In this document: in pieces, positions 1-64,000 of the stretch | How positions within the stretch are numbered: the stretch's first letter is position 1 | Layout of the letters: the number at the start of each line of letters is the position of its first letter | Source: Chitinophaga pinensis | GTDB lineage: Bacteria > Bacteroidota > Bacteroidia > Chitinophagales > UBA10324 | Length of the DNA: 64,000 bases | Assembly (NCBI GenBank): GCA_945903305.1 | Contig: CAMDOA010000001.1 | Span: 80,892 to 144,891 of the forward strand | Reading direction: 5' to 3' | Notes under the pieces: generated by a model | Database searches by the model: none | What the model was told of the DNA's origin: nothing | The model's input: only the letters and a program-made list of their open reading frames with translations | Translations under genes and position numbers: made by a program

Positions 1-1600
1 TCAAGTAATCAGCTTACTAGGTTCTCCGGGAACAGGCATGTATTATTTAAGATTAGTGGCAAGCAATCCAATTCCGGCATGGGATAGCCTCGGCACTTTG
101 GTTCGGTTAATTATTGGTGCACCCGATTCATTATCTCCTCTTATTTCAGGAAACGATTCATTAATTTGCCCGGGTGATATACTTGCAATAACCATAGGAA
201 ATTATAATCCGAATAGTCAGTATCAATGGCATTCGCCAATTCTGAGTAATGGTAATCCTTTCTTCTGGGCCTACAATCCGTTACTCATTCAATTCAATGC
301 AAACACACCGGCAGGTACCTATTGGTTTACTTGCAAAGAAAAAAACAATGGTTGCTGGGGACCTCTGTCTGATACGGTTTTTGTCACTGTATTAACAACT
401 CCCAATGTAGTCATTACCGCACCTACTCCTGTATGTCAGGGCGATACTATATATATGCATGTGCCTTTTCAACCAGCTACTTATTATTCCTGGGGTGCTA
501 CCTGGGGTACTATAACTGATACTTCAAACAATGAGTTATATATGGTGTTTGATTCAGTAGGAGCCGTACAAATAAATATTTTTGCTTTAAACCAATGTGG
601 CCAGGCAAATGGTATAAAAAACATTGTTGTGCAAACAAGACCAATAGTTGTGGCTTCTAACGATACCACTGTTTGTTCTGGTCAACCGATAACATTAAAT
701 GCTGTCAGCAATGTAAATTCCTATGTGTGGACCGATACTGCTAATTTACAATTAGGCACCACGCCCAGTATTATTGTTGCCCCCGATAGCGCATCTTCTT
801 ATATAATTACTTCAACAAACACGGTTGGGTGTAAGGATAAAGACACTGTAAATATTTCTATTTATCCATTGCCTGATGTGTTGCTTACTTCTGTAAGTAT
901 TTCGTGCCCTGGCGAAAGTGATGGAAGCATTTCGAGTCAAATTTTGTTGGGCACCCCGCCATTTACATATGCCTGGAGTACTATTCCTGTTGAGACAACT
1001 TCTTATTTAAATAATTTATCGTTTGGAAACTATACCGTATTTATTACTGATGGAAATGGCTGTGTAAATTCAAAATCAATTACTGTTTTTCAACCAGCAG
1101 TACTCGGAATTAATTTTGATGTTGTTAATACTGATTATGGTTTAAACAATGGAACTGCAACCGCTTATGTAACAGGTGGTACAGCTCCGTTTACTTTTGT
1201 TTGGAATACAGCTCCGGTACAAACTACACAAATGATTTCGAACCTTGGTCCCGGCACTTATCATGTAACGGTAACCGATGCAAATGGCTGCACTGTAGAG
1301 GGAGAAATTGTTATCGTTGTAACAGGTAGTGAATTGTGGATTCCGAATGTTTTTTCACCGAATGGCGATGGGGTAAACGATGAGTTTATGGTGATTGCAA
1401 GAAATATGTCCGGATTACTTATTCGCATTTATAATCGTTGGGGCGAATTGGTCTACGAATCAACAAACATGAAACGAGGTTGGAATGGTGAGTATAACGG
1501 AATGCCCGGAGCTTTAGGGGTTTATGTTTATTATGTTGAAGCTGAGTTTTACGATGGCAGCAGTAAAACAGCCAAAGGAAACCTCACGCTTATAAGATAA
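1..1600 (+). CDS. T9SS type B (gliding motility-associated C-terminal domain) surface protein, 5' end truncated by window edge
   Basis: Frame stays open from base 2 upstream of the first ATG (38). PKD/SprB-like segments ('VSISCPGESDGSISSQILLGTPPFTYAWS'). C-terminus 'WIPNVFSPNGDGVNDEFMV...IYNRWGELVYES...GVYVYYVEAEFYDG' is the classic CHU_C/type B sorting domain. Confidence 0.9.
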   Translation, partial: QVISLLGSPGTGMYYLRLVASNPIPAWDSLGTLVRLIIGAPDSLSPLISGNDSLICPGDILAITIGNYNPNSQYQWHSPILSNGNPFFWAYNPLLIQFNANTPAGTYWFTCKEKNNGCWGPLSDTVFVTVLTTPNVVITAPTPVCQGDTIYMHVPFQPATYYSWGATWGTITDTSNNELYMVFDSVGAVQINIFALNQCGQANGIKNIVVQTRPIVVASNDTTVCSGQPITLNAVSNVNSYVWTDTANLQLGTTPSIIVAPDSASSYIITSTNTVGCKDKDTVNISIYPLPDVLLTSVSISCPGESDGSISSQILLGTPPFTYAWSTIPVETTSYLNNLSFGNYTVFITDGNGCVNSKSITVFQPAVLGINFDVVNTDYGLNNGTATAYVTGGTAPFTFVWNTAPVQTTQMISNLGPGTYHVTVTDANGCTVEGEIVIVVTGSELWIPNVFSPNGDGVNDEFMVIARNMSGLLIRIYNRWGELVYESTNMKRGWNGEYNGMPGALGVYVYYVEAEFYDGSSKTAKGNLTLIR

Positions 1601-1673
1601 ACATTCGTTTTTTCATATATAATTTTTGCATCAATTAATTATTTCAACTTCAGTCTTTTAATAAAAATTTTTC

Positions 1674-3749
1674 ATGAAAAAAATTCTTGCAATTGCGTTG
1701 CTGACTTCATGTTTTTCAGTTAATGCGCAAACTTATTATGTCAGTCAGATTCCTTATAACCCAATGCCCTTTGATTCGGGAATTGAAGTTTTAAACTATG
1801 TGGATGATCAATACAGCATGCCGATGGCTATTGGTTTTGATTTTTATTTTTTCGGCCAACAATACAATCAACTTTTATTCAGCACCAATAGTTATGTCAC
1901 ATTTGATTTAACAGGTGCGGGGAGTTATAGCCAATGGAATATTGCAAACCCTATTCCTACTAATATGAATCCGATGAATTCCATTTATTTTCCATTTCAG
2001 GATTTATTGCCCGCAGTAACAGGTAACGGAACAATGCATCATCAGGTTTATGGCTTGCCGCCAAACAGAAAGTTTGTAATGTCTTTTGATTCAATTCCGT
2101 TTTTCAGTTGCACAAACCTGTTTTATTCCGGTCAACTTATATTATATGAAGGCTCAAACAATATTGAAATTAATATTCGGCAAAAAGATTTATGCGCACA
2201 ATGGAATACAGGTGCAGGTATTTTAGGAATACAAAACGCAATGGGCACACAAGGATTTGTTGCTTCTAATTATAATTACCCAACACAGTGGACTGCGAAT
2301 AATGAATCGTGGTTGTTCAGTCCTGATAGTATTTACTCGCCTCAGTTAAATCAAAACAGAATCAGCGGTCGTGTGTTTGCCGATTTGGATTTCGATTGCA
2401 ATTTCGGAGGAGTTGATTATCCATTAATGAACAAACCGGTTATCATTTCTGATACTACCGGAAGTACTCAATACATGTTTACTGATATGCAGGGATATTA
2501 CAGCAAGTATGTTGATGCCGGAGTTTATACCTGGACCACTAACAATATTGCGAATCAGAATTATGCTACCAATTGCCCTGTGAGCGGAAGTTTTAATTAT
2601 ACTTTCACCGGATTCAACGACAGTACCGACAACAATATGATTGCTGATACTATTGTTGATTATTGCAGCGATTTAACCGCATCACTTTGGGTTTATGGTG
2701 AGCCCGATTCCACTTTCGGGTGGGGTGCTGATCCGCTTGGTGTTTGTGATACCGGATATATTCAATTGCATGTTTCAAACAGCGGAACCATGAACGACAA
2801 TGCTACCGTGATTTTAACATTGAACGATTCTACTTCTATTCTTAATTGCCCGGTTACATTTATTTCTCTTGGCAATAATCAAATTTCAATTGACTTGGGC
2901 AATTTAGTTGCCGGTGCTGATACTACTATTGTGATTATGATTCAGGCAGGTTGCGATACCATCGGAACACCTTATTGTTTTGCCTCTTCTGTTGCGGGCG
3001 GAGTTTATGATTGCTGGATGTATAATAACACCGATAATTTGTGTGTGCAGATTGGTGTGCCTTTCGATCCGAATGCCATGCTGGTGGCTTCCACACTTCA
3101 CCCGCAGGAAGGTATAGTTGATTTTATTCAAACACAACCGACCGATGATTTTACTTATACCATTCTGTTTCAAAATACCGGTTCGGCTGTTGCGCATGAT
3201 GTAAGAGTGGAAACTATTATTGATTCACATCTCAATATTAATTCCATTACTCCGGGTGCATCAAGCGCCAATTACAATTGGGTGGTGATTGGCAATAAGC
3301 TGATTTTAGAATTTATTGGAATTGAATTGGCCGACAGTAATGCCAACGAACCTGCAAGTCATGGTTTTGTTCGATTTAAAATAGAGCAAGCCGCAGGAAA
3401 TATTTATGGAACCTTTATTCCGCAAATGGCCAATATTTATTTTGATTACCTGAGCCCAGTAGCCACCAACAATGCAGTTGTTGAATTGCATCAGGAGATT
3501 ATTAATTCAACAATCAGTAACTCAGCGGTTGAATTTTCAATTACTCCGAATCCGGCTACCGATAAATTTTATTTAAACTGCAACCAAAAAATACATTATT
3601 CCATTCAGGATTTATCAGGAAGAATTTTTGAAACAGGAATAATTTCTAAACCAACTGAATTAAATTGCAGTGAGTGGGCGAAAGGAATTTATTTTATTAC
3701 CCTTCAAACAGCAGAAGGAAAGCAGGTGAAGAAATTAGTGAAAAATTAA
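1674..3749 (+). CDS. Secreted T9SS type A sorting domain protein with DUF11/DUF7619-like region
   Basis: Signal peptide MKKILAIALLTSCFSVNAQ. 'DPNAMLVAS...FTYTILFQNTGSAVAHDVRVETIID' region. C-term 'FSITPNPATDKFYL...GIYFITLQTAEGKQVKKLVKN'. Confidence 0.85.
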   Translation: MKKILAIALLTSCFSVNAQTYYVSQIPYNPMPFDSGIEVLNYVDDQYSMPMAIGFDFYFFGQQYNQLLFSTNSYVTFDLTGAGSYSQWNIANPIPTNMNPMNSIYFPFQDLLPAVTGNGTMHHQVYGLPPNRKFVMSFDSIPFFSCTNLFYSGQLILYEGSNNIEINIRQKDLCAQWNTGAGILGIQNAMGTQGFVASNYNYPTQWTANNESWLFSPDSIYSPQLNQNRISGRVFADLDFDCNFGGVDYPLMNKPVIISDTTGSTQYMFTDMQGYYSKYVDAGVYTWTTNNIANQNYATNCPVSGSFNYTFTGFNDSTDNNMIADTIVDYCSDLTASLWVYGEPDSTFGWGADPLGVCDTGYIQLHVSNSGTMNDNATVILTLNDSTSILNCPVTFISLGNNQISIDLGNLVAGADTTIVIMIQAGCDTIGTPYCFASSVAGGVYDCWMYNNTDNLCVQIGVPFDPNAMLVASTLHPQEGIVDFIQTQPTDDFTYTILFQNTGSAVAHDVRVETIIDSHLNINSITPGASSANYNWVVIGNKLILEFIGIELADSNANEPASHGFVRFKIEQAAGNIYGTFIPQMANIYFDYLSPVATNNAVVELHQEIINSTISNSAVEFSITPNPATDKFYLNCNQKIHYSIQDLSGRIFETGIISKPTELNCSEWAKGIYFITLQTAEGKQVKKLVKN

Positions 3750-3771
3750 ATAATATTTTAAAATCACTCGC

Positions 3772-4080
3772 TTAAAGTTTGCGTTCGTTGTGATAAAGTT
3801 GAAATTCGATGACCTAAAGTTGAAGGACGATGACAGCCTGACCAGGTCGATTGCTTAAAGCCCGAGTTGCATGACAGCAAGATTATTGATATTGCTCTAT
3901 TGATTGATGTTGATGGCTTATAGTTGTTGTTTGATGGCGGAAAGTTTGAGTTCGGTTGCGTTTGGACGGGGGACACTTTTCTATGGAATGGGTTCGATTG
4001 CTGAAAAATGAAGATTATTGGAAGAAAGCTGCATTGCGATGATGGATTGACCGCTGATTACGCAGATTATTATGATTTGC
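3772..4080. repeat. Degenerate 20-22 bp periodic non-coding array (about 15 units)
   Basis: Recurrent 'tTAAAGTTGAAgtTCGATgaC/gC' units. Unit ends at about 3813, 3834, 3854, 3875, 3895, 3917, 3938, 3959, 3981, 4001, 4021, 4043, 4063, 4080. Antisense ORF translation shows 7-aa periodicity (HRPSTLG/HRISTLS/QRTQTLS). Confidence 0.6.
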
Positions 4081-4261
4081 TCATAATACCCTTTTGCTTT
4101 CAATGGTCTTCGTGAACCTACGGCTTGTTTGATTATGATTTTTAAGGAAGGACTTTAGGGACAGTAAAATTTTGATGATGATGCTGGTTGCAAACCGGAT
4201 TATTATATTCAACTCCATTGGAAATGGAGCAGAATAGGTGACATATTCGTCAACACAAAAA

Positions 4262-4290
4262 CTCGTGCAGGTGAAAACACCTCGCACGGG
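4262..4290 (+). promoter_or_regulatory. Structured leader hairpin, copy 1
   Basis: CTCGTGCAGGTG-AAAA-CACCT(C)GCACGGG: about 12 bp stem with AAAA loop. Closely similar sequence recurs at 7345-7400. Confidence 0.6.
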
Positions 4291-4301
4291 CTTGGGTTGT
4301 T

Positions 4302-4309
4302 TATATTTG
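4302..4309 (+). promoter_or_regulatory. Bacteroidota-type -7 promoter box (TATATTTG)
   Basis: Matches TAnnTTTG; 5 bp before ATG 4314. Same context GGGTTGTTTATATTTGTT repeated at 7405-7421. Confidence 0.5.
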
Positions 4310-4313
4310 TTAA

Positions 4314-5699
4314 ATGTTAAAAGTTTGGAAGACCGACAAGCGCGGAATGAGGATAATATTAATTCTGAGTTTCGTTTTATTTATGAAACCAATTCAGGCA
4401 CAATGGGCCCATTGGGATATGCTTACCGTAAATGATTCTGTTTTTTGGGCGATGAAGGATATACATTTTTTTAATAATGATACAGGAATCATTGTTTGTA
4501 CTATTGATGACGGCCATCCGAGTGCTTTTTTTAAAACATTTGATGGTGGAATAAATTGGACAAAAACAATTGTACCGACAAAAATAAATGATATGGAGTT
4601 TATCAGTGAAGATACTGGTTATGCTGTTGGTATATTAGGTAGAGTTTATAGAACTATTAATGCCGGAGATAGCTGGCAATTACTGAATACATTAAGCCCA
4701 TGGTGGTCTTTGCTTTGCATCACATTTAAGAATAATCATGAATCATTCATTGGTTCAAGTGAAGATTTTTGCACCTGTGATGCCGCACTCATACATTCAA
4801 ATGATGGGTGGCTTACATATAATGGTGTTCCTTTCGATACCAATTTAATCTTTAACCCGCTTGGTCCAGTTAATTATATAAAATTCAGTGATGAATTGCG
4901 TGGTTTTGTTGGGAGAGGTTCTGGGCTTCTTAAAACAATCGATGGCGGCTTAACATGGTTTCAAGATACTCTGTTTATTCCCTATACTGCTGGTGTAACA
5001 AATATATCATTAAATAAATTTGATTCTTCAATTTGGGTTTGTACCGAGGGTAATGTTCAACAGACTAATTATGGAGCAGCATTTTATAAAAGTATTAATA
5101 ACGGTATAAATTGGCAAGAAATTAGCCCGCCAATCTTATTTCATGGTGTTGATTCTATTCGTGCTGTATACGATATGGAATTTATTACAGAAGATATTGT
5201 GTATGCTGTAGGTGGGGCAAAACCTTGGACCCTAGTACCGGATGGCGGTATTACTTATTCTATTGATGGCGGCGATACCTGGCTGGATGATTATGTTGGG
5301 GGAAACGATGGCATTGCTTTTTTAGGAATGGATTGTCCTACACCACAGGTTTGCTACACCGGTGGCGGAAATTTATCTCCAACTAATAAAGTTATCTTGT
5401 TGAAAAATACTCAAGCAGATTTCGGTACATCAATAAAAAGCATAAGCGTAAACCACAACTCACAATTGGTTTTATACCCAAACCCGGTAACATCAAACGC
5501 AACAATAGAATACAATGCAACAAACACAGGCAAAGCAAATCTTACAATAGAAAATTATTTAGGGCAAATAATTCAAACATTCCAATTAAACAACAATCAA
5601 AAACAAACCATAAATATGAGTAACTACCCAAACGGCATTTACTTTATAAAGTGCTTTGATGGTAAGGAGTTGAATGTGTTAAAATTGATTAAGCAATAA
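4314..5699 (+). CDS. T9SS type A sorting domain protein with Ycf48/BNR-like repeats (paralog A)
   Basis: 'NDTGIIV', 'FKTFDGGINWTKT', 'EDTGYAVGILGRVYRTINAGDSW' repeats. C-term 'LVLYPNPVTSNATIEY...GIYFIKCFDGKELNVLKLIKQ'. Signal peptide may start at internal M 4347 (MRIILILSFVLFMKPIQAQ). Confidence 0.85.
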   Translation: MLKVWKTDKRGMRIILILSFVLFMKPIQAQWAHWDMLTVNDSVFWAMKDIHFFNNDTGIIVCTIDDGHPSAFFKTFDGGINWTKTIVPTKINDMEFISEDTGYAVGILGRVYRTINAGDSWQLLNTLSPWWSLLCITFKNNHESFIGSSEDFCTCDAALIHSNDGWLTYNGVPFDTNLIFNPLGPVNYIKFSDELRGFVGRGSGLLKTIDGGLTWFQDTLFIPYTAGVTNISLNKFDSSIWVCTEGNVQQTNYGAAFYKSINNGINWQEISPPILFHGVDSIRAVYDMEFITEDIVYAVGGAKPWTLVPDGGITYSIDGGDTWLDDYVGGNDGIAFLGMDCPTPQVCYTGGGNLSPTNKVILLKNTQADFGTSIKSISVNHNSQLVLYPNPVTSNATIEYNATNTGKANLTIENYLGQIIQTFQLNNNQKQTINMSNYPNGIYFIKCFDGKELNVLKLIKQ

Positions 5700-5700
5700 A

Positions 5701-5916
5701 ATGAGAGATGCAAACACAAATGAACCACTTGGTGCAAAAGCACCCGTGTCCCTCAGTGCTCAAGCCACTGGCGGCGGGAGACACGGGCGAGTGGAAATTA
5801 AAAACCATGAAAAATACATATTGGATTTATCAATTTTTCCATCCGGAATCTATTTTATTCGGAGTTTTGATGGCCAAGAATTATTAACCTTTAAAATCGT
5901 AAAACAAAATGACTAA
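5701..5916 (+). pseudogene. Remnant of a T9SS C-terminal sorting domain interrupted by a palindromic element
   Basis: Only the distal half of a sorting domain is present ('YILDLSIFPSGIYFIRSFDGQELLTFKIVKQND'). It is preceded by a repeat-like palindrome and lies between two full-length paralogs. Confidence 0.6.
5731..5787. repeat. Nested palindromic element
   Basis: GGTGC-AAAA-GCACC, then CCCGTGTC...CAGTG-CTCAAGC-CACTG...GACACGGG. Confidence 0.55.
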
Positions 5917-7279
5917 ATACTGTTTTACTTTATGGTTATTTTTATTTTTCGCTTCTTCATATGGACAATCTTGGGATATTATATATTTAGATACAATACA
6001 ATGGGAAAACAATGTAAATGACATCCATTTTATTAATAATGATACTGGTTTTGCTGCTTGTTGGTCAGGAGGTGTTGGTGATGGCTCTTTATTCCGGACT
6101 ATGAATGGCGGATTGTCGTGGAGTAAAACTGATTTTCAAAGTGGATTAAAACAAATGGCATTTATATCGAATGATACAGGTTTTGTCGTCGGCACGAATG
6201 GCAAAGTATTCGCAACATTTAATATGGGAAATAATTGGAATTTAATAAATATTCTTTCGCCATGGAGAGACTTGCATTCTATATATTTTAAAAAAAATGG
6301 TGAATCGTATATAGGTGCTGGAACTTCGTTTTGTGATCCACCATTTGCATGTACTGAAGTTTTGCTTTATTCGAATGACCATTGGCAATCATTTTCTTCT
6401 ATTACCTTACCGGATTCAGGACTCAGTTCACCATTGCAATCTTTAATACGATTCAATTTTCTAAATGAGGATACGGGATTTATTATAAGTGAAAATAATG
6501 CTTTTCAGACAGAAAATGGAGGTGATACATGGGAAATCAGGTATGACTTGCCTTATATTATTCACAAAGGAATTATTTTTTATCCCCCTTCTCAATCAAA
6601 GTTATTCTTAGGTGGGTTTGGCGATCCTGATGGTTTTATTCAAGATAGCTTTAATTTTGGTACGGTTAATCAAGGTGCATCTTTGCAATTCAGTATAAAT
6701 TTAGGAGAAACATGGAATTCATACTATACATCAAATCCATTTGGAATAGATACGATATATAGTTTTTATGATGCAGAATTTGTTAATGAAAATATTGCAT
6801 ATGTGGTTGGTGGATCAAAATGGATGACAATGAATGATGATGGTGGAATTATTCAAACCACTGATGGCGGTAATACATGGATTGATAATTATATCCCCGG
6901 AAATAAAGCTTCAAAAATTTTTGCAATTGATTGCCCTTCGTCAAAAGTTTGCTATGCAGGTGGATACCATGGTATTATATTGAAAAACTCGAACGCAGAT
7001 TTAACCTCATCAGTAAAAAGTATAAGTAAAAACAATAACTCGCAGTTAGTTTTATACCCCAACCCGGTAACATCAACTACAACAATAGAATACCAAACTA
7101 CCACCACCGGAAAGGGAGCCATATCAATAGAAAACAACTTAGGGCAAACCATTCAAACATTACAAATAACTACTAACGAAAAACAAACAATAGATATAAG
7201 CAACTACCCAAGCGGCATGTACTTTGTAAAATGCTTCAACGGTAAGGAGATGAGAGTTTTAAAATTGATTAAGCAGTAG
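5909..7279 (+). CDS. T9SS type A sorting domain protein with Ycf48/BNR-like repeats (paralog B)
   Basis: Same repeat architecture as 4314-5699. C-term 'LVLYPNPVTSTTTIEYQTTTTGKGAISIENNLGQTIQTLQ...KCFNGKEMRVLKLIKQ'. Confidence 0.85.
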   Translation: MTKYCFTLWLFLFFASSYGQSWDIIYLDTIQWENNVNDIHFINNDTGFAACWSGGVGDGSLFRTMNGGLSWSKTDFQSGLKQMAFISNDTGFVVGTNGKVFATFNMGNNWNLINILSPWRDLHSIYFKKNGESYIGAGTSFCDPPFACTEVLLYSNDHWQSFSSITLPDSGLSSPLQSLIRFNFLNEDTGFIISENNAFQTENGGDTWEIRYDLPYIIHKGIIFYPPSQSKLFLGGFGDPDGFIQDSFNFGTVNQGASLQFSINLGETWNSYYTSNPFGIDTIYSFYDAEFVNENIAYVVGGSKWMTMNDDGGIIQTTDGGNTWIDNYIPGNKASKIFAIDCPSSKVCYAGGYHGIILKNSNADLTSSVKSISKNNNSQLVLYPNPVTSTTTIEYQTTTTGKGAISIENNLGQTIQTLQITTNEKQTIDISNYPSGMYFVKCFNGKEMRVLKLIKQ

Positions 7280-7288
7280 CCCACCCGG

Positions 7289-7303
7289 CCTCCCCAAGGG
7301 AGG
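7289..7303. repeat. Small palindrome CCTCCC-CAA-GGGAGG downstream of paralog B
   Basis: 6 bp perfect stem in 'CCCACCCGGCCTCCCCAAGGGAGGAG'; no poly-T tract. Confidence 0.4.
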
Positions 7304-7344
7304 AGCAGTACAATTGAGAGATGAAATATTCTCTCTCAGAAAAA

Positions 7345-7419
7345 CTCGTGTAGGTGAAAACACTCCCGACGATTACATCGGGACATTCTGCGCTCACGGG
7401 CATGGGTTGTTTATATTTG
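7345..7419 (+). promoter_or_regulatory. Structured leader copy 2 plus TATATTTG promoter box
   Basis: CTCGTG...CACGGG closing stem, GTGAAAACAC and CCCGA-CGATTACA-TCGGG internal hairpins, then GGGTTGTTTATATTTGTT identical to copy 1. Confidence 0.55.
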
Positions 7420-7426
7420 TTGAGAT

Positions 7427-7465
7427 ATGAAAATATGGAACACTAACAAAAACGGAAAAGTCTAA
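7427..7465 (+). pseudogene. 12-codon remnant (or leader peptide) MKIWNTNKNGKV*
   Basis: Aligns with the N-terminus of paralog A (MLKVWKTDKRGM) and has the same upstream leader. Confidence 0.4.
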
Positions 7466-7476
7466 GGGATATTAAA

Positions 7477-7515
7477 TGTGAGATTGCCGCGTCGAGTGAT
7501 TACACTCTCCTCACA
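7477..7515. repeat. Dispersed-type palindromic element ('TGTGAGATTGCCGCGTCGAGTGATTACACTCTCCTCACA')
   Basis: Outer stem TGTGAG/CTCACA and inner stem GAGTG/CACTC. Resembles the common 'GAGATTGCcgcGTCG...CCTCgCAATGAC' intergenic repeat. Confidence 0.5.
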
Positions 7516-7597
7516 ATGACATCGAAAAAAAATGGTGGCATGCCTTTATGAAATTCTTTTTGTGTTTTTAATGTCTGAAAAATAATTTCTGATAACA

Positions 7598-7605
7598 TAC
7601 TTTTG
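7598..7605 (+). promoter_or_regulatory. -7 promoter box TACTTTTG
   Basis: Matches TAnnTTTG; 4 bp before ATG at 7610. Confidence 0.4.
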
Positions 7606-7609
7606 TTGC

Positions 7610-7822
7610 ATGATTGCCCGCATTCTCGAATCCCGGATTGTTGATTTACTGCTTATTATATTGGCCTTGCGATTTATATTCCCCAATCTGTTTTCATTCA
7701 AAGCATTTAAATCAGCAAAGAAAACGGAACGGATTATTATCGTGCATAAAGAAAAGGAAATTGTAAAAAGTAAGCCCTCGGATAAAGCCGGAGAATATGT
7801 TGATTATGAAGAAGTGAAATAG
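7610..7822 (+). CDS. Small single-TM protein, DUF4834-like
   Basis: N-terminal TM helix then basic tail. Small membrane protein upstream of the atp operon. Confidence 0.5.
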   Translation: MIARILESRIVDLLLIILALRFIFPNLFSFKAFKSAKKTERIIIVHKEKEIVKSKPSDKAGEYVDYEEVK

Positions 7823-7988
7823 GTTGAGTTTTTCATTAATCTGCCTTTTTATTTCTATATCATTCAACTTCACAAACAGCTAGAAAAGCAACTAAAATCA
7901 CCTCAGTAAATTTATTTTCTTCATCACTTTCTTTTTTTACTTGTGCGAATATCTTTGCGCCACCAAAAAAAGGGCTATCGCTCATAAA

Positions 7989-9098
7989 GTGTTGAAATTC
8001 AAACTTTTCATAACAATATTTTTTATCGCAGTTTTTGCAGTTCCGTTGATTTCAGTTGCACATGGCGAAGAAGATCATCAACATGAACATCCTGCTGCTC
8101 AGCATCAGGAACCAATTGCGCATCACGCACCGGCAACAGACGACGGAAAATTCAATGCTAAAAAAGTTATTCTCGACCACATCAGCGACTCGCATGAATG
8201 GCATTTTTTCAGCTATCCGAGCAGTGATGGATACAAACATGCAGCTCTTCCTTTACCATGCATTTTTTATAACAGCAAGAATGGTTTTAGTTTTTTCCTA
8301 TTCAATGCATTGCATCATGGAGCCGTTGATGGATACAGTTTAAATGCTGAACACAAAATTGGAAGAACCGATGGCGAAGGTTTTTATGACTTAAGTATTA
8401 CCAAGAATGTATTTGCCATGATGCTCAGCAGCATTCTTTTAATCTGGTTATTCAGAACTGCAGCTAAAGGATATACAACAAGACCCAATCAGGCGCCAAC
8501 AGGTTTGCAAAATTTAATGGAAGTGCTGGTTTCATTTGTTCGTGATGAAGCCGCCAAACCTTTCCTTGGAAAAAAGACCGATAAATACTTACCATACCTG
8601 TTAACAGTTTTCTTTTTTATCTGGATAAATAACATGCTTGGTTTATTGCCCGGCGGCGCCAATGTTACCGGCAACATTGCAGTAACAACTACGCTCGCAC
8701 TTTTTACTTTCATTTTAATTCTCACCGGTTCGCGCAAACATTACTGGATGCACATTCTCAATCCTCCCGGAATTCCATTGGGAGTTAAAATAATTTTAGT
8801 TCCTGTTGAAATTCTTGGAATAATAACCAAGCCATTTGCATTGCTCATTCGATTGTTTGCAAACATGACTGCCGGGCACTTAATCGTGCTCAGCTTTTTG
8901 TCTATGATTTTCATTTTTGGTCAGATGAGTCCGATTGCAGGGGGTGGAATTTCCATTTTCTCAGTGGCGTTCAGCACTTTCATTTACTTGTTGGAAATGT
9001 TAGTGTGCGCATTACAAGCATACATTTTTACCATGTTGTCAGCAGTTTTCATTTCAGAAGCAATTGTTGAACACACCCATTCAGAAGAACATCATTAA
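7989..9098 (+). CDS. atpB: F0F1 ATP synthase subunit A
   Basis: 'KPFALLIRLFANMTAGHLIVLSFLSMIF' and C-term 'LEMLVCALQAYIFTMLSAVFISEAI'. ORF track start 7941 is TTG upstream of/inside a TATCTTTG box, so start is more likely GTG 7989. Confidence 0.93.
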   Translation: MLKFKLFITIFFIAVFAVPLISVAHGEEDHQHEHPAAQHQEPIAHHAPATDDGKFNAKKVILDHISDSHEWHFFSYPSSDGYKHAALPLPCIFYNSKNGFSFFLFNALHHGAVDGYSLNAEHKIGRTDGEGFYDLSITKNVFAMMLSSILLIWLFRTAAKGYTTRPNQAPTGLQNLMEVLVSFVRDEAAKPFLGKKTDKYLPYLLTVFFFIWINNMLGLLPGGANVTGNIAVTTTLALFTFILILTGSRKHYWMHILNPPGIPLGVKIILVPVEILGIITKPFALLIRLFANMTAGHLIVLSFLSMIFIFGQMSPIAGGGISIFSVAFSTFIYLLEMLVCALQAYIFTMLSAVFISEAIVEHTHSEEHH

Positions 9099-9132
9099 TA
9101 ATTTTTTTCACTTTCATAAATCAATTTCAATT

Positions 9133-9387
9133 ATGGTTCACTTGTTAAGCATTCTGTTTTTAGCCATTGATGGCTTTGCACAGATGGGAGCAGGTATCGG
9201 TGCAGGACTCGCTGCTATCGGTGCAGGTATTGGTGTTGGATTAATTGGTTCAAGCGCGCTTGAATCCATTGCCCGCCAACCTGAAGCAATGGGCGACATT
9301 CGCGCAAACATGATTCTTACTGCCGCTTTGGTGGAAGGAGTTGCTTTGTTTGCTGTGGTTGTTTGCGTATTGATTCTGTTTCTTTAA
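9133..9387 (+). CDS. atpE: ATP synthase F0 subunit C
   Basis: 'GAGIGAGLAAIGAGIGVGLIGSSALESIARQPEAMGDIRANMILTAALVEGVALFAVVVCVLI'; ATG at 9133 inside the ORF track entry. Confidence 0.95.
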   Translation: MVHLLSILFLAIDGFAQMGAGIGAGLAAIGAGIGVGLIGSSALESIARQPEAMGDIRANMILTAALVEGVALFAVVVCVLILFL

Positions 9388-9398
9388 ACAAAAAATTA

Positions 9399-9438
9399 AA
9401 CTGCTTCCAACACGGTTGGTGGAGGAAGCAGTTTTTTT
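9399..9438 (+). terminator. Terminator-like hairpin between atpE and atpF
   Basis: AACTGCTTCC-(15 nt)-GGAAGCAGTT followed by TTTTTT; perfect 10 bp stem. Confidence 0.8.
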
Positions 9439-9482
9439 TACTGAACGAAATTGATTTTTGATTATAAATTTTTGAACAGAAA

Positions 9483-9977
9483 ATGGAACTCTTAAAACCC
9501 GAACTCGGCCTCATCATCTGGACAACAATTATTTTGTTGTCGTTGATTTTTATATTGACAAAATTTGCATGGAAACCGATTCTGAAAGGATTGAACGACC
9601 GTGAAAAAACAATTGCTGATACATTAAACACGGCTGAAAAAACAAAGTTGGAAATGGCTGCAATGAAAAGTCAGCACGAAGCATTGTTGAACGAAGCACG
9701 ACAAGAGCGCAGTTTGATTTTGAAAGAAGCAAAAGATATGAAGGATGCCATTATTGGTGAAGCCCGCGACAAAGCAAAATCAGAAGGAGCCAAAATGATT
9801 GAAGAAGCAAAGCGTGAAATTGAAAATCAGAAAATGGCAGCAATCATTGATGTAAAAAATGCTGCGGGAAATTTAGTGCTGGAAGTTTCTGAAAAAATTC
9901 TTCGTCGCGAACTGAACAATAAGGATGAACAGGTGAAGTACATCAATACATTGATTGAACAATCAAAACTGAACTAA
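9483..9977 (+). CDS. atpF: F0F1 ATP synthase subunit B
   Basis: N-terminal TM then long charged coiled-coil; position between atpE and atpH. Confidence 0.93.
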   Translation: MELLKPELGLIIWTTIILLSLIFILTKFAWKPILKGLNDREKTIADTLNTAEKTKLEMAAMKSQHEALLNEARQERSLILKEAKDMKDAIIGEARDKAKSEGAKMIEEAKREIENQKMAAIIDVKNAAGNLVLEVSEKILRRELNNKDEQVKYINTLIEQSKLN

Positions 9978-9981
9978 GCAA

Positions 9982-10542
9982 ATGTCATCGTATCGTTTAT
10001 CGGCGCGTTATGCAAAATCTCTTCTTGATTTAGCTATTGAGAAAAATCACCTGACAGAGGTTTTTAATGATGTGAGTTATTTTAACGAAGTGCTGAAAAA
10101 TGTTCGCGAGTTATTATTGCTTTTAAGAAATCCGGTGATTCATACAGATAAAAAACAAAAAATTGTTGACCAGATTTTTGGTTCACGATTCAATAATATC
10201 ACCAAAGAATTTTTCAAATTAGTAATCAGCAAGCGGCGCGAAGAATTTTTACCTGAATTTGCAACCGAATTTATTATTCAATACAATAGCAAGAAAGGAA
10301 TTACAGTAGTAACAGTTACTACTCCGGTTCCGGTTGACAATTATGTTTTAACCAACATTCTTGAATTACTGAAAACAGATTCATCAGTAACGAATGTTGA
10401 ATTTAAAACCAAGGTTGACGAAAAATTAATTGGCGGATTTATGTTGCAGTATGGCGATAAAATGTTTGATACCACCATTGCCCGTGCGCTTGAAGTAATT
10501 GACGATAATTTCTTAGATAATAGCTACACAAAAAAATACTAA
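9982..10542 (+). CDS. atpH: ATP synthase F1 subunit delta
   Basis: 'YRLSARYAKSLLDLAIEKN...' and 'VDEKLIGGFMLQYGDKMFDTTIARAL'. Confidence 0.93.
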   Translation: MSSYRLSARYAKSLLDLAIEKNHLTEVFNDVSYFNEVLKNVRELLLLLRNPVIHTDKKQKIVDQIFGSRFNNITKEFFKLVISKRREEFLPEFATEFIIQYNSKKGITVVTVTTPVPVDNYVLTNILELLKTDSSVTNVEFKTKVDEKLIGGFMLQYGDKMFDTTIARALEVIDDNFLDNSYTKKY

Positions 10543-10572
10543 TAGGCAGTAGGCAGTTTACAGAAGACAGAC

Positions 10573-10602
10573 AACCCGAAACTTGAAGCCCGAAACCCGT
10601 AA
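10573..10602. repeat. Low-complexity 'AACCCGAAAC' intergenic repeat
   Basis: 'AACCCGAAACTTGAAGCCCGAAACCCGTAA'; related strings at 54128 and inside sucB. Confidence 0.5.
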
Positions 10603-10646
10603 CGACTAATAACATTTCAACTAATAACAAATAAACTTTTAAAAAA

Positions 10647-12227
10647 ATGGCAGAAGTAAGACCTGATGAAATTTCCGCGATACTCCGCCAGCAGCTTTCG
10701 AATTTTAAATCTGCTGCTGAACTGGAAGAAGTGGGAACCGTTTTGCAGGTGGGCGATGGTATTGCGCGCATCTATGGCTTAACAAAAGCTCGTGCAGGTG
10801 AGTTGATTGAATTTGAAGATGGCATTAAAGCTATCGTGCTAAACCTGGAGGAAGATAATGTGGGTGCGGTGTTAATGGGGTCAAGCGATGCAATTAAAGA
10901 AGGTGATACTGTGCGCCGTACCGGAAAAATTGCTTCCATTATGGTGGGCGAAGGAATGGTTGGTCGCGTGGTTAATACACTCGGTCATCCGATTGATGGT
11001 AAAGGACCAATCAAGGGCGAGTTATATGAAATGCCATTGGAGCGTAAAGCTCCGGGTGTTATTTATCGCGAGCCGGTAAAAGAACCTTTGCAAACCGGTA
11101 TCAAAGCCATTGATGCTATGATTCCGATTGGTCGCGGTCAGCGTGAGTTGATTATTGGTGACCGTCAAACCGGAAAGACTGCAATTGCTCTTGATACTAT
11201 CATCAATCAAAAAGAATTTTACGATAAAGGTCAGCCGGTATATTGCATTTATGTTGCATCGGGGCAAAAGAATTCGACTGTTGCCACTGTTGCAAAAACA
11301 CTGGAAGAAAACGGAGCAATGGCTTACACCACTATTGTTACAGCTTCTGCTTCCGATCCTGCACCGTTACAATTCTATGCACCGTTTGCCGGATGTTCTA
11401 TCGGAGAATTTTTCCGTGACACTGGTCGCCCTGCATTAATAATCTATGATGATTTATCGAAGCAAGCGGTTTCGTATCGCGAGGTTTCATTGTTGCTTCG
11501 TCGTCCTCCGGGTCGTGAGGCATATCCGGGTGATGTGTTCTACTTACACTCCCGTTTATTGGAGCGTGCTGCGAAAGTGAATAGTAATGACAGCATTGCT
11601 AAACAGATGAATGACTTACCTGAAAGTATTCGTCACTTGGTAAAAGGTGGCGGTTCGTTAACAGCTCTTCCGATTATTGAAACACAAGCCGGTGATGTGA
11701 GTGCGTATATTCCTACCAATGTAATTTCTATTACTGACGGACAAATATTCTTGGAATCAAATCTGTTCAACGCAGGTATTCGCCCTGCTATTAATGTGGG
11801 AATTTCTGTTTCGCGTGTGGGTGGAAATGCGCAGATTAAATCTATGAAAAAAGTTGCCGGTACTTTGAAACTTGACCAGGCTCAGTATCGTGAGTTGGAA
11901 GCTTTCTCAAAGTTCGGTTCTGATTTGGATGCTGCTACAAAAAATGTGTTGGATAAAGGAGCGCGCAATGTGGAAGTACTGAAGCAAAAACAATTCTCTC
12001 CACTTTCAGTTGAAAAACAAGTGGCCATTATTTACTTGGGAACAAATGGTTTGTTGCAAAAAATTCCGATTGCACGAGTGAAAGAATTTGAAGCAGATTA
12101 TTTGAATGTGTTGGAAGCAAAGCATAAAAATGTTTTAGAAAATCTTCGCAAAGGAATAATTGGTGATGCTGAAACCAATGTTTTAAAGACAATTGCCAAA
12201 GAAGTTGAAGTAAGATTTTACAAGTAA
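10647..12227 (+). CDS. atpA: F0F1 ATP synthase subunit alpha
   Basis: '[18 protein letters not shown]' Walker A and '[17 protein letters not shown]'. Confidence 0.97.
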
Positions 12228-12230
12228 AAA

Positions 12231-13118
12231 ATGGGAGCCAACTTAAAAGAAGTTCGAAACAGAATTAAGTCTGTTACAAACACACAACAGATTACCAAAG
12301 CCATGAAAATGGTGAGTGCTGCTAAGTTGCGTCGTGCACAAGACCGTATTGTTCAGATGAGACCTTACTCAAACAAACTGAATGATATGCTTTCAAATAT
12401 CGTTTCGGGTTCGTCAGGAGATTTAAGTATTGATTTTGCAAAAGACCGCGATATAAAAAATGTATTGCTGGTAGTAGTTACTTCCGATAGAGGATTGTGT
12501 GGTGGTTTCAATTCAAATATTATTAAGACTGCACGAAAAGCAATTGCTGAAAAATATTCAGCGCAGAAAGAAGCCGGTAAACTCACTATTCTACCAATCG
12601 GAAAAAAAGCAAACGAATATTTCAAACGGTTGAATTACCCTGTGATTTCTGATTTCTCACAATTGTTCACCACTTTGAATTTTGAAGCTGCTTCAAAAGC
12701 AAGTAAGTTTTTAATGGATAAATATTCCGATAAGACTTACGACAAGATTGAAATTTTTTACAGTCAGTTTAAAAATGCTGCGACACAAATTTTTACTGAA
12801 GAAGCATTTCTTCCGGTAGCAAAGGTGGAACCGACAGCTGAAAAAAAGACCAACAAAGATTTCATATATGAACCGGGCAAGGAAGAAATTGTTACTTACC
12901 TGATTCCTAAAATATTAAATACACAATTCTTTAAAGTATTGCTCGACAGCAATGCATCAGAGCACGGAGCGAGAATGACTGCAATGGATAAAGCATCAGA
13001 AAACGCAAACGAAATGTTAAAAGATTTGCGCATCACTTATAACCGCGCACGACAAGCAGCTATCACTACTGAGTTGAATGAAATTGTGAGTGGAGCGAAT
13101 GCTTTAGCTGAAGCATAA
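12231..13118 (+). CDS. atpG: ATP synthase F1 subunit gamma
   Basis: N-term 'LKEVRNRIKSVTNTQQITKAMKMVSAAKLRRAQ', 'SDRGLCGGFN', C-term 'YNRARQAAITTELNEIVSGANAL'. Confidence 0.97.
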   Translation: MGANLKEVRNRIKSVTNTQQITKAMKMVSAAKLRRAQDRIVQMRPYSNKLNDMLSNIVSGSSGDLSIDFAKDRDIKNVLLVVVTSDRGLCGGFNSNIIKTARKAIAEKYSAQKEAGKLTILPIGKKANEYFKRLNYPVISDFSQLFTTLNFEAASKASKFLMDKYSDKTYDKIEIFYSQFKNAATQIFTEEAFLPVAKVEPTAEKKTNKDFIYEPGKEEIVTYLIPKILNTQFFKVLLDSNASEHGARMTAMDKASENANEMLKDLRITYNRARQAAITTELNEIVSGANALAEA

Positions 13119-13141
13119 AATATTTTTCAATTAAAAATTTC

Positions 13142-13177
13142 AAAGGCAGCATCGGATTCGGTGCTGCCTTTTTTTAT
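13142..13177 (+). terminator. Intrinsic terminator after atpG
   Basis: AGGCAGCA-(10 nt)-TGCTGCCT-TTTTTT. Confidence 0.85.
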
Positions 13178-13262
13178 TTCATCTGCGTTTTCTTTCAGCT
13201 AAACGGAAATATTTTCATCCTTAATTCTTTATACTTACTTTCGGATTCATAAAACAACAACC

Positions 13263-13805
13263 ATGAAAAAAATTTATTCAATTGCACTGCTACTGACTTT
13301 AGCAGCAAGTACAATTTTTAATTCCTGTAAGAAAGGTGATATAGAAAAGAAATTTGACCTGACACTTACAGGCATTGTTTTAAATAGTCCTGCACAACCC
13401 GGCAGCTCTCCTGATACCGTATTTGCATCGCAGGTAATTACAACAGGAATCGAAGCAAAGTTGAATGAGAACGGCGCAACTCTTCAAAACATAAAAAAGA
13501 TTGATTTAAAATCAGTGAGTCTTACCATTACTACTCCGGCTGGACAAACTTTCGATGGCATTGAATACCTGATTTCATATATTAATGCGGCAGGTTTGGG
13601 CGAAACTAAGGCGGCATATAAAGCACCCATTCCACAAACCGGATTAACAACCATTTCACAGGATAATCAGTTTGCTGATTTAACTGAATACATTAAACAA
13701 AACGAATTCAATTTTATATTGAAGGGATACAGCAATACCGCAATTCCGGCAATGACTTTAACTGCCGATATTAGTTTTTCTGTTACCGCAATGGTGTCTG
13801 AATAA
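13263..13805 (+). CDS. Hypothetical lipoprotein
   Basis: Lipobox-like 'STIFNSCKKG'; no family recognised. Confidence 0.7.
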   Translation: MKKIYSIALLLTLAASTIFNSCKKGDIEKKFDLTLTGIVLNSPAQPGSSPDTVFASQVITTGIEAKLNENGATLQNIKKIDLKSVSLTITTPAGQTFDGIEYLISYINAAGLGETKAAYKAPIPQTGLTTISQDNQFADLTEYIKQNEFNFILKGYSNTAIPAMTLTADISFSVTAMVSE

Positions 13806-13909
13806 TACCAATACTCATTATAAATTAGTCTGTTTATTTTCATCCTCACCCAAACCCCTCTCCGAAAAGGAGATGGCAATGGCCTATTTTATAATGAGTA
13901 TTAGTATAA
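13803..13909. repeat. MITE-like palindromic element with ~26 bp imperfect terminal inverted repeats
   Basis: TAATACCAATACTCATTATAAATTAG vs reverse complement of right arm TTATACTAATACTCATTATAAAATAG; internal hairpin TCTCC-GAAAA-GGAGA. Confidence 0.75.
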
Positions 13910-13984
13910 ATTTTTACGCGTCTGAAAGGGTTGATTATAAATTCCGAATTAAAAATTAATGGATTGAAATTTTTTCAATACTGA

Positions 13985-15277
13985 TTATTTAATTCCATAC
14001 TTGGATTTATAAATTTCATATAAATCTTTCTGCTTGTCATTCAAATTTATTTCGCGGCCTTGTATGAAAGCAAAAACAATATTGTTTGTTTTCATATCAA
14101 GTATATCACCATCACTCACAATAATATTGGCATCTTTTCCATTTTCAAGTGAGCCGGTTTGTTTTTCAATGCCAAGAATGCGGGCGGCATTTAATGTAAA
14201 ATACTGAATCACTTCTTCCGGTTTTAAATCACTGTAAGCAACCGCCTCTCCACCCAAAAATGGAAGATTGCGCACTTGCCAGAATCCATCCATACTTAAA
14301 CAAAAGTCAACTCCTGCTTTTTTTAGTAAAGCCGGAATTTTATAAGGCAAATCATAATCATCATCGGCGCTACGAGGCAATGAATGAATATTTCCCAGTA
14401 TTACCGACACCTGATTGGCAACCAGTATATCAGCGCATTTCCATGATTCCATACCCCCAACAATCACGCATTGCAGACTATATGATTTTGCAAAAAGCAC
14501 TGCTGCAGTTATTTCTTTCGCTCTTTCGGCATATATAAAAAGTATTTTCTTGCCGCCGAACAAACCGCGCATCGCTTCAAATTTCAAATTAATATTTTCA
14601 GGATTTACAATTTGAGAGTAGGCCAATGCTTCGTCAAAAAAACTCCGGATGCTTTTTACTTGTTCAGAATAATTTTCATTCAGCGCCATAAATCCTCCAT
14701 CGTTATTATATTGGTAAGAATAAATGGATGGAAAATTTAAGTGAATACCTCCATCGCTTTTATATGCAGCATCTTCCCAGTTCCAGGCATCCAACTGTAC
14801 AATAGATGAAGTGCCTGAAATAATTCCACCCTGCGGAACCACCTGCGCAAGTAAAATTCCATTACTTCTAACAGTTGCAATCACTTTTGAATCTGTGTTG
14901 TAAGCAATCAGGCTTCTTATATTCGGATTAAAATCGCCCACTTCATTTGCATCGCGTGTGGCTCTTGCGGCTTCAATTTCATTTAACCCTAAAACAGTAT
15001 TGCATGCAATAAATCCGGGATATACATGCTTGCCGGCTATGTTAATGATTTTAGCATTTGAACCGTCAATTCGTACTAAGGTCGCATCGGCTACAAAAGT
15101 TATTTTTCCGTGTTCAAATCCTATGGCAGAGTTTTGAATTACTTGCCCATTGCCAAGATGTGCAATGCCGTTCATGAGTATTATTAGCGTGTCTTGCTTT
15201 GATGAAGGAGCAATTGTTTGTGCATGAATTTTATTATTCAGCAGCAGAAGGAAAGTAATTATTATAAAATTTTTCAT
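13985..15277 (-). CDS. Amidohydrolase family protein
   Basis: 'IINIAGKHVYPGFIACNTVLGL', 'YFTLNAARILGIEKQTGSLENGKDANIIVSDGDIL'. Likely start is MKNFIIITFLLLL (15277), not 15328. Confidence 0.85.
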   Translation of the reverse strand: MKNFIIITFLLLLNNKIHAQTIAPSSKQDTLIILMNGIAHLGNGQVIQNSAIGFEHGKITFVADATLVRIDGSNAKIINIAGKHVYPGFIACNTVLGLNEIEAARATRDANEVGDFNPNIRSLIAYNTDSKVIATVRSNGILLAQVVPQGGIISGTSSIVQLDAWNWEDAAYKSDGGIHLNFPSIYSYQYNNDGGFMALNENYSEQVKSIRSFFDEALAYSQIVNPENINLKFEAMRGLFGGKKILFIYAERAKEITAAVLFAKSYSLQCVIVGGMESWKCADILVANQVSVILGNIHSLPRSADDDYDLPYKIPALLKKAGVDFCLSMDGFWQVRNLPFLGGEAVAYSDLKPEEVIQYFTLNAARILGIEKQTGSLENGKDANIIVSDGDILDMKTNNIVFAFIQGREINLNDKQKDLYEIYKSKYGIK

Positions 15278-15440
15278 CGTGCGTAAATGTAAAAAAGTCA
15301 TTGGCAAATTATAAATCATGAAAAACACATTTCTGATTTAGGAAATAATTAAAAAAACTCTTGAATCAACTATACTTAAAAAAATTGTTTTTTACTTATC
15401 ACTTTTCACATACATTCACCTCCCACTAATTACAATAAAA

Positions 15441-17474
15441 ATGAAAAAAACCCTCACACTTTTCTTTGCGATATTTTCTATCGCTTTCAGTACAAACGCA
15501 CAATCATTTACCGATGATTTTGAAAGTTATACAGCCGGCAGTTTGCTCGCTCAATCATCCACTACCTGGGCAACCTGGTCGGGTGCAGGTGGTGGTGGTG
15601 CCGATGATGCACCTGTAACCAATACGCTTGCACACAGCGGTTCCAATTCGTTGTTTTTATCATCGACTGTTGCAGCCGGAGGACCTGATGATATAGTGTT
15701 GCCATTTGGTTCAGTATTCAGCAATGGATCCTTTGAATTTGAATGTTGGATGAATGTGCAAACCGGTAAGCTTGCTTATTTTAATTATCAGGCAAGTACC
15801 ACAGTTGGCCAAATATGGTCAATGGATATTTTCTTTGAAGCAAACGGCGATTTAAAATTTCAGAATAGTGGCGCATTAATGATGCAAACAACTTATCCTC
15901 AAGGTCAGTGGTTTTTATTTAAAATGATGGCCAACCTGAATAATTCATCCTGGAATATTTTCATTGACGGAGCCGCGGCAGGAGCATTCCAAAACCCTGT
16001 TTTCAATGTGGCTTCTATTAATTTTTATCCTATTCAAAACTCTGCATTTTATATTGACGATGTGAGTTTCAACTATACCCCTTATACCCTACCCAACCTG
16101 AATGCGGCAGTTATGAATTTAAATATTCAGGATGGCCTTGCTTCTCAATCAAGATTTCCGACTGTAACTATCAGAAATCTGGGTACAACTGCAATAAATG
16201 CATTTGATTTAACCACCAACTATAATGGCAGCGCTAATACACAAAGTTTTACCGGAGTGAATTATGCTTCGGGATCGGTAAACACTGTTTCATTAACTCA
16301 ATCTATTACATTAACCGGTGGCATTATTGATGCAAATCTTATTGTAAGTAATGTAAACGGAAATTTAAATGATGATGATATTAATGATGATACTGCATTA
16401 GTTACAGTTACTGCAGTTGTGCCTGCTCCGGGTAAATTGGTAGTTGGAGAAGAAGCTACAGGCACCTGGTGTCAGTGGTGTCCGAGAGGTGCTGTATTTA
16501 TGGATATGATGGCCGAAAAATACGCAGGTTTTTTTGCAGGTGTTGCCGTTCATAATAATGATCCTATGGAAGATTCGGCTTACGATGCTTCTATTGGTGA
16601 TTTTATTGGCGGATATCCAAGCGCTTTAGTAGATCGGTTACCTGAAATTGATCCCTCTGAATTAGAGCAAAGTTTTTTATCGAGAATTGTCATTGCTCCG
16701 AAAGTTTTTTTAACCAACGGCGCTACTTATAATGCGGCAACCCGTCAGTTAAAAGTTTCGATTAAAGCTGACTGGCAATCGGCAGTGGCAGGAGCTAATT
16801 TTAAATTAGCCTGTGTATTAAGTGAAGATAGCGTGCACGGAACCGGAAGCGGTTGGTCACAATCAAATGCATATGCAGGAGGAGGAAGTGGTGTTATGGG
16901 TGGATTTGAATTATTGCCAAGCACGGTACCTGCATCACAAATGAATTACAACCATGTTGGCCGGTTTATTTTCCCAAGCTGGGATGGAGCAGCTGCTTAC
17001 AGCGGAGCAATTAATGCAGGTGATATTGTAACAAATAATTTCACTTTTTACCTGCCTTCCGGTTGGAACGAAAACCAAATTCATATTATCGGAATGGTGA
17101 TTGAAAATACCAACATTATTGATAATGCTTCGCATACATCTATTGATGAGGCAGTAGCAAATGGATTTATTCCAGGAACAGATTTAGGTGGCATAGGAAC
17201 TGAAATTTCAATGATCAATTCTTCAAATGGAATTTCCATGTATCCTAATCCTGCTACTGATCAAACTTTTATTAATCTTAATTTGAAATCGAATACAGCC
17301 GTTACACTTTCAGTTTACAATATAACAGGCAGTTTATTACAAGTAAAAAATTATGGCAATCTGAATGGCGCAGCTATTTTACCGGTAAACTCCTCACTTC
17401 TTGCACAAGGAGTTTATTTAATTGAAATTAATTTAAACGGAAACAAACAAGTATTGAAACTGGTGAAAGAATAA
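15441..17474 (+). CDS. T9SS type A protein with Omp28-related thioredoxin-like domain
   Basis: Signal peptide; 'LVVGEEATGTWCQWCPRGAVFMDMMAEKY...VAVHNNDPM'; C-term 'ISMYPNPATDQTFINL...GVYLIEINLNGNKQVLKLVKE'. Confidence 0.85.
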   Translation: MKKTLTLFFAIFSIAFSTNAQSFTDDFESYTAGSLLAQSSTTWATWSGAGGGGADDAPVTNTLAHSGSNSLFLSSTVAAGGPDDIVLPFGSVFSNGSFEFECWMNVQTGKLAYFNYQASTTVGQIWSMDIFFEANGDLKFQNSGALMMQTTYPQGQWFLFKMMANLNNSSWNIFIDGAAAGAFQNPVFNVASINFYPIQNSAFYIDDVSFNYTPYTLPNLNAAVMNLNIQDGLASQSRFPTVTIRNLGTTAINAFDLTTNYNGSANTQSFTGVNYASGSVNTVSLTQSITLTGGIIDANLIVSNVNGNLNDDDINDDTALVTVTAVVPAPGKLVVGEEATGTWCQWCPRGAVFMDMMAEKYAGFFAGVAVHNNDPMEDSAYDASIGDFIGGYPSALVDRLPEIDPSELEQSFLSRIVIAPKVFLTNGATYNAATRQLKVSIKADWQSAVAGANFKLACVLSEDSVHGTGSGWSQSNAYAGGGSGVMGGFELLPSTVPASQMNYNHVGRFIFPSWDGAAAYSGAINAGDIVTNNFTFYLPSGWNENQIHIIGMVIENTNIIDNASHTSIDEAVANGFIPGTDLGGIGTEISMINSSNGISMYPNPATDQTFINLNLKSNTAVTLSVYNITGSLLQVKNYGNLNGAAILPVNSSLLAQGVYLIEINLNGNKQVLKLVKE

Positions 17475-17501
17475 AATACTTATTTCAATTTTAAAATAGA
17501 A

Positions 17502-17530
17502 AACGCCGCTGCTTTAGCGGCGTTTTTATT
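17502..17530 (+). terminator. Intrinsic terminator
   Basis: AACGCCGCT-GCTTT-AGCGGCGTT-TTTATTTT. Confidence 0.85.
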
Positions 17531-17646
17531 TTATCTCATCAAAGAAAATACAAGCCGAGGTAACTTATCAAAAAGCGTATTTGTCATCGCATTGTCAAAA
17601 TCTGATTATATGCGAAAAGTCATCATTAATAACAGGCATGAGCGGA

Positions 17647-17654
17647 TAAATTTG
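17647..17654 (+). promoter_or_regulatory. -7 promoter box TAAATTTG
   Basis: Matches TAnnTTTG; 29 bp before ATG 17684. Confidence 0.4.
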
Positions 17655-17683
17655 CCACCTCATACCAATTAAATAAATACACC

Positions 17684-18949
17684 ATGAAAAAGATTTTTAC
17701 CTGCGCCCTGATACTGATGACCACAAGTGTTTTTGCTCAAACTACTGTTTATGATTCGGTAAGCATGGGTGCCGGATATGCCAACCAGGTATTTTATTCA
17801 TTGCAAGACGGAGAAGTAGCACAAGCGCCGAATACAAATTGGGAGTTGGCATTTACCACTTACTTTATGGGTGCCGCCGCATTTACAAATTCCGCTCAGG
17901 GTGTAGCAGTTTTTATGATTCCAAGTACAGATATCAATGGATTTACCGCGGTGGATACTACAAATTATTCATCATGGCAAATGCTCAATAACTCCGATGT
18001 AACCTGGGATCGTGGTGCATTAAATAATAATATGACTAACCATCCGAATTATGGATGGGGCGATTATAGCACTACTACTAATGAAGTTGTTGGTGATTCA
18101 CTTTTTTTAGTGCGAATGGGAACGGCGCCGAATTATATTTTCAAAAAATTATGGCTTATTAAAAAAGACATTTCCGGAAGTTGGATAATAAGATATGCCG
18201 ACATTGATAATAATAACGATGTTACTGACACCATTTTATACAATAATTATATCGGTAAAAATTTTTCCTACTACTCTTTAACATCACAAAGCGAATTGAA
18301 TCGCGAACCACTTTCTGCTGATTGGGATATCACCTTTACCCGATACACTGCTAATGTAACAGTGGCAGGATGCATACCATCAACCGGTTTTTTTCCGGTT
18401 ACAGGAGCATTAACAAATAAAAAAGTTGTTTCAGCTCAGGCCAATGTGGTTGATTATTCAGCTGTTGATTTTACAAACTATCAAAGTCAGTTAGATTCCA
18501 ATATTTCAATAATTGGCTATGATTGGAAATGCAGCGGCCAGTTAATTGATTCCATTGTTTACTTTGTAAAAACAACAATTGGCGCGGTTTGGAAATTACA
18601 GTTTACTGCACCTGCTCCGAGTTTTAGCACAGGAAAAATATATTTTAAAAGAGAATTACTGATTCCATCGGCTGTTTCAACTGTCGGAAATGATGCAACA
18701 AATTTTTATGTTTATCCTAACCCTTCGTCAGGAAACTCAACGCTGATAGTTGATTCGAAGCTAAATGAAAATGCAACTTTTTGTATTTACAATGCTTCAG
18801 GTGCATTAATAAATAAACAACTTGTATCTGTTAAATCAGGGTTAAATGCTTTCCCGTTGCAAACACAAAATTTAGATAATGGAATTTATTTCATTAAACA
18901 AGCCGGCACTAATAATTCGTTAAATATTAAGTTGGTCATTGCCCGTTAA
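17684..18949 (+). CDS. HmuY-like protein with T9SS type A sorting domain
   Basis: 'TTVYDSVSMGAGYANQVFYSLQDGEVAQAPNTNWELAFTTY' matches HmuY-family layout (xVSMGxxYxxQxxYxLxxxE...W(D/E)LAF). C-term 'FYVYPNPSSGNSTLIV...GIYFIKQAGTNNSLNIKLVIAR'. Confidence 0.7.
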   Translation: MKKIFTCALILMTTSVFAQTTVYDSVSMGAGYANQVFYSLQDGEVAQAPNTNWELAFTTYFMGAAAFTNSAQGVAVFMIPSTDINGFTAVDTTNYSSWQMLNNSDVTWDRGALNNNMTNHPNYGWGDYSTTTNEVVGDSLFLVRMGTAPNYIFKKLWLIKKDISGSWIIRYADIDNNNDVTDTILYNNYIGKNFSYYSLTSQSELNREPLSADWDITFTRYTANVTVAGCIPSTGFFPVTGALTNKKVVSAQANVVDYSAVDFTNYQSQLDSNISIIGYDWKCSGQLIDSIVYFVKTTIGAVWKLQFTAPAPSFSTGKIYFKRELLIPSAVSTVGNDATNFYVYPNPSSGNSTLIVDSKLNENATFCIYNASGALINKQLVSVKSGLNAFPLQTQNLDNGIYFIKQAGTNNSLNIKLVIAR

Positions 18950-18974
18950 ATTTTTGAAAAAAAATTTTCAATGA

Positions 18975-21197
18975 ATGATTTTCAATAAAATTATTGGTAC
19001 TTTGTGTTTATGTATTATCAGTTTTGCATCGTCACTTGCACAATCAAACATTACACTAAAAATTATTGATTTCGAAAAACAAGCGCCCTTGCCGGGTGTG
19101 CTTGTCATTACAAAAAATGCCGACAAAAAACAATTAGTGAATTTTTCTGATACAGATGGGAAAGTTAATTTTTCAATTAATACTCCCTGCCATTTAACTA
19201 TTCACTTAATCGGTTATCAAGACCAGGAATTTATTTTAACCGGACAGGATACTGTTTTACAATTAAAGCCGGCAGAAAATATACTCAACGAAATTGTTGT
19301 AACAGGTGAAAACCAAATTACGGCCAGCGACAAATCGGTATTTAATACACGGGTGCTAAATGCAGCTGAAATTGAAGCCAATCAAGCAATCAATCTGGCT
19401 GAAATATTAAATACGGAATTGAATATCCGGTTGTCGCCCGATAATATTCTGGGTACTGCCATAAACATGAACGGGCTAAGCGGTCAGAATATTAAAATTC
19501 TGATTGATGGTGTTCCGGTTATTGGCCGCGAAAACGGCAACATTGATCTTTCTCAAATTTTATTAAGCAATGTAGATCGCATAGAAATTGTTCAGGGCCC
19601 CATGAGTTCCATGTATGGCACCGATGCAATTGGGGGTTTGATAAATATCATTACCAAACAAAATTCGAAGTATAAAACGGAAGCAAGTATCAATGCGCTG
19701 CATGAAACCAATGGTCGATATAATTTAGATGGAAATATTTTTATAAAAATTGGCGCCGATCATTTTACAGTTAACGGGGGCAGAAATTTTTTTGATGGAT
19801 ATAACAGCACTGAAACTGAGCGATGGCAGCAATGGATGCCTTACGAACAACATTTTTTTTCAGTGGCTTATGGTTTGAAAACACGGTTTACTGATTTTCA
19901 ATTGAAAACTGATTACTTCCATCAAACAGCACAAAACAAAGGAGAGCCGGTAACTACTCCTTACGAAGCTTATGCTTTTGATGAATATTACTTAACCGAC
20001 AGATGGAATATTACTTTGCTGAAAACTGTTCGGCTGAATCGAAATTTGAAATTAGATTTTACAAATGCTTATTCAAATTATACCCGCATCCGAAACACCT
20101 ATCGAAAAGATCTGGTATCGCTTTCAAAAGATTTAATTCCGTTATCGAGCATGCAGGATACTTCTATGTTTAATTCGTTTTCGTTCCGTGGAAATATCAG
20201 CAAAATTCTTGCTTCTAATAGTTTCAGTTATATGGCCGGATATGATATAAGTATTGAAAAAGGTGCCGGACAAAAATTATTAAATCTTGAACAATCCATT
20301 GAAGACTATGCATTGTTTGGAAACCTGCAATGGGAATTTAAAAAAATTATTTTGCGACCAGCAATCAGATATGCGTACAACACGCGCTATCAGGCACCGG
20401 TTATTCCTTCATTCAATTTAGTTTTTAAAGCCAACAGTAAATGGTCGGCTCGAATGAGTTATTCGAGAGGATTTCGTGCGCCTTCATTGAAAGAAATGGA
20501 TTTATATTTTGTTGATGTCAATCACAATATTCAAGGCAATCCGGATTTGATTGCCGAAGATTCGCATCACATTTTATTCTCAACAAACTATTCCAGAAAA
20601 ATTTCGCAATCAACTATTCAACTCAAGAGTTCCTTCTCTTATAATCTGGTTCACAATATCATAACACTGGCACTTATTAATTCCACCCAACAAATTTATT
20701 CATACATAAATATTGATGATTTTAAAACGGTTGTTGGAAATATTGAAGCCGGTTATCAATTTAATAATTTCGACTTTAGCAGCGGATTTTCGTTAACCGG
20801 ATTGCATAATTCCCTTTCATCAAAAAATAGTGAGGTGCCCCAATTTTCTTATTCTCCTGAATGGAATTCGGGTTTAAGTTATGAATGGAAATCATTGAAT
20901 TTAAAATGCAACATTCAACTAAAAGTAACCGGAACCACATTCGGCTATGCATTAGATGATAGTGCTCGTATCTATCAAAACAAAATTGATTCTTATACCA
21001 TGCTGGATGCCGGTCTGTCAAAAAATATTTTTAAGCAGCGAATGACTATTTCTGCCGGAGGAAAAAATTTATTAAATGTGGTGAACATCAACAGCACCGT
21101 GCTGGGTGGAATTCATGATAATAAAAACGGCACTCAGCTAAACAGCACCGGTCGATTGGCCTACTTAAAAATTGCCTTTAAATTTTATAAACAATAA
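18975..21197 (+). CDS. TonB-dependent receptor with CarboxypepD_reg-like N-terminal domain
   Basis: 'NEIVVTGENQ', plug 'IKILIDGVPVIGRENGNIDLSQILLSNVDRIEIVQGPMSSMYGTDAIGGLINIITK', beta-barrel C-term. Confidence 0.92.
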   Translation: MIFNKIIGTLCLCIISFASSLAQSNITLKIIDFEKQAPLPGVLVITKNADKKQLVNFSDTDGKVNFSINTPCHLTIHLIGYQDQEFILTGQDTVLQLKPAENILNEIVVTGENQITASDKSVFNTRVLNAAEIEANQAINLAEILNTELNIRLSPDNILGTAINMNGLSGQNIKILIDGVPVIGRENGNIDLSQILLSNVDRIEIVQGPMSSMYGTDAIGGLINIITKQNSKYKTEASINALHETNGRYNLDGNIFIKIGADHFTVNGGRNFFDGYNSTETERWQQWMPYEQHFFSVAYGLKTRFTDFQLKTDYFHQTAQNKGEPVTTPYEAYAFDEYYLTDRWNITLLKTVRLNRNLKLDFTNAYSNYTRIRNTYRKDLVSLSKDLIPLSSMQDTSMFNSFSFRGNISKILASNSFSYMAGYDISIEKGAGQKLLNLEQSIEDYALFGNLQWEFKKIILRPAIRYAYNTRYQAPVIPSFNLVFKANSKWSARMSYSRGFRAPSLKEMDLYFVDVNHNIQGNPDLIAEDSHHILFSTNYSRKISQSTIQLKSSFSYNLVHNIITLALINSTQQIYSYINIDDFKTVVGNIEAGYQFNNFDFSSGFSLTGLHNSLSSKNSEVPQFSYSPEWNSGLSYEWKSLNLKCNIQLKVTGTTFGYALDDSARIYQNKIDSYTMLDAGLSKNIFKQRMTISAGGKNLLNVVNINSTVLGGIHDNKNGTQLNSTGRLAYLKIAFKFYKQ

Positions 21198-21214
21198 ACC
21201 CGATTTTTGAAAGA

Positions 21215-22267
21215 ATGATTTTGCGTATTCTGTTTTTTTCTCTTTTTGTTTTTGTGCTCTTGTTTTCTTCCTGCTTCAAAGAAGATGACCCTGTTATTCT
21301 TCCACCTCCCGGTGATGTTCAGGTAGATCAGGTTTCAATGGGCCCCGATTATATCAGTCAGATTTATTATCAGCTTTCAACAAAAGAAATTTTTGTCAGT
21401 GACCATCGCATGTGGGATTTAGCTTTTGAAACTACGGCTGATGGTTTTCATATCTGGATAAATGGAAGCAATGAGATTTTAGTTTCGAATACGAACAGTT
21501 CGAATTTTTTAAGCATCACTGATACCACCGGTGCCAACTGGAAATGGGATGCCAGCAGCTGGCATAAAGATTCTACCGCAATTGGTAATTGGTTAATAGC
21601 CACACCACCTGCACCTACACCTGCTAAAGATGAGTTAAACCTAACAATGCCTCAGAAAACCGAAGAATCAAAACCATCACTCAGAGTTTACTTACTGGAT
21701 TTAGGACCGGAAATGATTGCAACTGAACGGTTCAAAAAAATAATTTTTGAAACGGTTGATGCTTATCAATACACCTTTAAGTACAGCAATTTAAATAATA
21801 CAAATTTGCGTGAAATCACATTAGCAAAGGAGCCTGCATTTGCGTATACTTATTTCAGCATCCGAAATTTTGATCAGGCTGTTTTTCCTGAACCTGTGAA
21901 ACCCAAGTGGGATATTTTATTTACACGCTATCGAACTGTGTTTTATCAGAATGGAAATGTGATTCCATATATCTTAACCGGTGTATTAATCAATCCCGAT
22001 GGATATAAAGTTGCCATTGATTCTACCAAATCATTCAGCGAAGTGGATTATAATTTTGCGAAAAATTTATTTTATACATATAATCGCGATGCTATTGGTT
22101 ATAACTGGAAGCGGTTTTTATTTACTCCTCCGGTGTACCAGGTGCAGCCACAATTAAATTATTTAATACAAGATAATGCTGGCTACTACTGGAAACTTCA
22201 CTTCATTGATTTTTATAACGATCAGGCAATTAAAGGATATCCGAAATTTGAATTTCAACGATTGTAA
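21215..22267 (+). CDS. HmuY family lipoprotein
   Basis: Lipobox 'LLFSSCFKEDD'; 'VDQVSMGPDYISQIYYQLSTKEIFVSDHRMWDLAFETTADGFHIWINGS'; follows TonB receptor. Confidence 0.75.
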   Translation: MILRILFFSLFVFVLLFSSCFKEDDPVILPPPGDVQVDQVSMGPDYISQIYYQLSTKEIFVSDHRMWDLAFETTADGFHIWINGSNEILVSNTNSSNFLSITDTTGANWKWDASSWHKDSTAIGNWLIATPPAPTPAKDELNLTMPQKTEESKPSLRVYLLDLGPEMIATERFKKIIFETVDAYQYTFKYSNLNNTNLREITLAKEPAFAYTYFSIRNFDQAVFPEPVKPKWDILFTRYRTVFYQNGNVIPYILTGVLINPDGYKVAIDSTKSFSEVDYNFAKNLFYTYNRDAIGYNWKRFLFTPPVYQVQPQLNYLIQDNAGYYWKLHFIDFYNDQAIKGYPKFEFQRL

Positions 22268-22306
22268 AATGAACTGTTTTCATTTGATTTTTTAATCAAC
22301 CGATGA

Positions 22307-25099
22307 TTATTCCATTGCCTTACCAATAATTTCTTCCTGTTCCTGATTGTGCACTTTCTGAAAACCGGTGGCAGGTGAGGCGCTCGCTTTTCTTGAAATC
22401 ATTCCCCACTTTATTTTTGAATAGTTGAGTTGAATAAAACTCCACGCTCCCATGTTGGCGGGTTCTTCCTGCACCCACACAAAAACAGCGGCGCGATATT
22501 TTTTTGTCAGCGCATCTAATTGTTTTATCGGTAATGGATATAATTGTTCGATGCGAACGATTGCAACATCTTCTTTTTTGTTGGTGAGTTTTCTTTCCAA
22601 TAAATCGTAATAAATTTTTCCGCTGCAGAACAGCACTTTCCGAATCTTCGAGGCATCTGTTGCACTTGCATCATCCATCAATTCCTGAAATCCTCCGGAA
22701 ATAATTTCATTCACATTACTGATACATCTTGAATGACGAAGTAACGATTTCGGACTCATCACTACTAATGGTTTTCTGAACGGGCGATACAATTGTCTTC
22801 GCAACAAATGAAAATAATTAGCCGGTGAAGTCACATTCGCTACGGTGATATTGTACTCAGCACTCGACTGTAAAAATCGTTCGATCCGTGCACTGCTGTG
22901 TTCGGATCCTTGTCCTTCATATCCATGCGGCAATAAAAGTGTTACACCACTCATGCGTTGCCACTTGCTTTCGCCGGCGGTGATAAACTGATCGATAATT
23001 GTTTGCGCTCCATTGGCAAAATCTCCGAACTGCGCTTCCCAGATTGTTAAAGAATTTGGTGAAGCAAGCGAGTAACCATATTCAAATCCTAGTACGGCAA
23101 ATTCAGAAAGCAATGAATTGTAAATCAGAAATTTTCCTTTCTGTTCTTTTTCTAAATGGTCGAGCCGATTGTATTCGTTGTTGTTGTCTTCATCATAAAT
23201 CACAGCGTGACGATGACTGAAAGTTCCTCGCTTCACATCTTGTCCGCTCATACGCACATCGTGACCTTCCAATAAAAGTGTTCCGTAAGCAAGTAACTCT
23301 GCCATTCCCCAATCAATGCGCCCATCATCAAAATAATTTTTGCGGCGCTGACTCAGCATCGTTTCAATTTTATTCAGCGGATTAAAATTCTCCGGATAAT
23401 TCATCAATCCTTTTATCACTCGGTCGGCTAACTCTTTGCTGACAGCAGTTTCGGGTGATGAATCAAAATCTTCGGCGGTGTTTGCTCTTCTTAATTTTTT
23501 CCATTCCAGTTCAGGCAACTGATAATTGTATGGGAGCGGATGTTGTTTTACAAAATCCAAACGGTCTTGCAATTGCTTCCAGAAATCTTTATCCATTTCC
23601 TTCGCCAACTCCGCATCAATATCTCCGCGACTAATTAGTTGCTGACTATAAATTTCGCGCGGATTCACATGCTCACCAATGAGTTTGTACAAACCCGGTT
23701 GAGTAAATTTCGGATCATCGCCTTCGTTGTGTCCATGGCGACGATAACAAACCATATCAACAAAAATGTCGCGCTTAAATTTTTGCCTCCATTCAGTTGC
23801 GAGTTCAACCGCAAACACCACTGCTTCCGGATCATCGCCATTCACATGTAACACCGGCGCTTCCACCATTGCTGCGAGTGAAGTGCAATAATCAGAAGAG
23901 CGCGCATCATCAAAATCAGTTGTGAATCCAATTTGGTTATTGATCACGAAATGAATAGTGCCTCCTGTTAAATAACCTTCCAGCTGCGACATCTGTAACA
24001 CTTCGTAAACCACTCCCTGCCCTGCAACAGCAGAATCACCATGAATTAATATTGGAAGAATGCGTTTGAAATTTCCATCGTACAACAAATCTGCTTTCGC
24101 TCTGGTGTACCCTTCCACCACCGAGTTTACCGCTTCGAGGTGCGATGGGTTTGGAGAAAGTTTCAGCATCATTTCTTTTCCGTCAAAAGTTTTTACCTGC
24201 GATGCATAACCTAAGTGATACTTCACATCACCATCGCCCATCGTAGTATCTGCAACGGCATTTCCTTCGAACTCATTAAAAATCTGCTCATAAGTTTTTC
24301 CGAGCGTGTTGGCGAGAATATTTAATCGGCCACGATGTGCCATGCCCATCACGATTTCTTCCACTCCATTATTTGCACTGTAATTGATAATTGCATCGAG
24401 CGCCGGAATAGTTGTTTCGCCACCTTCGAGCGAAAATCTTTTTTGCCCGACATACTTCGTGCTTAGAAATTTTTCGAACACCACCGCATCATTCAGTTTT
24501 TGCAGAATGTGTTTTTTCTTTTCAATGGGAAATGAAAGTTGTGCAAAATCTTTTTCCATTTTGTTGAGCATCCAATCATACTGCTCATCATCATTCAGGT
24601 AAATAAATTCTGAACCAATACTGCGACAATAAATTTTTTGCAGTTGTTCAATAATATTCTTTAAAGAAGTTTTTCCGAGCCCGAGAATATTTCCAACCGA
24701 AAAATTTTCATTCAAATCATTGTCATTCAGTCCGAAAAATTTCAACTCCAGATTTGCGTGGCGGTTTTTTCGTTTGCGAATCGGATTTGTATTGGCTTCG
24801 AGATGACCCTTTGCACGATAAGCGTTGATGAGTTGAAAAACTTTTAACTCTTTTGTAATAAGCCCCTCTTGTAACTCCTCCCTTTTTGGAAGGAGTAAAG
24901 TTGCGTTTGATTTTTTTTCTGCTCCGGCTTTTTCAATTGTTGAACCGCCGTTCGAATCATTTATGGAAACAGCAAAATCAAATCCTTCAAAAAATTTTTT
25001 CCACTCCGGCTCAACTGATTCCGGATTATTTTTGAATTCATTGTACATTGATTCAATCACATTGGGATGCGCGTTGCTGATATATGAAAATTTATCCAT
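22307..25099 (-). CDS. sucA: 2-oxoglutarate dehydrogenase E1 component
   Basis: 'YISNAHPNVIESMYNEFKNNPESVEPEWKKFFEGFDF', 'MGMAHRGRLNILANTLGK', 'GHNEGDDPKFTQP', 'EAQFGDFANGAQTIIDQFI'. Confidence 0.96.
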   Translation of the reverse strand: MDKFSYISNAHPNVIESMYNEFKNNPESVEPEWKKFFEGFDFAVSINDSNGGSTIEKAGAEKKSNATLLLPKREELQEGLITKELKVFQLINAYRAKGHLEANTNPIRKRKNRHANLELKFFGLNDNDLNENFSVGNILGLGKTSLKNIIEQLQKIYCRSIGSEFIYLNDDEQYDWMLNKMEKDFAQLSFPIEKKKHILQKLNDAVVFEKFLSTKYVGQKRFSLEGGETTIPALDAIINYSANNGVEEIVMGMAHRGRLNILANTLGKTYEQIFNEFEGNAVADTTMGDGDVKYHLGYASQVKTFDGKEMMLKLSPNPSHLEAVNSVVEGYTRAKADLLYDGNFKRILPILIHGDSAVAGQGVVYEVLQMSQLEGYLTGGTIHFVINNQIGFTTDFDDARSSDYCTSLAAMVEAPVLHVNGDDPEAVVFAVELATEWRQKFKRDIFVDMVCYRRHGHNEGDDPKFTQPGLYKLIGEHVNPREIYSQQLISRGDIDAELAKEMDKDFWKQLQDRLDFVKQHPLPYNYQLPELEWKKLRRANTAEDFDSSPETAVSKELADRVIKGLMNYPENFNPLNKIETMLSQRRKNYFDDGRIDWGMAELLAYGTLLLEGHDVRMSGQDVKRGTFSHRHAVIYDEDNNNEYNRLDHLEKEQKGKFLIYNSLLSEFAVLGFEYGYSLASPNSLTIWEAQFGDFANGAQTIIDQFITAGESKWQRMSGVTLLLPHGYEGQGSEHSSARIERFLQSSAEYNITVANVTSPANYFHLLRRQLYRPFRKPLVVMSPKSLLRHSRCISNVNEIISGGFQELMDDASATDASKIRKVLFCSGKIYYDLLERKLTNKKEDVAIVRIEQLYPLPIKQLDALTKKYRAAVFVWVQEEPANMGAWSFIQLNYSKIKWGMISRKASASPATGFQKVHNQEQEEIIGKAME
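24861..24900. repeat. Palindromic sequence carried in frame in the sucA N-terminal linker
   Basis: ACTCCT(C)CC-TTTTT-GG(A)AGGAGT, encoding '...NATLLLPKREELQEGL...'; similar to common intergenic aCTCCTcccttttgggAGGAGt-type repeats. Confidence 0.45.
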
Positions 25100-25173
25100 G
25101 GTGTTTTTTGCAAACGCAAATATAAGAGCTCAGCTGCCAGTGATAATTTTGAATTAAAATTTTAAGAATTTCT

Positions 25174-26373
25174 TTATTGAGGAAATTCCTTTTTCAATAC
25201 CTCTGCTAAATATTTAATCTGCTCAATGGAATTATATGCCTGCCCTGCAATGCGCAGCCACCAGCGCGGATTGGTACGCGACCAACCAAACACCGGAGTT
25301 TGAATGTGATATTCGCTCATCAGCTTTTGCCAGAATGGATGGATGTAATTGAAATTCGATTCGGGTGCTTTGAATGGAATTGGCAATGGAACAGTTGCTA
25401 AACTGCCCAACATATTTTCCGGACAAGGTGCTTCTTCTCCCAATGCATTCAATAATAATTTTCTTCCCTCCACTATTAAATCATGATTGTGCTTGCGCAA
25501 GTTTTTCCAATCGCCCATCACTGATTCCATGAAATCTATTGAATCTCCTATGCACGCATAAGCTGTGAAATCAGCAGTGCCGGGCCAGAAGAAATGCGAT
25601 GACCATAATTTTTCGCCAACATTCTTATCGTAAGTATGACTGACAATCAATGAGCGAAAGTTTTTTTGTTTGTCCTCACGCACATGTAACAGTGCCGAAC
25701 CTTTGGGTGAACAAATCCACTTGTGGCAATTGCCTGTGTAGTACTCTGCTCCGATATCATCTATATTCAAATCCAGCATTCCGGGAGCGTGTGCGCCATC
25801 AATTAAAACTTCAATTCCTTTTTCGTGCAGTGCTGCAGTTATTTTTTTTACCGGAAAAATAATTCCGGTTGCAGAGGTCACATGATCAATCATGGCGAAT
25901 TTTGTTTTGGGTGTTACACTTTTCATAAAGGCTTCCACCAACTCGTCTTCTGATTTTATCGGGAACGGAATTTCAGCAACTACCAGTTTCGCTTTACTCT
26001 TCTCTGCATAATACTGAACAGCATTCCAACACGCACCATACGCATGATTGTGTGTGAGAATTTCATCTCCTTCTTTCAGTTCCAGATTATTCATCACTGT
26101 GTTCACGCCATAAGTTGCGTTGGGAACAAATACTAAATCTTTTGCTTTTGCACCAACGAATGCTGCAAGTTGCTCCTTGTTCTTCCACAACAAATCTTCC
26201 AACTCAATTATCATAAATCGCACAGCCTCTTGTTCCATTCTGTTACGATATTCGATTTGTTTTTCTAAAATTAAAATCGGTGTCGCACCAAACGAACCAT
26301 GATTTAAAAACACGGTGTTGCGTTCAAGCATCCAGTGTTCAACAAATTTTGAATAGGAAGGAAGTGAATTCAT
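25174..26373 (-). CDS. Aminotransferase class V-fold PLP-dependent enzyme (isopenicillin N epimerase-like)
   Basis: 'NTVFLNHGSFGATP', 'VLIDGAHAPGMLDLNIDDIGAEYYTGNCHKWICSPKGSALLHV'. Confidence 0.9.
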   Translation of the reverse strand: MNSLPSYSKFVEHWMLERNTVFLNHGSFGATPILILEKQIEYRNRMEQEAVRFMIIELEDLLWKNKEQLAAFVGAKAKDLVFVPNATYGVNTVMNNLELKEGDEILTHNHAYGACWNAVQYYAEKSKAKLVVAEIPFPIKSEDELVEAFMKSVTPKTKFAMIDHVTSATGIIFPVKKITAALHEKGIEVLIDGAHAPGMLDLNIDDIGAEYYTGNCHKWICSPKGSALLHVREDKQKNFRSLIVSHTYDKNVGEKLWSSHFFWPGTADFTAYACIGDSIDFMESVMGDWKNLRKHNHDLIVEGRKLLLNALGEEAPCPENMLGSLATVPLPIPFKAPESNFNYIHPFWQKLMSEYHIQTPVFGWSRTNPRWWLRIAGQAYNSIEQIKYLAEVLKKEFPQ

Positions 26374-26413
26374 TTTTTATTTTTTTTGAGAAATGATTTT
26401 GCCTAAATCTTCT

Positions 26414-26443
26414 TTAAAAAAAAAGAAGTACAATCGTACTTCT
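26414..26443 (-). terminator. Intrinsic terminator downstream of sod
   Basis: Minus strand GAAGTAC-GATT-GTACTTC followed by T-rich tract. Confidence 0.75.
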
Positions 26444-26468
26444 CTTTTTCAATACTATAAATCAAAAA

Positions 26469-27080
26469 TTACTTACTCGCTTCAGCAAACCGGCGGTTCA
26501 CTTCATCCCAGTTAATTACATTAAAGAAAGCAGCAACATAATCGGGACGGCGGTTCTGGTATTTTAAATAGTAAGCATGTTCCCACACATCCATACCGAG
26601 TATGGGAGTGCACTTGGTTTCTGCTACATCCATCAATGGGTTATCTTGATTCGGAGTGGAGCATACACATAATTTTTTTGAATCATCAACACCTAACCAT
26701 GCCCAGCCCGAACCAAAGCGGGTGATGCCTGCCTGCGAAAACTTTTCTTTAAAGGAATCAAAAGTTCCGAACGAAGCATTTATTGCATCAGCTACTGCTC
26801 CGGTTGGAGTACCACCACTGTTTGCCTTCATCAAAGTCCAGAACATTGAGTGGTTGTAGTGTCCGCCGCCATTGTTACGAACAGGCATCGGAAATTTTGA
26901 AATGTTCTTTACAATTTCATCAATGCTCATATTCTCTTCGGGCTTGCCGGCAAGGGCAGCATTCAGGTTGTTTACATAAGCAGCATGGTGTTTTGAATGA
27001 TGAATGGTCATTGTCATTGCATCAATGTGTGGTTCCAACGCTTCAACAGCATAAGGTAACCCGGGTAATGTGAAAGCCAT
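26469..27080 (-). CDS. sodA: Superoxide dismutase (Fe/Mn)
   Basis: '[20 protein letters not shown]', '[13 protein letters not shown]', '[35 protein letters not shown]'. Metal specificity not assignable by eye. Confidence 0.95.
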
Positions 27081-27167
27081 ATTTAAAAATGTTTTTAGTT
27101 TATGAATTTGAGTTCGCTAATGTAAACTTATACTGCAATGTTTTGGTTCAGCATTAGATAAATTTCA

Positions 27168-27629
27168 TTATGATTTATTTCTTTTTGTTTTGAAAAACTC
27201 TTTTACCATAATAGATGATTCTTCAGCCATTACTCCACTCTTTACTTCACACTTCGGATGCAAAACTTTATTACTAATTAAAGTGAATCCTTTTTTCTCA
27301 TCGTTAGCACCATACACCAATCTCGAAATCTGCGCCCAGCCAATTGCTGTTGCACACATCATGCATGGTTCAAGTGTTACATACAAAGTGCAATCGGTTA
27401 AGTACTTACTTCCGAAATGATTGGCGGCGGCAGTAATTGCAATCATCTCTGCATGTGCAGTTACATCTTTCAGCATCTCCACCTGATTGTGACCGCGGGC
27501 AATTATTTTATTGTTGCTTACGATTACCGCACCAATCGGAACTTCATCTTTTGCCAAAGTATACTTGGCTTCCTTTAAAGCTTCGCGCATAAAATGTTCG
27601 TCGGGCAATAGTTGAGTGGGTTCGTTCAT
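27168..27629 (-). CDS. tadA: Nucleoside deaminase (tRNA adenosine-34 deaminase-like)
   Basis: 'DVTAHAEMIAI' and 'TLYVTLEPCMMCATAIGWAQISRLVYGA'. Confidence 0.88.
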   Translation of the reverse strand: MNEPTQLLPDEHFMREALKEAKYTLAKDEVPIGAVIVSNNKIIARGHNQVEMLKDVTAHAEMIAITAAANHFGSKYLTDCTLYVTLEPCMMCATAIGWAQISRLVYGANDEKKGFTLISNKVLHPKCEVKSGVMAEESSIMVKEFFKTKRNKS

Positions 27630-27756
27630 CAGCAATTATTAGTTCGCAAAAATGAATCTGAACTTTCGGAAAACACAGCCTTGTTTATATTTAAAAATCA
27701 TCTGTGAGATTTACTTATAAAACTTTAGGTTTGGCGCTTCTTAATTCAAACAGTTC

Positions 27757-29187
27757 TTGTTACACCTTATTATTCGCTTCTCCCTCACTTTAACTTTTAT
27801 CTGTTGCCTGAGTTTTTCTAATGCACAGGAAAAATGGTCGTTGGAACAGTGTATCACTTTCGCGCAACAAAATAATATTCAACTCAAGCAATCGGCATTG
27901 AGTACTGAGTTGAGTCAGGATATGTACCTGCAATCGAAATTAGGTTTGCTTCCGAATCTGAATGCATCATCGAGTTACGGAATTAATACCGGAAAAAACA
28001 TTGACCCAACGAGTAACCTGTTTGTGAATCAAACCATCCGTTCCGGAAATTTTTCATTGGCATCCAATGTCACATTGTTCAGTGGCTTTTCTAAAATTAA
28101 TGAAATGCGAAAAGCATACTTCGATTTCATGGCCTCAAAGTACAGTACTGAACAATTGGTAAATGATATTTCGCTGAGCGTTGCCACTGCTTACCTGCAA
28201 ATTCTTTTTGCTCAGGAACAATTTGCTAATGCAGAAGCACAACAACAATTAATGCAGGAACAGGTTGACCGCACGAAGCAATTAGTGGATGCAGGAGTTT
28301 TAGCGCAAGGTTCTCTGTTGCAAATTCAATCGCAACAAGCAATGGAAGAATTGAATACGGTGAATGCAAAGAATCTATTATCACTTGCAAAACTGAATCT
28401 GCAACAATTGCTGAATATGGATCACCCGGTTGATATTGTAATTCCTGCACTGAAGATTCCGGTTGCAATGGCTTTTCAGGAAATGAATGCAGGAACCATT
28501 TATGAAACTGCACTCTCACTACAACCCGGAATTAAAAGTGCTCAGTTAAAATTGCGTGGTGCTGAAAAAGGTTTGTCGGCAGCAAGAGGCGCTTACTCTC
28601 CATCCCTTTCTTTATTTGGAAGTTTATCATCACAATATTCCAATGCAGTGAAAAAAATAAAGGATGGTTCAATTACTTACGAACCCTTATTGATTGGTTT
28701 TGATTCCATGACATTTGCTCCGGTATATACTTTACAACCCAACTATCAATTTGAAAATACTCCCCTCGGCGATCAGATCAATGATAATTTCGGACAGGCA
28801 TTCGGTATCTCTTTAAACTTTCCGCTCTTTAATGGCTGGATGACTCATACCAATGTGAGCCGCAGTAAAATCAACTTGCTGAATGAGCAATACAATCTTG
28901 AATTGCAAAAACAACAATTGAAAAAAAGTATTGAGACCGCTTTCAATGATGCGGTTGCAGGTAAGGACCGGTATTCCGCTGCCTTGAAAAGTGAATCTTC
29001 CTTTGAATTAAGTTTTGATTACACCAAGCAGAAATTTGATGCTGGCTTGCTTACTTCTTTTGATTATGTAACTGCACAAAACAGTTTGAGTAAAGCCAGA
29101 AGTGAAACATTGCAAGCGAAATTTGAATACATCTTTAAATTAAAAGTGCTGGATTATTATCAGGGCAAACCTTTAAACCTTCAATAG
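27757..29187 (+). CDS. TolC family outer membrane efflux protein
   Basis: Signal peptide, 'WSLEQCITFAQQNNIQLKQS', repeated helical domain, 'FDYVTAQNSLSKARSETLQAKFEYIFKLKVLDYYQGKPL'. Confidence 0.92.
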   Translation: MLHLIIRFSLTLTFICCLSFSNAQEKWSLEQCITFAQQNNIQLKQSALSTELSQDMYLQSKLGLLPNLNASSSYGINTGKNIDPTSNLFVNQTIRSGNFSLASNVTLFSGFSKINEMRKAYFDFMASKYSTEQLVNDISLSVATAYLQILFAQEQFANAEAQQQLMQEQVDRTKQLVDAGVLAQGSLLQIQSQQAMEELNTVNAKNLLSLAKLNLQQLLNMDHPVDIVIPALKIPVAMAFQEMNAGTIYETALSLQPGIKSAQLKLRGAEKGLSAARGAYSPSLSLFGSLSSQYSNAVKKIKDGSITYEPLLIGFDSMTFAPVYTLQPNYQFENTPLGDQINDNFGQAFGISLNFPLFNGWMTHTNVSRSKINLLNEQYNLELQKQQLKKSIETAFNDAVAGKDRYSAALKSESSFELSFDYTKQKFDAGLLTSFDYVTAQNSLSKARSETLQAKFEYIFKLKVLDYYQGKPLNLQ

Positions 29188-30540
29188 ATGACTAAGAAAT
29201 TAATGATATGGCTTGGAGTGGCGGTTGGCGCGTTGCTTCTTTTTGTAATTGTTGGAAAAAAAGCCGGCTGGATATCGACTGACAATGCAGAAAAAGTGAG
29301 TACAGAAAAAGTAAGCAAGCGCGATATTGTAGAGAAAGTTTCTGCTTCCGGAAAAATATATCCTGTAACTGAAGTTAAAATAAGTCCTGATGTGTCAGGA
29401 GAAATTATTGAATTACCGATTGAAGAAGGTGACAGTGTGGTACAAGGTCAATTGCTCGCCAAAATAAAACCTGATATTTATGTAGCACAGGTTGACCGAT
29501 CAGTTGCTGCTGTGAATAATGCAAAAGCAAATTACCTGAATGCACAATCGCAGCTTACACAAATAGTGGTGCAGTTTGAAAAATCGGAAAAGGATTACAA
29601 CCGCAATAAAGATTTGTATGATAAAAAAGTAATAAGTCAATCGGAATTTGATGTGTATGATGCGGCTTATAAATCTTCAAGAGCAAGTAAGGAAGGAACA
29701 CAGCAGGCAGTGGATGCTGCTAAGTTTATGGTGAGCAGCGCTGAAGCTTCTTATAAAGAAGCGAAAGATCAGTTGTATAAAACTTCCATCTATGCACCCA
29801 TGAGTGGAATAGTTTCGGCATTGAATATTGAAAAAGGTGAGCGTGTGGTTGGAACCTCGCAATTTGCAGGAACAGAAATTATGCGCATTGCGAACTTGTA
29901 TGAAATGGAAGCCAGAGTGGATGTAAGCGAAAATGATGTGCTGAAAGTTTCAGTCGGCGATACTTGCGAAATTGAAGTGGATGCTTATCCCGATAAAGTT
30001 TTTAAGGGAGTGGTTTACCAGGTTGCCAACTCGGCAAGTTCATCGGGTGCTATGGTAAGTACTGAAAGTGTTACGAATTTCACCGTGAAAATTTTATTGG
30101 ATCAAAGTTCTTTCACTGATATGATTGATGTGAAGAAGAAGAAATTTCCGTTTCTGCCGGGTATGACTGCATCAGTAAATATTCTGACCAACCATGTGTA
30201 TGGAATTACCACTGTGCCTATTCAAGCAGTAACCACACGCGAAGACTCTGCAGATAAAGCGGAATCGAATAAGAAAAAAACTTCGAAAGAAAAATTAAAG
30301 GAAATAGTTTTTGTTTTTGAAAATGGCGAAGCAAAAAAGGTTGTTGTGACCACAGGCATTCAGGATGATGAATACATTGAAATAAAATCGGGATTGACCG
30401 GTGATGAAGAAATTATTATTGCCCCGTACAGCGCTATCAGCCGCCGGTTGAAAGATAAAATGAAAGTGACCAAAGTGGATAAGAAGGAATTGTATAAAGA
30501 TAAAAAAGGCGGCGCTGAAGTTTCTGTTGAAGTGGATTAG
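29188..30540 (+). CDS. HlyD/MacA-type periplasmic adaptor subunit
   Basis: N-terminal TM, 'VKISPDVSGEIIELPIEEGDSVVQGQLLAKI', 'IYAPMSGIVSALNIEKGERVVG'. Confidence 0.92.
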   Translation: MTKKLMIWLGVAVGALLLFVIVGKKAGWISTDNAEKVSTEKVSKRDIVEKVSASGKIYPVTEVKISPDVSGEIIELPIEEGDSVVQGQLLAKIKPDIYVAQVDRSVAAVNNAKANYLNAQSQLTQIVVQFEKSEKDYNRNKDLYDKKVISQSEFDVYDAAYKSSRASKEGTQQAVDAAKFMVSSAEASYKEAKDQLYKTSIYAPMSGIVSALNIEKGERVVGTSQFAGTEIMRIANLYEMEARVDVSENDVLKVSVGDTCEIEVDAYPDKVFKGVVYQVANSASSSGAMVSTESVTNFTVKILLDQSSFTDMIDVKKKKFPFLPGMTASVNILTNHVYGITTVPIQAVTTREDSADKAESNKKKTSKEKLKEIVFVFENGEAKKVVVTTGIQDDEYIEIKSGLTGDEEIIIAPYSAISRRLKDKMKVTKVDKKELYKDKKGGAEVSVEVD

Positions 30541-30544
30541 AAAA

Positions 30545-31297
30545 TTATTTTTTTCGGAACGAAACCAAAACTGAAAGGCCAACAGGAAGCGAGCGTTTAT
30601 TTTTTATAAACTGTTTTTCGGAGCACATGATGCTGAAAAAGAATTGTTCGATCCACCGGGGCTGGTATACACTGAAATCGGAACCGGCTTGCTTGTTTTT
30701 GCGCATGAAATTTTTCGGTAAAATATTTGAAATGATGCGGAAGAAAGCGATTAACGGAAACAACCAAAAATTAAAAAAGGTGGAGTAAATTATTTCGCCA
30801 TCGGTTTTAAACAGGTTTTTTACCTGCCGCAATGTGTATCGGCGCAAGTGATGATTGACTACATCGTGTTGCCCCCACAGCAGCATTAGGTACGGAACCG
30901 TGATGATTATATTTTTCCCTGATTTACAAACTCTTTTTAATTCGGAAACGGAAAGCTTATCGTCGTCCACATGTTCAAGCACATCGAAAGCGCAAACCAA
31001 ATCGAACGAATCGGTTTCATACGGAAGTTTTAAAATAGTGCCATGATCAATTTGAAAACCGGGGAGTGTATTTTGTATGTACTTCACGCAATCAGCATCG
31101 TATTCTAAACTGGTGACCTCGCCAAATTCCTGCAGCATTAATGTAGTGGCACCCGATGCAACGCCAACATTTAATATTTTTAATGGCTGCGGAAGGTTCA
31201 GCGATTGAACATGGGTTCGCAAAATTTCCATTCGTGCCTTAAACCACCAGTGTTCGCGCTCCAGTTTATAATACTCAATAAAATAATTTTTATCCAC
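30545..31297 (-). CDS. Class I SAM-dependent methyltransferase
   Basis: 'ILNVGVASGATTLMLQEFGEVTSLEYDADCVKY...FDLVCAFDVLEHVDDD'. Confidence 0.88.
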   Translation of the reverse strand: MDKNYFIEYYKLEREHWWFKARMEILRTHVQSLNLPQPLKILNVGVASGATTLMLQEFGEVTSLEYDADCVKYIQNTLPGFQIDHGTILKLPYETDSFDLVCAFDVLEHVDDDKLSVSELKRVCKSGKNIIITVPYLMLLWGQHDVVNHHLRRYTLRQVKNLFKTDGEIIYSTFFNFWLFPLIAFFRIISNILPKNFMRKNKQAGSDFSVYQPRWIEQFFFSIMCSEKQFIKNKRSLPVGLSVLVSFRKK

Positions 31298-32270
31298 GCT
31301 GCTGCAGTTCCTTGTTCTTTATCACTTTGTCAACAATAAACAAGGGACGGGCGCGCACCTGATCGTAAATGCGCAAAACATATTCGCCAATTAAACCGAG
31401 CGCTAATAACTGCACACCACTGAAAATGGAAATGGCCAGAAACAACGAAGCATAGCCGGGAGGCACTCCACCAATGAGGTACATTTTAATGACCACATAC
31501 ACAAAAAATATAAACGCACCAATCATGGTGAGCATACCTAATCGGGTAATGAACTTCACCGGAAATTCGCTGAAGTTGAATATGCCGTTGTAGGCCAGAT
31601 TGAAAAGCATTTTGAATGTATATTTTGCTTCGCCGGCAGAGCGGGCATCTCTTTCATATTCCAAACCGGTTTGGCGAAACCCAATCCATGTGCGCATGCC
31701 GCGAATGAAGCGACTGCGTTCGGGCATTGCATTTAAATGATCGACCACCCGGCGGCTTAATAAAGCGAAGTCGCCGCTATCGAGCGGAATATCGATGCTC
31801 GAAATATTTTTGAGCAAGCGGTAATAAAACCAGTAGGCGAATTTTTTTACAGCGCCTTCCTTGCGTTTGCGTCGGATGCCATAAATAACTTCGTAACCTT
31901 CTTTATATTTTTCATAAAAATGACCGAGCAATTCAGGCGGGTCTTGTAAGTCGCCATCAATAATAAATACTGCTTCGCTGCAATTGACATAAGTTAATCC
32001 GGCGGTGAGTGCCAGCTGATGACCGTGATTTCGGGCGAGAAAAACACATTGGTAATGATGGTCGGTTAGTGCGAGTTCGTTCATGAGCAACGGAGTTTTA
32101 TCGCGACTGCCATCGTTCACTAAAATAACTTCAATGGAATATTCCGAATTTTTTATGAGTTGATTTAACCGGTCAATTAATAAATTGAATCCTGCTGCTT
32201 CGTTGTAAAGCGGAATGACAATACTAATCTGTGGTTGCTTATCGGACATGAATGAATTGAATGGTTGCAA
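31290..32270 (-). CDS. Glycosyltransferase family 2 (polyisoprenyl-phosphate hexosyltransferase-like, two C-terminal TM helices)
   Basis: 'ISIVIPLYNEAAGFNLLIDRLNQ', 'VILVNDGSRDKTP', 'FIIDGDLQDPPE', 'ALGLIGEYVLRIYDQVRARPLFIV'. Confidence 0.92.
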   Translation of the reverse strand: MQPFNSFMSDKQPQISIVIPLYNEAAGFNLLIDRLNQLIKNSEYSIEVILVNDGSRDKTPLLMNELALTDHHYQCVFLARNHGHQLALTAGLTYVNCSEAVFIIDGDLQDPPELLGHFYEKYKEGYEVIYGIRRKRKEGAVKKFAYWFYYRLLKNISSIDIPLDSGDFALLSRRVVDHLNAMPERSRFIRGMRTWIGFRQTGLEYERDARSAGEAKYTFKMLFNLAYNGIFNFSEFPVKFITRLGMLTMIGAFIFFVYVVIKMYLIGGVPPGYASLFLAISIFSGVQLLALGLIGEYVLRIYDQVRARPLFIVDKVIKNKELQQRG

Positions 32271-32282
32271 ATGTAAAAGACT

Positions 32283-34133
32283 TCAATGGTGTTTTTCCTT
32301 TTCAAGCCATTGCTGCAAAATGATTAAATTCCAGATGCGGTTGTAGAGATATTCTTCGCCGGCATTAAATCGCTGCAACAGTTTTTTTACTTCCGGATAA
32401 TTTATTACGGCGTGTTGCTCAATCATTTCTTTCGATAAATAAAAATCAACTAAATGTTTCAATTCTTTTTTCAGCCAGTGTTTTAACGGAATGGCAAATC
32501 CCTGCTTGGGCCGATCGAAATATTCGCGCGGCACATAATCATATAGCACTTCTTTTAATAAATATTTTGCGGTTCCGTTTTTCAGTTTCAGATTTTCGTT
32601 GAGGTTCAATGCAAATTCCACCACGCGATAATCTAAAAACGGGGTGCGTGTTTCCAACGAATACTTCATGCTTGCGCGATCTACTTTCACCAGCAAATCA
32701 TCTTTGAGATAATAATTCAAATCGAAAAGCGCCTGCGCTTCCTTCGCACTTAGATTTCTTTTCAGTGAAGAAACATCGTGCTGAATTCTGAATTCATCAT
32801 TGGGTTTGTTCACTATAATATTTTCAATTTCACCGGAAGAAAAAAAGTATTGCTCCTGTGAAAAAATATGGGAAGGCAGAAATTGTTTGTCGGAATAATT
32901 CAGCAACTCTCCAACCCTTTTATATTTTGAAGGAAGCAACGAAAGCATTCCGCTCAATGGTTTCCGGAAAGATTGCAGCATTGGATTATGCAGTCGCTCA
33001 GCCCATTTGTATGCACCATATCCCATAAATAATTCATCGCCTCCATCGCCGCTTAAAGTCATGGTTACATGTTGCCTTGCCAGTTTCGACACGAGCATTG
33101 TTGGAATAGCGGATGAATCGGCATAGGGTTCATCGTACTGATCAATTATTTTATCTGCGAGTTCAATGGCATCATTATAACCAACAATAAATTCATAATG
33201 TTCGGTGTGCAAGTGGCGAGAAACTTTTTTTGCGTATTCACTTTCGTTGAATCCGGATTCTTTAAATCCAATGGAAAAAGTTTTTACCGGTTCAGCAGAT
33301 ACAGATTGTGCAATGGCCGTTACCAAGCTTGAATCAATGCCACCGCTCAGAAAAGTTCCGAAGGGCACATCGCTGATCATGCGCATTTGCACACTGCTGC
33401 GCATGAGATTATTCAGTTGGATTTTTGCATCCCCAAAATCATTGACTGTTGCAGCTTCTATTTTCTCTTCTGCTTTCCAGTAAGATGAAAACTTAATTCC
33501 GGTTGCATCAATCTTTGCGTAAGCGCCAGAAGGAAATTTATAAATGTCTTCGTAAATAGTATCGGGCTCTGCGATGTATCCGATGTTAAGGTATTGCGCA
33601 ATTGCTTTCTGGTTTTTCTTTCTGTTATTTTTAAAATCCGGTAATTGTAACAGAGCTTTTAATTCGGAAGCGAAAACAAATTTTCCATTTTGGAAGGAAT
33701 AATAAATAGGTTTCACACCCAACCGATCGCGGAAAACAGAAAGTGATTTTTCCTGTTTATCGTAAAGTGCAATGGTGAACATGCCGTTGAACAAATTCAC
33801 CGCTTCTGCTCCTTTTTGCGAAAGCAATTCCAGAATCACTTCACTATCTGAATGTGTTTTCAAATCGGTAGTTACAAGTGAAGCAATTTCCTGAAAGTTA
33901 AAAATCTCACCATTGAAAACCATTACATATCGGGAGTTGTGCGAATACATGGGTTGGTTGGCCGCGCTCGATAAATCAATAATGCTCAACCGGCGATGAC
34001 CGAGGCCACAATGTTCATCGAAAAAAAATCCATCCGCATCAGGCCCGCGATGTGCTATGGTGTCGGTCATTTTTTTCAGCGCTACTTCGTCGCTGAAAGG
34101 TTGAATAGAATAATATCCTGCAATGCCACACAT
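32283..34133 (-). CDS. asnB: Asparagine synthase (glutamine-hydrolyzing)
   Basis: 'MCGIAGYYS' Ntn nucleophile, 'VPFGTFLSGGIDSSLVTAIAQ', 'TMTLSGDGGDELFMGY'. Confidence 0.93.
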   Translation of the reverse strand: MCGIAGYYSIQPFSDEVALKKMTDTIAHRGPDADGFFFDEHCGLGHRRLSIIDLSSAANQPMYSHNSRYVMVFNGEIFNFQEIASLVTTDLKTHSDSEVILELLSQKGAEAVNLFNGMFTIALYDKQEKSLSVFRDRLGVKPIYYSFQNGKFVFASELKALLQLPDFKNNRKKNQKAIAQYLNIGYIAEPDTIYEDIYKFPSGAYAKIDATGIKFSSYWKAEEKIEAATVNDFGDAKIQLNNLMRSSVQMRMISDVPFGTFLSGGIDSSLVTAIAQSVSAEPVKTFSIGFKESGFNESEYAKKVSRHLHTEHYEFIVGYNDAIELADKIIDQYDEPYADSSAIPTMLVSKLARQHVTMTLSGDGGDELFMGYGAYKWAERLHNPMLQSFRKPLSGMLSLLPSKYKRVGELLNYSDKQFLPSHIFSQEQYFFSSGEIENIIVNKPNDEFRIQHDVSSLKRNLSAKEAQALFDLNYYLKDDLLVKVDRASMKYSLETRTPFLDYRVVEFALNLNENLKLKNGTAKYLLKEVLYDYVPREYFDRPKQGFAIPLKHWLKKELKHLVDFYLSKEMIEQHAVINYPEVKKLLQRFNAGEEYLYNRIWNLIILQQWLEKEKHH

Positions 34134-35471
34134 TTATTTTTGTATCGTTTCTTTTAAAAATTGCGCCAATCGTTCTGCTTGTTTTTCCCGGGTGTAAAAC
34201 AATAATTTTTCATTGTCAGGTGAAATGGAAATTGTTTTTTCTCCTGTTTTCCTTTTTTGAATCTGCGCTAATAAAAATATTTTCAGTTCTTCAATATGGT
34301 TAAACGAAATGCCCGAGCGGGTTTCGGTAATCAGGTTACTTAACAACCCATGATCATCAGGCAAAACTAAAATTGGTTTTTTTGCGGCAAGGTAATCGTA
34401 CACTTTTGCAAAAATGGCCTGATAGTTTTTTTCAGTAAATGCAATCAAAAAATCTGATTCATAATTTATTCTTAATGCTTCCTCGCGCAAAATTCTGGGT
34501 GTGGTATTAATGTATCCACCAAGTTCAGTACTGAAATTTTTGACTCTTTCCCTTTGAACAGGATAATATTCTAAGCCAACAAAATTTAACTGCATATCGC
34601 CGATGCCTATTTTTTTTTCGATATGCAATTCAAGCACTGCCTGCAATAAAAACTCAACCTGTTGTCCGGCGGTTAATGTTCCGGTATGTGTGATTAATAA
34701 TTCCGTCGATTGATTTGAAATATTTTCGGCTTGCAATTTTTCAAACCCATTATAAACAACTTTAAAATTTTTATTATGAAGTTTTGCCAATGCATCACCA
34801 AGATATGGATCCGGTGCGGTGATGAAAGCGCAGTTACTTAAATATTTTTTTTCGAAACGGAATTCCCACCATTGTAAAAACCGGTTTGTTAAATCGCGGT
34901 TGAATCGGGTTACATGATTTAGTTTCCATCCATCCCGGAAATCGGCTACCCAGGGTATTCCGAATTCTTTATGGAGCAGGTAACCATATCGGAATAAAAT
35001 AAACGGTTCGCCGGTAATCAGCAGTACATCTGCTTTTTCATTTCTAAGATATTTTCGTGCCTCGTAATAAAGCGCGGCATGTTTATCAAACGAAAAAAAA
35101 CAAAACGATAATAATTTGTAAAGTAAGGAGAGCGCTTTGCGCCATACTCTTTTTTTTGCTTCACCAAATTGTAAAAATATTTTGTCGGGAAGAATCAGTT
35201 CAACAGGAACAGCCATTATAGTTCCGTAATCAGCATGTTCAGTAATTTTTTTGTGTGAAGAGGCGCTTTTTAAAACATCTTCGGGTCTTTCAATTTGAGT
35301 TGTCCATTGTTTTGTAATGACTACCGGTTCGATACCTGATTTTTTAAACCACCTGAACCAGCTATAAGGTCGTAATGCACCAATAGAATTTAAAGGAGGA
35401 AAATCGTTGCAAATAATCAGTACGCGCACATTAATTTTTGTAGTGGCCAAAAATAACTTTCTGCTAAACAA
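34134..35471 (-). CDS. Glycosyltransferase (GT4-like fold)
   Basis: 'VLIICNDFPPLNSIGALRPYSWFRWFKKSGIEPVVIT', 'GIPWVADFRDGWKLN', 'AKVYDYLAAKKPILVLPDDHGLL'. Confidence 0.8.
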   Translation of the reverse strand: MFSRKLFLATTKINVRVLIICNDFPPLNSIGALRPYSWFRWFKKSGIEPVVITKQWTTQIERPEDVLKSASSHKKITEHADYGTIMAVPVELILPDKIFLQFGEAKKRVWRKALSLLYKLLSFCFFSFDKHAALYYEARKYLRNEKADVLLITGEPFILFRYGYLLHKEFGIPWVADFRDGWKLNHVTRFNRDLTNRFLQWWEFRFEKKYLSNCAFITAPDPYLGDALAKLHNKNFKVVYNGFEKLQAENISNQSTELLITHTGTLTAGQQVEFLLQAVLELHIEKKIGIGDMQLNFVGLEYYPVQRERVKNFSTELGGYINTTPRILREEALRINYESDFLIAFTEKNYQAIFAKVYDYLAAKKPILVLPDDHGLLSNLITETRSGISFNHIEELKIFLLAQIQKRKTGEKTISISPDNEKLLFYTREKQAERLAQFLKETIQK

Positions 35472-35566
35472 TAGTTGAATTGGTATGAATTCTTTTCAAA
35501 TGTTTTGCTTTAAAATTTCAGCATCAGAAAAGAAATATTACTTTTCGAATTCAAAATCAAGCATCC

Positions 35567-36028
35567 ATGAAAAAATTATTATCTGTATTATTTCTGATGG
35601 TGTGTTCGCAATTTGTACTTGCTGATGGATATCCGGTGCTAAAAGTTATTTTAAAAGGTGGAATCGGTAGTCGCGTTGAAGCGGTTGTTTCCGATTTAAA
35701 AAACCGATCAGGTGCCGGCAACTGGTGCTTTGATTATGTGCAGCAGACTCTTGGGAATATTGATAACAGTCAGGTGGAATTTGGTTCGTATTTAAAAATG
35801 GATATTACTGATTACAGAATCAGCAATGAGTTATTTGAATATGCACAATTGGAAATCAGTCATAATCATTTGGAAGGAACCTTTACAAAAGAAGTACACG
35901 ATGTTTTAACAGGATGCAATAGAGTTTATGTACTTACCTGGAAATCGAAAAATAAATTTGGTGACAAAGGCAGCATTAATGTGGTGAAGATGGATACACC
36001 ATCGTGCCTGCAATCACATTTATCGTGA
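35567..36028 (+). CDS. Hypothetical secreted protein
   Basis: Signal peptide MKKLLSVLFLMVCSQFVLA; no family recognised. Confidence 0.65.
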   Translation: MKKLLSVLFLMVCSQFVLADGYPVLKVILKGGIGSRVEAVVSDLKNRSGAGNWCFDYVQQTLGNIDNSQVEFGSYLKMDITDYRISNELFEYAQLEISHNHLEGTFTKEVHDVLTGCNRVYVLTWKSKNKFGDKGSINVVKMDTPSCLQSHLS

Positions 36029-36065
36029 TTTTCAATTTCTGAAAAAATTCTATTACGGAATCGTT

Positions 36066-37904
36066 TTATTCAACCGTTACACTTTTTGCCAGATTGCGGG
36101 GTTGATCGACATTGCATCCGCGCATAACGGCAATATGGTAAGCTAGTAACTGTAGTGGCACCGCTGATAATAATGGTGTGAGCGGTTCTTCAGTTGCCGG
36201 AATTTCAATTACGAATTCGGCTAAGTCTTTTATAATAGTATCCCCTTCTTCAACAATTGCAATGATTCGACCTTTGCGGGCTTTCACCTCTTGTATGTTG
36301 CTGATTATTTTATCGTATGCACTTTGGTTGGTTGCCAAAACAACTACCGGCATTTCTTCGTCTATCAATGCAATGGGGCCGTGCTTCATTTCGGCAGCCG
36401 GATAACCTTCGGCATGTATGTATGAAATTTCTTTCAGTTTCAATGCGCCTTCTAAAGCAACCGGAAAATTATATCCGCGACCGAGATACAGAAAGTTGGT
36501 GGCATCTTTAAAAATATCAGCTATGTATTTTATTTTTTCATTTGCATCCAACACCTTTTTCACTTTTGCCGGAATATTTTCCAACTCATTAATAATTTGC
36601 TGGTAGCGCGATTCCTGAATGGTGCCTCTTTCTTTAGCCAAATAAAGTGCAATCAATGTAAGTACCGTAACCTGTGCGGTAAAAGCTTTGGTTGATGCCA
36701 CTCCAATTTCAGGGCCTGCGTGCGTAAAACTACCGGCATGTGTTGCGCGTGCAATAGATGACCCCACCACATTGCATACACCAAATATTGTCGCGCCTTT
36801 TGATTTTGCCTGCTCAATCGCTGCAAGCGTATCAGCCGTTTCGCCACTTTGACTAATGGCAAATAAAATATCATCGGCAGTAATTATCGGATTGCGATAA
36901 CGAAACTCCGATGCATATTCCACTTCAACCGGAAGCCGGGCTAAATCTTCTAATAAATATTCGCCAACAATACCGGCATGCCAACTGGTGCCACATGCTG
37001 CAATGGTTAAGCGGTTTGCGTTTTTTATTTTTTGCTTATATTCTAATAATCCGCCAAGCGCAATGATGCCTGTTTTTGTATTCAACCTGCCACGCATACT
37101 ATCACGGATAGATGTTGGCTGTTCGTATATTTCTTTCAGCATGAAGTGGTCGTAACCGCCTTTCTCTAAGGCTTCCAACTTCAATTCCAGTTCTTGTATG
37201 TATGGAGTTGTTTGTTTATTGCCAATGGTTTTAATCGAAAATTCACCATTGCGGTTTAATACTGCAATTTCTTCATCGTTAAGGTAAACCACATTTTTAG
37301 TGTGTTCAACTATTGGTGTTGCATCAGAGGCAATAAAAAATTCTTTATCGCCGATGCCTAGCACCAACGGACTTCCTTTTCGTGCTGCAAAAAGTTTATC
37401 GGGATTATTTTTTGAAATGATAACGATTGCATAAGCGCCTACAACTTCATTCAATGCTAACCGAATGGCTTCTTCTTCATCTACATTTTCATTTTTCTGA
37501 ATGTCTTCGATCAGATTAATTAATACTTCGGTATCGGTATCGGAATGAAATTTATATCCGCGGGTTTTTAATTCTTCTTTTATGCTTGCATAATTCTCAA
37601 TAATTCCGTTGTGAATAATGGCGAGATTTTTTGAGTTCGAAAAATGCGGATGTGCATTTTTATCATTCGGCTCACCATGCGTTGCCCATCGTGTATGCCC
37701 GATGCCCATGGTGCCTTCTGTATTTTTCTGATCAGCAAATCCAATGAGCTCCGCAACCTTGCCGGCTTTTTTATAAATATTTAATTTTCCATTGAGCAGC
37801 GCCACACCGGCACTGTCGTAACCACGATATTCTAACCGTTGCAAACCTTTAATCAGAATCGGGTATGCTTGTTTTGAACCTAAGTAACCAACAATACCAC
37901 ACAT
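36066..37904 (-). CDS. glmS: Glutamine--fructose-6-phosphate transaminase (isomerizing)
   Basis: 'MCGIVGYLGSKQAYPILIKGLQRLEYRGYDSAGVALLNG', 'SQSGETADTLAAIEQAKSKGA', C-term 'PRNLAKSVTVE'. Confidence 0.98.
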   Translation of the reverse strand: MCGIVGYLGSKQAYPILIKGLQRLEYRGYDSAGVALLNGKLNIYKKAGKVAELIGFADQKNTEGTMGIGHTRWATHGEPNDKNAHPHFSNSKNLAIIHNGIIENYASIKEELKTRGYKFHSDTDTEVLINLIEDIQKNENVDEEEAIRLALNEVVGAYAIVIISKNNPDKLFAARKGSPLVLGIGDKEFFIASDATPIVEHTKNVVYLNDEEIAVLNRNGEFSIKTIGNKQTTPYIQELELKLEALEKGGYDHFMLKEIYEQPTSIRDSMRGRLNTKTGIIALGGLLEYKQKIKNANRLTIAACGTSWHAGIVGEYLLEDLARLPVEVEYASEFRYRNPIITADDILFAISQSGETADTLAAIEQAKSKGATIFGVCNVVGSSIARATHAGSFTHAGPEIGVASTKAFTAQVTVLTLIALYLAKERGTIQESRYQQIINELENIPAKVKKVLDANEKIKYIADIFKDATNFLYLGRGYNFPVALEGALKLKEISYIHAEGYPAAEMKHGPIALIDEEMPVVVLATNQSAYDKIISNIQEVKARKGRIIAIVEEGDTIIKDLAEFVIEIPATEEPLTPLLSAVPLQLLAYHIAVMRGCNVDQPRNLAKSVTVE

Positions 37905-37908
37905 GCGT

Positions 37909-39234
37909 TTATGGGAGTTTTGTGTAGATGAGATTTATTTTCATACGAAGATCATCGCTTCGGTTTCCGCCAGCCAAAATTATTCTGTCGGCTATTTCGG
38001 GGCTTGGGTAAGTGAGCAGAAATAATCCATAATCGGTAATGGAGCCGCTTACTATATTCTGCATGTGTTCGGTTATGCTGAATTTGTATTTATATACTTT
38101 TTGTCCGTTGATGTATTCAGTTTCTTTAAATCCACCATAAGTTAAATGGGTCGAAATCTGATCGGGAATAATTGCGTTTTTCCCTGCTGAATCTGCCTGC
38201 AGGCAAATCATTCGAGCAGGACATGCATACACTGAATCGGGATCAATTTTCCATGCAGGAACAGTGATTTCCAATTCCGCCTTATTTACCAATATGTTAC
38301 CTAAATTTTTTAAGTTCGGAATGCTGATTCTGGTTTTTGCTCCCGCCATGGATTGAACATAAACAATGCTATCGCTAAATGCGGGTGCCTGAAAAGCCGT
38401 TTGAATTTCAGTAGAAACAAAGTTGTGGTTGTAATGATTAAATACTGCACAATCGGTTCCGATAATAAAATCAAATTTTAAACTTGTGGTGTCTGGTTTA
38501 TGATAATACAGTGTAAGCTTAGAAACGGAAACCGATGACGAAAGCTTAAAATACATAATTCCTTTTCCGTTTTGGTTAGTATCCGATGCAATTAGTAATC
38601 CTTTAAAGTAAGTTTGAAAAGCAGCGTTGCTAGCAAAGTTGGCGCCCTTTGACTGATCCAATAAATCCTGACCAAGATGGTCAGTCAATCTAATTCGCAG
38701 TGATGGGGCAATGGTATCGCCGGCAATGGATAATTTATTTGAAAAATCGGGAATGAAATTCGTTTTTTTCCCTACCTCATTTGGATAATAACTGAAATTT
38801 TTATCAGAATAATAAGTGCTGTCGGCATTCATATCCTGCGTTAATTGATATACTGAAATGGTTTGCGGCACATCAAACTTTCCGTATTGACCGTTGTATT
38901 CCATATTCAAAACCAACGAATCAACAAATAGCGAATCGGGACTACCTAAATCAACCTGACCACCAATTTGCACTTGAGCATAAATGGATGCTGATGATTT
39001 TCCAAAGACCGGGTCGTTAATGGTGCCGAGTAAATATTTAGAGTTGGCAGATGTTTTTAAAGGGAACTCAACAACTGATTTTGTTCGCAGCGTTAATGTA
39101 TCGGTATAAATTCCGTTCAAATCGTCGCCATTCGGAAGCAAGTCGTTTCCAATAAGGGTTGATTTTTTGCAGGCGGAAACTGCAACAACAAATAAAATGG
39201 TAAGAAGGAGAAGAGGATGGATGTTTATTTTCAC
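37909..39234 (-). CDS. DUF4270 family lipoprotein
   Basis: Lipobox 'FVVAVSACKKSTLIGNDLLPNGDDLNGIYTDTLTL'; position between glmS and GT5. Confidence 0.8.
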   Translation of the reverse strand: MKINIHPLLLLTILFVVAVSACKKSTLIGNDLLPNGDDLNGIYTDTLTLRTKSVVEFPLKTSANSKYLLGTINDPVFGKSSASIYAQVQIGGQVDLGSPDSLFVDSLVLNMEYNGQYGKFDVPQTISVYQLTQDMNADSTYYSDKNFSYYPNEVGKKTNFIPDFSNKLSIAGDTIAPSLRIRLTDHLGQDLLDQSKGANFASNAAFQTYFKGLLIASDTNQNGKGIMYFKLSSSVSVSKLTLYYHKPDTTSLKFDFIIGTDCAVFNHYNHNFVSTEIQTAFQAPAFSDSIVYVQSMAGAKTRISIPNLKNLGNILVNKAELEITVPAWKIDPDSVYACPARMICLQADSAGKNAIIPDQISTHLTYGGFKETEYINGQKVYKYKFSITEHMQNIVSGSITDYGLFLLTYPSPEIADRIILAGGNRSDDLRMKINLIYTKLP

Positions 39235-40049
39235 TTTTCGTTCATCAAAGACCTGTAAAACTCCACATAGGTTGCAAGGTAGTTTTCAGAATCGTGTTCA
39301 AGAATCGGTTTTTTCTTCATGGCTTTCAAAGCGATTTTTACAGCCGGGTCTAAATTTTTCCCAACTTTAATAACTCCATCGGCATGTGTAACGGCGCCAA
39401 TATTAAAGGCGGTGTTGGTTGCTTTTTTATAGGGTGCAAAATCTGGCTCTTTAATTAAGTCCTTACTAATGATGGCTTTTTTAGCAAAATCTTTATGCAG
39501 TGTTTCTTTAAAGTTATTATCATACAATGAGTAAATGCACTTAGCATTGTGAAACACCGGGTCTTTTTTATAAACTGTTTTCAAATACATCGGAATCAGC
39601 GAGCTCATCCAATCGTGACAATGAATAATATCCGGTGGCCATCCGAATTTTTTTATGGTTTCCATCACTCCTTTGCAGAAGAAAGCCATGCGCTCGTGTG
39701 TATCTTCATAAAATTTTCCATCGGCATCGGTAAACACATGCTTGCGGCGGAAATAATCTTCGTTATCTAAAAAATACACCTGCAACCGGGCACCAGGTAA
39801 TGAAGCCACTTTAATAATGAGCGGGTTATCATCATCATCTATAATAATATTCATTCCCGACAGGCGAACCACCTCGTGCAAGCGGTGGCGACGCTCGTTA
39901 ATGGTACCGAAGCGGGGCATTAACACCCGAATTTCCATTCCTTGTTCCTGCAGGTAAACCGGTAACCGGTTAACGAAGGTGGCAGCTTCGGTCAGTATAT
40001 TGTAAGGCTTCATTTCCTGCGCTACAATCAACACTCTTTTCTTAGTCAT
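39231..40049 (-). CDS. Glycogen/starch synthase N-terminal (GT5 catalytic) domain protein
   Basis: 'KRVLIVAQEMKPYNILTEAATFVNRLPVYLQEQGMEIRVLMPRFGTINERRHRLHEVVRLSGMNI', 'PDIIHCHDWMSSLIPMYLK'. True start MTKKRVLI at 40049. Confidence 0.85.
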   Translation of the reverse strand: MTKKRVLIVAQEMKPYNILTEAATFVNRLPVYLQEQGMEIRVLMPRFGTINERRHRLHEVVRLSGMNIIIDDDDNPLIIKVASLPGARLQVYFLDNEDYFRRKHVFTDADGKFYEDTHERMAFFCKGVMETIKKFGWPPDIIHCHDWMSSLIPMYLKTVYKKDPVFHNAKCIYSLYDNNFKETLHKDFAKKAIISKDLIKEPDFAPYKKATNTAFNIGAVTHADGVIKVGKNLDPAVKIALKAMKKKPILEHDSENYLATYVEFYRSLMNEK

Positions 40050-40187
40050 TAAGCCGTGGTTTTTAAAAAGGTGCGCAAAGATAATAAAAAAAAACCGTGA
40101 TAAATGAAATGGATTGAAGATTGCTTTTCGGAAACCTGAAATTCCCATTTCAAAATTTCCGATTAGGTTTGTCAAAAACCAATCATT

Positions 40188-41042
40188 TTGTATCTGTTTA
40201 AATCTGAAAAGCAATTAACTCCCTTTATTCAGAAAGAAAAAACCGCCGGAAAAAAAATCGGGTTTGTGCCCACTATGGGCGCATTACATCGCGGGCATAT
40301 TTCGCTGATTGAAAAAGCAAAAGCTGAATGTGCTATTGTAGTATGCAGCATTTTTGTAAACCCTACTCAGTTTAACAACACAAAAGACTTAGAAAAATAT
40401 CCGCGACCCATTGAACACGATATGGAAATGCTGTTGAAAGCGGATTGCACTGTTTTGTACTTACCATCTACGGATGAAATTTATCCCGAAGGCCAACCGG
40501 AATTGAAAAATTATGATTTGGGCTATTATGATAAAGTGCTGGAAGCCGCTTTTCGTCCCGGGCATTTTCAGGGAGTGGCCAATGTGGTTTACCGGTTACT
40601 GAAAAAAGTAAATCCTGCTGTTTTATTTCTCGGTCAAAAAGATTATCAGCAGATTCAGATTATCAGAAAGATGATGGAGTTGGAAAATCTTCCAACCAAA
40701 ATTGAAGTATGTGAAATTGTGCGCGAAGCCAGCGGCCTCGCCATGAGTTCGCGCAATGTTCGGCTCAGCGAGGAGGCATGGAACCATGCAGCAATGATTT
40801 CGCAAACATTATTTTTTTTAAAAGAATATAGAAACCAATTCAGTTCCATTAAAGCACTAAGAGAAGAAGGAATAAAACGATTGAAAACCATTCCGGATTC
40901 CATTGTTGAATATGTAGAAGTATGCGATGGCGAAACCCTGCGCCCCACCGAAATTATTATTGAAGGAAAACCCGCCGTTGCATTGGTTGCGATTTGGGTG
41001 GATGGGGTGCGGTTGATAGATAATTTGATTTTGAATGATTGA
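40188..41042 (+). CDS. panC: Pantoate--beta-alanine ligase
   Basis: 'IGFVPTMGALHRGHISLIEKAKAE', 'SIFVNPTQFNNTKDLEKYPR', 'LFLGQKDYQQIQIIRKM', 'MSSRNVRLS'. Confidence 0.96.
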   Translation: MYLFKSEKQLTPFIQKEKTAGKKIGFVPTMGALHRGHISLIEKAKAECAIVVCSIFVNPTQFNNTKDLEKYPRPIEHDMEMLLKADCTVLYLPSTDEIYPEGQPELKNYDLGYYDKVLEAAFRPGHFQGVANVVYRLLKKVNPAVLFLGQKDYQQIQIIRKMMELENLPTKIEVCEIVREASGLAMSSRNVRLSEEAWNHAAMISQTLFFLKEYRNQFSSIKALREEGIKRLKTIPDSIVEYVEVCDGETLRPTEIIIEGKPAVALVAIWVDGVRLIDNLILND

Positions 41043-41143
41043 ATCGTTGAAAAATTGAATCATTGAAAGATTGTTTGTAGTATTCAAATAACTAATCAAC
41101 AAATGAACCCATGAACTATTCACTGCGTTATGAACAGAAATTT

Positions 41144-41151
41144 TACATTTG
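41144..41151 (+). promoter_or_regulatory. -7 promoter box TACATTTG
   Basis: Matches TAnnTTTG immediately upstream of panD ATG. Confidence 0.45.
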
Positions 41152-41157
41152 CGCGCC

Positions 41158-41508
41158 ATGATGATACAAGTAGTAAAGTCCAAAATTCACAGAGTAAAGG
41201 TTACCGAAGCCGATATTAATTATGTTGGAAGTATAACCATTGACGAAGATTTAATGAATGCCGCCGACCTGATTGAGAACGAAAAAGTGCAGGTGGTAAA
41301 CATTAACAACGGCGAGCGCATTGAAACTTATGTAATAAAAGGCAAGCACGGCTCGGGCATTATTTGTTTGAACGGACCTGCTGCACGCAAGGCAGTTGTT
41401 GGCGACATAGTCATTGTTATTTCGTACGGACTGTTAGATAAAGAAGAAGCCAAATCATTTAAACCCGCATTAGTTTTCCCCGATGATAATAACCGATTAA
41501 AGAGTTGA
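41158..41508 (+). CDS. panD: Aspartate 1-decarboxylase
   Basis: '[32 protein letters not shown]', '[35 protein letters not shown]'. Start moved to ATG 41158 because ORF start 41149 overlaps the promoter box. Confidence 0.95.
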
Positions 41509-42533
41509 TGAAGGCACAGATTCTATCAATACTAAAACTTATTTTATTTCTCGCCATTGGCATTTTCTTTTTCTGGCTGGCCTTTCGTGGTCAGGATATA
41601 AACGGCATTAAGGAAACACTTTTAAAAGCAAATTACTGGTGGTTAATTCCTTCCTTGCTTTTCGCATTAATCAGTAATATTTCTCGTGCAGTTCGATGGA
41701 ACATGCTTATTCACCCAATTGGATACCGACCCAAAATCATGAACACCTTTGCTGCCGTATTCGTAGGTTACTTAGCAAATTTGGCTGTGCCGCGAATTGG
41801 CGAAATAACCCGATGTACCGTGCTGAATCGATACGAAAAAATTCCGGTGCAGGCATTGATCGGAACAGTGGTTGCCGAACGAGTGGTTGATATGATTTCG
41901 CTGCTGATTATTTTATTGCTGGTGGTGATGTTGCAATTCGAATTGCTGTCGTTGTTTGTTATGAGTAATTTTCTGACTCCGTTTGCCGATAAAATTGTTG
42001 GGCTGATGAGTAAAGGAATAATTTTTTATGCCATCACATTTGCCATTGTTGCGATTTTTGTTTTTATCATCTGGCGGTTTTTGTTGCACTTTCGCACCAC
42101 TAAGTTTTTTCAAAAACTAATGGGTGTATTAAAAGGATTTGTTGAAGGCTTAAACACAATTCGTCGGTTGAAAAGCAAGGGATGGTTTTTAGCTCACACA
42201 CTTATTCTTTGGGGGTGTTATACTTTAATGGCTTACTTCTGTTTTTTCTGTTTCGATTTTTCGTCTCACATGAATATGATGCAGGGAATTACCATAATGA
42301 TTTTCGGCGGATTGGGATTTGTGGTTCCGGTTCAGGGTGGAATTGGCGCTTACCATTATATAGTAACACAAACCATGATGGTTTATGGATTAAGCCAGCA
42401 GGATGGTTTATCGTTTGCCACCATTTGCCATGGTGGACAAACCATGGCCGTTATCATTTTCGGTACCTTGTGTTTTCTGATTTTGCCTTTTTACAATCGC
42501 ACTTCAAAACCCAAAGCGAATGAGCCGGCTTGA
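41505..42533 (+). CDS. Lysylphosphatidylglycerol synthase transmembrane/UPF0104 family membrane protein
   Basis: Multi-TM; '[19 protein letters not shown]...[46 protein letters not shown]'. Confidence 0.88.
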
Positions 42534-43026
42534 TAGCATTCAAAAAAAAATAGTTTCTAAAAATGAATTAGGCAAACTCATTCATCTTTGGCAATTGCTT
42601 TCGCAAAAAATTGTATTCACCAATGGTTGCTTTGATATTCTGCACGCCGGACACATTCATACTTTATCCACTTCTGCTGATTTTGGCAACCGGTTAATTG
42701 TTGGTTTGAATACCGATGCTTCTGTTTCGAAACTGAAACCCGGTCGCCCATTGCAGAATCAGGATTCGCGTGCATTGGTTCTTGCCGCTTTGAATTGTGT
42801 GGATGCTATTATTTTATTTGATGAAGAAACTCCGTTGGAATTTATAAAATTTATAATGCCAGATGTGTTGGTAAAAGGCGGCGATTATTCAATAGAACAA
42901 ATTGTTGGTTCAAAGGAGGTAATTGCTTCAGGTGGAACGGTGAATGTGGTTCCATTATTAAAAGGATTCAGCACAACAGCAATTGAAGAAAAAATAAAGA
43001 AGCGCTCTTCCACAAGTTCAGAGTGA
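42520..43026 (+). CDS. rfaE2: D-glycero-beta-D-manno-heptose 1-phosphate adenylyltransferase
   Basis: 'KIVFTNGCFDILHAGHIHTLSTSADFGNRLIVGLNTDASVSKLKPGRPLQNQDSRALVLAAL', 'DVLVKGGDY'. Confidence 0.92.
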   Translation: MSRLDSIQKKIVSKNELGKLIHLWQLLSQKIVFTNGCFDILHAGHIHTLSTSADFGNRLIVGLNTDASVSKLKPGRPLQNQDSRALVLAALNCVDAIILFDEETPLEFIKFIMPDVLVKGGDYSIEQIVGSKEVIASGGTVNVVPLLKGFSTTAIEEKIKKRSSTSSE

Positions 43027-43152
43027 CAAAACGATGTCCTCCTGACCTGTCTTGCTGTATTTGCATGAAGTTTATTGAAGTATTATCGAAGTTTAAATCA
43101 GTTAAAACCTTTTCAGTTTGCTTAAGTAAAAGCTCCTGTTATACTAAAAAAC

Positions 43153-43770
43153 ATGGGAAGGTTAGGTTTTCAAACTACTTTAAAAGTTAAACAGTTAATT
43201 ACTGTTAAACGCACTTTACAATTAACTGGCGCAGGTTTTACTATTGCCGCCATGATTGTTGGTTTATTTGTTTTCACTAATGATATGACTAACAGTGCTG
43301 ATGTGAAAGCGGGAAATAAAGAAAAAAACGATTCGCTGAAAACTGCACCCAATATTAACCGTGGCGATAGTTTGGTAAACACCAATTCAAATCAAACCGG
43401 CATTCATTCCGAAGATCATTCAAAACTATTAACCGATAAAGATTTAACGGTAAAAAAATCTAAAAAAAAAGCAACAAACAATGGCGACAGAAATATGGAC
43501 TATCACGACATGATTTCCATATCGCCAAAGTTAACAACCGGCGTATTCGAAGTGAAATTCGAAATTCCTTTAGAGCAATCAGGAGCCATCAGTTTGGAAG
43601 TCGTAAACCGACAGGGGGATGTGATTGAAACCCGCACACCCGAAATTCATAGCGGATTGATAAATGAAGTATTTACGCTCGATAGTTCTGTTCCATCCGG
43701 CGCTTATTTAATAAAAATTCATGTCGGCAAAAATTTATATGTGCGACAGGTTTTTTATACCAAACCATAG
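43153..43770 (+). CDS. Hypothetical single-TM protein with a C-terminal beta-domain resembling a T9SS sorting domain
   Basis: TM 'LTGAGFTIAAMIVGLFVFT', low-complexity linker, C-term 'ISISPKLTTGVFEVKFEIPLEQSGAISLEVVNRQGDVI...VPSGAYLIKIHVGKNLYVRQVFYTKP'. Confidence 0.6.
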   Translation: MGRLGFQTTLKVKQLITVKRTLQLTGAGFTIAAMIVGLFVFTNDMTNSADVKAGNKEKNDSLKTAPNINRGDSLVNTNSNQTGIHSEDHSKLLTDKDLTVKKSKKKATNNGDRNMDYHDMISISPKLTTGVFEVKFEIPLEQSGAISLEVVNRQGDVIETRTPEIHSGLINEVFTLDSSVPSGAYLIKIHVGKNLYVRQVFYTKP

Positions 43771-43894
43771 TTTGATAAAAAGTTATTAGTTATCAGAGAA
43801 AAGTTATTGGTAAATACATTCATTAACCTTTCAATTTTTCAGATACAAGTATTCAATCGGTTATACTTATAAACTAATAAACCTTTCCTGCGGA

Positions 43895-43973
43895 ATGCAA
43901 ACAACTATTCAACTAATCAACTAATGAACGAATAACCTAATGAACTAATTAACCATTCAACTAATCAGTTTTG
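43895..43973. repeat. Low-complexity 'AACTAATgAAC' intergenic repeat
   Basis: 'AACAACTATTCAACTAATCAACTAATGAACGAATAACCTAATGAACTAATTAACCATTCAACTAATCAG'. Confidence 0.55.
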
Positions 43974-44001
43974 CTTATGTTCGCTCTGAAATTTATTAGA
44001 A

Positions 44002-45003
44002 ATGATGAACAGCAATCCAAAGGTGGCAATGATTGGTGGCGGAAGTTGGGCTACGGCACTTGTAAAAGTTCTTACTGAAAATAAACACATTGTTAATTGG
44101 TGGATACGGAATGCCGATATTCGAAAGTCGCTGAAGGAACATGGAAGTAATTCGCGCTATATCAGTTCCGTTTTTTTTGAAAAGGAATGCATCCGCATAC
44201 AAGATGATTTGATTGATACCATTCGAAAAGCGGATATAATTTTTCTGGCTATTCCTTCAGCCTTTGTGAAAGAAACATTGAGCGTGCTGCATCCGCAGGA
44301 TTTAAAAAACAAACTGATTATTTCGGCAGTAAAAGGTATGATTCCCGGTGATAACCTGGTGATGGCCGATTTTTTTCATCAGCAATATAATTTACCATTC
44401 AATAATTTTATTGTCATCAGTGGCCCATGTCATGCCGAGGAAGTAGCCCTCGAAAAACTTTCGTACTTAACCATAGCAAGTCCTGATCAGCAACAGGCAC
44501 AAAAAATTGCGTCGATGCTTCATTGCCGGTATATGAAAACCAACACAAGCGACGATATATATGGTACCGAATATTCGGCCGTATTAAAAAATGTGTATGC
44601 AATTACTTCAGGCATTTGCAATGGATTGGCTTACGGCGATAATTTTCAAGCCGTATTAATCAGCAATGCTATTGAAGAGATTGATCGGTTTGTAAAAGCA
44701 GTTCATCCCATTACGCGCGATATAAAAGATTCAGCTTATCTGGGAGATTTATTGGTAACTGCTTATTCGCAATTCAGTCGAAACCGAACTTTCGGCAATA
44801 TGGTGGGAAGAGGCTATTCAGTAAAAAGTGCCCAACTCGAAATGAATATGGTGGCTGAAGGTTATTATGCAAGTTCATGCATTAACGAAGTGAATAAAAA
44901 ATACAAAGTAGATATGCCCATTGCGCAGGCAACTTTTAATATTCTGTATCAGAAATTTTCGCCGGTGCTGGAAATCAGATTGCTGACTGAGCGGTTGAAA
45001 TAA
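44002..45003 (+). CDS. gpsA: NAD(P)H-dependent glycerol-3-phosphate dehydrogenase
   Basis: 'VAMIGGGSWATALVKVLTEN', 'VISGPCHAEEVALEKLSYLTIAS', 'GTEYSAVLKNVYAITSGICNGL'. Confidence 0.95.
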   Translation: MMNSNPKVAMIGGGSWATALVKVLTENKHIVNWWIRNADIRKSLKEHGSNSRYISSVFFEKECIRIQDDLIDTIRKADIIFLAIPSAFVKETLSVLHPQDLKNKLIISAVKGMIPGDNLVMADFFHQQYNLPFNNFIVISGPCHAEEVALEKLSYLTIASPDQQQAQKIASMLHCRYMKTNTSDDIYGTEYSAVLKNVYAITSGICNGLAYGDNFQAVLISNAIEEIDRFVKAVHPITRDIKDSAYLGDLLVTAYSQFSRNRTFGNMVGRGYSVKSAQLEMNMVAEGYYASSCINEVNKKYKVDMPIAQATFNILYQKFSPVLEIRLLTERLK

Positions 45004-45093
45004 AAAAATAATCGCACCCATGTTTATTGTTTCACAAGCACTGCATTATTCAATTTCAATTTATTGATTTGTTTTACCGACCCAATAATTTTT

Positions 45094-45615
45094 ATGAAAG
45101 AAAAACAACTCAACATTTTTATTGCAATAGTTTCAATAGCCATTCCGCTGTTGGTACTTGCATTATTGTATTTGAAGCCACCCGATGTAAAACTTGGTTT
45201 TGATTTATCGCTCATTCCGGCATTTAATGCTTCAATAAATTTCACTGTTTCGTTGTTGTTATTGGTGGGGTATTATTTCATGAAAACAAAAAAAATTCAA
45301 TATCACAAATACACCATGATTACTGCTTTTTGTTTGTCGGGTGTGTTTTTGATTTCGTATGTAATTTATCATACACTTTCCGTTGAAACTCGTTTTGGTG
45401 GTATGGGATGGATTCGTCCGGTTTACTTTTCGATATTAATCTCCCACATCATTCTTGCAGCAGTGATAGTTCCCATGATATTATTTACACTAACCAGAGG
45501 ATTGCAGGAAAAATTTGATCAGCATCGCCGCATTGCTAAATGGACATGGCCATTGTGGTTGTATGTATCCGTTACCGGAGTAATTGTTTATTTATTATTG
45601 TCGCCTTACTACTAA
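45094..45615 (+). CDS. DUF420 domain-containing membrane protein
   Basis: Multi-TM 'FNASINFTVSLLLLVGYYFMKTKKIQYHKYTMITAFCLSGVFLISYVIYH', 'YFSILISHIILAAVIVPMILFTLTRGL...HRRIAKWTWPLWLYVSVTGVIVYLLL'. Start MKEKQL at 45094. Confidence 0.88.
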   Translation: MKEKQLNIFIAIVSIAIPLLVLALLYLKPPDVKLGFDLSLIPAFNASINFTVSLLLLVGYYFMKTKKIQYHKYTMITAFCLSGVFLISYVIYHTLSVETRFGGMGWIRPVYFSILISHIILAAVIVPMILFTLTRGLQEKFDQHRRIAKWTWPLWLYVSVTGVIVYLLLSPYY

Positions 45616-45686
45616 CAATAAGTTGCGCACTCCATTGCTCAACCTTACTTTTGGGCTTTCAAAAATCAATACAATCATTTAGTGTT

Positions 45687-45944
45687 ATGATTAAAAAAAT
45701 GCTGATTGTTTCAATTCTCGCCATTTTGTTTATCAGTTTTCAATCAGAAAATATTTCTGCCCAATGCGCCATGTGTAAGGCAACCGTTGAATCTTCATTA
45801 AAAGCGGGCAATACCAGTGCTGCCGGTTTAAATATTGGCATTTTATACCTGCTGCTTATGCCCTATTCGTTAATTGCAGGATTAGGATATTGGTGGTATA
45901 GCAATAACAAGAAGAAGAAAAGTCAGGAGGAAATTAGCAGTTAG
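45687..45944 (+). CDS. Small membrane protein with CAMC motif
   Basis: MIKKMLIVSILAILFISFQSENISAQCAMCKATVESS...IGILYLLLMPYSLIAGLGYWWY; start within longer ORF track entry. Confidence 0.7.
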   Translation: MIKKMLIVSILAILFISFQSENISAQCAMCKATVESSLKAGNTSAAGLNIGILYLLLMPYSLIAGLGYWWYSNNKKKKSQEEISS

Positions 45945-45971
45945 CAGTTAGCTTTCACAATTGACTATTCA

Positions 45972-46658
45972 CTATTTAAAAACTTTATCATCCACTCCTT
46001 TATTCACTAGGTAATTACTGAATACGATGGTGATTTTTCCTTTTTTGTTTTCAGGTTTATCAGGTGTTTCGGTTGATGATCCTAAATCAACCACCAATGC
46101 TTTTGGCAATTTGAATTTTGAGGTTTCAAAGGTGAAGATGAGTTTATCGGGTAAGGCATAATTGGAATTTGCACCATAAAAATGTTCAATCTCCATGGTG
46201 CCATTGCTTCGGGTGGTGAGGTTGCTTTTTAATATCACTCCCTTAGCCGCATCAATCCAGAATTTTCCTAAAATCAAATCTGAAGTATCGGCGTTCGGAA
46301 TAACGGTAATGATTGTTGTACTCACGCCATTTATAATTTCCGCTCTGGTTTTTATGGCGTTATATGAATTGGTGTCTTCCAGCATTGCCTGAATGTTATT
46401 CGGATTTTGTTTAGGCAGTAACATGATTCCTTCCGCCTTTACTTTAATTTTTTTGGGTTTTTTGAAATATACTTTAGCGGCAATGTCTTTCATTTTTACA
46501 AAAGAAACATCGAGATGAATATTCATATCAGCAGTGTAATCGTTCACCTTGCTGAAATTAGTATTTACTTTATTAATTACCTGCGAAGCTGTTTGTGCTT
46601 CCGAACACTTCGTAAAGCTTAGTGTGAGAAGAAATGAGAAAATAAAAAAGCGAATCAT
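45972..46658 (-). CDS. LolA-like outer membrane lipoprotein-sorting family protein
   Basis: Signal peptide; 'VINKVNTNFSKVNDYTADMNIHLDVSFVKMKDIAAKVYFKKPKKIKVKAEG', 'KFWIDAAKGVILKSNLTTRSNGTMEIEHFYG'. Confidence 0.65.
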   Translation of the reverse strand: MIRFFIFSFLLTLSFTKCSEAQTASQVINKVNTNFSKVNDYTADMNIHLDVSFVKMKDIAAKVYFKKPKKIKVKAEGIMLLPKQNPNNIQAMLEDTNSYNAIKTRAEIINGVSTTIITVIPNADTSDLILGKFWIDAAKGVILKSNLTTRSNGTMEIEHFYGANSNYALPDKLIFTFETSKFKLPKALVVDLGSSTETPDKPENKKGKITIVFSNYLVNKGVDDKVFK

Positions 46659-46660
46659 GA

Positions 46661-47509
46661 TTAACTGAGTATGTCTTTTTTAATGAACCGATAATAAGTG
46701 ATGGAAAGAAATGCAACAATGTAGGCAAGCATAATTAGTATGGAATTAATAATGGTGTCAACCGGTAACAGGTCTTGAAATAATTTTTGCCATACAATCA
46801 TGTGTGTGGTAAACAGAAAAGGTTTAATGTTATTGAACAAAGGAACATCCAGTGTTCCGATTATGGTGAAAATGATGATGACCGCCATTGTTGTTACAAT
46901 CGGAACAATAGAATTATCAGAATAGGCACTGAGCATCATCGAAAATGAAGTAACCACAGTTAAGCTGATAAATGCCACACCGCACGCTACAAAAAACCGC
47001 CACAAACATTCGTCGGCCGGAATAATGGAAATATGATCGGTGCTTAGCACCATCAAGTCTCCCGGTTCAAAAATCCATAAGCCAAATCCTAATGCTAAAC
47101 CGCCTAACCATAACACCAGCAGCAAAGTGTAAAAACTGCCGGCTATAAATTTCACCGAAATAATATTTGCTCTTGATATTGGTTTGGTGGCCAGCAATCG
47201 CATGGTACCTGATGCTGCTTCACCCGATAGTAAATCGCCTGTTACCAGTGCAACCAACAGGGGCATTTGTACAATAAGTGTTTGCAATATGATGTAAGTA
47301 ATTAAATAACCATTCAGAATATTTCCCTGTATGGAAAATTTAGATTCAAGTTGCTGAATCAGAAAGGTGAGATAAGTTTTCCCGTCAACATAAAGCGCCA
47401 GTTGAAAAACAAAAACCAGAATAGCAATGGCAACAAACCCGATGTAACTGCGTGGCCGTGAAAATATTTTATATAACTCAACTTTTAATAAGCGATAAAT
47501 CATTCTCAA
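46661..47509 (-). CDS. ABC-2 type transporter permease
   Basis: 'RLLKVELYKIFSRPRSYIGFVAIAILVF', 'LVTGDLLSGEAASGTMRLLATKPISRANII'. Confidence 0.9.
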   Translation of the reverse strand: MRMIYRLLKVELYKIFSRPRSYIGFVAIAILVFVFQLALYVDGKTYLTFLIQQLESKFSIQGNILNGYLITYIILQTLIVQMPLLVALVTGDLLSGEAASGTMRLLATKPISRANIISVKFIAGSFYTLLLVLWLGGLALGFGLWIFEPGDLMVLSTDHISIIPADECLWRFFVACGVAFISLTVVTSFSMMLSAYSDNSIVPIVTTMAVIIIFTIIGTLDVPLFNNIKPFLFTTHMIVWQKLFQDLLPVDTIINSILIMLAYIVAFLSITYYRFIKKDILS

Positions 47510-47514
47510 TTATA

Positions 47515-48417
47515 TTAATTAGTAAGTTTTAAAAAATATTCTTCCAGCGCACGGCGATAAGTAATTCCGTAAATTTTTATTCCTTGTTTATTCAGTTCAT
47601 TCACCAATTCAGGAATTTCATTTTTCGAAAGTGAAAATTTCAAAGTGTTATTCTCCAGCGACGAAAATTTTTCTTTCTTGTATCCATTCAATTTTTCTAT
47701 AGCAATTTTTCCATCCTCCACTTCCACACTCAAAATTAAATCCTGCGTCGAAAGCAATTCTTTAACTTCACCTTGCGCCACTTGTTTCCCTTTATTAATA
47801 ATCACCATTCGGTTAGCGACCAATTCTATTTCACTTAAAATGTGTGAGGAAAGAATAATTGTTTTTCCCATTTCATTTTTCAATCGCAAAATCATTTCAC
47901 GAATGTCAATGATTCCTTGCGGGTCGAGACCGGTGGTAGGTTCATCCAGAATAATTAATGCAGGATCATGAATTAATGTTTGCGCAATTCCTAATCGCTG
48001 CTTCATTCCGTGACTGTAAGTTTTCACTTTGTCTTTTTCGCGACCTTTTAATCCAACCAATTCTATTATTTCCTGAATTTTATTTTTCAAAACCGTAATA
48101 CCGCTAAGTTTTGAAAACAGTTCAATGTTTTTTTCTGCACTCATGTATAAATAAAAATCGGGTTTTTCAATAATGCACCCAATCTGCCGCATAATTTCAT
48201 TTCGGTGCGTGTTCATTTCCTTTCCAAAAATTTTTATGCTTCCGCTGGTGGGTTTTATCAGCGAAAGCATCATTCGCATGGTGGTGCTTTTGCCGGCGCC
48301 ATTCGGTCCTAAAAAACCAAACACATCTCCCTTATAAACTTCCAACGATAATTCATCCACCACTTTAAACGCGCCGAATGATTTTGATATTTTATTAAGT
48401 TCAATAATAGTTTCCAC
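47515..48417 (-). CDS. ABC transporter ATP-binding protein
   Basis: 'GFLGPNGAGKSTTMRMML', 'YSHGMKQRLGIAQTLIHDPALIILDEPTTGLDPQG'. Confidence 0.96.
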   Translation of the reverse strand: METIIELNKISKSFGAFKVVDELSLEVYKGDVFGFLGPNGAGKSTTMRMMLSLIKPTSGSIKIFGKEMNTHRNEIMRQIGCIIEKPDFYLYMSAEKNIELFSKLSGITVLKNKIQEIIELVGLKGREKDKVKTYSHGMKQRLGIAQTLIHDPALIILDEPTTGLDPQGIIDIREMILRLKNEMGKTIILSSHILSEIELVANRMVIINKGKQVAQGEVKELLSTQDLILSVEVEDGKIAIEKLNGYKKEKFSSLENNTLKFSLSKNEIPELVNELNKQGIKIYGITYRRALEEYFLKLTN

Positions 48418-48429
48418 TAAAAAAATTTA

Positions 48430-48498
48430 TCTTAATGCATGACCAAATAAACGAATGAACAAATGAACCAATAAACGAATGTACCAATGAACGAATAA
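48430..48498. repeat. Low-complexity 'AACGAATGAAC' intergenic repeat abutting ispG
   Basis: 'AATAAACGAATGAACAAATGAACCAATAAACGAATGTACCAATGAACGAATAAAC'. Confidence 0.55.
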
Positions 48499-48499
48499 A

Positions 48500-50464
48500 C
48501 TAAATGCCTTCCACCCAATCGCCATTCTCCTTTATCAGATTAATTAATTCGTCAACAGCTGTTTCAGTATTGATGCTGCGCTTCATAATATCCTTGCCTT
48601 TGTATAAAGTAATTTTTCCTGGACCGCTTCCAACATAACCATAATCAGCATCGGCCATTTCACCGGGGCCATTTACTATGCAACCCATTATCGCAATCTT
48701 CATTCCTTTCAAATGATTGGTGACTGCACGAATTTTTGCGGTGGTTTCCTGCAAATCAAAAAGTGTGCGGCCACAACTCGGACAACTGATGTATTCGGTT
48801 TTCGAAATACGCTGACGACATCCTTGTAAAATTCCGAAGCACAAACGATTTACATTTTGCGAAAGTTGATTATCGGCTTTCAGCCAAATGCCATCGCCAA
48901 ATCCATCCAGCAACAAGGCGCCAAAATCTGTGGCAGCATGAAGTGATAGTTCATCAGCAGAAAGATGATTGTATTCACGATTGATTATTACGGGGCACGA
49001 AAATTTTTCATTCAGCAATTCAAAAAACAATCTTCGTTGCTGCATCATTCCATTTATGTGAGTGGATGAAATTACCAGCACGCAATTTTTTTGCTCTTCT
49101 AATTTCTCCAAAAACGAATCTGAAAATTCATCGAGCGAAATTTTTATAAAATTTAATGATGGTGATAAAATTGTTTCAGTTAAAAATTCAATTGTTGTAA
49201 GTAATGGAAATCTTTTTTCACCACTGCCGTTGTTGGTGTTTTCACCAACAACTTCCATCCACGATTTATAATTCTGAATCAAACCCAATGTTCCGGGAAT
49301 TTCGAAATCAACTTTATGAATGCCGGTGTAGATATAATCAGCAGCTGTATCACTGATGTTCCATTTATCGCTTGCTTCATCATAACTGTAACCAAGCGGA
49401 ATAAAAGATGAATGAGAAATGTTTCGCTCCGCACTGCAATCGGCAACAACAACAGGAACTTTGTGCGCGCCAATATTATTTATTGCAAATGTTTCTCTTC
49501 TTGAATAATGAAAAGGATCAATTGGATTTTCTTTAATGGAAGAAACGACCTGTGTTTGCCTTTTTTCAGAATATCTGTCGGCTAAAATTTTTGCAACCGG
49601 AATTTCAAACTCGGGGTCTTCGGTAAGCGACACTCGAATGGTATCGCCCAATCCATCTTCCAGTAATGTTCCGATTCCGATTGATGATTTTATTCTTCCG
49701 TCTTCACCATCACCGGCTTCTGTTACACCAAGGTGCAATGGATAATTCCGTCCGGTCTTCATCATCTCATGCACAAGCAAACGATACGCCTGAACCATGA
49801 CTTGTGTGTTGCTCGACTTCATGCTCAGTACAATATTCTGATAACCGAGGTCTTCAGCAATGTCTAAAAATTCAAATGCACTCATCACCATTCCCATTGG
49901 CGAATCGCCATAGCGGCTCATGATTCTGTCGCTCAACGAACCGTGATTGGTGCCGATGCGCATGGCGGTTCCATGTTCCTTGCAAATTTTTACAAGCGGA
50001 GAAAATTTTTCTCTGATGCGCTCTAACTCCTCGTTGTATTCAGCATCGGTGTATTCAAGCGTTTGAAATTTTTTCTTGTCAGCAAAGTTTCCCGGGTTCA
50101 CTCGCACCTTCTCTACAATTCGCGCAGCAACCTCAGCCGCATTGGGTGTGAAATGTATATCGGCAATCAACGGAGTTTTATATCCGCGGGCAAGCAATTC
50201 CTTTTTTATGTTTTCTAAATTCTTAGCTTCATTAATACTCGGTGCTGTGATTCGAACCAACTCGCAACCAGCATCAATCATCCGCATGCTTTGCTCAACC
50301 GTTGCAATGGTATTCATTGTATCGGTGGTGGTCATGCTTTGAATCCGGATTGGATTATTGCCACCAATTCCAATAGCACCAATCATTACTTCACGGGTCA
50401 CAAATCTCGAATAGGTAGTTAAACTGTTGCAATATTTTTTATCAGAAATATTCATTGAAGGCAA
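48500..50464 (-). CDS. ispG: (E)-4-hydroxy-3-methylbut-2-enyl-diphosphate synthase, large form with insertion domain
   Basis: 'IGGNNPIRIQSMTTTDTMNTIATVEQSMRMIDAGCELVRIT', 'RVNPGNFADKK', 'YISCPSCGRTLFDLQ', 'KIAIMGCIVNGPGEMADADYGYVGSGPGKITLYKG'. Confidence 0.97.
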   Translation of the reverse strand: MPSMNISDKKYCNSLTTYSRFVTREVMIGAIGIGGNNPIRIQSMTTTDTMNTIATVEQSMRMIDAGCELVRITAPSINEAKNLENIKKELLARGYKTPLIADIHFTPNAAEVAARIVEKVRVNPGNFADKKKFQTLEYTDAEYNEELERIREKFSPLVKICKEHGTAMRIGTNHGSLSDRIMSRYGDSPMGMVMSAFEFLDIAEDLGYQNIVLSMKSSNTQVMVQAYRLLVHEMMKTGRNYPLHLGVTEAGDGEDGRIKSSIGIGTLLEDGLGDTIRVSLTEDPEFEIPVAKILADRYSEKRQTQVVSSIKENPIDPFHYSRRETFAINNIGAHKVPVVVADCSAERNISHSSFIPLGYSYDEASDKWNISDTAADYIYTGIHKVDFEIPGTLGLIQNYKSWMEVVGENTNNGSGEKRFPLLTTIEFLTETILSPSLNFIKISLDEFSDSFLEKLEEQKNCVLVISSTHINGMMQQRRLFFELLNEKFSCPVIINREYNHLSADELSLHAATDFGALLLDGFGDGIWLKADNQLSQNVNRLCFGILQGCRQRISKTEYISCPSCGRTLFDLQETTAKIRAVTNHLKGMKIAIMGCIVNGPGEMADADYGYVGSGPGKITLYKGKDIMKRSINTETAVDELINLIKENGDWVEGI

Positions 50465-50546
50465 AAGTAAATTGTGATTGGTGAAAGGTGAATTGTAAAT
50501 TTTAATTTCTGATTTTTTTAAAAAAATTCTGAAGCAGAAAGTTTAA

Positions 50547-51263
50547 TCAAAACTCGTCTTCACTGATATCTTTTTTCATCGGTCGCAAGTAAATTTCTTC
50601 CACTACTGTTTGTGGCGAAGTTTTAAAAGCTGCCACCATCATATTGGCCACATCCATTGCCGGCATCATTCTGTTGGGTGGAAGTTTCACTGTTTCCCAA
50701 CTTGGTGTATCAGTGGCACCGGGAATTACGGCTGTTACTTTTATATTGTAAGGAATTAATTCTTCGCGCAGATTTTTTGTAAAGCCAAGCATTGCATACT
50801 TAGAGATACTGTACGAACCTCCGTTTGAATAAGCAAATAAACTCGCAGTGGAACAGTTGTTAAAAATGTGTCCGCGTTTTTGTTTCATCATCATCGGAAC
50901 TATCATTCGAGTTAAATGATAGGCACCATAAAGATTTACTGCCATCAGTTTTTCCAATGTTCCTTCTTTCTCTGAAGATATTTTTCCCGGGAAAAAAATT
51001 CCGGCATTGTTCACCAATACATCTATTGATTTTTTTAAAGAAAGCACTTGTTTCATCAGTTTTTGTAAATCTGATTTTTTACTTACATCACATGAAACGC
51101 CAATAATTTTTTGTGAAGGAAATTTTTTCTGCCATTCTTTTTCGGCTTGCTTCACATCTATTGCAGTGCGTGCGCAAAACACAATGTCAAATCCTTCTTT
51201 GGCAAATGACTCAACAATTGCTTTTCCAATTCCTTTTGTTGCACCGGTAATTACTGCTAACAT
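50547..51263 (-). CDS. SDR family oxidoreductase
   Basis: 'AVITGATKGIGKAIVESFAKEG', 'LVNNAGIFFPG', 'YSISKYAMLGFTKNL'. Confidence 0.93.
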   Translation of the reverse strand: MLAVITGATKGIGKAIVESFAKEGFDIVFCARTAIDVKQAEKEWQKKFPSQKIIGVSCDVSKKSDLQKLMKQVLSLKKSIDVLVNNAGIFFPGKISSEKEGTLEKLMAVNLYGAYHLTRMIVPMMMKQKRGHIFNNCSTASLFAYSNGGSYSISKYAMLGFTKNLREELIPYNIKVTAVIPGATDTPSWETVKLPPNRMMPAMDVANMMVAAFKTSPQTVVEEIYLRPMKKDISEDEF

Positions 51264-51341
51264 TTTCTGAAATAAATTTCAGCGAAAGTAATAAGCCCTT
51301 CTTCACTATCAATAAATCTTAACAAATGAAAATGCAATTCA

Positions 51342-51471
51342 TCATTCACAAATCTCCGCCTGCATCGGGCAGTTTTATTCGATATTCGATATTCTTTTTA
51401 TAGGCTAAGAATTTTCACTTAATCATTCACAAATCGTTGATCGATATTCGATATTATTTTTTTGATTCCGA
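51342..51471. repeat. Two imperfect direct copies of [TCATTCACAAATC...TCGATATTCGATATT(T)n]
   Basis: 51342-51398 and 51421-51471 share TCATTCACAAATC and TCGATATTCGATATT. Confidence 0.6.
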
Positions 51472-51489
51472 TTAATAATCAGAAAAAAT

Positions 51490-51497
51490 TACATTTG
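51490..51497 (+). promoter_or_regulatory. -7 promoter box TACATTTG
   Basis: Matches TAnnTTTG upstream of the MlaE-like permease. Confidence 0.45.
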
Positions 51498-51563
51498 AGC
51501 CAATACATTAACACATGTATTTTATTGCCAAATCATCATTTCACCACCTCATCAAATCATTCA

Positions 51564-52301
51564 GTGGCATTCTTTAATCATTTTGGTCGTTATGTTTTAC
51601 TCCTGAGAAGTCTGTTTGTCAGACCTGAAAAAACTTCCATTTACTGGAAAGAAATTGCCAGGCAAATGGTGGAGATTGGTGTGGGCTCTGTTGGAATCGT
51701 GGTTATCGTTTCTTGTTTTTTGGGTGCTGTTGTAACCGTACAAACTGCTTATCAACTTACCACACCGCTCATAAGTAAATCAATTATCGGAAGTATAGCT
51801 GCCAACAGTATAATATTGGAATTAGCTCCGACTGTTACAGTATTAATTCTTGCCGGAAAAATCGGAAGCAAAATCGCGAGTGAATTGGGCACCATGCGAA
51901 TCAGCGAACAGATTGATGCGCTGGAAATTATGGGTGTACACTCTTCGGCTTATCTCGTGCTTCCAAAAATTTTAGCTTCTACTTTAATGATTCCGTTATT
52001 AGTAATCATCTCTGCATTCTTAAGTATTTATGCAGGCATGTGGGTGGGCGAATTTACCGGTGTAGTGTCAAAAGAAGATTTCATGACCGGAGCCATTCAA
52101 TACTGGATTCCATTCATGGCCAGTTTTGCGCTGATAAAAGCAACCACTTTCGGATTTATTATTTCATCAGTTTCATCTTACTTCGGATATTATACCGAAG
52201 GCGGCGCACTGGAAGTTGGGAAAAGTGCAACCCGTGCCGTGGTGGTTTGTTGCGTGTTGATTTTATTGTTTGACTACATACTCGCGCAGTTGCTCTTATG
52301 A
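51564..52301 (+). CDS. MlaE-family ABC transporter permease
   Basis: 'TLTVLI'-like core 'ELAPTVTVLILAGKIGSKIASELGTMRISEQIDALEIMGVHSSAYLVLPKILAS'. Proposed GTG start 51564 (VAFFNHFGRYVLLLRSLFVRPEK), because ORF track start 51462 precedes the promoter box. Confidence 0.88.
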   Translation: MAFFNHFGRYVLLLRSLFVRPEKTSIYWKEIARQMVEIGVGSVGIVVIVSCFLGAVVTVQTAYQLTTPLISKSIIGSIAANSIILELAPTVTVLILAGKIGSKIASELGTMRISEQIDALEIMGVHSSAYLVLPKILASTLMIPLLVIISAFLSIYAGMWVGEFTGVVSKEDFMTGAIQYWIPFMASFALIKATTFGFIISSVSSYFGYYTEGGALEVGKSATRAVVVCCVLILLFDYILAQLLL

Positions 52302-53083
52302 TTGAAGTTAAAGATTTAAACAAATCATTCGGCGCTAAGCAGATTCTGAAAGGAATATCAGCAACTTTCGAAGCCGGAAAATGCAACCTGATCATTGGTG
52401 CAAGCGGTTCGGGAAAAACAGTGCTGATGAAAAGTATTGTCGGATTAATTCCGGTCAACAGTGGACATATCATTTACAATCACGATACAGATTTTATAAA
52501 TATTGATGATGCCGGTCGAAAAGAATTACGAAAACAAATCGGCATGTTGTTCCAGGGTTCAGCTTTGTTTGATTCAATGTCAGTAGAGAAAAATGTGATT
52601 TTCCCATTGAACATGTTTACGAACATGACTTACAAAGAAAAAATGCATCGTGTAAACGAATGTTTAGAACGGGTAAACCTGAAAGATGTAAATAAACTTT
52701 TACCGAATGAGTTGAGTGGCGGAATGAAAAAAAGAGTGGGCATTGCTCGAGCAATAGTCATGAATCCGAAATATCTTTTTTGCGATGAACCCAACTCCGG
52801 TCTCGACCCGCAAACTTCAATAGTCATTGATAAACTGATAAAAGATATTACCGACGATTATAAAATTACAACCATCGTGAACACACACGATATGAATTCA
52901 GTGATGGAAATCGGCGATTATGTATTGTTTCTATACAAAGGAGAGAAATACTGGGAAGGCCATCGCGATGATATTATGAATGCCACCAATCAACAGTTGA
53001 ATGATTTTATATTTGCCGGCAAATTTTTCCGTGAGATAAAAGAACAGAACACCAAAAGACTTTCAGACGAAAAAAATAAATAG
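52298..53083 (+). CDS. ABC transporter ATP-binding protein (MlaF-like)
   Basis: 'LIIGASGSGKTVLMKSIVGLIPVNSG', 'LSGGMKKRVGIARAIVMNPKYLFCDEPNSGLDPQTS'. Confidence 0.94.
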   Translation: MIEVKDLNKSFGAKQILKGISATFEAGKCNLIIGASGSGKTVLMKSIVGLIPVNSGHIIYNHDTDFINIDDAGRKELRKQIGMLFQGSALFDSMSVEKNVIFPLNMFTNMTYKEKMHRVNECLERVNLKDVNKLLPNELSGGMKKRVGIARAIVMNPKYLFCDEPNSGLDPQTSIVIDKLIKDITDDYKITTIVNTHDMNSVMEIGDYVLFLYKGEKYWEGHRDDIMNATNQQLNDFIFAGKFFREIKEQNTKRLSDEKNK

Positions 53084-53149
53084 AAAAAATTGAAAGCATT
53101 AAAAGATGCTGCAAATAACCAATCAAAAAATAACTTATTACTAATTAAG

Positions 53150-54031
53150 ATGAGCGTTTTAGTCAACAAAAATTCAAAAGTAATTGTGCAGGGATTCACC
53201 GGAACCGAAGGCACTTTTCATGCAACACAAATGATTGAATACGGAACCAATGTGGTTGGTGGAGTAACTCCAGGCAAGGGAGGAACCACGCATTTGGAAA
53301 AACCTGTTTTCAATACTGTGGCCGATGCAGTAAAGCAAGCCGGTGCAAACACCAGTATCATTTTTGTTCCGCCTGCTTATGCAGCCGATGCAATTATGGA
53401 AGCAGCCGAAGCCGGAATAAAAGTTATTGTTTGCATCACCGAAGGAATTCCGATTCAGGATATGGTGAAAGCAAAAGAATACATCAAGGATAAAAACTGC
53501 ACACTCATTGGACCTAACTGTCCGGGTGTAATTACTCCCGATGAAGCAAAGGTTGGAATCATGCCCGGCTTTGTTTTCAAAAAAGGAAGAGTGGGAATTG
53601 TTTCCAAATCAGGAACACTTACCTACGAAGCAGCCGACCAGATTGTAAAAGCAGGATTGGGAGTAAGCACCGCAATCGGTATTGGCGGCGACCCTGTTAT
53701 CGGAACCTCCACCAAGCAAGCAGTAGAATTGTTAATGAACGATCCTGAAACCGACAGCATCGTTATGATTGGAGAAATAGGAGGAGGAATGGAAGCCGAA
53801 GCCGCTCGATGGATAAAAGCAAACGGAAATAAAAAACCCGTAGTAGGTTTCATTGCCGGACAAACCGCCCCAGCCGGAAGAAGAATGGGACACGCCGGAG
53901 CAATAGTTGGTGGACACGATGATACAGCCGCAGCGAAAATGAAAATCTTAAAAGAATGCGGAGTACTCGTAGTCGAAAGCCCCGCCCAAATCGGCGCAAC
54001 AATGGCGAAAGCGATGAGCGTGTCAGCATAA
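53150..54031 (+). CDS. sucD: Succinate--CoA ligase subunit alpha
   Basis: '[36 protein letters not shown]', '[21 protein letters not shown]', '[13 protein letters not shown]'. Start MSVLVNK at 53150. Confidence 0.96.
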
Positions 54032-54032
54032 A

Positions 54033-54145
54033 GGCTGGAAGATGGAGGCTGGAAGCAGGAAGATTTTTTTCTCGATTTAATTCTCTGCGCCTCTGCGTCT
54101 CTGCGGTAAATTTTTTAATGGCAAACTAACCCGAAACCAAAAAAC
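54033..54145. repeat. Cluster of low-complexity intergenic repeats
   Basis: 'GGCTGGAAGATGGAGGCTGGAAGCAGGAAGA', 'CTCTGCGCCTCTGCGTCTCTGCGG', 'AACCCGAAAC'. Confidence 0.55.
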
Positions 54146-54213
54146 CGAATTCGATGAATCACGAATTCCAATAAAAAGAAAAGAAATAATAAAGAGTAAA
54201 CCCGTAACTATCT

Positions 54214-54960
54214 ATGAAACTTCTCGAAGGAAAAACTGCACTCATCACAGGCGCATCGCGCGGCATAGGAGAAACCATTGCAAAAAAATTTGCTGAGCAC
54301 GGAGCCAATGTTGCGTTCACCTATTTATCTTCCGCCGAAAAAGCGTTGACTTTAGAAAATACATTACACACTTACGGAATAAAAGCAATCGGATATAAAT
54401 CAAATGCAGCATCGTATGCCGAAGCCGAACACCTAATTGGAAATGTAATGATGGAATTTCTGGAAATTGATATCGTGGTTAACAATGCCGGCATCACACG
54501 CGATGGATTACTGCTTCGCATGAGTGAACAACAATGGCAGGAAGTTATTGATACTAATCTCAAATCAGTTTTCAATATCACCAAGCACGCAACTAAGCAC
54601 ATGCTCAAAGCGCGTAGCGGAAGCATCATCAACATGAGTTCTGTTGTTGGCATTTTTGGCAATGCAGGTCAGGCAAATTATTCGGCAAGCAAGGCGGGCA
54701 TTATTGGTTTCACCAAGTCAATTGCAAAAGAATTAGGTTCAAGAAACATTCGCTGCAATGCCATTGCCCCCGGTTACATTGATACCGAAATGACTCACGC
54801 ACTCACACCCGAAGTGAAAGAAAATTTTTTAAAAGATATCCCCATGAAACGATTCGGCTCCACCGCCGAAGTCGCCGACCTCTGTGTTTTCCTTGGTTCC
54901 GATATGAGCAGTTACATCACAGGCCAAGTGCTTACTGTTTGTGGTGGGTTGAGTATTTAG
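54214..54960 (+). CDS. fabG: 3-oxoacyl-ACP reductase
   Basis: 'KTALITGASRGIGETIAKKFAEHGANVAFTY', 'INMSSVVGIFGNAGQANYSASKAGIIGFTKSIAKELGSRNIRCNAIAPGYIDTEM'. Confidence 0.95.
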   Translation: MKLLEGKTALITGASRGIGETIAKKFAEHGANVAFTYLSSAEKALTLENTLHTYGIKAIGYKSNAASYAEAEHLIGNVMMEFLEIDIVVNNAGITRDGLLLRMSEQQWQEVIDTNLKSVFNITKHATKHMLKARSGSIINMSSVVGIFGNAGQANYSASKAGIIGFTKSIAKELGSRNIRCNAIAPGYIDTEMTHALTPEVKENFLKDIPMKRFGSTAEVADLCVFLGSDMSSYITGQVLTVCGGLSI

Positions 54961-55068
54961 ATTTTTATTTTTAAAAAAATTAAAGTATCAATAACCTTGA
55001 TACTTAAGTATTGCTACTTGCTACTATAATTATCATTCTCCACCTTTGTCCTCCCAAATAAATATCCT

Positions 55069-56274
55069 GTGATTATAGAAATTAAAGTTCCCGTTGTTGG
55101 CGAAACAATCAGTGAAGTAACATTGGCCAAGTGGTTGAAAAAAGATGGCGACCTTGTTCATCGCGATGAAATTTTATGCGAACTCGAATCGGAGAAAGCA
55201 ACCTTTGAACTGAGCGCCGAACAAGCCGGAAAATTATCAGTTGTTGCAACCGACAAAGCAGTTTTAAAAATCGGAGCTGTGGTTGCCAAAATTGATACCT
55301 CCATTCAACCCGAAGAAAAAAAAGAAGAAGCAAAACCCGAAACTCAAATCCCGAAACCCGAAACTATTTCAGAAAAAAGTTATGCGACTGGAACTCCATC
55401 ACCCGCCGCTGCAAAAATGATTCGTGAATCAGGAGTGGAAATAAATTCTGGAAGTGGTAAGAGCGGAAGAATAACAAAAGCAGATTTGCTTGCCGCAATA
55501 AAAAATCCAAAAGAAAAGCTAGAAACTAAAAACCCGAAACCCAAAACCCGAGCAGAGCGCAGAGAGCAAATGAGTTCGCTTCGTAAAGCGGTAAGCAAAC
55601 ATTTAGTTACTGCGAAAAATCAAACAGCCATGCTCACCACTTTCAACGAAGTGGATATGAAACCGATTATGGATATCCGCAATCAGTTCAAAGATTCGTT
55701 CAAAGAAAAACACGGAGTGAGTTTGGGCTTCATGTCATTTTTTGCCAAAGCAGTTTGCAATGCGTTGCAGGAATTTCCGGCAGTGAATGCAAGTCTTGAT
55801 GGTGATGAAATTATTTATCACGACTACTGCGATATATCAATCGCTGTTTCCACTCCCAAAGGATTAGTGGTTCCTGTTATTCGCAATGCTGAAAGTTTAA
55901 GCATGGTTGAAATAGAAATGAAGGTTGCAGAGTTGGCAAAAAAAGGAAGAGACAATAAACTTTCACTCGAAGAAATGACCGGCGGAACTTTCACCATCAG
56001 CAATGGTGGCGTGTTTGGTTCATTGATGTCAACTCCAATCATTAACATTCCACAGGTTGCGATTTTAGGAATGCATAAAATTCAGGAGCGACCGATTGCA
56101 TTGAACGGACAAGTAGTAATTCGCCCAATGATGTACCTCGCACTATCATACGACCACCGAATGATTGACGGAAAAGAATCCGTTACTTTTTTAGTTCGCG
56201 TAAAAGAGCAATTAGAAAATCCCACACATCTTTTATTCGGTCAAGACCCGATGAAATATTTGTTGGATTTATAA
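55069..56274 (+). CDS. sucB: 2-oxoglutarate dehydrogenase E2 (dihydrolipoyl succinyltransferase)
   Basis: Lipoyl domain '[21 protein letters not shown]', E3-binding '[34 protein letters not shown]', catalytic '[27 protein letters not shown]'. GTG start. Confidence 0.95.
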
Positions 56275-56279
56275 AACAC

Positions 56280-56395
56280 GATTGTCATGTTGAGCCTGTC
56301 GAAGCACACTTTTTACACCTGTAATACTGAGCCTGTCGAAGTACTCTTTGCACTTTGTCATGCTGAGTTTGTCGAAGCACACCTTTCACAATTCA
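56280..56395. repeat. Three tandem imperfect copies of 'TGTCATGCTGAGCCTGTCGAAGCACAC'
   Basis: TGTCATGTTGAGCCTGTCGAAGCACAC / TGTAATACTGAGCCTGTCGAAGTACTC / TGTCATGCTGAGTTTGTCGAAGCACAC between sucB and lpdA. Confidence 0.8.
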
Positions 56396-56402
56396 CAATA
56401 AA

Positions 56403-57806
56403 ATGACTCAATACGATATAGCAATTATAGGCAGCGGCCCCGGCGGATATGTAGCCGCAATCCGTTGCGCACAACTGGGTTTTAAAACTGCTTTGATTGA
56501 AAAGTACAATACACTTGGTGGAACCTGTTTGAATGTTGGATGCATTCCGAGTAAAGCGTTGCTCGATAGCACCGAACATTTTCACAATGCAAAAACAACT
56601 TTTCAAAAGCACGGCATTCAACTCGAAAATCTGAAAGTTGATTTCATAAAAATGATTAAGCGCAAGAATGAAGTGGTGAAACAAACATGCGATGGAGTTT
56701 CTTTTTTAATGAAGAAAAATAAAATTGATGTACTCACCGGCGTTGGAAGTTTTGTGGATTCAAAAACCATTTCCATTCAAAACGATAAAGGAGAGAAACT
56801 GGAAATTCAGGCGAAGCACATCATCATTGCCACAGGAAGCAAACCTGCATCGCTTCCGAATATTGGAATTGATAAAGAACGAATCATCTCATCCACTGAA
56901 GCACTCGCATTAAAAGAAATTCCGAAGGAAATGATTGTGATTGGCGGCGGAGTAATTGGTTGCGAAATGGCCTCGGTGTATGCGCGCATCGGAACAAAGG
57001 TTCGCATTGTTGAGTACTTGCCCAACCTGATTCCGACAATGGACAAAGACCTGAGCAAGGAATTAGAAAGAGTGATGCGTAAACTCGGAGTGGAAATGCA
57101 CCTAGGTTTTAAAGTGAAAGAAGTAATGCGCGTTGACAATGAAGTGATGGTAAGTGCTGAAGATGCAGAAGGAAAAACACACGACTGGTCAGCAGATTAT
57201 TGTTTGATGGCAGTTGGCAGAAAACCTTTCACCCAAAATTTAGGATTGGAAAAAGCAGGGTTGAAAACCGATGAGAAAGGAAGAATAACTGTGAATGAAA
57301 ATTTACAAACTTCAGTTGAAAATATTTTTGCAATTGGTGATGTGGTTCGTGGCGCCATGCTCGCACACAAGGCGGAAGAAGAAGGAGTTTTTGTTGCCGA
57401 ATTTTTAGCCGGACAAAAACCGCACATCAATTACAATCTGATTCCGGGAGTGGTTTATACCTGGCCCGAAGTTGCAGCAGTTGGAAACACCGAAGAAGAA
57501 TTAATAAAAAATAAAACTCCTTTCAAGAAAGGAAGTTTTCCGTTTCGTGCAAGTGGTCGCGCTCGTGCGAGTATGGATTTAGATGGGTTTATAAAAATTC
57601 TGGCGCATGCCGAGACCGATGAAATTCTTGGTGTGCACATGATTGGTCCGCGCATGGCTGATTTAATTATGGAAGCAGTTGTAGCAATGGAATATCGCGC
57701 AAGTGCTGAAGATATTTCGCGCATGAGTCATCCGCACCCGACTTTCAGTGAAGCATTTCGTGAAGCATGTTTAGCCGCAACTGAAAATCGCGCGTTGCAT
57801 ATTTAA
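56403..57806 (+). CDS. lpdA: Dihydrolipoyl dehydrogenase
   Basis: 'IAIIGSGPGGYVAAIRCAQLGFKTALIEKYNTLGGTCLNVGCIPSKALLDSTEHF', 'SHPHPTFSEAFREACL'. Confidence 0.97.
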   Translation: MTQYDIAIIGSGPGGYVAAIRCAQLGFKTALIEKYNTLGGTCLNVGCIPSKALLDSTEHFHNAKTTFQKHGIQLENLKVDFIKMIKRKNEVVKQTCDGVSFLMKKNKIDVLTGVGSFVDSKTISIQNDKGEKLEIQAKHIIIATGSKPASLPNIGIDKERIISSTEALALKEIPKEMIVIGGGVIGCEMASVYARIGTKVRIVEYLPNLIPTMDKDLSKELERVMRKLGVEMHLGFKVKEVMRVDNEVMVSAEDAEGKTHDWSADYCLMAVGRKPFTQNLGLEKAGLKTDEKGRITVNENLQTSVENIFAIGDVVRGAMLAHKAEEEGVFVAEFLAGQKPHINYNLIPGVVYTWPEVAAVGNTEEELIKNKTPFKKGSFPFRASGRARASMDLDGFIKILAHAETDEILGVHMIGPRMADLIMEAVVAMEYRASAEDISRMSHPHPTFSEAFREACLAATENRALHI

Positions 57807-58198
57807 TGGTCGAGCAATACTGCTTCATATAAAAGTGCACTGATTTTATCGCTGTCAATTTCATTAACGGAATAAAATGTTTTCCAGAAAACCTGCTTGC
57901 GTGTTCCTTTCTCTAAGTATCCTTCGTCAGATAATAAATATCCTTTTGAAAAACCGAGTTGAACTCCTTCCCTGGTTTTTCCCCACGGAATGGAGCCCGG
58001 CCATAGAAAACAGATGTTTCCTTTTCGTTTATAAAACGGTGCGTTGTACGAAAGTTTTTCTTCCACATCAGGAATGCATCTGAAAATTATTTTTCGCAAT
58101 GCCTCCACAATTTTTAATTCATGTTCAGGTATTGATTCCAGGCATTCTTCTAACGAAGAAAATTTTATGGGTTGAAAAATAATTTTCTTTTTTGGCAT
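57803..58198 (-). CDS. DUF1801 domain-containing protein
   Basis: 'IVEALRKIIFRCIPDVEEKLSYNAPFYKRKGNICFLWPGS'; stop overlaps lpdA stop. Confidence 0.8.
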   Translation of the reverse strand: MPKKKIIFQPIKFSSLEECLESIPEHELKIVEALRKIIFRCIPDVEEKLSYNAPFYKRKGNICFLWPGSIPWGKTREGVQLGFSKGYLLSDEGYLEKGTRKQVFWKTFYSVNEIDSDKISALLYEAVLLDH

Positions 58199-58215
58199 TC
58201 AGAAATCGTAAAAAA

Positions 58216-60309
58216 TTAATTGTTCAGCATCTTCCCAATTTCTTCTGCAACAATCTCCGCATTCGGCAACATTGCTTTTTCCAAACCAATGTTTAATGCA
58301 ACAGCGGGCAATGATTTTGCGCCGATAGTTTTTACAGGTGCATCGAGTGATGGAAAACAGAGTTCAGAAATTTTTCCGGCAAGCGATTGCGCAAAAGAAT
58401 TCTGCACAGGTTCTTCTGTGAGCACAATACATTTTCCGTGCTTGCGAACAGAGGCAAGAACCATTTCTTCATCCAGCGGATTGAGTGTTCGCAAATCAAC
58501 AATCTCCACGGAGCCGGGAAAATTTTTGCTTGCATTCTTCGACCAATAAACTCCCATTCCGTAAGTGATAATGGTGAGTGTATTTCCGTTTGCTAATTCT
58601 TCTTCACTAGATTGTTGAACAATATTTGCTTTACCTAAAGGAAGAATATAATCTTCAGCAGGCTCAATGGTTTTTGCTTCATCGGTTCCAGGAACTTTAC
58701 TCCAGTACAATCCCTTGTGTTCAAACATCACCACCGGATTCGGGTCGAGGAATGCAGCTTTCAATAATCCCTTCATGTCAGCCGCATTGCTCGGATAACA
58801 AACTTTTATTCCACGCACTGCTAGAATACTTGATTCAATACAACCGCTGTGATATGGACCACCACCACCATAGGCACCAATAGGAATTCGTATAACCGCG
58901 TTCACCGGAAATTTTCCCATGGTGAGATAACAACTTTTTGAAAGTTCAGTCACCAATTGATTCACTCCTGACCATATATAATCTGCAAATTGAATTTCAA
59001 CCATCGCCTTCACTCCCACTGCACTCAATCCTGCTGTGCTTCCAACAATGTATGCTTCCTGAATGGCTGTGTTGAATACTCTGTCGTCGCCATACTTTTC
59101 GGCAAGTGTTGCAGCTTCACGAAACACGCCGCCCAATCTTCTTCCAACATCTTGTCCAAAAAAAATGGCGTCAGGATTTGCTTTTAATATTTCATCCACT
59201 GCATGCAGTGCAGAATCAACCATCACTACCTTTTCCCGTCCTTCGGGTGCACGGTCACCTGATTCTTCTTTAACCGGAGTTTCGGCAAACTCATGCAACA
59301 TCACACTTTCAGGTTCAGGGTCGGGTGAGGCAACAGCTCGTTCAAAATCTTTATAAATTTTTTCTTTCGCTTGCTCCTCTATTTCGTTCAACTTGCTCTC
59401 ACTGATTTTTAATTTCATCACCAGCATGTTTCGCAACTTCGGAAACGGATCATTGAGCTCGTGCTTGTGCAAATCTTCTTCTGAGCGATACCATTCCTTT
59501 CTCACGCCAGAAGTATGATGTCCGAGAAGCGGAACTTTTGCATGAATCAAAATCGGTTTTCGCTGAGCGCGCACAAATTCTATTGCCTCTTGAATGCAAT
59601 CCCATGACTGCACAAAATCACTTCCATCCACACGCACTCGTTTCATGCCTTTGAAACCGGCAGCATATTCATAAGCATCCATGCACCTTGTTTCATCAGC
59701 CGATGCACTGATTCCCCAATCATTATCCTGCACTAAATAAATTATCGGTAATTGCTTGAGCACCGCAAACTGAAATGCCTCGCTCACTTCGCCTTCGGTT
59801 ACACTGCCATCGCCGAGTGAACACAACACAACGGGATATTCATTTGCTTTAGAAAGCTTTTGCTTTTCTAAATACTGAACTCCCTGCGCCATACCTGTAG
59901 CAGGAATTGCCTGCATTCCTGTCGCACTGCTTTGATGCGGAATCACAGGCCGGTCTTTTCTGCGTGATGAAGGATGCGAGTAATAACTTCTTCCTCCCGA
60001 AAACGGGTCATCCCTTTTTGCAAGCAACTGCAACATTAGTTCATACGGCGTCCAACTCATGCCAAGCAACATGCTTTCATCACGATAATAGGGTGAAGCA
60101 AAATCATACGGTTTTAATTGCAACCCCACAGCAAGTTGAATGGCTTCATGCCCGCGTGAAGTGCTGTGAACATACTTTGTGATTGCGCGATTTTCTTCAT
60201 ACACAATTGCCATATACTTCGCGCAACACATCAGCTCAAATGCTTTGAGGTAAGGTGCCTCTGTGTTTGTGTTGGTAGATTGAATTTTTGTTTGCGCGGC
60301 TTGCATCAT
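58216..60309 (-). CDS. 2-oxoacid dehydrogenase E1, fused alpha and beta subunits
   Basis: E1-alpha 'GDGSVTEGEVSEAFQFAVLKQLPIIYLVQDNDWGIS' followed by E1-beta 'FGQDVGRRLGGVFREAATLAEKYGDDRVFNTAIQEAYIVG...VEIQFADYIWSGVNQLVTELSKSCYLT'. Confidence 0.93.
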   Translation of the reverse strand: MMQAAQTKIQSTNTNTEAPYLKAFELMCCAKYMAIVYEENRAITKYVHSTSRGHEAIQLAVGLQLKPYDFASPYYRDESMLLGMSWTPYELMLQLLAKRDDPFSGGRSYYSHPSSRRKDRPVIPHQSSATGMQAIPATGMAQGVQYLEKQKLSKANEYPVVLCSLGDGSVTEGEVSEAFQFAVLKQLPIIYLVQDNDWGISASADETRCMDAYEYAAGFKGMKRVRVDGSDFVQSWDCIQEAIEFVRAQRKPILIHAKVPLLGHHTSGVRKEWYRSEEDLHKHELNDPFPKLRNMLVMKLKISESKLNEIEEQAKEKIYKDFERAVASPDPEPESVMLHEFAETPVKEESGDRAPEGREKVVMVDSALHAVDEILKANPDAIFFGQDVGRRLGGVFREAATLAEKYGDDRVFNTAIQEAYIVGSTAGLSAVGVKAMVEIQFADYIWSGVNQLVTELSKSCYLTMGKFPVNAVIRIPIGAYGGGGPYHSGCIESSILAVRGIKVCYPSNAADMKGLLKAAFLDPNPVVMFEHKGLYWSKVPGTDEAKTIEPAEDYILPLGKANIVQQSSEEELANGNTLTIITYGMGVYWSKNASKNFPGSVEIVDLRTLNPLDEEMVLASVRKHGKCIVLTEEPVQNSFAQSLAGKISELCFPSLDAPVKTIGAKSLPAVALNIGLEKAMLPNAEIVAEEIGKMLNN

Positions 60310-60388
60310 TGATTTTTATCGGAGGCGAAAAGTAATTTCATTTCTCAAATGTTCGATAGTCAAACTCGAATTTAAGCAAAGGGAATTT

Positions 60389-61000
60389 TCATTTTATTTC
60401 AAACTCCAGCAAACTATCGTTACCAATGAATGCTTCAATTTTATCGCCGATGTTTACTTGTCCTACACCGAATGGGGTTCCGGTGAAAAATAAATCGCCT
60501 TTTTGAAGAGTGAAGAATTGTGAGATGTAGGAAATTATTTTTTCGAAAGGAAAAATCAAATCCTTGGTATTACCGTTTTGTTTCAAAGTTTTATTCTGAT
60601 ACATACAGAATTGAATGGCGCTGAGTTTTTTTATTTCACTCACCGGCATCCATTTTCCAATCACAGCTGAGTGGTCAAATGCTTTTGAAATTTCCCACGG
60701 TAATCCTTTTGCTTTTTGTTTGGTTTGCAAATCACGCGCAGTAAAATCAATACCGACTGTCACTGAATCAATATATTTTTTTGCGAAACTCTCCGGAACA
60801 TTTTTTCCGTTTTTGCCAATCTTCAACACAATTTCTGTTTCGTAGTGCAGGTCTTTTGTGAAATCAGGAAAATAAAATGGTTTATTGTTTTGCAGCAGTG
60901 CAGTTTGCGGCTTCATAAAAATCACAGGCGCATCAGGCACTTCGTTGTTTAGTTCCTTTGCATGCTCAGCATAATTCCGTCCGATACAAAAAATTTTCAT
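60389..61000 (-). CDS. Fumarylacetoacetate hydrolase family protein
   Basis: 'IFCIGRNYAEHAKELNNEVPDAPVIFMKPQTALL', 'YETEIVLKIGKNGKNV', 'GDLFFTGTPFGVGQVNIGDKIEA'. Start MKIFCIGRNY at 61000. Confidence 0.93.
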   Translation of the reverse strand: MKIFCIGRNYAEHAKELNNEVPDAPVIFMKPQTALLQNNKPFYFPDFTKDLHYETEIVLKIGKNGKNVPESFAKKYIDSVTVGIDFTARDLQTKQKAKGLPWEISKAFDHSAVIGKWMPVSEIKKLSAIQFCMYQNKTLKQNGNTKDLIFPFEKIISYISQFFTLQKGDLFFTGTPFGVGQVNIGDKIEAFIGNDSLLEFEIK

Positions 61001-61071
61001 TTCCTCTTTATTTTTTAACGAGCTAAAAATAATCAAGTAAGTAAAGTGGCAAAAAAAACAGAAAATTAGTT

Positions 61072-61632
61072 CTAGGTATTATAAATATTCATTGAGCGTT
61101 CAAGACCGATACTGATAATGCTTTTTATTGCCTCAGCAGATTCCTTTATCCGATCTGCAAGAATTTTTTTTTCGTCTGCATTCCATTCTCCTAAAACATA
61201 ATTCACCTGTGAACCTTTCCTGAATTCGCTTCCAATTCCAAATCGCAATCTCGGATATATTGTTGTGTTTAAATTTTGCTGAACACTTGTTAAACCATTG
61301 TGACCGCCATCGCTTCCTTTGCTGCGCAATCTTGTTTGTCCGAATGGAATGGCTAAATCATCCAACACAACAATTATTCGCTCCGCAGGAATATCCAATT
61401 CATTCATCCAGTAACGGATTGATTTTCCGCTTTCATTCATATAAGTCGTTGGCTTTATAACATGGATTGATTTTCCTTTCCATTTATAGGAAGCATGAAA
61501 TGCCAACCGCTCTAAAATAAAAGAAGCACCTGCTTCTTCAGCAAGTGCTTCTGCGATTTTAAATCCGATGTTGTGCCTGGTGTTGGTGTATTCGTCACCA
61601 ATATTTCCAAGACCTGCGATCAGGTATTTCAC
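61072..61632 (-). CDS. pth: Aminoacyl-tRNA (peptidyl-tRNA) hydrolase
   Basis: 'YLIAGLGNIGDEYTNTRHNIGFKIAEALA', 'VIKPTTYMNESGKSIRYWM', 'RLRSKGSDGGHNGLTSVQQNLNTTIYPRLRFGIG'. Confidence 0.96.
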   Translation of the reverse strand: MKYLIAGLGNIGDEYTNTRHNIGFKIAEALAEEAGASFILERLAFHASYKWKGKSIHVIKPTTYMNESGKSIRYWMNELDIPAERIIVVLDDLAIPFGQTRLRSKGSDGGHNGLTSVQQNLNTTIYPRLRFGIGSEFRKGSQVNYVLGEWNADEKKILADRIKESAEAIKSIISIGLERSMNIYNT

Positions 61633-61639
61633 TTAAATA

Positions 61640-62296
61640 TTATTTCTTTTTTGCAGCTGGTTTAGCAGCGGCAGCGGCCGGAGCAGCAGCGCCAGCAGCA
61701 GGTGCAGCAGCAGCTGCAGCAACAGGTGCAGCAGCAGTTGGAGTTTCTTCTTTAATTGCACGAGGAATTAAAACAGAAACAACAGGAAATTGTGGTGGAT
61801 TTAAAATTTCCATTCCATCTAATTTCAAATCAATCACGCGAATTGATTTTCCCAATTCAATATTTTCAATATCAATTTGAATTCTTTCAACTAATTTTTC
61901 AGGAGTGGTTTTTACTCTCAGTTTTTTAATTCGTTGAGTAATTTTTCCTCCGTCCTTTGCTCCTTTCGGAGTTCCATTTAATTGCAACGGAATTTCAACA
62001 ATCAATTTTTTACCCGGAACCAATTCCAGAAAATCAATGTGAACGAGTTCATCTGTTACCGGATGAAACTGCAATTCCTGTATCACACAATTCACTTCTT
62101 TATCTCCCAACTTAATGGTTGCAGTTTTAAAATCAGGTGTGTAAACCAGGTGCTTGAATGATTTTACCGGGGCAGAGAAACTGAAATTTTCAACACCATT
62201 GATATTGCACGGAACTTCTTCGTTCTTGCGTAAATCGTTTGATAATTTTTTTCCTGAATTTGCGCGAAGTGTTCCTTCGATAACTATTGATTTCAT
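61640..62296 (-). CDS. rplY: 50S ribosomal protein L25/general stress protein Ctc with Ala/Pro-rich tail
   Basis: 'KSIVIEGTLRANSGKKLSNDLRKNEEVPCNING', 'VHIDFLELVPGKKLIVEIPLQLNGTPKG'; C-term 'AAAPVAAAAAAPAAGAAAPAAAAAKPAAKKK'. Confidence 0.93.
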   Translation of the reverse strand: MKSIVIEGTLRANSGKKLSNDLRKNEEVPCNINGVENFSFSAPVKSFKHLVYTPDFKTATIKLGDKEVNCVIQELQFHPVTDELVHIDFLELVPGKKLIVEIPLQLNGTPKGAKDGGKITQRIKKLRVKTTPEKLVERIQIDIENIELGKSIRVIDLKLDGMEILNPPQFPVVSVLIPRAIKEETPTAAAPVAAAAAAPAAGAAAPAAAAAKPAAKKK

Positions 62297-62312
62297 TGTT
62301 AATTGAATTTAC

Positions 62313-63257
62313 TTAGTTGATGAATAATGAACTGATTGATTTATGCTCATGCATGTTCCGGATTGCCGAAGCAAATAGCGGGGCTACTGAAAGCACTTTT
62401 ATTTTTGGTGATAACTTACGAAGCGGTATGGTATTGCAAACCACCAACTCAGTGAGTTTTGAATTATCTATTTTTTCTATTGCATTTCCTGAAAGTACCG
62501 GATGAGTGCACATAGCACGAACACTCTTTGCTCCTTTATCAATTAATAAAGCAGCAGCATTACAAAGTGTGGTTGCAGTATCAATAATATCATCAACCAA
62601 AATCACATTTCTTCCTTTCACATCACCAATCAAAGTCATTCCGGCAATTTCTCCCGGACGCTTGCGGTGCTTATCCACTATCACCATTTCTTTTTCAAAA
62701 TGCTGAGCAAGAATTCGTGCACGATTGGTACTTCCAACATCAGGAGAAGCGAAAGTCATGTCTTCTAATGCTAATTCTTTTAAATAAGGAATGAAGATGG
62801 TGTTGCTTTCCAAATGGTCAACCGGAATATCAAAAAATCCTTGAATCTGAGGAGCGTGTAAATCCATGGTCATTACTCTATCCGCACCGGCAGCAGTTAA
62901 TAAATTTGCAACCATTTTACTTGCAATAGAAACACGCGGTTTATCTTTTCTGTCCTGACGGGCGTAACCAAAATAAGGAATAACAGCAGTAATATATTCT
63001 GCTGAGGCCCTGCGGGCAGAATCCATTGTAAGCAACAATTCCATTAAATTATCTGCTGGAGCAAAAGTACTTTGAACAACAAAAACATAATCGCCACGAA
63101 TACTTTCATTTATAACCGGTTGCATTTCCCCATCATTGAATCGATACAATTTAGCCTGACCTAAATCAACACCATATTCCAATGCAATTTCTTTTGCAAG
63201 GTATTCCGATGCTGTACCGGCGAAAATTTTAACTTTTGATTCGATTTCAGATGACAT
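62313..63257 (-). CDS. prs: Ribose-phosphate pyrophosphokinase
   Basis: 'YRFNDGEMQPVINESIRGDYVFVVQSTFAPADNLMELLL', 'VIPYFGYARQDRKDKPRVSI', 'VILVDDIIDTATTLCNAA'. Confidence 0.97.
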   Translation of the reverse strand: MSSEIESKVKIFAGTASEYLAKEIALEYGVDLGQAKLYRFNDGEMQPVINESIRGDYVFVVQSTFAPADNLMELLLTMDSARRASAEYITAVIPYFGYARQDRKDKPRVSIASKMVANLLTAAGADRVMTMDLHAPQIQGFFDIPVDHLESNTIFIPYLKELALEDMTFASPDVGSTNRARILAQHFEKEMVIVDKHRKRPGEIAGMTLIGDVKGRNVILVDDIIDTATTLCNAAALLIDKGAKSVRAMCTHPVLSGNAIEKIDNSKLTELVVCNTIPLRKLSPKIKVLSVAPLFASAIRNMHEHKSISSLFIN

Positions 63258-63312
63258 TAGCAGCCAAAAAATTGGGGTGGCAAATATAGAAGAAACTGTT
63301 GCTTTAGCAACT

Positions 63313-63350
63313 TCATAAAAAAAATAAAGCCCCCGATGAAATCAGGGGCT
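63313..63350 (-). terminator. Intrinsic terminator downstream of tRNA-Gln
   Basis: Minus strand AGCCCC-tgatttcatcgg-GGGGCT then TTATTTTTTTT. Confidence 0.75.
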
Positions 63351-63356
63351 AAAATG

Positions 63357-63429
63357 TTGACCGACTAGGTTTCGAACCTAGACTCTTCTGAACCAAAATC
63401 AGACGTGTTGCCAGTTACACCATCGGTCA
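63357..63429 (-). tRNA. tRNA-Gln (anticodon TTG)
   Basis: Reverse complement TGACCGATGGTGTAACTGGCAACACGTCTGATTTTGGTTCAGAAGAGTCTAGGTTCGAAACCTAGTCGGTCAA folds as cloverleaf; loop TTTTGGT gives TTG anticodon; CCA not encoded. Confidence 0.93.
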
Positions 63430-63596
63430 ATAAGGGCGCAAATGTATAAACTCATTTTCTTTATGCAATAGCCCTGACCAAAATGAAAATTATAATTTCA
63501 GAAAATCACTTAATAATATTTAGGAAAGAAATTCCAATCACCTCTTTCTCATGAAACTTTGATTGTTATTTTTGTTGCGAAAAGAAAATAATAAAA

Positions 63597-63689
63597 ATGA
63601 AAAAAGCACTTTGGGTTTTTGCAGCCATTCTTGGTTTCATCATCATCATGACCATCACTTTTCAACAGTTAGACTACAACGGTAGTTAG
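63597..63689 (+). CDS. Putative 30-aa single-TM micropeptide
   Basis: ATG-initiated MKKALWVFAAILGFIIIMTITFQQLDYNGS*; not in the ORF track (below its length cutoff). Confidence 0.35.
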   Translation: MKKALWVFAAILGFIIIMTITFQQLDYNGS

Positions 63690-63727
63690 TCAATAATTAT
63701 ATTTTCAGAAATCACCGCTATCATTTA

Positions 63728-64000
63728 ATGCGCACTATTGTGGCGATTGGCGGGGGCAGCATGATTGAAGGCGCCACCCTGTCAATTGATGAGCATATTG
63801 TTAAAATAACAGGGAAGAAAAATCCGCGTGCGTTATTTATTCCAACTGCATCGAGTGATGATCCTTTGTATTGGGAAAACTTTCAGAAAGTTTATGGCGA
63901 TAAATTGGGTTGCAGGCCGGAAGTTTTATTTCTGTTGAAACGGAAAGTTTCGAAAAAAGAAATTCATGAAAAGATTGTAAGAGCCGACATTATATATGTA
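63728..64000 (+). CDS. Type 1 glutamine amidotransferase-like/peptidase E family protein, truncated by window edge
   Basis: MRTIVAIGGGSMIEGATLSIDEHIVKITGKKNPRALFIPTASSDDPLYWENFQKVYGDKLGCRPEVLFLLKRKVSKKEIHEKIVRADIIYV. Confidence 0.75.
   Translation, partial: MRTIVAIGGGSMIEGATLSIDEHIVKITGKKNPRALFIPTASSDDPLYWENFQKVYGDKLGCRPEVLFLLKRKVSKKEIHEKIVRADIIYV

Follow-up and report, generated by a model that had tools for sequence, protein, structure and literature searches.

Several described systems resemble the array analysed here. Bacterial minisatellites (VNTR) share with it head-to-tail intergenic units, higher-order repeats and the concerted change of an orthologous array; they differ in that the units here are degenerate, a period of two helical turns recurs across mostly unrelated families, and the copies are dispersed. 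The STRR of cyanobacteria are short heptameric tandem repeats. These degenerate, short-period intergenic arrays have a counterpart in the genome under study, which also contains 7- and 8-bp arrays, whereas the array itself has a period of 21-22 bp and no clear 7-bp sub-period by autocorrelation. Direct repeats in tandem, spaced by about two helical turns, are also found in array-type plasmid centromeres of the ParR/parC type, such as that of plasmid pSK41, with its 20-bp repeats (PMC9426499; reviewed in PMC5016525), and in Rep iterons. In contrast to them, the present array is chromosomal and intergenic, without par or rep genes and without a plasmid or phage match, so that the likeness would be one of working at best. 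REP and REPIN elements are dispersed intergenic palindromes moved by RAYT transposases (PMC2817692, PMC3116915). The array resembles them as a dispersed intergenic repeat, and one REP-like element lies on its 3' side, but REPs are palindromic and the array lacks dyad symmetry.

The array was found in a freshwater Bacteroidota bacterium, within a stretch of 64,000 nucleotides (the window, to which all plain positions refer), where it separates two genes for secreted proteins with T9SS sorting domains (Table 1).

Extent of the array and its locus

A sequence-only reading had described the gap between the two T9SS genes as a strictly phased, degenerate, non-coding array of about 15 units with a spacing of 20-22 bp, spanning 3772-4080 and perhaps continuing weakly to about 4190. 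Autocorrelation against dinucleotide-shuffled controls, the comparison that it proposed, revealed the expected excess: over 3772-4080 the z score at lag 21 is 6.25, with raised harmonics at 42 and 63, 43% of the positions match at this lag versus 27% in dinucleotide shuffles, and the combined periodicity statistic was reached by none of 500 shuffles. The segment 3772-3965 alone gives a lag-21 z of 6.17. The extension from 3965 to 4080 is weak on its own (z 1.8 at lag 21), and at 4080-4313 the 21-bp signal is absent by autocorrelation against dinucleotide shuffles, which leaves the continuation to about 4190 unsupported. Strict phase and degeneracy were borne out for 3772-3981, which fits a cyclic 21-column profile as ten units of 21 bp, without any indel and with a mean divergence from the consensus of 44%. 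The alternation of 20 and 22 bp largely reflects the points at which divergent units had been cut, because this core aligns indel-free at 21 columns. When the 15 units were scored singly against the consensus of the sequence-only reading, eight matched it clearly, with z above 3; another three did so weakly, at z about 2, and the remaining four, at 3876, 3960, 4044 and 4064, gave no match. Tandem Repeats Finder calls just two units, at 3793-3835, and a standard repeat search would therefore miss the array.

Table 1. Features of the array locus (positions in the window)
Feature	Position	Strand	Basis
Upstream gene, DUF7619 and T9SS sorting domain	1674..3749	+	Pfam; orthologues mark the locus in congeners
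AT-rich block and CACTYGC before the first unit, conserved in three homologous copies	3754..3771	+	alignment of the window, L007 and L015
Core array, consensus near.TA.AG.T.....TCGAT...	3772..3981	+	autocorrelation, profile alignment, homologues in register
Weak continuation, unproven and not common to the homologues	3982..4080	+	lag-21 z 1.8 in 3965-4080; unit scores; homology stops near 3988
REP-like dispersed repeat with hairpin and -7 motif TATATTTG at 4302; a neighbour, outside the array	4245..4339	+	
Downstream gene, BNR/YCF48-like product carrying a T9SS sorting domain; probable true start at 4347	4314..5699	+	Pfam, sequence

The array sits in a variable stretch, congeners differing in what lies behind the orthologue of the upstream gene. 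In G001 this orthologue is followed directly by a terminator, then by a small gene (at 7610 in the window) and atpB, with no array; the missing stretch corresponds to 3750-7540 and holds the array, two T9SS BNR genes and REP copies. In G003 a 21-bp array of a different unit family follows the orthologue, in G005 and G002 other genes do, and in G004 the corresponding stretch is masked. Beside the array lie T9SS genes and the operon for ATP synthase, but neither par nor rep genes, and no plasmid matches it; by location and gene content it does not qualify as a plasmid centromere or iteron array.

No Bacteroidota -7 motif occurs in the region apart from the one in the REP-like element. This element belongs to a dispersed repeat made of a hairpin, GTGCAGGTGAAAACACCTCGCAC, and the TATATTTG promoter motif, often located directly upstream of T9SS genes, with copies in the window at 4245-4339 and 7329-7449 and at G000:C2:26759-27493, where a Y1-transposase (RAYT-like) gene (C2:26857-27384) lies between two copies in inverted orientation. 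The downstream ORF, listed from 4314, probably begins at the position given in Table 1 (MRIILILSFVLFMKPIQAQ, signal peptide), its preceding codons belonging to the REP-like element. On the contigs examined, only the window copy of the array adjoins this REP family, and mobilisation by REP/RAYT was rejected as the cause of the arrays; the array is likewise no REP element, being devoid of dyad symmetry and separate from the REP-like repeat. A second dispersed repeat, at 5700-5790, has further copies on contig C1 of G004, near 85367 and 99121, of which the second adjoins the homologue of the array. Elsewhere in the window, degenerate intergenic arrays of 8-bp period, a class that is common in this genome, lie at 43897-43967 and 48439-48506, and at 56282-56390 a 36-37 bp unit, TTGTCATGCTGAGCCTGTCGAAGCACACTTTGCACAC, occurs three times in tandem.

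Homologous copies and sister arrays

Two homologous copies of the array were identified in a congeneric lake MAG (G004, Bacteroidota bacterium LBMAG_Bacteroidetes_hypo.bin2), at C1:99217-99454 and C20:20659-20895. Their identity is 71-72%, with every unit in register, and the homology begins at the AT-rich block before unit 1 and stops near position 3988 of the window. The three sites are unrelated by gene context: in G004, one copy lies between the gene of a secreted protein (T9SS-type C-terminus) and a radical SAM gene, the other between lon and a secreted-protein gene. This family is characterised by a pair of conserved half blocks that lie about one turn from each other. A profile built from sequence alone found no further convincing copy across the taxonomic family, the weak matches being mostly coding noise and the match in G046 a 7-bp array; the exact conserved pattern matched only the G004 copies among about 85,000 species genomes, and plasmids and phages gave no match.

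The array has company in its own genome. A lag scan of the intergenic segments in about 1.26 Mb (strong meaning z above 6) returned 30 strong segments, versus none in shuffled sequence, with periods mainly of 7/14, 8/16 and 21/22/42 bp. About ten of these are strong non-coding arrays of the 21/22/42-bp kind with mostly unrelated units, for example AATGCCGCGGAAGGCATCTTC, GATAAATTGAGTGACGACGGT, ATTATAAATGGAAGATAATAA and the 22-bp AGTATATGAATCAGGGAGACTC, and several have dispersed, nearly gap-free relatives in the genus. No array of this class was found in another genus of the same family or in another family of the same order, 400 kb of each being scanned. Two other families of the order do contain 21-bp arrays, one with about 26 near-identical units (G110) and one with about 14 degenerate units (G344), so that the question of recurrence posed at the outset receives a positive answer. 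Both have the spacing AAAG-N8-CGATG in common with the window array, which may be due to chance: as a cross-family motif it was rejected, since the pattern matched 11 genomes and its reversed control five, one of them ten times. G344 was itself found with this pattern, the ten matches of the reversed control being in an array-like genome. A search of the open-access literature, with subscription journals outside its scope, yielded no description of such arrays, which form a recurring class, undescribed in that literature, in this Bacteroidota genus and probably in its order too.

The position and orientation of the arrays relative to neighbouring genes vary. An association with T9SS genes is suggestive only (p 0.057; four of ten arrays, compared with 21 of the 145 intergenic regions that measure 250 bp or more). 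The ATAGTACTAT family (L135, L146, L147) has inverted 21-bp half units, a 42-bp period and a strong fold, being the only one among the sister arrays that folds well, and two of its copies lie directly 5' of the orphan gene MTAFIQ. Orphan proteins of about 200-320 aa, predicted to be helical with a small C-terminal beta domain, are encoded beside several 21-bp arrays (L139:2109-3059, L142:1808-2764, L147:3-572, L132:191-1159, L133:42-1007, L231:122-1033); they have almost no Pfam match. An association with such proteins was rejected, as they do not form one family by sequence and yield models with a mean pLDDT of 42-46. Dyad-symmetric operator arrays were rejected as well, the C21 family being the only case among the arrays.

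Turnover of the arrays and the origin of their period

How such arrays change could be followed behind a fatty-acid desaturase gene, where an array occupies an orthologous position in G002 (about 20 units in strict 21-bp phase) and G000 (about 14 units). Its consensus is near AGCGGTAATAAATTGCGTGTA in the former and GATAAATTGAGTGACGACGAA in the latter, and the period of 21 is kept in both. Two arrays show higher-order repeats, of 84 and 126 bp, which point to block duplication, and the arrays of related genomes range from near-identical to strongly degenerate. A minisatellite had been excluded at the outset on the grounds that its units would be near-identical. This exclusion fails, because the consensus of the desaturase-side array differs between two species at an unchanged period, as is to be expected of a satellite that ages and homogenises itself; furthermore, head-to-tail units of 10-60 bp above chance, as in minisatellites, are present in the window array.

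These observations can be accommodated if the window array is taken for an old and degenerated copy of a satellite-like (minisatellite) non-coding element that has dispersed, its family belonging to a class of intergenic arrays with a period of 21 bp, more rarely 22 or 42, an account to which we give about an even chance of being correct. Briefly, an array would begin as a short tandem duplication, grow and be homogenised in whole units through slippage or unequal exchange, occasionally spread in blocks to new intergenic sites, and in the end decay, chiefly through substitutions; the window copy presumably represents this last stage. Turnover in whole units is suggested by the sister arrays, though not seen in the window family, and movement by the dispersed copies. 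The account is favoured by the period itself, the copies at unrelated sites, the lack of coding signal and of a common RNA structure or curvature, the sister arrays with unrelated units, the drift of the desaturase-side array at a fixed period, and the situation at the locus in G001 (no array) and G003 (another family). The window array may have no function at all. Against the satellite-like account, a neutral satellite does not predict a strong preference for 21-22 bp, and homologous copies have opened fewer gaps relative to substitutions (about 7 per 371, counted over non-redundant pairs) than the ordinary intergenic DNA compared between these genomes (46 per 635, or 0.072 gap openings per substitution).

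The main rival, which we regard as appreciably less probable, is that the array is a nucleoprotein scaffold built on one face of the DNA. The units would be binding sites whose two-turn spacing aligns a multimeric protein on one side, in the manner of ParR at parC or Rep at iterons, with the sequence drifting in concert with the protein and the spacing remaining fixed. The recurrence of a two-turn period among unrelated families is consistent with it, as are the half blocks of the window family, the weak 10.5-bp harmonic in conservation over the arrays (Fisher p 0.04) and the presence of HTH genes beside some arrays. The scarcity of indels points in the same direction, twelve arrays accumulating 884 differences from consensus and two indel steps, by a method with which a lone inserted base was recovered 22 times in 30 trials, and on arrays mostly found and trimmed by a fixed lag. 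However, indels are equally scarce in 7- and 8-bp arrays from these genomes (one indel step to 393 differences), which weakens the scarcity as proof of helical selection; because of this control and of the fixed-lag ascertainment, strict phase alone is no evidence for it. In addition, the array sequences are so different that many proteins would be needed, and their placement relative to genes is not constant. A broader version, in which strict 21-bp arrays would form, within this Bacteroidota order, a functional class of nucleoprotein sites on the chromosome, coated on one DNA face by array-specific proteins so that sequence can drift and spacing cannot, is more doubtful still.

An RNA transcribed from the array, such as a sponge or the precursor of units of about 21 nt, seems improbable. 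The strong strand asymmetry of the array (GC skew 0.29) and the conserved AT-rich flank at its start would fit it, but both strands fold worse than shuffles (z +2.25 and +2.05), no promoter is found at the array start and orientation to the neighbouring genes varies; the covariation term of 0.24 comes from three sequences only. The best Rfam matches to the array, one CRISPR repeat among them, are at chance level, in keeping with the initial failure to recognise a named family. Neither this array-type RNA nor phased bending, both of which had been suggested, thus found support, intrinsic curvature in a wedge model being ordinary (ENDS ratio 1.063, p 0.28 versus permuted columns); among the sister arrays, only the C22 array and perhaps that at C2:107655 are curved, and curvature was rejected as a common feature. 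That the array is not a CRISPR was confirmed by its degenerate units, the absence of spacers, its T9SS neighbours and the chance-level Rfam match. Finally, the decayed remnant of a gene encoding a 7-residue protein repeat, named beforehand as the finding that would overturn the non-coding claim, is very improbable: 21 is divisible by 3, single arrays are open in one frame and a 70-aa frame runs on the minus strand at 3764-3976, but both G004 homologues carry stops in every frame, substitutions between copies are even over codon positions, with no bias within arrays either, stop depletion across arrays is not consistent, a sister array has a 22-bp period, and neither the open frame nor the third-position substitution excess of such a gene was found.

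Returning to the satellite-like account, the long periods cluster at 21-22 and 42 bp, and this preference for two turns means either that it is favoured by the duplication process or that something binds DNA in two-turn steps. If the pattern holds, this Bacteroidota group carries many intergenic satellites in which the sequence is free and the two-turn period is kept, and the arrays mark variable intergenic sites next to the genes of T9SS-secreted surface proteins. It thereby becomes a testable question whether the period is set by the copying of the arrays or by a protein that reads the DNA in two-turn steps.
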